Origin: Ichthyobacteriaceae bacterium
Lineage (GTDB): Bacteria > Bacteroidota > Bacteroidia > Flavobacteriales > JADGDT01
Assembly (NCBI GenBank): GCA_016744755.1
Contig: JADGDT010000025.1
Coordinates: forward strand, 1-35,401
DNA: 35,401 bases
Reading direction: 5' to 3'
Positions 1-35,401 of this stretch are shown piece after piece; position 1 is the first letter of the stretch; each line of letters begins with the position of its first letter. The notes below the pieces were generated by a model. That model was not told where the DNA came from. It saw only the letters and a program-made list of their open reading frames with translations, and did no database searches. The translations under genes and the position numbers were made by a program.

Positions 1-89
1 ACAGATGATAGTTTTTTAAAATATGTCTTAATTTCTGAGGATCTCATTCTTTTTATTTCAAATATACTTAAATTAAACGTCATTTTAAA

Positions 90-602
90 CTATAGCCTTA
101 TGGTTTTATTGAGATACCATAATGCTAATTTTAAGAAAACACTTTCTTCTATTTCTTTATCTGAAAAACTAAATTTATCGTCTGCAAGATCTTGTAATAC
201 AGATATTGAAGTTTTTACACTTTCTCTATATTTAGTTTCATTAGCTGTAACCATGTAGATATATTCAAGCTGGTATCTATTAGGTGCTTGTAACTCATTC
301 TCTGTTACTTCTCTTGATGTTATAATTATTTGAGGTCTTTTAATTATGATTGTGTTTTTGCCTTGTCTGTCAATTCTAAAAATTTCAGAAGAGATTAACT
401 CTTTAATTCGATCAACATTTTTTATTTTTAAATCTTCTACAATTATAAATTCTGTATCTTCATCTACACCTTGAAAAGGAAAGGTTGAATTTATTTGATG
501 CTCTGGTACTCTATAAATTTTACAATTTTTAGTTAATTTATCTACTAAATTGCTTTTACCAGTTTCTCTAGCTCCTACTATTAATGTTGTCTTGTTTCTC
601 AT
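90..602 (-). CDS. Small P-loop ATPase, SF3-helicase-like, of a mobile element
   Basis: A 170-residue protein with a Walker A motif GARETGKS (residues 10-17) right at the N-terminus, a hydrophobic strand ending in acidic residues (FIIVEDL) that fits Walker B, and PQIIITSRE, which fits the motif C/sensor strand of SF3 or AAA-type ATPases. No other domain is visible, so it is a bare ATPase core. It is the last complete gene of the leftward element operon (14 bases after the 617-874 gene), downstream of a primase-helicase. Replication or DNA packaging are both possible roles. The motifs are seen directly; the role is inferred from context. The operon probably continues off the left edge. Confidence 0.6.
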   Translation of the reverse strand: MRNKTTLIVGARETGKSNLVDKLTKNCKIYRVPEHQINSTFPFQGVDEDTEFIIVEDLKIKNVDRIKELISSEIFRIDRQGKNTIIIKRPQIIITSREVTENELQAPNRYQLEYIYMVTANETKYRESVKTSISVLQDLADDKFSFSDKEIEESVFLKLALWYLNKTIRL

Positions 603-616
603 AATATTTTTCGTTT

Positions 617-874
617 TTAAATTCCTTTATATAATTCTAATCGGTTTAACTCTCTAGCGTATCTAATTAAGTTTTTCATGTGTTCGTGTGCTTTTAAAGA
701 GTGTTCTTCCATTTTATTTAAACTAAAATCTACAGCACCATTCCTTCCAATAGATAAATAGTGTTCGTATAAAGCTTTTTGATTATTTAAAAATGAAATT
801 TCCATTTCATAAAAAGATTGCTCTCTACTTATCTGTGTTAATAGATCTTTACGTTTTTTACGGTATTCTTTCAT
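617..874 (-). CDS. Hypothetical small helical protein of the element operon
   Basis: An 85-residue highly charged protein, rich in Lys, Glu and Leu and predicted by eye to be almost entirely alpha-helical, with stretches that could form a coiled coil. I do not recognise a family. It sits between two other small genes of the leftward operon with very short gaps (2 bases upstream, 14 downstream), so it is likely co-translated. It has no signal peptide and no membrane segment. Small helical proteins of this kind are common in replication modules of Bacteroidota prophages, but no function can be assigned. Confidence 0.6.
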   Translation of the reverse strand: MKEYRKKRKDLLTQISREQSFYEMEISFLNNQKALYEHYLSIGRNGAVDFSLNKMEEHSLKAHEHMKNLIRYARELNRLELYKGI

Positions 875-876
875 GG

Positions 877-1161
877 TTAAAATTCGCTAGAGTTTAAATT
901 ACCTTCTTCATTTTCTATAGCAATGGATTTTATTACAATTTCGTTAGTTAAAAATCCATCTTTGCCCTCGTCAGCTTCTTTTACTACAACCTTTGCATCA
1001 TATTCGATATAAGGAAAAAAAGAAGCCATTATCTCCGCTACTTCAATTGCTTTTTCTTTATCATAGCCAAAACCTCTATACATCCAAAAACAATTATCAT
1101 CTTCAATTTTCGGTTCTGTATTACTTATTGTTTCTAAGTGGACTGTATATACTTTTTTCAT
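877..1161 (-). CDS. Hypothetical protein of the element operon
   Basis: A 94-residue acidic protein that starts with a beta-strand-like MKKVYTVHLE stretch and has alternating strands and one helix (EKAIEVAEIMASFF). It looks like a small soluble alpha/beta protein. No known motif, signal peptide or membrane segment is visible. It is tightly packed: 2 bases after the 1164-1433 reading frame and 2 bases before the 617-874 gene, consistent with one leftward transcript. Function unknown. Confidence 0.6.
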   Translation of the reverse strand: MKKVYTVHLETISNTEPKIEDDNCFWMYRGFGYDKEKAIEVAEIMASFFPYIEYDAKVVVKEADEGKDGFLTNEIVIKSIAIENEEGNLNSSEF

Positions 1162-1163
1162 AA

Positions 1164-1433
1164 TTAAAATAATTTAGGGTTATTTGTTTCTTTTATCTCT
1201 TCTTTGCTCAACCAGTCGCCAATGTGATATTGATTATATCTTCTACGAAAATCTGCATATTGCAAGCTTTCAGCACCTCCTATATTCTCGCTCCACGCTA
1301 TAGGGATTTTAAACCTCCCTTGTTTTTGAGTTTCGAGCTTATATACTTTGTGTATCTTGTCTTTAAGCTGGGTTAGTTGGTATTTGCGAGATCGTGCTTT
1401 ATTTATAAGCTCTAGTAGATACTCGGGATGCAT
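1164..1433 (-). CDS. Detached C-terminal part of the primase-helicase (frameshifted)
   Basis: An 89-residue frame starting MHPEYLLELINKARSRKY and rich in basic and aromatic residues. Its frame stays open upstream of the ATG (residues FTYEVDYIN precede the Met) up to the A8 tract at 1459-1466, where it would join the upstream primase-helicase if the tract had one base fewer. The content resembles the winged-helix-like tail often found after SF3 helicases of phage primases. I therefore read it as the separated C-terminus of the 1399-3522 gene, although independent translation from this ATG is possible. The 35-base overlap with that gene supports this reading. Confidence 0.55.
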   Translation of the reverse strand: MHPEYLLELINKARSRKYQLTQLKDKIHKVYKLETQKQGRFKIPIAWSENIGGAESLQYADFRRRYNQYHIGDWLSKEEIKETNNPKLF

Positions 1434-3522
1434 ATTTATATAATCTACTTCGTAGGTGAAAAAAAAGTTCTTTTACAGTTTCTTCTATAGCTTTTTCGAG
1501 CGGGCTTTTAGTCGAAGCCATAATTTTATAGAATTGATCTGTAAGGAAATCTTCTGTTTCGAACCACAATCTAGTTTTACGTTGATGAAAAGGTTTTCTA
1601 GTTCTTAAATAATAAAGGAATGCGGGTATTTCCTTTTTCATCTTCAATTCTAAATCAGGATCTAAATTATCCTCTTCAATTGATGGAACATTAATAACAA
1701 ACCAGCGTTTATCGTTTTCATCCATTTTCATAATGCTTTCGGCATCGTTACTAGTCATTATAACCTTGCCATAAAAGGGTATTTTCTTAACGTTTACCCC
1801 CTTATCTTCAATATATGCAGTATCAGCCGTAACCATTTGTTTAAGTCGCTCCTTGCTCTTCTTTGCTTCTACGTTGTCAGCTCCCATAATAGCCTCGTCA
1901 ATACCTATAATGTATTTACTTATATAGTGTCGGTTGAACCCCATTTTGAACTGCTCGTCATTAAGTATTGTTGAGTTTCCTTTGTACACTTCGCCTAACC
2001 ATTTAAGAAAAGTACTCTTACCAGTTTGTTGATCAGTAGAAACTAACATTGGTACTGGTAGCAAGTGAGTAGGTGCTACATATTGAATATTTAGGTAATC
2101 TAGTGCAACTGTAAACGTATCGCCCTTAAAATTGTATTCTTCTCCAGTTGCAAAGTCAATAGATCCTTTACCTTGAAAAATATGTTTAAGGAATTTATAT
2201 ATAGTTTTCCACTCTCCTTTTTCGGGTGTATAATACATTGGAGAATATAAATTGAAAGCTCCGTTTATTACTTCTTCGTGTTCGTTAGCCCAATTAGGAA
2301 ATACTGTAAAAGAATCATATTTGGGAATACCTTTTAGGAATCCTTTAAACTCATCGTAATCGTCTTTTATTTCGCCTTTAGGAAAAGGAACTAGCTCCCT
2401 TTCGGTTTCTCTATACTTATTTATACTTTCTATAAGTTTATACCAGTTACCACCCACACGCATAAAATTTTTAGTATCGTTGTGACGCAGGAATATTACT
2501 TTTTCGTAGTTATTATAGTAAATAGCATTCTTATACTTGAATTCTTGTTGACGTATGTAATAACTGTATTTCTCGTAAAATGCATTTACTCCATCAAGCC
2601 CAAAATATTTAAATAACTTAACATTGTAATCTTTACCAGTAAGCATCATTGTTTTAAAATATGCTTTTGATTTTGTGAGCTGGAGCAAGTCTTTTACTAT
2701 ATCTTCACTAGCTGTTTCGTGTTTTACAAGTAGATCGTCAAGCCCTTTTGCACTTTCGCTAAAACTTGTATTGATATGAGCAAAATAAACATCTTCTATC
2801 TGCCTTGTTTGCAGGAAAACATTCATTGAAGATCGAAAGTTTTTAGCTCCCGAAAAAAAAGATATAGGCCTATTGGTCATTTCTTTTTCAAACTCCCATT
2901 TAACCTCCATTGTATCAGCATCGGTAAGATAAACTACATTCTTAACCTTACATACTCTTATAAGTTCTTCAATCTCGTAATGTAAAGTTTTGATAAGTTC
3001 GTTTTCTGCTTTTTCGTTATCGTAAAAGCCGTGAATACTTGGAATGCCAATAATATCAATGCCACACATTGCACCTTTAAAAGCTTTAAATTCTCCCTCT
3101 GTAATAAATAGAGTGTCAAAGGTTTTTTTGTCCTGGTACTTACTTATTATTTGTGGAGGGAAAAAAGGTTTTAGCCCGCTTCCTTTTGGCGATAAGTATT
3201 TGTTAAATCTGCCTTGTGCATTGGGTTTAGGGTTTAGTATTCTTTTACGTGTAAATCTATCAGCCCATTTGTTAGATCCTTTCTTAAAACTCGCAGGATT
3301 ACCATGTAGAGTAAAATAATTGATTACAATATTTCCGTACTCGTCAGCTTCAAAAAAACTATAATCAACTAGTACTGTTTTTGCAGGATCTAAAGAAACT
3401 TTAATACTGTTGAGTTCCTTTGTTATCTTAAGTTCTGCCAGCCTAACGTCTAAATATTCAGTATTTGGATGTTTTTTTGAGCCGTTTGGGCTAACTGCTT
3501 GTGTAATTGTACGTGTTTTCAT
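1399..3522 (-). CDS. TOPRIM-SF3 primase-helicase (phage/plasmid type)
   Basis: A 707-residue replication protein. A TOPRIM-like primase domain is marked by ITEGE (Glu142) and LTDAD (Asp201, Asp203). It is followed by a D5/DUF5906-like SF3 helicase with Walker A around QQTGKST (Lys502), Walker B GIDE (Asp542-Glu543) and motif C VIMTSN. These families unwind and prime DNA of phages, satellites and plasmids. The frame ends with about 24 residues (from HLRSRL) that look out of frame. A +1 shift at the A8 tract 1459-1466 would instead extend it into the 1164-1433 frame, giving about 785 residues. The helicase part is duplicated at 4481-5284. It belongs to the leftward operon and is presumably controlled by the repressor encoded at 5430-5771. 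Confidence 0.85.
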   Translation of the reverse strand: MKTRTITQAVSPNGSKKHPNTEYLDVRLAELKITKELNSIKVSLDPAKTVLVDYSFFEADEYGNIVINYFTLHGNPASFKKGSNKWADRFTRKRILNPKPNAQGRFNKYLSPKGSGLKPFFPPQIISKYQDKKTFDTLFITEGEFKAFKGAMCGIDIIGIPSIHGFYDNEKAENELIKTLHYEIEELIRVCKVKNVVYLTDADTMEVKWEFEKEMTNRPISFFSGAKNFRSSMNVFLQTRQIEDVYFAHINTSFSESAKGLDDLLVKHETASEDIVKDLLQLTKSKAYFKTMMLTGKDYNVKLFKYFGLDGVNAFYEKYSYYIRQQEFKYKNAIYYNNYEKVIFLRHNDTKNFMRVGGNWYKLIESINKYRETERELVPFPKGEIKDDYDEFKGFLKGIPKYDSFTVFPNWANEHEEVINGAFNLYSPMYYTPEKGEWKTIYKFLKHIFQGKGSIDFATGEEYNFKGDTFTVALDYLNIQYVAPTHLLPVPMLVSTDQQTGKSTFLKWLGEVYKGNSTILNDEQFKMGFNRHYISKYIIGIDEAIMGADNVEAKKSKERLKQMVTADTAYIEDKGVNVKKIPFYGKVIMTSNDAESIMKMDENDKRWFVINVPSIEEDNLDPDLELKMKKEIPAFLYYLRTRKPFHQRKTRLWFETEDFLTDQFYKIMASTKSPLEKAIEETVKELFFHLRSRLYKYASRVSTRAYK
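1459..1466 (-). other. A8 (T8 in mRNA sense) tract at frameshift
   Basis: Eight A on the + strand read as CTT TTT TTT in the primase-helicase frame. Removing one base, or a +1 shift, joins the helicase to the downstream frame without any stop. This could be a mutation, a sequencing error, or a slippage site for RNA polymerase or ribosome. Confidence 0.6.
1549..2310 (-). repeat. Direct repeat copy A (helicase domain)
   Basis: This stretch of the primase-helicase gene is repeated in the same orientation at about 4499-5240, offset about 2950 bases at the left end. By eye over 90 percent of bases match in the first 650, then similarity falls. Recombination between the copies would delete about 2.9 kb, including the primase domain. 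Confidence 0.85.
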
Positions 3523-3609
3523 ACATTCGTGTCAGATTAAATGTAAAACTCCGATTAATAAGGGTATTAAAAAGAGGTTTACACCTTTCGTGTTATTGTT
3601 TTGTTAGTA

Positions 3610-3622
3610 GGGTGTGTGTGAA
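3610..3622 (-). promoter_or_regulatory. Repeated leader motif, copy 1
   Basis: The 13-base sequence GGGTGTGTGTGAA (+ strand) lies in the 171-base gap upstream of the primase-helicase start. The identical 13-mer occurs at 4413-4425, also upstream of a leftward gene, and a similar TTTTG-TAG stretch precedes both. It could be a regulator or replication-protein binding site. Function unknown. Confidence 0.35.
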
Positions 3623-3693
3623 AAATTCTTTACTTTCAGTAAAAAACATAACTTTTCAAAAAAGGCTGGTGTTATGCTGGGCTTTTTTATGTC

Positions 3694-3924
3694 TTATAAC
3701 TGCTCAATATCAATAACATTAATACTCTTAAGTAAATCTGTATAAATAGCTGGGTACTTGTTGTTGAAATTCTGTAAAGCTCCTTTCATTGCTTTTTTAG
3801 CAATAGTTTCGTGATTTGGAGAATAAGCAACAAACGAGTGTTTCAACTCTCTTAGGTAACCATGAGTAAAACAAGATCCGTCTTGTTTACTAACTTCTGT
3901 ATTGTATGTAATTTTGAAATCCAT
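3694..3924 (-). CDS. Hypothetical protein of the element operon
   Basis: A 76-residue soluble protein beginning MDFKITYNTEVSKQDG, with an N-terminal beta-hairpin-like part and a helical C-terminal half. No family is recognised and no motif, signal peptide or membrane segment is visible. It starts 2 bases after the stop of the 3927-4187 gene, so the two are probably translated together. It precedes the primase-helicase gene by 171 bases. It is likely an accessory early gene of the element. Confidence 0.6.
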   Translation of the reverse strand: MDFKITYNTEVSKQDGSCFTHGYLRELKHSFVAYSPNHETIAKKAMKGALQNFNNKYPAIYTDLLKSINVIDIEQL

Positions 3925-3926
3925 AA

Positions 3927-4187
3927 TTATTTTATAGTCATTTGATGATCAATTAACTTATCCCTTTTTGCTTGCTCCTTTTCTTCGTACTCCTGGTCTT
4001 TCTTTTTCATTGCCGAAAGTGGTATGATACGTTTTAAGTGATCTACAGAATAACCTAGCTTATCAGATATTTCATTATAAATATAATCGTGTCGTAAATG
4101 CTTAATAGTGTACATGTTGAAAAACATGTCTTTAGCAAGCTTATGGTTTTTAGATGCTAGTTGCTGTAGTGGATTTTGCTTACTCAT
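3927..4187 (-). CDS. Small putative HTH protein of the element operon
   Basis: An 86-residue, strongly basic and helical protein. The stretch YIYNEISDKLGYSVDHLKRI has the spacing of a helix-turn-helix (helix, glycine turn, recognition helix), similar to regulators that sense position in phage early operons. The C-terminal 30 residues are a charged Lys/Glu helix. Its start overlaps the end of the 4180-4389 gene by 8 bases, indicating translational coupling. The HTH assignment is by eye and tentative. It might be a replication or transcription accessory factor. Confidence 0.55.
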   Translation of the reverse strand: MSKQNPLQQLASKNHKLAKDMFFNMYTIKHLRHDYIYNEISDKLGYSVDHLKRIIPLSAMKKKDQEYEEKEQAKRDKLIDHQMTIK

Positions 4188-4389
4188 TGCTCTTAAGTTT
4201 TTGGTTTTCTAAAAAGGCTTTGTATTCTTCGGTGGTGAGTTGTAGAGTTAGATCTACTCTAGTGGTTTGTTCTACTGTAATTACAAACTTGTCAATTTCT
4301 ATAGCTCCAAGATGTGGTATGTTAATTGTACCAGGGCTATCAATTTTAAGTTTAAAACTGCGGTGTTTAATCGGGGTTAAATTTTCCAT
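4180..4389 (-). CDS. Hypothetical protein of the element operon
   Basis: A 69-residue protein with an N-terminal beta-rich half (alternating hydrophobic residues in FKLKIDSPGTINI and FVITVEQ) and a C-terminal helix. I do not recognise it. It is translationally coupled to the next gene by an 8-base overlap. A repeated 13-base motif lies 24 bases before its ATG, suggesting a second transcription or control point inside the operon. Confidence 0.55.
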   Translation of the reverse strand: MENLTPIKHRSFKLKIDSPGTINIPHLGAIEIDKFVITVEQTTRVDLTLQLTTEEYKAFLENQKLKSNE

Positions 4390-4412
4390 TTTGTTTAATG
4401 TTTTTGATAGGT

Positions 4413-4425
4413 GGGTGTGTGTGAA
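4413..4425 (-). promoter_or_regulatory. Repeated leader motif, copy 2
   Basis: Second exact copy of GGGTGTGTGTGAA (+ strand), 24 bases upstream of the leftward gene starting at 4389. See the copy at 3610-3622. Confidence 0.35.
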
Positions 4426-4438
4426 TTTAATAGAGTAT

Positions 4439-4465
4439 AACTCCTTGCTTAAAAAACAAGGAGTT
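4439..4465 (-). terminator. Hairpin after the short helicase gene
   Basis: Inverted repeat AACTCCTTG / CAAGGAGTT (9-bp arms, 9-base loop rich in U on the leftward transcript), 15 bases after the stop of the 4481-5284 gene. The U tail is poor, so it may attenuate or stabilise the mRNA rather than fully terminate. Confidence 0.45.
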
Positions 4466-4480
4466 AGTGTTTATAAAAAA

Positions 4481-5284
4481 CTAGTTATCCTTTAAGATAT
4501 CTTCTGTTTCGAACCACAATCTAGTTTTACGTTGATGAAAAGGTTTCCTGGTTCTTAAATAATAAAGGAATGCGGGTATTTCCTTTTTCATTTTCAATTC
4601 TAAATCGGGATCTAAATTATCCTCTTCAATTGATGGAACATTAATAACAAACCAGCGTTTATCGTTTTCATCCATTTTCATAATACTTTCGGCATCGTTA
4701 CTGGTCATTATAACCTTGCCATAAAAGGGTATTTTAGTAACATCCACTCCTTTCTCTTCTATATATACAGTATCAGCCGTAACCATTTTTATAAGTCGCT
4801 CCTTGTTATAGGAATCTTTTAGATTAACCCCGTCAAAACCAATTATGTATTTACTTATGTAGTGATTGTTAAAATCCATTTTAAACTGCTCGTCATTAAG
4901 TATTGTTGAGTTCCCTTTGTACACTTCGCTCAACCACCTAAGAAAAGTACTCTTACCAGTTTGTTGATCGGTAGAAACTAACATTGGTACTGGTAGTAAA
5001 TGAGTAGGTGCTACGTATTGAATATTTAGGTAATCTAGTGCAACTGTAAACGTATCGCCCTTAAAATTGTATTCTTCTCCAGTTGCAAAGTCAACAGATC
5101 CTTTGCCTTGAAAAATATGTTTAAGGAATTTGTAAATAGTTCCCCAATCGCCCTCAACTGGTTGGTAGAACATTGGAGAATAAAGATTGAAAGCTCCATT
5201 TACTACTTTCTCATGCTCGTTTATCCAATCGGGATAAACTGTAGTTGAATTTCCTAAGCTTGTTTTCTTTACCGAATCTTTCAT
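4481..5284 (-). CDS. Stand-alone SF3 helicase-domain copy with altered Walker B
   Basis: A 267-residue protein closely matching the helicase part of the primase-helicase (its residues about 400-655) and lacking both the primase domain and the C-terminal tail. Walker A QQTGKST is intact, as is the motif C region VIMTSN. The Walker B segment reads GFDG (Asp151-Gly152) where the full protein has GIDE, and the following loop is shortened by about six residues. The family knowledge that the acidic pair activates water for ATP hydrolysis suggests this copy binds but does not hydrolyse ATP. It is the first gene of the leftward operon, right under the repressed promoter. It could be a decaying duplicate, or a regulator that joins helicase rings. 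Confidence 0.75.
   Translation of the reverse strand: MKDSVKKTSLGNSTTVYPDWINEHEKVVNGAFNLYSPMFYQPVEGDWGTIYKFLKHIFQGKGSVDFATGEEYNFKGDTFTVALDYLNIQYVAPTHLLPVPMLVSTDQQTGKSTFLRWLSEVYKGNSTILNDEQFKMDFNNHYISKYIIGFDGVNLKDSYNKERLIKMVTADTVYIEEKGVDVTKIPFYGKVIMTSNDAESIMKMDENDKRWFVINVPSIEEDNLDPDLELKMKKEIPAFLYYLRTRKPFHQRKTRLWFETEDILKDN
4499..5240 (-). repeat. Direct repeat copy B (helicase domain)
   Basis: Partner of the repeat at 1549-2310 in the same orientation. It covers most of the short helicase gene. Confidence 0.85.
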
Positions 5285-5323
5285 CTTTAGTTTAAATTTA
5301 ATTAGTACATTTCACGTTATGTA

Positions 5324-5356
5324 TTGTTATGATGTGTATGTGTATCATCATAACAA
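5324..5356. promoter_or_regulatory. Operator-like inverted repeat of the lysis/lysogeny-type switch
   Basis: Perfect 11-bp arms TTGTTATGATG (5324-5334) and CATCATAACAA (5346-5356) with an 11-base spacer. It lies at the expected start site of the leftward promoter (5362-5392) and between the divergent repressor and helicase genes, so it is the natural binding site for the 5430-5771 repressor. Confidence 0.6.
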
Positions 5357-5361
5357 CAACA

Positions 5362-5392
5362 CAAATGTAGAAGATTATCTGCGATATGCAAA
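5362..5392 (-). promoter_or_regulatory. Leftward promoter of the element operon
   Basis: Read on the - strand: TTTG (5392-5389), 19 bases, TACATTTG (5369-5362). This exactly fits the Bacteroidota primary-sigma consensus TTTG-N19-TAnnTTTG. Expected transcription start is near 5355, inside the inverted repeat. Confidence 0.7.
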
Positions 5393-5429
5393 TAATTTTC
5401 TATAATAATTTTATTTATCCTCCAAAACA

Positions 5430-5771
5430 ATGACTACTAAAGAGAGAATTAGACATTTTTTAAAAGAAAAAAACATATCCGAACGTCGATTTTATAAAGA
5501 AACTAGCTTTTCAAATGGATTTTTAACATCAGGAAAGCATATAGGAACGGATAAAGCGGAGATAATTATTGAAAAATACACTGATTTAAGTCTCTACTGG
5601 CTAATCACAGGCAAAGGAGAAATGCTAAAAACAGAACAAAACGAGCCTAGTTCAAGTGTTCAAAATTCCAAAATAGTAGAATTAGAGAAAAAAGTTTTTG
5701 AGCTAGAGATACGTTTAGATGAGTGTAGAATTAAAAACCAAGGAGATAATAGTAAACAAAAAGCTGTTTAA
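5430..5771 (+). CDS. CI/Cro-type phage repressor with HTH and coiled-coil tail
   Basis: A 113-residue protein. Residues 1-70 look like the helix-turn-helix common in Bacteroidota prophage repressors, ending with the characteristic LYWLITGKGEML segment. A short linker follows, then a leucine-zipper-like helix (VELEKKVFELEIRLDEC) that probably dimerises it. There is no LexA-type peptidase domain, so induction is unlikely to use RecA-stimulated self-cleavage. It is transcribed divergently from the leftward operon. The 145-base gap holds a consensus promoter for that operon and an 11-bp inverted repeat, the likely operator. Confidence 0.8.
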   Translation: MTTKERIRHFLKEKNISERRFYKETSFSNGFLTSGKHIGTDKAEIIIEKYTDLSLYWLITGKGEMLKTEQNEPSSSVQNSKIVELEKKVFELEIRLDECRIKNQGDNSKQKAV

Positions 5772-5818
5772 AGTTGGTTTGGAAAAGGAGTAATTAAGAA
5801 ATTATAACCATAAGAGGG

Positions 5819-6250
5819 GTGAGAGTTAAAGAATTAAATAAGCTATTAATTAAAATCAAAAAAGATGATTCTATGTTAGAATCACTTTCTAAAAATATAG
5901 GTTATGGAACACCTAATAAGATACTTGATACAATTGGAACTTACTCTGATACTGAAGAATTATTCTTCGTAAAAGATAATTACGGTAAATACTTTGGAGT
6001 AGTACAAAATATGGGAGTTGACTTTAACTGGTATTTTGAAGAAAATGAAAATTTATTTATAGAGTTTTTTAATAAAACAATAATACACGAATTAGCTAGT
6101 ACATCAGGCTTCTTTAGAACATATATTGAATATGATAATGAGAAGGATAAAGCATCATACAAAACAACAAGAGATTTTGTTTTAAAATTGGGATTTAATC
6201 CTGTAGAAAAAAATAAATTTCCTAATACATATATATGGAAAAAGAAATAA
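5819..6250 (+). CDS. Hypothetical protein, element cargo
   Basis: A 143-residue soluble protein of mixed alpha/beta appearance, starting at GTG (5819) after an AAGAGG stretch that is rather close. An ATG at residue 19 is an alternative start. I do not recognise a family. Hydrophobic strands alternate with charged helices in a pattern loosely like GNAT acyltransferases or immunity-type proteins, but no acetyl-CoA motif can be pointed out, so this is not claimed. It lies 47 bases after the repressor and 36 before the next gene, probably in the same rightward transcript, in a position where temperate elements carry accessory or defence genes. Confidence 0.55.
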   Translation: MRVKELNKLLIKIKKDDSMLESLSKNIGYGTPNKILDTIGTYSDTEELFFVKDNYGKYFGVVQNMGVDFNWYFEENENLFIEFFNKTIIHELASTSGFFRTYIEYDNEKDKASYKTTRDFVLKLGFNPVEKNKFPNTYIWKKK

Positions 6251-6286
6251 ATAAACTTTAGTGAAAAACTACCAAAATTATTTAAC

Positions 6287-7387
6287 ATGAAGAATAAAAT
6301 ATCAGTTAACGTACTTTTTTATGAATTAAATATCTTCAAATTTGGGGATATGAATAGAGAGCTATCTTCCGAGGGAGAACATGGTGTCCTTTTAAAAGAG
6401 AACTTTCTAATAGGAAAATTTAATGCCCTAGATGAATTTAAAGGGTTTAAAAAATTCGTTAAATCCTTTATTAATTTCATTGACAACTATTATACAGAGT
6501 TAGAAAACCCTGATGCAACTGTTTTTGGAAAGAAACAAAAAGGTATTGGAACAAGGAAGGACTTCTTAATTGAAGCTATTACAGATAAAAATAAAAATGA
6601 TTTTGATGATATATCAAAACAAAATGAAAATGATTTTAAAGCAAATTCTTTTATCAGCGATGAACACTTAATGGTTGGCATACCCCTAATTGCAGGACCT
6701 AAAGGTAGTTTTTATATTGAGAGCAAAGAAGGTAAGAATGAAAATTATTCAGGAGCTGTAAGGCGTAAGTTTTTTTTGTTTCTGAAATTTGATCTAATAA
6801 ATAATAGAATTATTTTATCGTTTACAGGTTATAACAACTTAGTAATAAGTGAGGGTATAAAAATGATGGTTCTAGATTATTTCAGAATTAATGATTTAGT
6901 AACAGATATTAGTCCATTATATCCTAAAATGACAAGTAACAGTAACATAACATTAGGAGATACAATAGTTACATATTATGACGACCCTGCAGTACTACGT
7001 TCTACAGGTAGATGGAAATATGGTATAAAAAGAGCTTCAATATTACTGTCACAAGTACAGAAACCACAAATAGGAGCAGAAAAATATATAAGTGAATCAT
7101 TTTTGGCTTTTAAAGAAAATAGATCTATTCCTATTGAGGTAAAAGAAGAACTTGAAAATATTGGTTTTACAAATCATAATGACGACGAATTTTGGAGGAA
7201 GCTAGCATATAAATTTAAATATAGAATAAATGGAGATACAAAAACATGGAATCCTGATCATGGAGAATATATAATAGAAAGGGTAATTACTCTTGAATCT
7301 GAACATTATTTTGATAACTTAGACATAAATTATTCAAGGATAAAAAATAAGATTAAAGAATTAATATTAGATGTCTCAAAAGAATAA
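6287..7387 (+). CDS. Unrecognised soluble protein, partner of downstream membrane protein
   Basis: A 366-residue protein with no signal peptide or membrane segment. The N-terminal part has a beta strand (ISVNVLFYELNIF). Residues 70-140 are charged and helical, and GIPLIAGPKGSFYIES in the middle looks like a buried strand-turn. The C-terminus is helical. No nuclease, NTPase or protease motif is recognised. Its last 17 bases overlap the start of the four-helix membrane protein gene, so the two are translationally coupled and probably form one system. The architecture (soluble sensor plus membrane partner, behind a prophage-type repressor) fits an abortive-infection module, but this is inference only. 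Confidence 0.7.
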   Translation: MKNKISVNVLFYELNIFKFGDMNRELSSEGEHGVLLKENFLIGKFNALDEFKGFKKFVKSFINFIDNYYTELENPDATVFGKKQKGIGTRKDFLIEAITDKNKNDFDDISKQNENDFKANSFISDEHLMVGIPLIAGPKGSFYIESKEGKNENYSGAVRRKFFLFLKFDLINNRIILSFTGYNNLVISEGIKMMVLDYFRINDLVTDISPLYPKMTSNSNITLGDTIVTYYDDPAVLRSTGRWKYGIKRASILLSQVQKPQIGAEKYISESFLAFKENRSIPIEVKEELENIGFTNHNDDEFWRKLAYKFKYRINGDTKTWNPDHGEYIIERVITLESEHYFDNLDINYSRIKNKIKELILDVSKE

Positions 7388-8000
7388 CATAAAATATAAT
7401 GACAGAATTACGGTTATTGCAATTCTAAAGAAGGGCTTATATACTATTTCTAATATTAGAAAGTTTATAATTCTATTAATTGGAATTGTTATAGCATGTA
7501 TTTTGGACAGCTACTTCGGTATTGAGATAATTCAATTTAAGGATAACATAGTATCTATTCTAGCAATATTATTTGCAATATACTTTTCAATTGCGTTAGC
7601 AGTATTACCTATATTGAATAGATTAAAAGATCCATATAATGAAATTATTACACTTGAAGAAGATGGAGTAATGGTTCAAGTACAAAAACATAGAATAGAG
7701 CATAACAAGATTAAAATTGAGGAATTAGAGAACTTCACTAAATCACTATTTAATCAAGTCTTACTGATAACTATAATCACAATAGTTTTATTGCTATTAT
7801 TTTTCACTTACCAATACTCTCCGAAAGGAAGATTTGAATTGTTTATTATTGAAAATGAATACAAATGTATTCTTCTTTACATAAAGAAAATAATATCATA
7901 TACCTATACAGTAATTGCTACTGGAATGTTTTATTTATTACTAGTCATTATCAGTAATCTTTATACCTTAATTGAATACTCCATTGACGATAGAGGCTGA
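7371..8000 (+). CDS. Four-helix membrane protein coupled to the upstream gene
   Basis: A 209-residue protein with four likely membrane segments: about residues 26-48, 60-86, 135-160 and 178-205. A charged cytoplasmic-type stretch of some 45 residues (EDGVMVQVQKHRIEHNKIK and following) lies between the second and third. It starts inside the end of the 6287-7387 gene (17-base overlap), which ties their expression together. No transporter or enzyme motif is visible. Paired-helix membrane proteins of this size are used as pore or depolarising effectors in several phage-defence systems, but this one is not recognised. A hairpin covers its stop codon. Confidence 0.7.
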   Translation: MSQKNNIKYNDRITVIAILKKGLYTISNIRKFIILLIGIVIACILDSYFGIEIIQFKDNIVSILAILFAIYFSIALAVLPILNRLKDPYNEIITLEEDGVMVQVQKHRIEHNKIKIEELENFTKSLFNQVLLITIITIVLLLLFFTYQYSPKGRFELFIIENEYKCILLYIKKIISYTYTVIATGMFYLLLVIISNLYTLIEYSIDDRG

Positions 8001-8020
8001 TTATCATTTAGGCCTCTATC
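7989..8020 (+). terminator. Hairpin at the end of the cargo genes
   Basis: Arms GATAGAGGC (7989-7997) and GCCTCTATC (8012-8020) form a 9-bp stem with a 14-base loop overlapping the stop codon. There is no U tract, so it may be a Rho-dependent or mRNA-end structure, or a recombination site near the right edge of the element. Confidence 0.4.
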
Positions 8021-8194
8021 ATCATTGTGTGTCATATTTGTGTCAAACATAGCAATATTTAACATACAAAAAACTCCTTAAGTACTGTATTGTATAGAGC
8101 TTGCGAAGAAATTAAAATTGGTTGGTCTACTCCTTTCTTTTTTCTTAAAAATATTTACTTCTTATAAATATATTTTTCACTACTTATCAACTCT

Positions 8195-8404
8195 CTACGA
8201 TACAGCAATAATTCTTTGCAAATATTTACTTTCAAGATCTATATAATCCTCAGTACTTAGGTTTCTTCTTTCTTTTTGATTGTATATGAAACCTAATCCA
8301 TATTTTAAGGTTTCATTTAACGAATAACCAAGTTCAAGTAAATCTGTTGTGAAATCGATAACGTTATTCAATAATACGTTTAATTTTTTTTTATCTGTGT
8401 TCAT
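8195..8404 (-). CDS. Hypothetical small protein
   Basis: A 69-residue acidic, mostly helical protein (Asn/Leu-rich, SLNETLKYGLGFIYNQ in the middle). No family is recognised, and there is no signal peptide or membrane segment. It is isolated between the end of the element cargo and the rimP operon and points away from rimP. It may be the last gene of the mobile element or a lone chromosomal gene. An imperfectly placed 10-bp inverted repeat lies upstream of its start (8440-8495). Confidence 0.45.
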   Translation of the reverse strand: MNTDKKKLNVLLNNVIDFTTDLLELGYSLNETLKYGLGFIYNQKERRNLSTEDYIDLESKYLQRIIAVS

Positions 8405-8439
8405 AATATATGTATTGTTACGACAGTTTTGCCTATTGT

Positions 8440-8495
8440 TTGTTTGTCAAATTTGCACTCTTTTTAAAGTAAACAATAAGTCTTATGACAAACAA
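8440..8495. promoter_or_regulatory. Widely spaced inverted repeat upstream of small gene
   Basis: TTGTTTGTCA (8440-8449) and TGACAAACAA (8486-8495), 36 bases apart. It could be paired sites for one regulator. Weak evidence beyond the symmetry. Confidence 0.3.
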
Positions 8496-8608
8496 TAAAA
8501 TGTTTTGATGAATTAAGCATTCAATAGGATAAACCAATTATTATAACACTACAAACTAAATACACATTAGCAACCCTTTGTTTCGTAGTAATTTTCATAG
8601 CCATAGTA

Positions 8609-8639
8609 TTTGTTATATACGAATATGTTCGTATATTTG
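8609..8639 (+). promoter_or_regulatory. Promoter of rimP-nusA-infB
   Basis: TTTG (8609-8612), 19 bases, TATATTTG (8632-8639): an exact match to the Bacteroidota promoter consensus. Expected start is near 8646, giving a leader of about 50 bases before rimP that contains the hairpin at 8661-8681. Confidence 0.75.
8615..8636. promoter_or_regulatory. Inverted repeat between promoter elements of rimP
   Basis: ATATACGAA (8615-8623) and TTCGTATAT (8628-8636) are perfect 9-bp arms with a 4-base spacer, placed between the two promoter boxes and overlapping the -7 box. This is the classic place for a repressor operator. The regulator is unknown. Confidence 0.45.
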
Positions 8640-8660
8640 CCCCGAATTAAAAAGGAGGAT

Positions 8661-8686
8661 GAGGGGACGTAAAGTCCCCTCTTTTT
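8661..8686 (+). terminator. Leader hairpin with U tract (attenuator candidate) before rimP
   Basis: GAGGGGAC (8661-8668), loop GTAAA, GTCCCCTC (8674-8681), followed by TTTTT (8682-8686). It has all parts of an intrinsic terminator but lies between the promoter and rimP, 12 bases before the ATG. It therefore likely attenuates the operon, plausibly in feedback with NusA, which is encoded downstream and acts on hairpins. Confidence 0.65.
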
Positions 8687-8697
8687 ATACCCTGTTT

Positions 8698-9165
8698 ATG
8701 GATAAAAAAAGAGTTAAAGCTCTACTAGATGAAGCTTTAGAATTAAATGAGGAGTTGTTTCTTGTTTATTTCGACATTAACGACGCCAACCATGTTTCTG
8801 TAATAATAGACGGAGACAAGGGTGTTAACGTGAGTGAATGCATGAGAATTAGTAGAAATATTGAACAAAACTTCGATAGAGATGAAGAAGATTTTTCTCT
8901 TGAAGTTTCTTCTTTCGATGTTTCTCATTCAATGACTATGCCAAGACAATTCATCAAAAATATTGGTCGGAAATTAAAAATTAAGACCACTAAAGATGAT
9001 AAATATGAAGGTACGCTATTGAGCTTTTCTGAAGACAATAAGTTTGTTCTACAATGGAAAGAAAGAGTACCCAAGACCTTAGGTAAAGGCAAAATGACTG
9101 TTGAAAAACAACAGGAGCTTAGCATTGATGATGTTAAAGAAGCAAAAGTGGTTATTATATTTTAA
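8698..9165 (+). CDS. rimP: Ribosome maturation factor RimP
   Basis: A 155-residue protein needed for late 30S subunit assembly. The N-terminal alpha/beta domain contains the family-typical VNVSECMRISRNIEQ segment and SSFDVSHSM. The C-terminal SH3-like domain starts near RKLKIKT and ends with the strand EAKVVIIF. The ATG at 8698 was chosen because it gives the usual RimP length. An upstream TTG extension would read through the leader hairpin and promoter and has no family similarity. It is followed by nusA after 9 bases and then infB, the conserved bacterial order. Transcription starts from 8609-8639 and passes a terminator-like hairpin. Confidence 0.95.
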   Translation: MDKKRVKALLDEALELNEELFLVYFDINDANHVSVIIDGDKGVNVSECMRISRNIEQNFDRDEEDFSLEVSSFDVSHSMTMPRQFIKNIGRKLKIKTTKDDKYEGTLLSFSEDNKFVLQWKERVPKTLGKGKMTVEKQQELSIDDVKEAKVVIIF

Positions 9166-9174
9166 AATAGGACA

Positions 9175-10413
9175 ATGGATAATCGTGAATTAATAGAATC
9201 GTTTTCAGAATTTAAGTCAGACAAAAACATAGATCGTGTAACGTTAATGTCAATACTTGAAGAAGTATTTAGAGCTGCCTTGAAGAGAAAATATGGATCT
9301 GACGATAACTTTGATATTATTGTAAACCCTGATAAAGGAGATTTAGAAATTTGGAGAAACCGTGTTGTTGTCGCTAACGGAGAAGTCGAAGACGACAATG
9401 AGGAAATTTCTTTAGCTGATGCACAAAAAATTGAAACTGATTTTGAAATCGGCGAAGATGTATCAGAAGAAGTAAAGATTATGGATCTTGGTCGTAGAGC
9501 TATTTTATCTTTAGGACAGAATTTGCGTTCAAGAATTCTTGATCACGATAACACTATCCAATACAAAAAGTTTAAAGATTTAATAGGAGATCTTGTTACA
9601 GGTGAAATTCACCATGTACGACCTCATGCTGTTATTATTTTAGACGATGAGGATAACGAGTTGATTCTACCTAAAGATCAACAAATAAAATCTGATTACT
9701 ATAGAAAAGGCGAAAGTATTAAAGCTATTATAAAGGATGTGGAACTTAAAGGTACCAAGCCTCAAATAATTCTTTCTCGTACCGAACCTAAGTTCTTAGA
9801 AAGATTATTCGAACAAGAAATTCCTGAAGTATATGATGGATTAATCACTATCAAAGGATGTGTTCGTATTCCTGGCGAAAAAGCAAAAGTAGCTGTAGAA
9901 TCTTACGACGAACGTATTGATCCTGTAGGAGCTTGTGTTGGAATGAAAGGGGCTAGGATTCACGGTATTGTTCGTGAGTTAGGTAATGAAAATATCGATG
10001 TTATTAATTACACTAATAATTTAGAGCTGTTTATTACTAGAGCTATGAGCCCTGCAAAAGTAGAACGTATTGACATTAAAGAAGATACTAAGAAAGCAGA
10101 AGTTTGGGTAAAACCAGAAGAAGTTTCAAAAGCAATTGGTAGAGGCGGTAATAATATCCGTCTTGCAGGTCAACTTGTTGGATACGATATAGATGTTTTC
10201 AGAGACATAGAAGAATCAGATGCTGATATTGAGTTAAGGGAATTCTCTGACGAAATAGAATCATGGATAATAGACGAGTTCTACAAGATAGGTGTAGACA
10301 CTGCTAAAAGCGTTTTAGCTTTAAGCTTAGAAGAGTTGGTAAGAAGAACCGACCTTGAAGAAGAGACGGTACAGATGGTAAAGGAAATTCTGAGTGCAGA
10401 ATTTGAAGATTAG
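9175..10413 (+). CDS. nusA: Transcription termination/antitermination factor NusA
   Basis: A 412-residue RNA-polymerase-binding protein controlling pausing, termination and antitermination. The N-terminal polymerase-binding domain (1-125) is followed by an S1 domain (about 130-200, GDLVTGEIHHVRPHAVIIL), KH1 (about 225-290, containing GACVGMKGARIHGIVREL) and KH2 (about 295-345, with the loop IGRGGNNIRLA). A short acidic and helix-hairpin-helix-like tail (residues 360-412, LSLEELVRRTDLEEETVQ) ends the protein. It lacks the longer double acidic repeats of enterobacterial NusA. It lies 9 bases after rimP and 59 before infB in the same operon. Confidence 0.97.
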   Translation: MDNRELIESFSEFKSDKNIDRVTLMSILEEVFRAALKRKYGSDDNFDIIVNPDKGDLEIWRNRVVVANGEVEDDNEEISLADAQKIETDFEIGEDVSEEVKIMDLGRRAILSLGQNLRSRILDHDNTIQYKKFKDLIGDLVTGEIHHVRPHAVIILDDEDNELILPKDQQIKSDYYRKGESIKAIIKDVELKGTKPQIILSRTEPKFLERLFEQEIPEVYDGLITIKGCVRIPGEKAKVAVESYDERIDPVGACVGMKGARIHGIVRELGNENIDVINYTNNLELFITRAMSPAKVERIDIKEDTKKAEVWVKPEEVSKAIGRGGNNIRLAGQLVGYDIDVFRDIEESDADIELREFSDEIESWIIDEFYKIGVDTAKSVLALSLEELVRRTDLEEETVQMVKEILSAEFED

Positions 10414-10472
10414 TTCTCATGGCGTAGAGAATTTACAAGAGTTAACAGAAAAAATAGATTGAACATAATTAT

Positions 10473-13349
10473 ATGGCAGGTAGTAAACAGATAAGGCTCG
10501 CAAAGGTATTAAAGGAATTTAATATTTCTAAAGATAGAGCGCTTGAGTACCTAGAAAAGAAAGGAATAAAAATTGAGTACTCCAATCCTAACATGAAAAT
10601 TGACGAAAGTGTTTACGGTGTTCTTTCATCAGGTTTTCAGGCTGATAAATCTAAAAAAGAAGCTTCTAATGAAGTTGGCGAAGAAAAACGTCGAGAAAAA
10701 GAAGCTATTAGAGTCGAGAGAGAAAAAGGCCAAGAAGAAAAGCGCGAACAAAAAGAGCGTGATAAGCTAATTGCTGATCTTGAAAAAGAAGAAGCTGATG
10801 CTCGCAAAGCCAAGGAAGAAGAAAAAGAGCGTTTAAGATTACTAAAAGAAATCGAGTTAGAACGCAAAAAAACTGAAGTTGTAAAAGGAGAAGCAAAACC
10901 TATTGCTAAACCTAAACAAGTTGGCAAAATTGACTTGGATTCTAAGAAAAAGAAAAAACCGGTTAATACCGAAATAGAAAAGGCAAGTCAACAAGCTGTA
11001 CTGAAACCTACTCCAGGTAAAGATAAAAAAGACAAGAAGGACTCTAAGCCTAAGGCTGAAGAAAAAGAAATTACAATATCTCAAGAAGCTGCAGAAAAAC
11101 TAGAGACTAATTACGCGAAACTTTCGGGTCCTAAACTTACAGGTGAAAAAATTGACTTATCTCAATTCAACAAACCTAAAAAGAAAGATCCTAAGAAAGA
11201 AGCTGCTAATAATCCAAATAAGAAACGTCGTCGCAGAATTAAAAAAGCGGTAGACCCTTCTAAAACTCAGAATCAACAAGGAGGAACTAAAGGAACACCT
11301 GCTAAACCAGGCCAAGCTGGAAGACCAGGTCAAAGAGGACCAGGCGGACCAGGTCAAAGAGGGTCAGGTGGAGCTAATGCTAACAAAAAAGGAGGTAAAC
11401 CAGTTACTAGACGTGGTGCACCAACTAGAGTTGTAAAAGCAGAACCTACTGATGCAGAAATTTCTAAGCAAATTAAAGATACTTTAGATAAGTTAACTAA
11501 CAAAGGAAGCAAATCTAAAGGAGCAAAATATCGTCGTCAGAAGCGTGATCAACGAAAAGAGCTATCTGATGCAGAGATGGAAGCTCAAGAACTAGACAAG
11601 AGCACATTAAAAGTTACAGAATTTGTAACTGTAATGGAGCTTGCAACTATGATGAGTGTTTCTATTAACGAAGTTATATCATCTTGTATGACTTTAGGAA
11701 TTATGGTTACAATGAATCAGCGTCTTGATGCTGAAACATTATCAATAGTTGCCGAAGAGTTTGGTTTTGAAACAGAATTTGTAAGTGCTGATCTTGAAGA
11801 AGCTGTTGCAGAAGAAGAAGATAAAGAAGAAGATTTAGCATCGAGAGCACCTATTGTTACCGTAATGGGACACGTTGATCACGGTAAAACATCCCTTCTT
11901 GACTACGTAAGACATGCTAATGTAATTGCCGGAGAATCTGGAGGAATTACTCAACATATTGGAGCTTACAATGTACAATTAGAAAACGGTAACAATATTA
12001 CTTTCCTTGATACTCCAGGTCACGAAGCCTTTACAGCTATGCGTGCTCGTGGTGCTCAAGTAACCGATATTGCAATTATCGTAATTGCTGCCGATGATGA
12101 TGTGATGCCTCAAACAAAAGAAGCAATTGCTCATGCACAAGCCGCAGAAGTACCAATAGTATTTGCACTTAATAAAATAGATAAGCCACACGCTAATCCT
12201 GATAATATTAAAAATCAACTTTCTCAAATGAATCTTCTAGTTGAAGAGTGGGGAGGTAAAATTCAATCACACGAAATTTCTGCAAAAACAGGACTTGGTG
12301 TTGATGAACTGATGGAAAAAGTTTTACTAGAAGCAGAAATGCTTGACCTTAAAGCTAATCCAAACAAGAAGGCCTCAGGTAATGTTGTTGAAGCATCTCT
12401 TGATAAAGGTCGTGGATATGTAACTACATTGTTAGTACAAGGAGGTACATTGAAAATTGGAGATTACATGCTTGCTGGTAAAAATAGCGGTAAAGTAAAA
12501 GCAATGTTCAATGAACGTGGACAAAATATTAAAGAAGCTGCTCCAGGTATGCCAGCATCAATATTAGGTTTAGATGGTGCTCCACAAGCTGGAGATAAGT
12601 TTAATATCTTTACTGATGAAAGAGAAGCTAAGCAAATTGCCGCTCGTCGTACTCAGCTACAACGTGAGCAGAGTGTAAGAACACAGAAACATATAACTCT
12701 TGACGAAATTGGTCGTCGTATTGCAATAGGAGACTTTAAAGAGCTTAATGTAATTCTTAAGGGTGATGTTGATGGTTCTGTTGAAGCACTTTCTGCATCA
12801 TTACAAAAATTATCTACAGACGAGATTCATGTTAATATTATTCACAAAGCAGTAGGTCAGATTACTGAAAGTGATGTATTGTTAGCAACAGCTTCCGATG
12901 CAATTATTATTGGATTCCAGGTTAGACCATCACTTAATGCACGTCAAATTGCTGATAGAGAAAGTATTGACATCCGTACTTACTCAATTATCTATGATGC
13001 TATCGACGAACTAAAAGATGCAATGGAAGGAATGCTTTCTCCAGAAGTTAAGGAAGAAGTTACTGGTAACATCGAAGTTCGTGAAACATTCAAGATCACT
13101 AAAGTTGGTACAATTGCAGGTTGTATGGTTATCAGCGGTAAAGTATTCCGTAATAGTAACATTAGAGTTATCCGCGATGGCGTGGTTGCTCATACAGGAA
13201 AACTTGGTTCACTTAAACGTTTCAAAGACGATGTTAAGGAAGTAGCTAAAGGTTACGAATGTGGATTAAACATTGACAAGTACAACGAAATTAAAGTTGG
13301 TGATATTATTGAAGCATACCAAGAAGTAGAAGTTCGTAAGAAACTTTAA
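10473..13349 (+). CDS. infB: Translation initiation factor IF-2
   Basis: A 958-residue GTPase that brings initiator tRNA to the 30S subunit. An IF2_N module (residues 5-50) precedes a long, lysine/glutamate-rich low-complexity linker (60-370) that becomes Gly/Pro/Gln-rich around residues 265-320. After a second IF2_N-type region (about 380-450) comes the GTP-binding domain: G1 GHVDHGKT (466-473), G2 GGITQHIG, G3 DTPGHE and G4 NKID. Domains II-IV follow, including the initiator-tRNA-binding C-terminus ending VEVRKKL. It ends the rimP-nusA-infB operon, and a strong terminator follows 18 bases downstream. Confidence 0.99.
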
Positions 13350-13367
13350 CTACTAGTATATATATAC

Positions 13368-13399
13368 AAAAAGGTCATCAGAAATGATGACCTTTTTTT
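13368..13399. terminator. Intrinsic terminator after infB
   Basis: Stem AAAAAGGTCATCA / TGATGACCTTTTT with a GAAA tetraloop and a run of seven T (13393-13399). The left A run makes it usable also for the convergent ABC exporter transcript. Confidence 0.9.
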
Positions 13400-13515
13400 G
13401 TGAAAATAATATAAACATAATAGATGTTAGATCCTTATATTCAAATTCAAACATTCAACTTCTTCTTTATCTTTTATAACAACCTAGGCTAGTCTTTAAC
13501 TTTAGGGGATCAGAA

Positions 13516-15252
13516 TTATATCCTACTCTGATAAGTAAACAATTCAAAATATCTGCCTTTTTTAGCAATAAGCTCATCGTGTTTTCCACATTCGGCAATC
13601 ATTCCTTCTTCTATTACTAAAATCTGATCTGCTTGCTGAATAGTGCTCAATCTGTGGGCAATAACAAAAGTTGTACGATTTTTCATAAGCGTATTTAAAC
13701 TTTTCTGAATAAACAATTCGCTTTCAGTATCTAGATTAGAAGTGGCCTCATCTAGTATTATTATTTTAGGGTTAGCTAATAAAGCTCTAGCAATGGATAT
13801 ACGTTGTTTTTGTCCACCTGATAATTTCACACCTCGCTCGCCAATAACTGTTTCCAATCCATCTTCAAATTTATCGGTAAATTCAGTTACATAAGCTCCT
13901 TCTACAGCATTAAGAACTTCTTCTTCACTAGCAGCTGGGCGGGGGAAAGTGATATTATCTCTTATTGTTCCATCGAATAAGAAATCATCCTGCAGTACAA
14001 CTCCTAAATTTTTTCTATAACTTTTTAATGATACAAAAGCTAAATCATGACCATCAACAGTAATACTTCCATCAACAGGATTGAGAAAGGTAGCTGCCAA
14101 TCCGGCGATTGTAGATTTACCCGACCCAGATGAACCTACCAAAGCTGTTACAGTTCCTGAGGGAGCTTCGAAAGAAATATTGTGCAATACATTCTTTTCT
14201 TTGTCATACCCAAAACTAACATTATTATAAGCAATATCTCCTTTTATGATTTCCAGATTATTAGTTCTAACAATCGTATTATCTTCTTCAGTTATTTCCA
14301 TTAATTCTTGTGTCCTATCCAATCCTGCCATAGCTTCTGTCAACTGACTTCCAATATTACTCATCTGTACAATGGGAGCAATCATGAATCCTAAGAAAAG
14401 AGTAAAAGAAATAAATTCACCAAAAGTCATTGTTTCGTCCATCATAAAATAGCCACCAATCCCCATAATTCCAGCAGATGCCAAACCTAATAAAAAAGTA
14501 GAAGAACTAGTTATTAATGCTTGTGTAGTCAAACTTTTTTTAACGTTGAGAAATAATTTCATTGCACCATCATTGAAAGCATCATTCTCCTGATCTTCAG
14601 CATTAAATCCTTTTATAACTCTTACACCATTTAATGTTTCGGTTAAACGACCTGTAACTTCTGCATTTATAATTCTTCTTTTTCTAAATATTGGACGTAT
14701 ATATTCGAAAGACTTTAGTGCTACAACTGCAAATACTGCAACAGGAATAAGTACAAATACTGTCATCAATGCATTTATTTTTATCAGAATAAATAATGAA
14801 ATAACTGCTGTGATAGAACCTCCTAGTAGTTGAACTAACCCTGTACCTACAAGATTTCGCACTCCTTCTACATCTGTCATTACTCTCGAAACTAAAGCAC
14901 CTGATTTATTATTGTCGAAAAAACTTATAGGTAGCGACATTAATTTTCGTTGAACTTGAGTTCTTAATTTGTAAATCAAATATTGAGCTTCAACGCTAAG
15001 TAATCGTGTTAAAGCAAAAGAGGTTAAAGCTTGTACCAAAATGGCGACACAAACAATTAATATAACCATCCATAAAGTGCGTGTATCACCAGAGGGCACA
15101 ACATCATCGAGTAATGATTTACTAGCATAGGGTAGGACAAGGCCTGCAAGACTTTTTATTAATATTAATATAAACCCTATTAGGATTATTTTTTTTCGTG
15201 GCCAAATAAATTCATTAAATGCCCATTTATATGAAACTTTCTTTTTCCTCAT
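13516..15252 (-). CDS. ABC exporter, fused membrane and ATPase domains
   Basis: A 578-residue half-transporter (homodimeric MsbA/MdlB/BmrA-like). Residues 15-310 hold six membrane helices of an ABC type-1 exporter fold. The ATPase domain has Walker A GSSGSGKS (around 371-378), Q-loop VVLQDDFLFDGTI, signature LSGGQKQR, Walker B IIILDEAT and H-loop IAHRLS, all intact. Substrate cannot be read from sequence; lipid, peptide or drug export are the usual roles in this family. It is a single gene converging on the infB operon, with a 491-base repeat-containing gap upstream. Confidence 0.93.
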   Translation of the reverse strand: MRKKKVSYKWAFNEFIWPRKKIILIGFILILIKSLAGLVLPYASKSLLDDVVPSGDTRTLWMVILIVCVAILVQALTSFALTRLLSVEAQYLIYKLRTQVQRKLMSLPISFFDNNKSGALVSRVMTDVEGVRNLVGTGLVQLLGGSITAVISLFILIKINALMTVFVLIPVAVFAVVALKSFEYIRPIFRKRRIINAEVTGRLTETLNGVRVIKGFNAEDQENDAFNDGAMKLFLNVKKSLTTQALITSSSTFLLGLASAGIMGIGGYFMMDETMTFGEFISFTLFLGFMIAPIVQMSNIGSQLTEAMAGLDRTQELMEITEEDNTIVRTNNLEIIKGDIAYNNVSFGYDKEKNVLHNISFEAPSGTVTALVGSSGSGKSTIAGLAATFLNPVDGSITVDGHDLAFVSLKSYRKNLGVVLQDDFLFDGTIRDNITFPRPAASEEEVLNAVEGAYVTEFTDKFEDGLETVIGERGVKLSGGQKQRISIARALLANPKIIILDEATSNLDTESELFIQKSLNTLMKNRTTFVIAHRLSTIQQADQILVIEEGMIAECGKHDELIAKKGRYFELFTYQSRI

Positions 15253-15379
15253 GTGTTTTTTCTTAGTGTTTTACGTAAAAGTACTCAATATTGTTAGTCA
15301 TATTTTAAAAATATATTATTAGTTGGTAATTATTAAGGTTCTACCCTTATTTGTGTGGATTTTCTAATTTAGAACATCC

Positions 15380-15600
15380 TATATTGAGCGGAATTCCCAA
15401 AGTGAAACAAAGGGAATGTAGTCGAAGTATCTATAGCAACAGTGATAACGTTATATAAGCTATTTTGTAATAGACTACATTCGGCTATGATTCGGCTCTG
15501 GTTCGGCTCCGCTCACCAACCACGCTCACCAACCACGCTCAGTACAGGCTTTTCGACTTCGCTTTGGATCTAGTTCGGCTACGCTCACCAACCACGCTCA
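15380..15600. repeat. Dispersed intergenic repeat with hairpins and GCTCACCAACCAC units
   Basis: Part of the gene-free stretch 15253-15743. ATTCCC/GGGAAT (15393-15398, 15412-15417) and GAATGTAGTC/GACTACATTC (15414-15423, 15473-15482) can fold. Downstream, GCTCACCAACCAC occurs at 15511 and 15524 back to back and again at 15583, preceded by TTCGGCT. It is more GC-rich than its surroundings. It resembles the non-coding GAAGTCGAAGTAT-type repeats scattered between Bacteroidota genes. No protein is encoded. Confidence 0.65.
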
Positions 15601-15743
15601 AGATGACGATTATTCCACAACATTCAGGGTAGAACCATTATTAAAAAACATCAATTGACGATTCGTTCATTTATTTCTTTAAACATTTTTTTAAGTATAA
15701 AAAAACATCTACATTCGAAGATATATAACCAACACAGATAAAA

Positions 15744-16691
15744 ATGGATACAGCGTTAACTAAAATGTTAGGGATAGAATATCCTATAATTATGGCACCT
15801 ATGTTTTTGGTGTCAAATACAAAAATGATAATAGCAGCTTTAGAAAGTGGTATTACAGGAGCATTTCCAGCTTTAAACTACCGCACAGATGAAGAGTTCA
15901 GAGATGCGATAGATGAAATAAGAAGTAAAACTGATAAGCCATTTGGGGTTAATTTAATTGTTAATAAATCGAATATAAAATTTGAAACTCAACTAAAGAC
16001 TTGTGTTGATAAAAAAGTTGATTTCATTATTACATCTCTGGGTAGTCCAGAAAAAACCATTGCAGAATGTAAACCAAAAGGGATTAAAGTTTTTTGCGAT
16101 GTAGTAGACGAAAAGTATGCCTTAAAAGTTGAAAAACTTGGAGCAGATGCAATTATTGCAGTTAATAAGGAAGCAGGGGGACACGCTGGAGATATTGGCT
16201 ATAAAGAGTTAATTCCACTACTTACTAAGAGTTGCAGTATTCCTGTTATTTCAGCAGGAGGTGTAGCAACAGCAAATCAGTTAGAAGAGATGCTTATGCT
16301 TGGTGCCACAGGAGTATCTATGGGAACTGTATTTATTGCTACTGAAGAATCAGAAGTAGCAGAAGATTACAAAAATGCCTTGATTAAATACGGCGCAAAA
16401 GATATTGTTAGAACCTCAAACCTTTCGGGCACTCCTCTTACAGTAATAAATACGCCATATTTACAAGAGGTAGGAACTGAACCAAGCTGGTTACAAAAAA
16501 CTTTGATGAAAAGAAAGTGGTTAAAAAAATATGTGAAAATGTTCATAGTTCTTAAAGGAATGAAATCTATTGAAAAATCAACATTTGGTGCATCCTACAA
16601 AACCATATGGGTTGCAGGTCCTACCATAGAAGATATACACGAAGTTAAACCTGTAAAAGAAATAGTTGAAGGCTTGGTTGGTACCCTTTAG
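15744..16691 (+). CDS. Nitronate monooxygenase-like FMN protein (2-nitropropane dioxygenase family)
   Basis: A 315-residue TIM-barrel flavoprotein. It starts with the family-typical LGIEYPIIMAPMFLVSN. The FMN-binding loop AGGHAG lies near residues 144-149 and the phosphate-binding segment VISAGGVATANQ near 170. MLGATGVSMGTVFIAT forms the next strand-helix. Members oxidise nitronates or act as enoyl-ACP reductases (FabK); without flanking fatty-acid genes the former is the safer label. It is a single gene with nothing operon-like around it. The ATG at 15744 gives full family length. Confidence 0.88.
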   Translation: MDTALTKMLGIEYPIIMAPMFLVSNTKMIIAALESGITGAFPALNYRTDEEFRDAIDEIRSKTDKPFGVNLIVNKSNIKFETQLKTCVDKKVDFIITSLGSPEKTIAECKPKGIKVFCDVVDEKYALKVEKLGADAIIAVNKEAGGHAGDIGYKELIPLLTKSCSIPVISAGGVATANQLEEMLMLGATGVSMGTVFIATEESEVAEDYKNALIKYGAKDIVRTSNLSGTPLTVINTPYLQEVGTEPSWLQKTLMKRKWLKKYVKMFIVLKGMKSIEKSTFGASYKTIWVAGPTIEDIHEVKPVKEIVEGLVGTL

Positions 16692-16837
16692 TTTTAAGAT
16701 TCAATCTAAAAAAGAAAAAGTGTTAAATAGTGAGATGTTAGATTTTAATTTTGCACCTCAACACTCTACTTATTTTTCAGCTGCTCACCAACCCATAACT
16801 CTTTACTTCAATAGAACATTACTAAGTATTTAATTCT

Positions 16838-16845
16838 TAGATTTG
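16838..16845 (+). promoter_or_regulatory. Possible -7 box of mnmH
   Basis: TAGATTTG fits TAnnTTTG, 74 bases before the mnmH ATG. No TTTG is found at the right distance upstream, so this is a weak call. Confidence 0.35.
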
Positions 16846-16919
16846 CACTCGTCTATCGAGAAAGGAAATCATAATTTTCCGTCGTCTGGTAGGCTCACCA
16901 AAAACAACTATTACATTAA

Positions 16920-17954
16920 ATGATAGTAAGAGTAAGTATAGCTGAATATTTAGAGATACGTGATGAGGTTGCTGTTGTCGACGTTCGTTCTCCCGCAGAA
17001 TACGAAAAAGGACACATCCCTGGTGCCCATAGTGTACCGCTGTTCGACAACGAAGAGCGTGCAATTATTGGAACTATTTACAAGCAACAATCAAAGGAAG
17101 CCGCCATAACTCGCGGTTACGATTTTGTAAATCCTAAACTAGATTGGTATATTTCTGAATCTGAAAAAGTTTCTCCAAATAAAATTATTGCTATTCATTG
17201 TTGGCGTGGAGGTATGCGTAGCGGATCTTTTGCTCAACACCTTAGCGACAATGGTTTCGATAAAGTTTATGTAATTGAGGGAGGTTATAAGGCTTTCAGG
17301 AATTATACGTTTTCATTTTTCGAAAAAGATTTTAAGCTAATTATTTTAGGTGGTTACACCGGAAGTGGAAAAACAGAAATTCTACTAGAAATAGAAAAAA
17401 CAAAAGAGCAGGTAATTGACTTAGAAGGCTTGGCACATCACAAAGGTTCTGCCTTTGGTGGTATTGGTCAAGGAGAACAGCCATCTGTAGAGCATTTTCA
17501 GAATACATTATTTATGGAAATGTACTTTATGGATATCAATAAAAGCATTTGGTTTGAAGATGAAAGTTTGAATATTGGTAGGGTAGTCATTCCTAAAACT
17601 CTATTTAATCAAATGAGATTACAAATGGTATATTTTATAGATATACCTCGAATTGAAAGGGCTAAGTTTTTAACCACAACATATGGTATTCACGATAAAG
17701 AAAATCTCAAATTTTCGGTTGATAGAATATCTAAAAGGTTAGGTCCTCTGAATACCAAAATATCCTTAGAAGCCATAGATAAGGGAGATTTATTAACCGT
17801 AGCCGAATTGACTTTACTTTATTACGATAAGTCGTATGCAAGAGGGGTAGCTACAAGGGAATCATCAATGATAACAAGAATAGAATTAGAAAAAGTTGAT
17901 CACAAAACTAATGCTGAAAAGCTGATGAAGTTTGTTTGTGACTTGAATAAATAA
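16920..17954 (+). CDS. mnmH: tRNA 2-selenouridine synthase (SelU/YbbB)
   Basis: A 344-residue enzyme that replaces sulfur by selenium at the wobble 2-thiouridine of Lys, Glu and Gln tRNAs, via a geranylated intermediate, using selenophosphate. The rhodanese domain (1-130) carries VVDVRSPAEYEKGHIPGA and the active-site loop HCWRGGMRSG with Cys94. The second domain holds a P-loop GYTGSGKT (145-152) and the segment FGGIGQGEQPS. Length matches the family. selD, which makes its selenium donor, follows 138 bases downstream on the same strand. Confidence 0.95.
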   Translation: MIVRVSIAEYLEIRDEVAVVDVRSPAEYEKGHIPGAHSVPLFDNEERAIIGTIYKQQSKEAAITRGYDFVNPKLDWYISESEKVSPNKIIAIHCWRGGMRSGSFAQHLSDNGFDKVYVIEGGYKAFRNYTFSFFEKDFKLIILGGYTGSGKTEILLEIEKTKEQVIDLEGLAHHKGSAFGGIGQGEQPSVEHFQNTLFMEMYFMDINKSIWFEDESLNIGRVVIPKTLFNQMRLQMVYFIDIPRIERAKFLTTTYGIHDKENLKFSVDRISKRLGPLNTKISLEAIDKGDLLTVAELTLLYYDKSYARGVATRESSMITRIELEKVDHKTNAEKLMKFVCDLNK

Positions 17955-17960
17955 TATACT

Positions 17961-18003
17961 CGTCATTCTGAACGGAGTTTTTACGGGGTCGAAGAATATC
18001 CTG
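17961..18003. repeat. Dispersed repeat fragment between mnmH and selD
   Basis: CGTCATTCTGAACGGAG followed by GTCGAAGAATATCC. It resembles the GTCGAAGTATCT part of the repeat at 15380-15600 and a non-coding repeat common between Bacteroidota genes. Confidence 0.5.
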
Positions 18004-18092
18004 AATACATAAAAGTACATTCGAGTTGCGAAATTTATCAATGCTATTTACCTAATAGATAAGACGATATTTTTTAAATTAAGATAATAAAA

Positions 18093-19145
18093 ATGAAAGA
18101 TTCAATCAAAGAAATAAAAATGACTAGTTACAGTCATGGTGCTGGATGTGGATGTAAGATTTCGCCAAAGGCACTAACAACAATTCTCAAAACAAATATT
18201 ATTCCTGTAGGAACTGAAAACCTTATTGTCGGAAACGACACTCGAGATGATGCTGCAGTTTACGATATAGGAAATGGAAAAGGAATAATTAGTACAACTG
18301 ATTTCTTTCTGCCAATAGTTGACGATCCTTTTAATTTTGGAAAAATCGCTGCTGCAAATGCAATTAGCGATATTTATGCTATGGGAGGTAAGCCTATAAT
18401 GGCAATCGCTATTTTGGGTTGGCCTATCGATAAGCTTTCAAATGAGATAGCAAATACCGTTCTTGAAGGCGGTAGAGCAATTTGCAAAGAAGCTGGTATC
18501 CCTTTAGCTGGTGGTCATAGTATCGATAACCCTGAACCAATTTTTGGACTAGCAGTAACAGGAATTGTTGATTTAGACAAATTAAGACGTAACGATGATG
18601 CTAAAGCAGGAAGTGTTTTGTTCCTAACTAAACCCCTTGGTGTTGGTATTTTAGCAACAGCTCAAAAGAATGGTAAAATTCTACCTGAGCATGCTGATAT
18701 TGCTCCAGATTCGATGATGAAACTTAATAATGTTGGTGATAGATTATCGGAAATCGAAGGAATTACAGCGATGACAGATGTTACTGGTTTTGGTCTTTTA
18801 GGTCATTTACTTGAGGTTTGCGAAGGGAGTAATTTATCTGCTGAACTTAATTACGAGAAAATCCCTGTTTTTGATCCTGTAGAATTTTATATAGAGAATG
18901 GTAGCGTACCAGGTGGTACAAAACGTAATTGGGAGAGTTATGGCGATAAAGTTGAGCTACCTAACAACAAGCCAAATGCACAGAATATTCTTTGTGACGC
19001 TCAAACAAGTGGAGGTTTATTAATTGCTGTAAGTAAAGACAAGGCCAATGAAGTAAAAGAAATACTTGAAGAAGAAGGTCTTTACAGTGAAGTGATAGGT
19101 TCTTTATCGGAATATAAAGAAGGTAAACATATTTTGGTTAAGTAA
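18093..19145 (+). CDS. selD: Selenide, water dikinase (selenophosphate synthetase)
   Basis: A 350-residue AIR-synthase-fold kinase making selenophosphate from selenide and ATP. The N-terminal catalytic loop HGAGCGCK has Cys19 (equivalent to E. coli Cys17; cysteine, not selenocysteine) and Lys22. The metal/ATP-binding segments [22 protein letters not shown] and AGGHSID are present, as is the C-terminal DAQTSGGLL. No selA or selB lies nearby, and mnmH is directly upstream, so selenium here probably goes to tRNA. A perfect terminator palindrome follows 32 bases downstream. Confidence 0.97.
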
Positions 19146-19177
19146 ATTTACTCCGTTTTAAACAATATATATCACTT

Positions 19178-19213
19178 AAAAAAGAGATTAAACAGCTGTT
19201 TAATCTCTTTTTT
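19178..19213 (+). terminator. Intrinsic terminator after selD
   Basis: A perfect 36-base palindrome centred between 19195 and 19196 (core GAGATTAAACAG/CTGTTTAATCTC) ending in a run of T. An A run on the left makes it potentially bidirectional. Confidence 0.88.
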
Positions 19214-19308
19214 TATGGTTTTTAAAACCCGAATTATCCTAGTAACAACCTACCAGTAAACACGATAATAAAACTAAATATATTGTTGTAATAAATATTT
19301 TTGGACAT

Positions 19309-19336
19309 AAAAAAAGCCCATCACACATGATAGGCT
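19309..19336 (-). terminator. Terminator of the cold-shock gene cluster
   Basis: Stem AGCCcATCA / TGATaGGCT with one mismatch and a 4-base loop. On the - strand it is followed by seven T (19315-19309). It lies 28 bases after the last cold-shock gene. Confidence 0.7.
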
Positions 19337-19364
19337 ATTTTTTCAAAAAGATTAAAAGCTATAA

Positions 19365-19556
19365 TTAAATAACTTTTACATTTACTGCATTTAATCCTTT
19401 TTTACCTTCTTGTAGTTCGTATTCAACTGTGTCACCCTCACGGATTTCATCAACTAATCCTGATACGTGTACAAAATACTCTTTGTTTGAATCTTCATCA
19501 CTAATAAAACCGAAGCCTTTAGTGTCGTTGAAGAATTTTACTGTTCCTTTATTCAT
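19365..19556 (-). CDS. Cold-shock protein, copy 3 (distal)
   Basis: A 63-residue single OB-fold cold-shock domain that binds single-stranded RNA/DNA and melts mRNA structure. The RNP1 motif is KGFGFISDE and RNP2 is EYFVHVSGL. It differs from its two neighbours at only a handful of positions (DSN, YELQEGKK, final VKVI). It is the last of three tandem copies and the most divergent. A terminator follows directly. Confidence 0.95.
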   Translation of the reverse strand: MNKGTVKFFNDTKGFGFISDEDSNKEYFVHVSGLVDEIREGDTVEYELQEGKKGLNAVNVKVI

Positions 19557-19595
19557 CTTAAATAATTTTTTTTCAAAAAGATTAAAAAATTGTAA

Positions 19596-19787
19596 TTAAA
19601 CAACTTTTACATTTACTGCATTTAATCCTTTTCTACCTTCTTGTAGTTCGAATTCTACTGTGTCACCTTCACGGATTTCATCTACTAATCCTGATACGTG
19701 TACAAAATACTCTTTGTTTGCATCTTCATCACTAATAAAACCGAAGCCTTTAGTGTCGTTGAAGAATTTTACTGTTCCTTTATTCAT
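19596..19787 (-). CDS. Cold-shock protein, copy 2 (middle)
   Basis: A 63-residue cold-shock domain with RNP1 KGFGFISDE and RNP2 EYFVHVSGL. It differs from copy 1 by a single residue (DAN versus EAN at about residue 22-24). The 38-base spacers on both sides are nearly identical and A/T-rich, showing recent tandem duplication. It is probably co-transcribed with both neighbours. Confidence 0.95.
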   Translation of the reverse strand: MNKGTVKFFNDTKGFGFISDEDANKEYFVHVSGLVDEIREGDTVEFELQEGRKGLNAVNVKVV

Positions 19788-19825
19788 CTTAAATAATTTT
19801 TTTCAAAAAGATTAAAAAATTGTAA

Positions 19826-20017
19826 TTAAACAACTTTTACATTTACTGCATTTAATCCTTTTCTACCTTCTTGTAGTTCGAATTCTACTGTGTCACCTTC
19901 ACGGATTTCATCAACTAATCCTGATACGTGTACGAAATACTCTTTGTTTGCTTCTTCATCACTGATAAAACCGAAGCCTTTAGTGTCGTTGAAGAATTTT
20001 ACTGTTCCTTTATTCAT
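19826..20017 (-). CDS. Cold-shock protein, copy 1 (promoter-proximal)
   Basis: A 63-residue cold-shock domain protein with RNP1 KGFGFISDE and RNP2 EYFVHVSGL. It is the first of three tandem copies and follows a TATATTTG -7 box at 20056-20049, so its leader is only about 25 bases, with no room for a long cold-sensing leader like that of E. coli cspA. The three copies may simply raise gene dosage. Confidence 0.95.
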   Translation of the reverse strand: MNKGTVKFFNDTKGFGFISDEEANKEYFVHVSGLVDEIREGDTVEFELQEGRKGLNAVNVKVV

Positions 20018-20048
20018 CTTAATAATAGTATAATATAATAATAAGTGG

Positions 20049-20056
20049 CAAATATA
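20049..20056 (-). promoter_or_regulatory. -7 box of the cold-shock cluster
   Basis: TATATTTG on the - strand, an exact TAnnTTTG match. The -33 position, 19 bases upstream, reads TATG instead of TTTG. Confidence 0.55.
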
Positions 20057-20149
20057 TGTCTAAAAGCTATTACTACATAATAAATGTGTAAATAATTTCA
20101 AATAACCTGATATACACTGTAAATCAAAGGATTAACACCATTAATTATA

Positions 20150-22351
20150 TTAATTCTTACGAGCATTTACCAATTCTAATTGATCTAATGCCACATACAT
20201 AGTGAAAGTTCCATAGTTTAAGATCGCTTTTTTCTTTTCAATTTTCTCAATAGTTCCGTATGCCATTCCCCCAGAAACACGTGCAGTATCACCTATTTTA
20301 AGATTGTGTTTTAGCTTTTGAGGATTTATTTCTTCTTCTTTTATCCTTATTTCTTCCTGTTTCTTTTTAGTTTCTCGTATTTCTACAACCTTCTTCTGCA
20401 TTTCTTCAACAACCTTCTTTTCTTTCTTTTTATTGTCAACTACCTTCTTTTTTGTGATTTTTGATGATTTTTGTTTTTCGCGTTTCTTAGAGTTCTCTAC
20501 TTCTACTATTTTTAATGTTTCAGTGAAAAGTTTCTTCTTGTTAGGTATTCTGAAATAATCTTCGGCTACAGAACTAAGCTTTTTCCCAAGAGCTATAATT
20601 TTTGCTTGAGAATCAAACTGAATTTGATAGTCTTCCAATTTTTGAGAAATTTTACCGTTAATATCCTCGTACTTCTTCTTTTGCTCCGAAGCTTTCATCT
20701 CTTTAGATGCTAAGCTTGTAGTTGTAGTTTCTAGTTTCGAACGTTCTTTTTGTAGTTTAGCTATGGTTTTATCTAAGCGTACATTTTCCTGCCTAACCTT
20801 CTTTTTAGCACGATTTATTAAACTATAAGGAATACCGTTTTTCTGAGCAACTTCGAAAGTGAAAGAACTACCAGCTTGCCCTACATTAAGAATGTAAAGA
20901 GGCTCAAGAGTTTTTTCGTTGAAAAGCATATTAGCATTCAATGCTTCATCTAATTCTTCTACTTTAACTTTTATATTAGTGTAGTGAGTTGTGATTACTC
21001 CAAATGCACCCTTTTCGTAAAACTCTTCTAAAAAAACTTCTGCTAATGCACCTCCAAGTTCAGGATCAGATCCTGTACCAAATTCATCAATCAAGAATAG
21101 AGTGTCTTTGTTTACATTCCGCAAAAAATGATTCATGTTTTTTAATCGGTATGAATAAGTACTCAAATGATTTTCTATTGATTGATTATCTCCAATATCG
21201 GTAAGTATTTTACGGAAAAAACACATTGACGAACGTTCGTGAACAGGGACTAAAATACCACTTTGTAACATTACCTGTATAAGTCCAAGAGTTTTAAGAG
21301 TAATACTTTTACCACCTGCATTAGGTCCTGAAATAACAATAATTCTTTGCTCTGCGTTTATAGCTATACTTTGTGGCACTGTTACATTCTTTTCTGCTAG
21401 GTTATTCTTATAAAGTATAGGATGGTAAGCATCTACCAAATCCATTTTCTTATCTGAATTTATCTTTGGTAAACACGCATTAATTTCTTGTGCATATCTC
21501 GATTTTGCCCTAAGTATATCTAACTCTGTTAAGAGAATCTGATAGTTTTTAAGTAATTCTCTGTGAGGCCTAAGTAAATCTGTTAGTAATTTTAGTATTC
21601 GTACAATTTCCTGTCTCTCTTCATATTCCAATGATGCGAGTTCTCGTGTTAACTTTAGTACGGCATCAGGCTCAATAAAAACTATACTACCTGTACGAGA
21701 AGTTCCCAACATATTCCCAACTACCTTCTTGCGGTATTGTGCAGATACTGCAAGAACTCTTTTATGTTCGATTACCGATTCTCTAATATCATCTAAATAA
21801 CCCAACTGAGAATTACGAGAAAGTGCTTTTTGGAAATTCTGATTTATCCCCTTTTTCACCTCATTCATTTCTTTTCTGATAGAACGAAGTGCTTTTGTAG
21901 CATTATCTTTCAGCTCGCCAAACCTATTGAATACGGTGTAAACAGCTTCACTTATGTCCTTAGTAAAATAAACATCTTCGGTCTTCAATTTTAAGGAAGG
22001 GTAGTAATCTTTAAATTTATCGAAGAACTTTATCAACTCATTTACTGTTTCCGAAATTGATGCTAAATTCAAATATGACTTTTCTTCCAAGAAGGTGTTT
22101 TCTATTGCTAAAAGCTTGATGTCGTTTGATATTTCCTCGAAATCGTGATTAGGAATTCTGTTTTCATTAGAAAATGAAGCCAAATATTCATCAGTTTGCT
22201 TAAGAACTAGAATTAATTCTTCCTCCTCTTTAAAAGGTTTTATCTTCTTAGATTCTTCCTTGCCAAGCTCCGAATTACAAAGTGTAGATATGTAATCGCT
22301 TACTTGATCAAATTCTAAATCCTTTAATATTTTTGGTGATATTTTGTTCAT
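20150..22351 (-). CDS. mutS2: MutS2-family ATPase without Smr domain
   Basis: A 733-residue MutS-like ATPase. A helical core/clamp region (1-290) is followed by the ATPase domain with Walker A GPNAGGKS (about 343-350), Walker B LFLIDEFGTGSDP and the TTHYTNIK segment. A long Lys/Glu-rich coiled coil follows (about 515-685). The protein ends with a KOW-like module (LKIGDTARVSGG onward). MutS2 of Firmicutes continues into an Smr nuclease domain; here the protein stops after KOW, so it has no nuclease of its own. Known MutS2 roles are suppression of recombination and rescue of collided ribosomes. Shortened forms may be normal in Bacteroidota, which I cannot check here. Confidence 0.92.
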   Translation of the reverse strand: MNKISPKILKDLEFDQVSDYISTLCNSELGKEESKKIKPFKEEEELILVLKQTDEYLASFSNENRIPNHDFEEISNDIKLLAIENTFLEEKSYLNLASISETVNELIKFFDKFKDYYPSLKLKTEDVYFTKDISEAVYTVFNRFGELKDNATKALRSIRKEMNEVKKGINQNFQKALSRNSQLGYLDDIRESVIEHKRVLAVSAQYRKKVVGNMLGTSRTGSIVFIEPDAVLKLTRELASLEYEERQEIVRILKLLTDLLRPHRELLKNYQILLTELDILRAKSRYAQEINACLPKINSDKKMDLVDAYHPILYKNNLAEKNVTVPQSIAINAEQRIIVISGPNAGGKSITLKTLGLIQVMLQSGILVPVHERSSMCFFRKILTDIGDNQSIENHLSTYSYRLKNMNHFLRNVNKDTLFLIDEFGTGSDPELGGALAEVFLEEFYEKGAFGVITTHYTNIKVKVEELDEALNANMLFNEKTLEPLYILNVGQAGSSFTFEVAQKNGIPYSLINRAKKKVRQENVRLDKTIAKLQKERSKLETTTTSLASKEMKASEQKKKYEDINGKISQKLEDYQIQFDSQAKIIALGKKLSSVAEDYFRIPNKKKLFTETLKIVEVENSKKREKQKSSKITKKKVVDNKKKEKKVVEEMQKKVVEIRETKKKQEEIRIKEEEINPQKLKHNLKIGDTARVSGGMAYGTIEKIEKKKAILNYGTFTMYVALDQLELVNARKN

Positions 22352-22679
22352 TTCAAATAATTATTAACAAAAACTTGGCTTAAAGTACAGTTAATAGTTG
22401 TAGTACCTTAGTCTTATTACTGATAATATGACTGTAACACAATTTAAGTCTTAGCTTTTAAGTGGTGCAAATTTAGACTAATACTTTGTATTGGAAAATT
22501 TTATGCATCAATGATTTTTTTTGAATTCGTAATAGAGTCTAGCTAGGTTTATGAGAGAAATTAGAGAGAGTATATTATTTCTTCTTTAATCTTTGACATA
22601 ACCAATAAAAGACAAACTTATCTTTTATAGTGTTTTTTAATGACCTAAATTGCAACCGAATTTTAAACGACAAATTAAT
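22352..22679. other. Divergent intergenic region mutS2 / FmdE-like gene
   Basis: A 328-base A/T-rich gap holding a good -7 box for mutS2 (22468-22475). Toward the right gene I see only TTTG at 22592-22595 with TATCTTTT 23 bases later, a poor promoter. No gene or RNA is recognised. Confidence 0.5.
22468..22475 (-). promoter_or_regulatory. -7 box of mutS2
   Basis: TAAATTTG on the - strand fits TAnnTTTG. The -33 position, 19 bases upstream, reads close to TTTG (TTTC or TTTT). It implies a leader of about 110 bases. Confidence 0.45.
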
Positions 22680-23288
22680 ATGCAATATCCAGAGTTTTAT
22701 AAGGAAGTAAAAACTATAACAATGTTCGATCCTCTTTCTGAGGTATTAGGAAGTTTCGAAAAAGGAATAATCACATTTAATTATATTGATGTTGTAAAGT
22801 CGGCAGGACATAGCTGTCCAACAGTAGGTGGAGCCTACTTGATGACGTACAGGGCTCTAGACACTTTATATGGTGATAAAGTTCCGGTGAGAGGAAACAT
22901 AAAAGTAGAGTTTAAAGAAAGTGAAACAGAAGGTGTTGCAGGAGTTATTGGTAATGTGATTTCTAATATTACAGGAGCTACAAAAATAACTGGTTTTAAA
23001 GGTTTAGCAGGTAAGTTTGCTAGACATAGCCTTATGGATTTTGATACTCAAATACCTTCTAGTGCTAGATTTACAAGAATAGACAATGGTGACTCTGTTG
23101 ATGTTTTTTACAATCCATCTATGATAGTAGGACACCCCAACACTCAATCATTAATGCAAAAGGTGATGATGGGAGAAGCAAGCTCAAAAGAGAAATTAGA
23201 GTTTGGCAAGTTGTGGCAAGAACGTGTAAAATCAATTTTGGTTGATAATTGTAATAATGAAAAAGTAGTGAAGGTGGTTAAATTATAA
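22680..23288 (+). CDS. FmdE-like protein
   Basis: A 202-residue soluble protein with AGHSCPTVGGAYLM (residues 42-55), the histidine/cysteine motif of the FmdE family (subunit E of formylmethanofuran dehydrogenase and its many bacterial relatives). IRGN-type and GVAGVIGNVISNITGA segments follow, then FKGLAGKFARHSL. Bacteria without methanogenesis carry such stand-alone proteins; His44 and Cys46 may bind a metal. Start: ATG at 22680; a TTG ten codons upstream is possible but has no better leader. It is a single gene divergent from mutS2. The biochemical role is not known to me. Confidence 0.7.
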   Translation: MQYPEFYKEVKTITMFDPLSEVLGSFEKGIITFNYIDVVKSAGHSCPTVGGAYLMTYRALDTLYGDKVPVRGNIKVEFKESETEGVAGVIGNVISNITGATKITGFKGLAGKFARHSLMDFDTQIPSSARFTRIDNGDSVDVFYNPSMIVGHPNTQSLMQKVMMGEASSKEKLEFGKLWQERVKSILVDNCNNEKVVKVVKL

Positions 23289-23684
23289 ATAAACAGACTG
23301 TATCTTAGTTATTTGCGTCTCCTAAAAATTCAATTACTTGTCTTTAAAAAATGTCTTAATTTTAGATGATAAGTTTTATCTTTACTTGAAGTAATTACAA
23401 TGATTAGACTAGCTACCCCACCTAATCTTAATACTTTTGTGTTTTTTTAGGTTACTAATTGTCTACATCTAATTTGACAATTGACCCCAAAACAGAATAA
23501 GTGCCCTGATTTTGTGTGATACCTGTTTGTGTATGAAGCGTTGGGTATTTCGAAGCACTTCATTTTCAATTTACCGCAAATTTTATTTATACCTAAAATT
23601 TTTATTTAACCACTTATTGCCCAATGATTTATACACATTGTTGTGTTTTCGTACTTTATTTTCCATTCTGCTGATAGCGTTGGC
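23289..23684. other. Gene-free left flank of the restriction-modification island
   Basis: 396 A/T-rich bases without a convincing gene (a 79-codon + frame here overlaps the cassette end and looks spurious). It holds GATTAG/CTAATC symmetry near 23402-23430 and, at 23639-23654, TGTTGTGTTTTCGTAC, which returns inverted at the other side of the island (30315-30329). Confidence 0.5.
23639..23654 (+). repeat. Left arm of island-flanking inverted repeat
   Basis: TGTTGTGTTTTCGTAC. Its reverse complement matches GTACGAAACACAACA at 30315-30329 except for one A of a run. The pair brackets the restriction-modification genes. Confidence 0.4.
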
Positions 23685-24755
23685 TTACATTGGTTTTATC
23701 ATTTTTTCAATAAATTCAATTTCCGTTTTACTTAATTTATATTTTTCATAAAGTTGTTGGTCAATTTCTTCAATTGATTTACTCCAATCAATGTCAGGTT
23801 CAGAATGAAAATCTTGAAGAGGAACAAACTTGTATGTCTTTGAAGTTCCGTGTTGGCTTACTTTCGGTAAGCTATGCATAAACCTTGTAAATTTAGTAAA
23901 ACAATAGTTTACTAAATTACTAGCTGATCCTTTGTTTAAGTCTAAATCAGCTCCTATTACAATATATGTTTCAGTACTTATTGTATTAGGTTTACCGACA
24001 AATGCATTCAAATTATCATCGTTTAACTCTGTTCCAATATTGTTAGCATATGGTACAAATACTTTGAATTTATCAATCCAATTAGTGTTTTTAGTTATAT
24101 CCTCTTTATTCAAGTATCCGACTTGTTTTCCTCTACCATAACACAAAATCGGTGAGGTTAATCCTTTTTTTGAGGGTCTAAAGATGGACTGATTTTTAAC
24201 AATATTCCCCTCTAGTCCAAAAGGTTTTCTAGAAGATATAATATTCTCAAAAGATTCAAATTTTTCATTTGTTTTAACCTTTTTAATTATATCAACAGCA
24301 ATACCGTGTCGAATAAGAATATCAGAATCTTCTGTTTTTAAACTTCTTAAATTTTGAGATGGGTTTAAATTATCAGCATAAGTAAATACCTTTGTCAAGA
24401 CATCACTGTTATCGTAATTTTTATCTCTTAAGAAAAAGCAAATACCTCCTCTATTGTTTGTATTAGGGAAAATTATATCAGGATTTAAAAAGTCGTGTAG
24501 CTCTGAAATATTTCTATCATTTAACATTTGGTCTCTAAATGTATCTAATCCTTTTCCACCAGCATACCACCTTGTTGGCATAATTATACAGGTAAAGTTA
24601 GGGTCTAATTGTTTTGCAATATTTACAAAGTGGTTGTAAATTGGCTTAGCACTAGCCTGAGCACCGCCATCACTTTCTTGATATGGTGGATTACCAACAA
24701 TTACATTAAATTTCATATCGTTGTTGTTAATTTTTATAGTTTCATCTTCAATCAA
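23685..24755 (-). pseudogene. Silent C-terminal methyltransferase/target-recognition cassette
   Basis: This frame encodes a second version of the C-terminus of the adjacent 24992-28939 gene. It contains the catalytic NPPY motif (24681-24692) and a complete target-recognition domain, but no SAM-binding motif I, helicase or nuclease. It stays open upstream to 24941, where an in-frame TGA ends it. No ATG lies before 24716 and no promoter is visible, so it is probably not expressed. The first part is identical in DNA to the main gene for 321 bases and the end is near-identical, while the recognition region between them is only about 60 percent identical in protein by eye. That fits a stored alternative specificity. 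A free-standing partial methyltransferase is less likely. Confidence 0.75.
23692..23753 (-). repeat. 3' direct repeat of TRD cassette, copy 1
   Basis: 62 bases identical to 24999-25060; similarity continues with few changes for another 40-50 bases. It encodes the shared C-terminus ending EFIEKMIKPM. Confidence 0.9.
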
Positions 24756-24914
24756 ATCGTTTTCTTTGATTAAATCGTAGGATGTGTAGTTTGATTCTAT
24801 ATTTTCAATTTCTAGTTCAAGTAGTTTGTAAACTTTTCTAGTAAACTCATAAGCAATCTTGGATGTTGGGATTGAGTAAAAATTGTTAGCTACATCTTGT
24901 CCAAACTTTTTATA
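24594..24914 (-). repeat. 5' direct repeat of TRD cassette, copy 1 (321 bp identical)
   Basis: Compared base by base with 25898-26218 (offset 1304): no difference over 321 bases. It covers NPPY and the upstream strand-helix. Beyond it, single mismatches appear at 24593 and after 24914. Confidence 0.95.
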
Positions 24915-24991
24915 TGTGGCATACTCTTTTGCAATTCTTGGTCAAGAGTTGGCTCGTGCGAATTACAAATGTATATGGCTTTTGCGTTGGA

Positions 24992-27900
24992 TTACATCGG
25001 TTTTATCATTTTTTCAATAAATTCAATTTCCGTTTTACTTAATTTATATTTTTCATAAAGCTGTTGATCAATTTCTTCAATTGATTTACCCCAGTTGATA
25101 TCCGATTCAGAAGTGAAATTTTGAAGAGGAACAAACTTGTATGTCTTTGATGTCGCGTCTTGACCAGCTTTACCAATGCTATGTTGAAATCTAGCAAATC
25201 TAGTTTTAAAATATTTACATAAATTAGAAGCAGAACTGTCATTTAGTTTCAATCCGATTCCAACAACTATATATGATTCCGTACATATTGTATTAGGCTT
25301 ACCAATAAATGTGTTTAGGTTGTCATCATTCAACTCTGTTCCAATATTGTTAGCTCTAGCTGTGTAAACTTTATATTCGCTAATCCAGTCTTCATTTTTA
25401 TTTATTTCGTCCCTTTCTAGATAGCCTATTTGCTTTCCTTTTCCATAACAGACAATTGGGTTTTTTAATCCTTCGTTTGAACTTCTAAATTTTTCGTCTT
25501 TCGTAAAATAACCTCTAAATCCGAAAGGCCTTAATGAAGATATAAAATTTTCAAAAGATTCAAAATCATCATTTAATTTTACTTTTTCTGTGATTTCAAT
25601 CGCTCTATTATGACGTATTAATATGTCTGAGTCTTCGGTTTTTAGACTTCTCAGATTAATTGTTGGATCTAAGTCGTCATTGTAAGTATAAACATTGGTT
25701 AAATCTTTAGAATTATCGTGTTGGTTATCCCATAATAAATAGCAAATGCCACCTCTAAGGTTGATATTCGGGAAAATTAAATCTGGTTTCAAAAAATCGT
25801 GCAATTCTGAAATTCCTGTATCACTTAACATTTGTTCTCTAAAATTATTTAATCCTCTTCCACCAGCATACCACCTTGTTGGCATAATTATACAGGCAAA
25901 GTTAGGGTCTAATTGTTTTGCAATATTTACAAAGTGGTTGTAAATTGGCTTAGCACTAGCCTGAGCACCGCCATCACTTTCTTGATATGGTGGATTACCA
26001 ACAATTACATTAAATTTCATATCGTTGTTGTTAATTTTTATAGTTTCATCTTCAATCAAATCGTTTTCTTTGATTAAATCGTAGGATGTGTAGTTTGATT
26101 CTATATTTTCAATTTCTAGTTCAAGTAGTTTGTAAACTTTTCTAGTAAACTCATAAGCAATCTTGGATGTTGGGATTGAGTAAAAATTGTTAGCTACATC
26201 TTGTCCAAACTTTTTATACGTTGCATAAACAAATTCACCTTGTTTGGAAGCAATATCAAGTAGTAAAGTGGATTCGCTTATTGCATCATCTGGGAATGAG
26301 TTAATCATTTTATCGGTAACAATTTCGGGTGTAACAATCTCAGAAACCGATAAGCGACTAAATTTTTTCATCGCATTACTTGCTCTTTCAATTGGCAAAA
26401 TTGTAGTGTCATTTGTTAGTGAATTTATGTTATATATTTTATAATCTAATTCACTCAGTATAAAAGGATTAATATGCTCTTGAAATAATGAAAGTATATT
26501 TACTTCTAGGTTCAAGTTGGATGCTATTCGTAAATTATTTTCCTCATTTTTTATAGCTTTAATAATTTCTTGTAGTGATTTGACTTCTGAGTCTGTTAAA
26601 AAGGAAAAGAAAAGTATCCGTGCATAATACATAGCAAACTTTCCTTTGTAATCTATTTTTTCATCTTCTTTTGAAGATTTTGAATCCTTTTCTCCTTCAT
26701 CTGGCTTTTCTCCATTGTCAGGTTCATTACCAGTATCAATATCGTCTCCTTCGCCTTCTGACGGTTCTATTTCTAATCCTTGTCTTGATTTTAACCCACC
26801 TTGTTTTTCGATTACAGCTTTTATTGCCTCTATGTCTAATAATGAGAAATCTATCGAAATAGATGTAGCTTCATCTAACACACTTCTTTCACTAGAATAT
26901 TGACGAACCGCATCTAAAATGTCAGTAGGCTCAACTTCGACCATTTTTTTGTTGTTTATTCTAATGATGGGTGAAATCTGTAATTCACTTTGGATGCGTT
27001 CCTCTAATTTGGCATTTCCGTTAGATTCTACATTTACATTGTAAATCTGAGACTTTTGTTCCTGCATTTGGAACATTCTGTTCGGATTAAAATCAACGAG
27101 TAGGGTTTGAGGTTTCATATTGTATTTTACAATATCTCCATCAGGTTCTTTGTAAACCTTAATAAATTGACTTTGAAGTCTGAATATCGCTTGGTCATAT
27201 TCTTGCGGTGAAGCTGTGTCCTTTAAATAAAGCATAGTATCCCATTGTGGAACAGTACTTCCTGTAAGCATTCTATTCACTGTTAAAGTGATAGTTTTTT
27301 TGTTCTCACTTTCGCATTTACTTATTTTAGATTTTACAGATTGTGTGTCTTTGTAAATCTTGTCATTTTCAACACCAGAAATATTGATTACTTCATAAGA
27401 GCTTAAATTTTTAAATTTATTAGATGTTATTAACTCCTCAAAAGCATCACACGAAGCACGATAGGGAAGAACACAAACCATATGACGACACATTTTGCCA
27501 TCTTTCAATTTATCGTAATCTAGAAAGCTTAATAAGTTGTCATCTTCATCTTTACCATCAATCACATTTAGTAAATCAATTATTTCTTGTTCATAGATAA
27601 ACTTTTTATGTAGTTGGTTTGTGTTGTCTTTAAGTATGGATTTAGGTTTTAATAATTCAGAAAAAGCATAAGTAACCCCTAGCTTTTTAAGTTCTTCCAT
27701 TCTTTGTCTGGAAGATTTATTAGGGTTAAATGCAAAACGTATCATTTGAGGAAAACCATAATATGGGTTGTCCCACTCTTTTACTTCATCTTTTATTAGG
27801 TTTTGGTCATTCCAATACTGTTGGTCTTCTGCAATATTTGTGAATTGATAAAAGGCAATGATATCGTCATTTGTGAACTCACTGTTCATTAAAATTCGAT

Positions 27901-28939
27901 ATGGCGTTCCAGATAGATGAATGCGAACCTTTGCGTTTATCGATTTTGTAGTATCGTCTAATTGGTCTATGGATTCATCATTTAGTTTTTCCTCATTTTT
28001 TCGTTCTTTGGTTGAAAAGTCTTTTAAAATCTTACCATATTCTAATGCTCTTGCACCAAAATGAGTCTCGTCAATAAGTAATAAATCAATTTGATTTTCA
28101 AATACTTCCTTATGTTTTGTCTTTATATCATCTCCTTGTAAATCTTGAAGTGTAAGAAATAAAGCGATGTTTTCATTTGCCTCAATTTTTTCTTTAATGA
28201 TAGAATCACTTTGCAAAAGTGAGTTGCTGTCTAAAAACGAAAATCCATCAAATTTTTTATGGCTTTCTACAGTTTTTTTCCATTCTTCTCTAACATCTGC
28301 CTTTGCTGAAACAATTAAAACAATTTTGGCATTCATTTCTACTGCACAACACATTGAAGTAAATGATTTACCAAAACGCATTACAGCATACATTAAAAGA
28401 TTGATTCTGTCTTTTTTTAAAGCTTCTTTGAATCTTTCAATTGTTTCTTCTTGATTTGGTCTTGGCTCATAAGTTTCCGTTCTATTGTATGTATGAACTA
28501 TTGGAATATGACTGTCTTCAAACTTATAAAGCTGATATTTTGTATCATTGTTTTTATGAGAATCTTTTATGTCAATTATAGCATCATCTAAGTCATTAGG
28601 TGTAGCGTCTTTAAAAAATTCATTTGAATAATATGGTATTGTCTTTAATGTGTCAGGCAATAGCCTAGACTTTTGAATTTCATTTTCTAAGTATTTATGA
28701 ACTGCAAAATCTCTAAAAAACGTTTCTGCGTCAACTTTTGCAACCTCTTGAAACTTCTTTTGTAGCTCAGGAAAATGTTTTCGCCACTCATTAAGTCTTG
28801 TTTCTACTGGTCTGTATGTATCGCCAACTTTTAAATAATTAGGAATTGTTTCCGTTGTGAAAGCGTAAATATGAGGCTCAACTCTTCCGATGATTAATTC
28901 CTCCAGTATTTGTATATCTAGTTGATTATTTTCTGCCAT
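24992..28939 (-). CDS. Single-chain restriction-modification enzyme: GIY-YIG-like nuclease, SF2 helicase, N6A methyltransferase, TRD
   Basis: A 1315-residue protein. Residues 22-87 look like a GIY-YIG/T5orf172 nuclease (IYAF with Tyr25, YLKVG 35-39, Arg48, later Glu72 and His81). An SF2 helicase follows with Walker A MRFGKS (187-192), DETH (290-293), LSGTPYR and a QxxFRLQS-type motif VI. After an acidic linker (near 725-760) comes a gamma-class adenine methyltransferase: EIVTPEIV, motif I LLLDIASKQGEFVYA and NPPY (982-985). A target-recognition domain ends it. The layout parallels Type ISP enzymes (nuclease-helicase-methyltransferase-TRD) with a different nuclease. It overlaps the M-like gene by 14 bases. 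A silent alternative C-terminus lies directly downstream. Confidence 0.88.
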   Translation of the reverse strand: MAENNQLDIQILEELIIGRVEPHIYAFTTETIPNYLKVGDTYRPVETRLNEWRKHFPELQKKFQEVAKVDAETFFRDFAVHKYLENEIQKSRLLPDTLKTIPYYSNEFFKDATPNDLDDAIIDIKDSHKNNDTKYQLYKFEDSHIPIVHTYNRTETYEPRPNQEETIERFKEALKKDRINLLMYAVMRFGKSFTSMCCAVEMNAKIVLIVSAKADVREEWKKTVESHKKFDGFSFLDSNSLLQSDSIIKEKIEANENIALFLTLQDLQGDDIKTKHKEVFENQIDLLLIDETHFGARALEYGKILKDFSTKERKNEEKLNDESIDQLDDTTKSINAKVRIHLSGTPYRILMNSEFTNDDIIAFYQFTNIAEDQQYWNDQNLIKDEVKEWDNPYYGFPQMIRFAFNPNKSSRQRMEELKKLGVTYAFSELLKPKSILKDNTNQLHKKFIYEQEIIDLLNVIDGKDEDDNLLSFLDYDKLKDGKMCRHMVCVLPYRASCDAFEELITSNKFKNLSSYEVINISGVENDKIYKDTQSVKSKISKCESENKKTITLTVNRMLTGSTVPQWDTMLYLKDTASPQEYDQAIFRLQSQFIKVYKEPDGDIVKYNMKPQTLLVDFNPNRMFQMQEQKSQIYNVNVESNGNAKLEERIQSELQISPIIRINNKKMVEVEPTDILDAVRQYSSERSVLDEATSISIDFSLLDIEAIKAVIEKQGGLKSRQGLEIEPSEGEGDDIDTGNEPDNGEKPDEGEKDSKSSKEDEKIDYKGKFAMYYARILFFSFLTDSEVKSLQEIIKAIKNEENNLRIASNLNLEVNILSLFQEHINPFILSELDYKIYNINSLTNDTTILPIERASNAMKKFSRLSVSEIVTPEIVTDKMINSFPDDAISESTLLLDIASKQGEFVYATYKKFGQDVANNFYSIPTSKIAYEFTRKVYKLLELEIENIESNYTSYDLIKENDLIEDETIKINNNDMKFNVIVGNPPYQESDGGAQASAKPIYNHFVNIAKQLDPNFACIIMPTRWYAGGRGLNNFREQMLSDTGISELHDFLKPDLIFPNINLRGGICYLLWDNQHDNSKDLTNVYTYNDDLDPTINLRSLKTEDSDILIRHNRAIEITEKVKLNDDFESFENFISSLRPFGFRGYFTKDEKFRSSNEGLKNPIVCYGKGKQIGYLERDEINKNEDWISEYKVYTARANNIGTELNDDNLNTFIGKPNTICTESYIVVGIGLKLNDSSASNLCKYFKTRFARFQHSIGKAGQDATSKTYKFVPLQNFTSESDINWGKSIEEIDQQLYEKYKLSKTEIEFIEKMIKPM
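24999..25060 (-). repeat. 3' direct repeat of TRD cassette, copy 2
   Basis: Partner of 23692-23753, within the end of the active gene. Confidence 0.9.
25898..26218 (-). repeat. 5' direct repeat of TRD cassette, copy 2 (in active gene)
   Basis: Partner of 24594-24914. It encodes about residues 908-1014 of the active enzyme, ending just after the NPPY region and before the variable recognition domain. Confidence 0.95.
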
Positions 28940-29936
28940 TTATTGATGTCTTATTTTCTATCAGGTCAATAAACCTTAGTTTTTTACCTTTTAAATTTTC
29001 GTTTGACCAGTCCATAATTAAACAGTAAATACCATTATGTTCAAACATATTGTTATTGAGACAACCTTTGCAAAAGGAATTGTCAGTTTCTTCTTCACCA
29101 AATAAATTAACTGTTTTGGTTTTTATTTCTCCACAAGAAAATGGAACTACACCTTTTAAGCCATCCATCTGCCAAACATTCCAAGAAATTATATACGCTA
29201 TGTCTTGTATCGATTGGAGCAAGGGTTCTTTTTCAAATTTGTATTTGTAGTTTTCTAAGTATGTAAATAGCATTGATTCCCTAGCTAATAATAAACTGTC
29301 ACCTTGCCATTCATAGGCATAAGTATTTTTGTAAGCTGACTTAGTTGCCTTAAGCCATTCATCAGAATTATCAACATTTTCATTTATGACTCTTAGTTTT
29401 CTATCTAATAAACCAATTCTGTTTTCAATCTCAATGAATTTACCCGTTGTGGTATCGTATCTACTTGTTATGTATGGTGCTTCTCCGCAAGAAATTTCAA
29501 GTCGCTTATCATTTACATAACTTTTCCAAGTCTTGTTTTTTGGAAATTCAATTTTTGCTTTGTTAGTTTTCCATTTTTTTTCACTTGGCTTCTCTTTATT
29601 AAAAACGTTTTCTCGTTGAAACCACGATTTGTCTATTAAGTTGTTTTGTGCGTTACAAACCCAAGATGGTGTAAATACTTCTGCCATATTTTTCACTCTT
29701 GACTGTTGTAATACAGTATCCTTCTGTACTCTTGGCATTATTACGTTTCCATTTATTCCTGTAATAAGTTCAGGTTTTATTTGCTTTTTGTTGAGATAAT
29801 TATCTCCCAAATATTCATAATTATTTGTAGCCCAAATTATATTTTTTTGAGTAGTGTGGTCAAGCAGAAGTATATCCAGTATTTCTGGATATTTTTCTAA
29901 TATGTCATTTTCTAATATGTCAATTCGAGTATTCAA
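28926..29936 (-). CDS. Methyltransferase-like subunit of the restriction-modification system
   Basis: A 336-residue protein with the N-terminal half of an Eco57I/YeeA-type methyltransferase. VKNMAEVFTPSWVCN (about 82-96) corresponds to motif X, and ISCGEAPYITSRYDT (about 147-161) to motif I. IISWNVWQMDGLKG and a Cys pair (FCKGCLNNN) lie near the C-terminus. No NPPY motif is present, so it may not methylate alone. I recall such proteins being annotated as restriction endonuclease subunit M beside helicase-methyltransferase genes. It is overlapped by 4 bases with the HTH gene upstream and 14 with the large gene downstream, a tightly coupled three-gene operon. Confidence 0.75.
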   Translation of the reverse strand: MNTRIDILENDILEKYPEILDILLLDHTTQKNIIWATNNYEYLGDNYLNKKQIKPELITGINGNVIMPRVQKDTVLQQSRVKNMAEVFTPSWVCNAQNNLIDKSWFQRENVFNKEKPSEKKWKTNKAKIEFPKNKTWKSYVNDKRLEISCGEAPYITSRYDTTTGKFIEIENRIGLLDRKLRVINENVDNSDEWLKATKSAYKNTYAYEWQGDSLLLARESMLFTYLENYKYKFEKEPLLQSIQDIAYIISWNVWQMDGLKGVVPFSCGEIKTKTVNLFGEEETDNSFCKGCLNNNMFEHNGIYCLIMDWSNENLKGKKLRFIDLIENKTSINGRK

Positions 29937-30133
29937 TTCAGTTCTTTAATTGGTATTAATAATTCGTTTACTTCGACATTTAGTATGCTAGCTATTTTGT
30001 ACAAATCTTCCAAACTTGGTTGTCTTCTATTTTGAGCATAAGAATTTACCATATTGTAACTCTTTCCCAATTGTTCAGCAAGCCAAATTTGCTTTATTCC
30101 TTTTTTTTCTAAAACCTCTTTAATTCGGTTCAT
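29933..30133 (-). CDS. HTH regulator (C-protein-like) of the restriction-modification operon
   Basis: A 66-residue Cro/CI-type HTH protein: IKQIWLAEQLGKSYNMVNSY forms the HTH, and PSLEDLYKIASILNVEVNEL is the usual XRE C-terminal helices. It is the first gene of the operon, overlapping the M-like gene by 4 bases (ATGA type). Small HTH proteins in this place act as controllers that delay restriction until methylation is established. A palindrome CTCATTAAATGAG about 53 bases upstream of its ATG is a likely binding site, giving autoregulation. Confidence 0.85.
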   Translation of the reverse strand: MNRIKEVLEKKGIKQIWLAEQLGKSYNMVNSYAQNRRQPSLEDLYKIASILNVEVNELLIPIKELN

Positions 30134-30185
30134 TTTTTTGAATTTTTTTATTCAGATGCTAAGATAAAAATATATTTTATATTAT

Positions 30186-30198
30186 CTCATTAAATGAG
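30186..30198. promoter_or_regulatory. Operator-like palindrome upstream of the RM regulator
   Basis: CTCATT-A-AATGAG, perfect 6-bp arms, 53 bases before the HTH gene start on the - strand. This is a typical size for a C-box-like site. Confidence 0.4.
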
Positions 30199-30314
30199 TA
30201 TAAAAATATTCATTAGAGTGTGGTCATTGGCAAAAAAATGCTCTTTTGTTTTTTTGAGTTGGCTTATGTGTTGTCCAAAAACTAAATGCGTATTTTGTGC
30301 GGTTGGCTTTTTTT

Positions 30315-30329
30315 GTACGAAACACAACA
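30315..30329 (-). repeat. Right arm of island-flanking inverted repeat
   Basis: GTACGAAACACAACA, matching in inverted orientation 23639-23654 apart from one A. Confidence 0.4.
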
Positions 30330-30479
30330 TTCTAGTATGGATAGTGAAATAAATAATATCCGAAGGTAGTCTGTTTAATACATTTAAAATTAATTTAGGA
30401 GATCTCCTAAAGATGCTATTTATTAAATATATTTGGTTGTCCATGAAAATTATTATTTCAAGCAGAAAACATATAATCT

Positions 30480-31193
30480 ATGCCTTTAAATAAAATAAAT
30501 ATTTCTTCAAATACCAAGGTGGAGTTTGATGATATGTATTTAAACGAATTGTTAAGTTTGTATGGTATTAAGCATGGCATTTATACTTCCGATATAATGG
30601 TTACAACCTCTAGTAGTGTTAATTTACCATTTACTAAACTTGCTGAGCTAAAAAAGGTAGTAGACGAAAAATTGTTTTCAAAAGATTTTGGTAATTTAAG
30701 TATTCAATCCAATTCTACTCTCTATACATCTGTACAGAAAATTAATTCTATGCTAGAAGTAATGACCTCTAATAATAAAGTTAACTATTTTAAAAGAATC
30801 GAATTAGTTTCTGCAGATGATAAAGAGATAACATTTAATCTGCTTTCTAAGATTGGATTAACAATACCTTTGGTTATAGAACTCCCTATTACACTTGAAC
30901 GTTTCTTAATTCTTAATTTCAAAATAAAAAATGGTGTTGCTACTTTCTTGAAGTTGATTAATTCCATTCTAAAGTTCTCTTCAAACAAAACTATTATCGA
31001 CAATAATAATATAATCAGACTTGATTTACGTGAGATAATTGATCTACCAAAATCACTGTTGTTAGTTATAGATAATTGGATGAGTAAGCTGAATGGGAAC
31101 ATCTATTTTGATGAAAAATTAATAAAGTTAGACCTATCATTTAAAGTAGATAAAACACCTTTTGAAGAATTAGATATTAATACTTTTTTGTAG
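30480..31193 (+). CDS. Hypothetical protein
   Basis: A 237-residue protein with no signal peptide. The central part is rich in alternating hydrophobic residues (ITFNLLSKIGLTIPLVIELP, then FLILNFKI), suggesting beta strands or a lipid-facing tube-like fold rather than membrane helices. The C-terminus repeats a strand-helix pattern. It slightly resembles lipid-binding DUF2993-like proteins, but I cannot support that. It is a single gene with ATG at 30480, adjacent to the right flank of the restriction-modification island and probably not part of it. Confidence 0.6.
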   Translation: MPLNKINISSNTKVEFDDMYLNELLSLYGIKHGIYTSDIMVTTSSSVNLPFTKLAELKKVVDEKLFSKDFGNLSIQSNSTLYTSVQKINSMLEVMTSNNKVNYFKRIELVSADDKEITFNLLSKIGLTIPLVIELPITLERFLILNFKIKNGVATFLKLINSILKFSSNKTIIDNNNIIRLDLREIIDLPKSLLLVIDNWMSKLNGNIYFDEKLIKLDLSFKVDKTPFEELDINTFL

Positions 31194-31262
31194 TTAAACT
31201 ATAAAACACCACATCAAACAACAACAACTTAACTAATTAATATACAATGCAATATCGTGGCG

Positions 31263-31281
31263 TGTCGTGTTAATGTCGTGT
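31263..31281 (+). promoter_or_regulatory. Direct repeat TGTCGTGT upstream of the HTH-amidase gene
   Basis: TGTCGTGT occurs at 31263-31270 and 31274-31281, exactly 11 bases apart (one helical turn), 66 bases before the start codon. This suggests a dimeric activator or autoregulatory site. Confidence 0.35.
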
Positions 31282-31347
31282 AAAATACAATATAGATACT
31301 TTGATATTTTTTATAATGAATATACTCTTGTTAAAAATTTGATTTAA

Positions 31348-32598
31348 ATGAAAAAAGTAAGTTTTGGAGCAAAACTAATTGAATTTAGAAAAGCTAAAGG
31401 TTTAACACAAGAAGATGTTGCTGAAAAATGTAATATAACAGTAAGAACAATTCAGCGGATTGAGTCTGAAAGTGTAGAACCAAGAACTTTTACAATAAAA
31501 GCAATATCTCAATCTCTAGGTTTTGATTTTTTTGAAATTTCAAATACTTCTTTGAATGTCCTAAAAAATGGGCATAATTCAAATCTAACAAAACATACAG
31601 CTTTATGGTATGTCAAGGACTTATTTAATTTAAAAACTAACACTATGCGAAAAGTATCTATTTTGACAGGGTCAATTACAGCAATAGTATTTTCAGTATT
31701 CCTATTTAATGTAGAAATTAAAGCTCAATCTTCATCTAAAATAGAACATACTTCTAAAACAGAAACTGGAAACTACCTAAACGTAGAAAAAAATAATGGG
31801 AGAATTCAACTAGCTTTTAACAATAATCTAACTTTCGATAAATTATCATCTATTAAGAGTGATCTGAACGAAGTAGGTATTACAATTAATTATAAGAAAT
31901 TAGAATTCGATAAAAATGATAAACTATTATCAATTAACTGCGAAGTTGACTGTAATGATGGGTTTAAAGGTGGTTTTTCTGTTGATAGTCTAAACTCCGT
32001 TAATAAGGAAAGTAAAATTGGATTCTACCGTGATTATTCTGAAAAATCAAAATCTACATTTGGTACAGGTCCTTTAAAAAAGATTATAATTATAGATGTG
32101 GGACATGGAGGACATGATAATGGAGCTAAAATATATGGAGTAGTAGAAAAGGAAATTGTTTTGAAAATTGCAAATAAAATAAAGGAACTTAACAATAGTA
32201 ATGACACAGAAATAATACTAACAAGGAACTCTGATGAGTTTGTTACACTAAGAAATAGAGTTAAACTAATAAACTCACTAAATGCTGAATACATGATTTC
32301 TCTTCATGTTAGTGAATATAAAGATGAAACTATGAAGGGTTCTATTTTTTATACAAGTACACAGAATGAATTTAATGACGAATCAAATATACTTGCTCAA
32401 ATTATAAAAAAGTCACTTCAAGTAGATACACGTACAAACGAAATAAGAAATGCTAATTTTTACATACTAAAAAATGTAAATTGCCCAGCTACTGTGATTG
32501 AGCTAGGTTTTTTAACTAATGAAGATGATAGGAAGTTTTTAATAAGTAGAAAAGGTCAGGATAAGATAGCTAAGGCTATTATTGAAGCATTATTATAA
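31348..32598 (+). CDS. HTH - membrane segment - N-acetylmuramoyl-L-alanine amidase fusion
   Basis: A 416-residue protein. Residues 5-65 are an XRE-type HTH (LTQEDVAEKCNITVRTIQRI). One hydrophobic segment (about 99-120, ILTGSITAIVFSVFLF) precedes a beta-rich region (about 145-235) that resembles the periplasmic tail of Bacteroidota M56/BlaR1-like proteins. A complete Amidase_3 domain follows: DVGHGGHDNG (His253), the KEIVLK glutamate near 269, SLH (His320) and the catalytic VIELGF (Glu385). If the segment spans the membrane, the HTH is cytoplasmic and the amidase periplasmic, which fits a cell-wall-sensing one-component regulator. All zinc and catalytic residues appear intact, so enzyme activity is likely. 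The direct repeat upstream may be its own binding site. Confidence 0.85.
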   Translation: MKKVSFGAKLIEFRKAKGLTQEDVAEKCNITVRTIQRIESESVEPRTFTIKAISQSLGFDFFEISNTSLNVLKNGHNSNLTKHTALWYVKDLFNLKTNTMRKVSILTGSITAIVFSVFLFNVEIKAQSSSKIEHTSKTETGNYLNVEKNNGRIQLAFNNNLTFDKLSSIKSDLNEVGITINYKKLEFDKNDKLLSINCEVDCNDGFKGGFSVDSLNSVNKESKIGFYRDYSEKSKSTFGTGPLKKIIIIDVGHGGHDNGAKIYGVVEKEIVLKIANKIKELNNSNDTEIILTRNSDEFVTLRNRVKLINSLNAEYMISLHVSEYKDETMKGSIFYTSTQNEFNDESNILAQIIKKSLQVDTRTNEIRNANFYILKNVNCPATVIELGFLTNEDDRKFLISRKGQDKIAKAIIEALL

Positions 32599-32830
32599 CG
32601 TGATCTATGGGAGGTTATTAATATTCCAAAATAATGCTCATTATTGATAAATGGACAAGTGATCTCAAGGGAATGGTGTTATTAAAAATGAAAACTATTA
32701 ACACTATCTCTTAAAGTGTATAAGTTATAAAATATCAGAGTTTAACTCATTTTATAGTTGAACCCTGTTTTCAAATATAGTTGAATATTACATTTAAAAA
32801 TAGTGAGTGAATTAAAATAGTCTAATATAT

Positions 32831-33499
32831 CTAACTCATAGCTTCTCTAAAGAAATCATTTAGAGGTTTCACACGTTTATAATGTTCTAAAATTATTTTT
32901 AAAAGATTGTCTTTTGTTATTTCTTCGGGATTGAGAAAAGCTTGATAATAGAATTGCTTATTGAAAATTAGTTCTTGTTTTTGTGCTATTTCTAAGATGT
33001 CTTTTGGTAATCGTTTATTCTTATCGCCTTTAATACCATCGGGGAAATATTCTAAAAACGAAGGTGACGAAATTAATTTTTCAAACTTTTTGAGGTTAGA
33101 ACCAATGTGCCTCCTAATTTTTTCTAATTGAACTTTATCGGGTCCCCATGCACCTGCAAATATCCCCAAATGCTCAGGCCCTAGCTCAAAATATATACCA
33201 GGATTTGTTTTATCTTTTCTACCAAACTGCGATATAACAGCTCCAACATGTAGTTTATAGGGAGTTTTATCTTTAGAAAATCTGATGTCTCTATTTATTC
33301 TAAAAATAGCGTCTTTGGGTAGAATACTAATCTCAGAATCTATCTTGTGTATTTCGTCAATTACGTCAGCTACAAAAACTTTAAATGGTTCTCTGACAAT
33401 GTTTTCGTAACGTTTACGATTTTCATCAAACCAATCTTTATTATTGTTTGCTGCTAACTCTTTAAAAAAATTGAGGAAATCTTCTTCGAAATACACCAT
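32831..33499 (-). CDS. DUF2461 family protein
   Basis: A 222-residue soluble protein matching the DUF2461 (TIGR02453) pattern: FFKELAANNNKDWFDENRKR at the N-terminus, IFRINRDIRFSKDKTPYK in the first third and YFELGPEHLGIFAGAW in the middle. Such proteins are widespread in bacteria and fungi, with no established biochemical role. It is a single gene on the - strand with a 231-base gap before its nearest upstream neighbour. Length and all recognisable segments fit the family. Confidence 0.88.
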   Translation of the reverse strand: MVYFEEDFLNFFKELAANNNKDWFDENRKRYENIVREPFKVFVADVIDEIHKIDSEISILPKDAIFRINRDIRFSKDKTPYKLHVGAVISQFGRKDKTNPGIYFELGPEHLGIFAGAWGPDKVQLEKIRRHIGSNLKKFEKLISSPSFLEYFPDGIKGDKNKRLPKDILEIAQKQELIFNKQFYYQAFLNPEEITKDNLLKIILEHYKRVKPLNDFFREAMS

Positions 33500-33729
33500 T
33501 GTTTGAATTTTAATTTAAAAGATAAATACTATTAAAGTATTTATTTTTCTACCCGTGATTGTAGCGGTAGCTTGTACTTGTGAAACTAGTGAATGCAATA
33601 ATGTAATGGCTTACCTTAGGAAGCCCCTTACTTTATTTGCAATGAGCAGTTTTCACATGTGCAACTATAAGCGAAAAGCGCGAATAGGTACTAAAAAAAC
33701 TTTTCCAAGATATTAAAAAAACTCAGTTG

Positions 33730-33939
33730 CTACTCTTCCTTTTCTGCTTTTACCATTTTACGTTGTTGCTTTTTATCGTAACGCCAAAATAAGAAGAAAG
33801 GAATCAATACAAACATTATTCCTAGTACACCTGAACCAGTAAGTAGGTGTGCTTTATCTATTTCGAAATATTCTAATATCATACCAACGATTATCATCAT
33901 AGGTACTAATATTGCTATTATTTTCATTGCTTTATCCAT
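33730..33939 (-). CDS. Small two-helix membrane protein
   Basis: A 69-residue protein with two membrane helices (about 5-23, IIAILVPMMIIVGMIL; about 36-53, GVLGIMFVLIPFFLFW) and a basic C-terminal tail (RYDKKQQRKMVKAEKEE) probably on the cytoplasmic side. No family is recognised, though similar GldL-independent two-helix proteins are common in Bacteroidota. It lies downstream of dgt, with a short tandem repeat in between, and could be co-transcribed with it. Confidence 0.65.
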   Translation of the reverse strand: MDKAMKIIAILVPMMIIVGMILEYFEIDKAHLLTGSGVLGIMFVLIPFFLFWRYDKKQQRKMVKAEKEE

Positions 33940-33947
33940 TCTTTATT

Positions 33948-33996
33948 TTCAATGTTCAATGTTCAATGTTCAATTATCAATGTTCAATTGTTCATT
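33948..33996. repeat. TTCAATG heptamer tandem repeat
   Basis: Between dgt and the small membrane protein gene: three or four exact TTCAATG units followed by degenerate ones (TTCAATT, ATCAATG, TTCAATT, GTTCATT). It is non-coding and prone to slippage. Confidence 0.75.
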
Positions 33997-34024
33997 CCAA
34001 ATTGCTAATTCTTAATTTACAAAA

Positions 34025-35392
34025 TTACTCAGGCAGCTCAATACCTTTAAGTTTTTTAAATAACGATATGGCATACGAATCTGTCATCGACGAAACATAG
34101 GCGCAAATATTAAGTACTCTTTTGTATAGGCTTTCGTTTGGCTGACGGTTATCTCCAATATATTCAGTGGGTAATAAATCTAAAATTAATCTATCGTAGC
34201 TAGTTGGGGTATTGTCGTACAGATTATTTACCGCATTAATATATACATCCATCAATCCATCTAAAACAACAAAACCTGCGGCTTCTATCTCTAGAACTTT
34301 TCGGCTTTTATAAACTCTCTCCATTGTGGTTTTCTTGATGTCTTCAACAGCCGCTTTATACTTACTTATATCTATCAACGATTTTGTAAATGTTCCACTA
34401 AGGATAGATTCTTCGTTCTGAAGAAATATATTATAAATATCGTTTACTAGCTCACCAATTGCCAAAGCTCTTAAATAGCTATACCTATCGGTATCTAGCT
34501 TCATCTGAAAATATTTCTCCTTTATAAGCTTGTCCTTAACAATAGGGATAAGATATTCCAAGGCATATTCTTCGGGAATTAAACCTAGGTTTAAACCATC
34601 TTCGAAATCAATAATTGAATAACAAATATCATCAGCTGCCTCTACCAAAAAAGCTAAAGGATGTCTTACCCAATTGCTGTGATTATTGTCTCTAAATCGC
34701 ATTAATTTTAAATCTTTTGCAACTTCATCGAAAGACTCTTTTCCTGTTTGAAAGAAACCATATTTCTTTTCAATCACAGACATTGGAGTATCGTATTTTG
34801 GCAATGATTCTTTTGGGTATTTAGTAAAAGCTCCCAAAGTTGCATACGAAAGCCTTATCCCCCCTTCTACTCCTTGATTGGAATTTGTAAGTAATCTAAA
34901 TCCATTTGCGTTACCCTCAAAATTAGTTAAGTCCATCCATTCTTCGGCACTAAGATCAACCTGAAACTTTCTACCGTTTCCTGTTTTGAAATACTCACCT
35001 ATAGCTTTTTCTCCCGAATGACCAAACGGCGGATTACCTATATCGTGTGCTAAACAAGCTGCAGCTACAATTGCTCCAAAGTCAGAAGAATTATAACCAT
35101 GTATATTTTTTAATTGAGGATGACGTTTTATTATTTCGGCACCTGCTGTTCTACCCAAAGATCTTCCCACACTAGAAACTTCTAACGAATGTGTTAATCG
35201 TGTATGTGCAAAACCACTTTTAGAAAGAGGGATGACCTGTGTTTTATCTTGAAGATTTCTGAATGGTGTTGAAAAAATTAATCTGTCGTAATCAACATCA
35301 AAACCCGAACGAGTTTCATCTTGTTCTATTCTCAATCTTTTATTTACATCACCGTGTCTTTTCAACGATAATAAATCTTCCCATTTCATCAT
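34025..35392 (-). CDS. dgt: Deoxyguanosinetriphosphate triphosphohydrolase (dNTPase)
   Basis: A 455-residue HD-domain enzyme cleaving dGTP (and in relatives other dNTPs) to nucleoside and triphosphate. The HD metal site is built from His68 (HTRLTHSLEV), the HD pair at 116-117 (AHDIGNPPFGHSGE) and a later Asp in the CYSIIDFEDG segment. The N-terminal RSGFDVDYDRLIFSTPFRNLQ is typical for the family. Length agrees with Bacteroidota type members. Two adjacent Met codons start it (35392 and 35389). The start lies 9 bases from the window end, so its promoter is outside. Confidence 0.94.
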   Translation of the reverse strand: MMKWEDLLSLKRHGDVNKRLRIEQDETRSGFDVDYDRLIFSTPFRNLQDKTQVIPLSKSGFAHTRLTHSLEVSSVGRSLGRTAGAEIIKRHPQLKNIHGYNSSDFGAIVAAACLAHDIGNPPFGHSGEKAIGEYFKTGNGRKFQVDLSAEEWMDLTNFEGNANGFRLLTNSNQGVEGGIRLSYATLGAFTKYPKESLPKYDTPMSVIEKKYGFFQTGKESFDEVAKDLKLMRFRDNNHSNWVRHPLAFLVEAADDICYSIIDFEDGLNLGLIPEEYALEYLIPIVKDKLIKEKYFQMKLDTDRYSYLRALAIGELVNDIYNIFLQNEESILSGTFTKSLIDISKYKAAVEDIKKTTMERVYKSRKVLEIEAAGFVVLDGLMDVYINAVNNLYDNTPTSYDRLILDLLPTEYIGDNRQPNESLYKRVLNICAYVSSMTDSYAISLFKKLKGIELPE

Positions 35393-35401
35393 ATCTCAAT
35401 T

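What the first reader, a model, noticed from the sequence alone, without database searches (positions are those of the whole stretch)
23685..26218. Silent target-recognition cassette that could switch a restriction-modification enzyme's specificity
Directly seen: the C-terminal part of the 1315-residue enzyme is present twice in tandem. The two copies share 321 identical bases ending at the NPPY region and near-identical 3' ends (62 identical bases plus), while the recognition domain between them is only about 60 percent identical in protein. The second copy lacks a start and promoter and is closed upstream by an in-frame TGA at 24942-24944. Identical borders with a diverged centre are what recombinational cassette exchange or gene conversion would produce. 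Crossing over between the 321-bp repeats would delete the active domain and fuse the stored one in frame; gene conversion could swap without loss. Inferred: specificity switching of both restriction and methylation. The bases CAAGAATTGCAAAAGAG just upstream of the cassette hint that further copies were once present.
Basis: partly seen in the sequence, partly recalled or inferred. Interest (0 to 1): 0.82.

Follow-up and report, generated by a model that had tools for sequence, protein, structure and literature searches.

The report
Restriction enzyme's displaced former recognition domain
A bacterial DNA-cutting-and-marking enzyme appears to have recently swapped its DNA-reading domain, and the old domain still lies intact and silent just behind the gene, where ordinary recombination between a perfect 321-base repeat could swap it back.

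Summary
The gene is the 1315-aa GIY-YIG/helicase/Eco57I-methylase fusion of a three-gene R-M operon. Comparison with 80 relatives adds polarity. The active gene's body is closest to Winogradskyella, Maribacter and Ancylomarina orthologues (90-93% aa), but its recognition domain comes from another lineage (91% to L045, 61-64% to those body relatives). The silent domain is the one those body relatives carry (76-86%). So the silent copy is most likely the displaced ancestral specificity and the active one a newcomer. No intact second copy was found in 68 relatives with at least 1.5 kb of sequence downstream. Five other loci carry only a 3' remnant of a second copy. This is therefore a recent, still reversible specificity replacement; a dedicated switch is not shown. 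The "hint of further copies" is wrong: those bases are the right arm of a conserved hairpin that ends the R-M cassette. Seen in passing: such hairpins bracket defence and metal-resistance operons across Bacteroidota, often beside an integron-integrase-like recombinase.

The parts
30231..30297 (-). Upstream cassette hairpin (E_up), CACATTTG/CAAAAGAG type, degenerate
   Evidence: covariance model hit 21 bits, E 0.007
29933..30133 (-). 66-aa XRE/controller-like regulator gene
   Evidence: same gene precedes the system in relatives
28926..29936 (-). 336-aa methyltransferase-like subunit M1 (EAPY motif), 80-99% conserved between relatives whose recognition domains are unrelated
   Evidence: PADLOC PDLC03390 383 bits
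24992..28939 (-). Active 1315-aa fusion: GIY-YIG (T5orf172) nuclease, ResIII helicase, Eco57I N6-methylase, C-terminal recognition domain
   Evidence: PDLC03626 REase_MTase_IIG 1430 bits
26231..26257 (-). Methylase motif I (DIASKQGEF); the duplicated stretch starts just after it
   Evidence: inferred from conservation
25898..26218 (-). 321-bp repeat, active copy
25110..25857 (-). Active recognition domain, imported (L045 lineage)
24999..25060 (-). 62-bp 3' repeat, active copy
24913..24983 (-).
   Evidence: 72 bits
24942..24944 (-). In-frame TGA upstream of the silent copy (inside E_down)
24920..24923 (-). TATG shared by the right arm of E_down and the gene (26224-26227): junction microhomology
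23685..24923 (-). Silent 3' copy, 412 intact codons, no methylase motifs X and I, no start
24594..24914 (-). 321-bp repeat, silent copy
23803..24553 (-). Silent recognition domain, ancestral type (L048/L056/L059 lineage)
23692..23753 (-). 62-bp 3' repeat, silent copy
23640..23684 (-). 3' flank of the silent copy (GCCAACGCTatCAG..AAAATAAAGTACG), resembling what follows E_down in L049

Best explanation
The locus records a recent replacement of the recognition domain of a single-chain Type IIG-like R-M enzyme. The ancestral 3' end (end of methylase core, recognition domain, stop) became tandemly duplicated, probably through the TATG shared by the gene and by the hairpin behind it. The front copy then received a domain from another lineage by homologous recombination in the conserved methylase core and the conserved last codons. 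The old domain now lies intact and silent behind the cassette's end hairpin. As the only variable specificity part, the active domain sets what the enzyme cuts and methylates. Because the 321-bp repeat is perfect, RecA-type recombination should occasionally delete the new domain and restore the old one, or convert one copy by the other. Shown: mosaic ancestry, identical borders, intact silent frame, remnants elsewhere. Inferred: order of events, reversion, change of target.
For: Identity along the gene: active nt 1-3042 is 78-97% to L049/L056/L059, while nt 3150-3750 is 63-70% to them but 87-92% to L045; the silent domain is mostly 78-91% to L048/L056/L059 and 63-69% to L045. Protein: ACT body best L059 93%, ACT domain best L045 91%, silent domain best L048 86%, L059 85%. 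Both copies share 3' bases not seen in the relatives compared (AGTAAAACGG), and the 321-bp tract has no difference while the silent domain differs from its nearest relatives by dS of at least 0.6. Family-wide exchange: 346 of 650 pairs with bodies at least 70% alike have domains under 50%, with M1 80-99% conserved in the swapped pairs examined. Second 3' ends behind exchanged genes: L076, L077, G490, and fragments in G253 and G097.
Against: The order of events is not fixed: a Campbell-type single crossover with a DNA carrying the new 3' end gives the same picture. Two mismatches just upstream of the 321-bp tract mean either copy may have been converted later. The nearest relatives still differ by about 10% in nt, so no direct parent is known. 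Silent-branch changes (9 synonymous, 13 replacement) do not tell recent silencing from relaxed selection. No reads, methylome or expression data.
Confidence: 0.66

Rival explanations
1. A maintained specificity switch: the silent copy is a stored cassette, kept by selection and exchanged often with the active one, so that populations are mixed in restriction and methylation target.
For: Perfect 321-bp direct repeat, intact silent frame, in-frame fusion possible, domains from different lineages. A pneumococcal locus (tvr/SpnIV) exchanges Type I domains by excision through direct repeats (PMC6265443).
Against: No intact second copy in 68 relatives with complete downstream sequence; other loci show only 3' remnants; no recombinase gene recognised among the neighbouring genes; simple deletion would lose one domain for good.
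Confidence: 0.15
2. The reverse polarity: the active domain is the resident one and a foreign 3' fragment landed behind the gene, its ends later made identical by gene conversion.
For: 5'-truncated methylase-domain fragments of this family do travel, e.g. in Tenacibaculum phage PTm5. The silent copy sits outside the cassette's end hairpin.
Against: All close relatives of the body (L048, L049, L056, L059) carry the silent-type domain, so parsimony makes it ancestral; the bases behind the silent copy look like the usual sequence behind this gene.
Confidence: 0.13
3. Assembly artefact: two strain variants of one gene chained in a mixed assembly.
For: Draft assembly of 242 contigs; the repeat is longer than short-read k-mers.
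Against: The hairpin-to-silent-copy junction is unique sequence that needs real reads; the graph body-repeat-newdomain-hairpin-repeat-olddomain-flank has only this linear path; no other contig holds a variant; a truncated second 3' end also exists in a single-contig genome, G490.
Confidence: 0.05

Closest known systems
Domain movement and allelic TRD exchange in H. pylori R-M genes (Furuta 2011 PMC3077401; Furuta 2014 PMC3983042)
   Same: Recognition-domain sequences are replaced by recombination in conserved flanks, changing specificity of one locus; repeats can add or remove domain copies.
   Different: There: Type I S, Type III M and S-type IIG genes, mostly between strains. Here: the 3' end of one fused nuclease-helicase-methylase gene, with the former domain left silent behind the gene.
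Excision-reintegration at the pneumococcal tvr/SpnIV Type I locus (PMC6265443)
   Same: Alternative domains joined to one gene through direct repeats, with a circle as possible intermediate.
   Different: No dedicated recombinase gene recognised, one silent domain, a single-chain enzyme, no sign of conserved use.
Type I systems with duplicated hsdS genes that invert (REBASE survey PMC7394358)
   Same: A silent second specificity determinant downstream of the expressed one.
   Different: Here the repeats are direct, not inverted, so crossover deletes rather than flips.
DrdVI-like Type IIG systems (GIY-YIG nuclease fused to translocase, two methylases; described in PMC4996451)
   Same: GIY-YIG plus translocase and two methylase components.
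   Different: In the window the second methylase is fused to the translocase; sequence relation to DrdVI itself was not tested.

Membership tests
Type IIG-like fused R-M enzyme (PADLOC REase_MTase_IIG) | Restriction and methylation domains in one polypeptide | tested here: met
   PDLC03626 1430 bits over residues 4-1315; T5orf172, ResIII and Eco57I domains
Type IIG-like fused R-M enzyme (PADLOC REase_MTase_IIG) | Cuts and methylates DNA at a defined site | not testable with these tools
   No activity or methylome data
Domain movement / TRD exchange | Recognition domain has a different ancestry from the rest of the gene, with breakpoints in conserved flanks | tested here: met
   breakpoints near nt 3043-3082 and 3830-3890 of the gene
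Domain movement / TRD exchange | Exchange changes the methylated motif | not testable with these tools
   Needs SMRT or Nanopore data; indirect: both domain sub-modules differ
Phase-variable specificity locus | Alternative arrangements coexist in a clonal population | not testable with these tools
   No reads; a single arrangement in the assembly
Phase-variable specificity locus | Dedicated recombinase or inverted repeats | tested here: not met
   Long repeats are direct; no recombinase recognised among the ORFs around the R-M operon (read by eye)
Phase-variable specificity locus | Arrangement conserved among relatives | tested here: not met
   0 of 68 relatives with at least 1.5 kb downstream have an intact second copy

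The most novel reading that the evidence does not exclude
A reversible two-state specificity locus for a single-chain nuclease-helicase-methylase, in which the former recognition domain is kept behind the cassette's end hairpin and is recalled by recombination through a direct repeat.
Probability: 0.15. Interest if true: 0.7.

Novelty: new variant of a known kind. Interest (0 to 1): 0.46.

Why it matters
Specificity change in restriction systems is usually inferred from comparing strains. Here one chromosome seems to hold both the old and the new recognition domain of the same enzyme, in a state that ordinary recombination could reverse, so the process can be caught and tested. In related loci only a fragment of a second 3' end remains, which suggests that such intermediates are common and short-lived. 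It also shows that M1 stays constant while the domain of the fusion protein changes, so one exchange could retarget cutting and methylation together.

Tried and rejected
Integron attC site between the copies: the hairpin has no GTTRRRY/RYYYAAC pair, and no attC-like site was found in the window. Known RNA family: none reached threshold in Rfam. Silent copy as a decaying pseudogene by dN/dS: inconclusive. Viral contigs: no relative found. Solved structures: no hit. A first hairpin pattern missed the window copy because its spacer was too short; a first regular expression was faulty and was replaced.

Full report
What was checked. The window is the whole of contig C8 (35,401 bases) of a 3.64-Mb draft genome in 242 contigs. 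On the minus strand, 28939-24992 encodes 1315 residues; behind it lies a second 3' end, open from 24929 to 23685 and closed upstream by TGA at 24942-24944. Position by position, silent 24594-24914 equals active 25898-26218 without a difference (321 nt), and 23692-23753 equals 24999-25060 (62 nt); in between nucleotide identity drops to about 60-70%. Only these two copies exist in the held genome.

What the gene is. Pfam finds a T5orf172 (GIY-YIG) domain at 23-121, ResIII at 157-310 and Eco57I methylase at 917-1056. PADLOC places it in REase_MTase_IIG with 1430 bits. The gene before it (336 aa) matches a PADLOC Type II methylase family and carries an EAPY motif in 69 of 76 sequences. Before that lies a 66-aa XRE-type gene, 30133-29933. 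From conservation I read motif I as DIASKQGEF (895-903) and motif IV as NPPY (982-985); the duplicated part starts just after motif I, so the silent copy cannot be a complete methylase. DrdVI, described as a GIY-YIG translocase-nuclease with two methylases (PMC4996451), has similar parts; I did not test sequence kinship with it.

Ancestry of the two domains. A scan of bacterial and archaeal genomes gave 80 loci of this family. Along the gene the active copy is closest to L049 (Ancylomarina), L056 (Maribacter) and L059 (Winogradskyella) up to about nt 3042 (78-97% in 150-nt windows); from about nt 3083 it follows L045 (87-92%) and falls to 63-70% against the former. The silent domain does the opposite: mostly 78-91% to L048/L056/L059 and 63-69% to L045. 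In protein: body best 93% (L059), active domain best 91% (L045), silent domain best 86% (L048) and 85% (L059). As all close body relatives carry the silent type, the silent domain is most likely ancestral and the active one imported.

Why the borders are identical. Both copies share 3' bases not seen in the relatives compared (AGTAAAACGG) and a difference-free 321-bp tract, while the silent domain differs from its nearest relatives by dS of at least 0.6. So the borders were duplicated or homogenised recently. Just upstream of the tract the copies differ at two of five bases, the silent one matching L059, so later gene conversion is possible. At its 5' edge the silent copy joins the right arm of a hairpin at TATG, which also occurs in the gene at that point. 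Tandem duplication through this microhomology, then exchange of the front domain, is the simplest order I can give; a single crossover with a DNA carrying the new 3' end would look the same.

How common this is. Of the 80 loci, 68 have at least 1.5 kb behind the gene; none has an intact second copy. Domain exchange itself is pervasive: 346 of 650 pairs with bodies at least 70% alike have domains below 50%; L079 and L099 have bodies at 93%, domains at 21%, and M1 at 94%. Five further loci keep only a 3' fragment of a second copy: L077 and L076 behind a small extra gene, G490 behind two extra genes, G253 behind a nuclease-like gene, and G097 behind a RhuM-like gene. In G490, a one-contig genome, the remnant reads SQHGTSKT and the active gene SQDATSKT, the same two types as silent and active here. 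Where an exchange has taken place, then, the second copy usually does not last. G490 and the unique junction sequence speak against an assembly artefact.

Do the two domains read different DNA? Probably, not shown. Two short sub-modules (FGLEGNIVKN or FGFRGYFTKD; QHGTSKT or QDATSKT) define the types, and they reassort: L047 and the fragment in Tenacibaculum phage PTm5 combine the first type of one with the second of the other. Active and silent differ in both. At 62% identity overlapping specificity cannot be excluded.

Function. Best supported: a recent replacement of specificity whose former domain is still usable. By general knowledge of RecA recombination (not tested), 321 bp of perfect direct repeat should allow deletion (restoring the ancestral gene) and conversion. 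A maintained switch is possible but has no positive evidence: no recombinase recognised beside the operon, long repeats direct rather than inverted, arrangement not conserved. Known parallels are domain movement in H. pylori (PMC3077401, PMC3983042), the tvr locus (PMC6265443) and duplicated hsdS genes (PMC7394358). I found no description of a displaced domain behind a fused enzyme of this kind, but the paper library is partial.

The hairpin between the copies. CAAGAATTGCAAAAGAG belongs to a covarying hairpin of about 70 nt (6 of 17 pairs with compensatory change) that follows the stop codon in many relatives. It is absent from Rfam at threshold. A related hairpin stands before the operon in relatives and, degenerate, in the window. 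Such pairs, in direct orientation and typically 2.5-8 kb apart, bracket whole operons in other Bacteroidota: Type I, II, III and IIG R-M, SIR2, TIR and kinase-helicase genes, metal efflux, RNA repair (some of these identities were read by eye from the sequences). attC-like sites of about 130 bp lie next to some of them (34 strand-counted hits, none in shuffled controls), and a tyrosine recombinase resembling integron integrases lies beside or near the first hairpin in nine of ten loci examined. The window's R-M operon thus looks like one such cassette, with the silent copy directly outside its end. I followed this only in part.

Noticed in passing
window 30231-30297 and 24913-24983; L065, L155, L159-L162, L197-L216, L249-L257: Two classes of conserved hairpin (CACATTTG..CAAAAGAG) bracket complete operons (R-M and other defence, metal resistance, RNA repair) in direct orientation across Bacteroidota (56 of 296 genomes match the pattern), often beside attC-like sites and an IntI-like tyrosine recombinase: an integron-like cassette platform whose hairpins are not in Rfam at threshold.
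   Followed up: partly
L137 (Tenacibaculum phage PTm5) 4001-6749: A phage carries a 5'-truncated, frameshifted piece of this same enzyme (methylase plus recognition domain), followed by a regulator gene and a gene annotated as type II restriction endonuclease: a possible vehicle for recognition domains.
   Followed up: partly
window 1537-2189 and 4487-5124: A second C-terminal gene duplication in the window: the DUF5906 helicase-like end of a 707-aa protein is repeated at 92-93% nt identity in a 267-aa ORF, in a phage- or plasmid-like segment.
   Followed up: no
window 19336-20022: Three tandem 226-nt repeats (92-98% identical) between selD and mutS2; the minus strand reads as three cold-shock-protein genes (recognised by eye), a fourth diverged copy on contig C114.
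   Followed up: partly
L047, L050, L064, L137 and the window domains: The recognition domain seems to have two sub-modules that reassort independently in the family, which may mark two separate base-contacting parts.
   Followed up: partly
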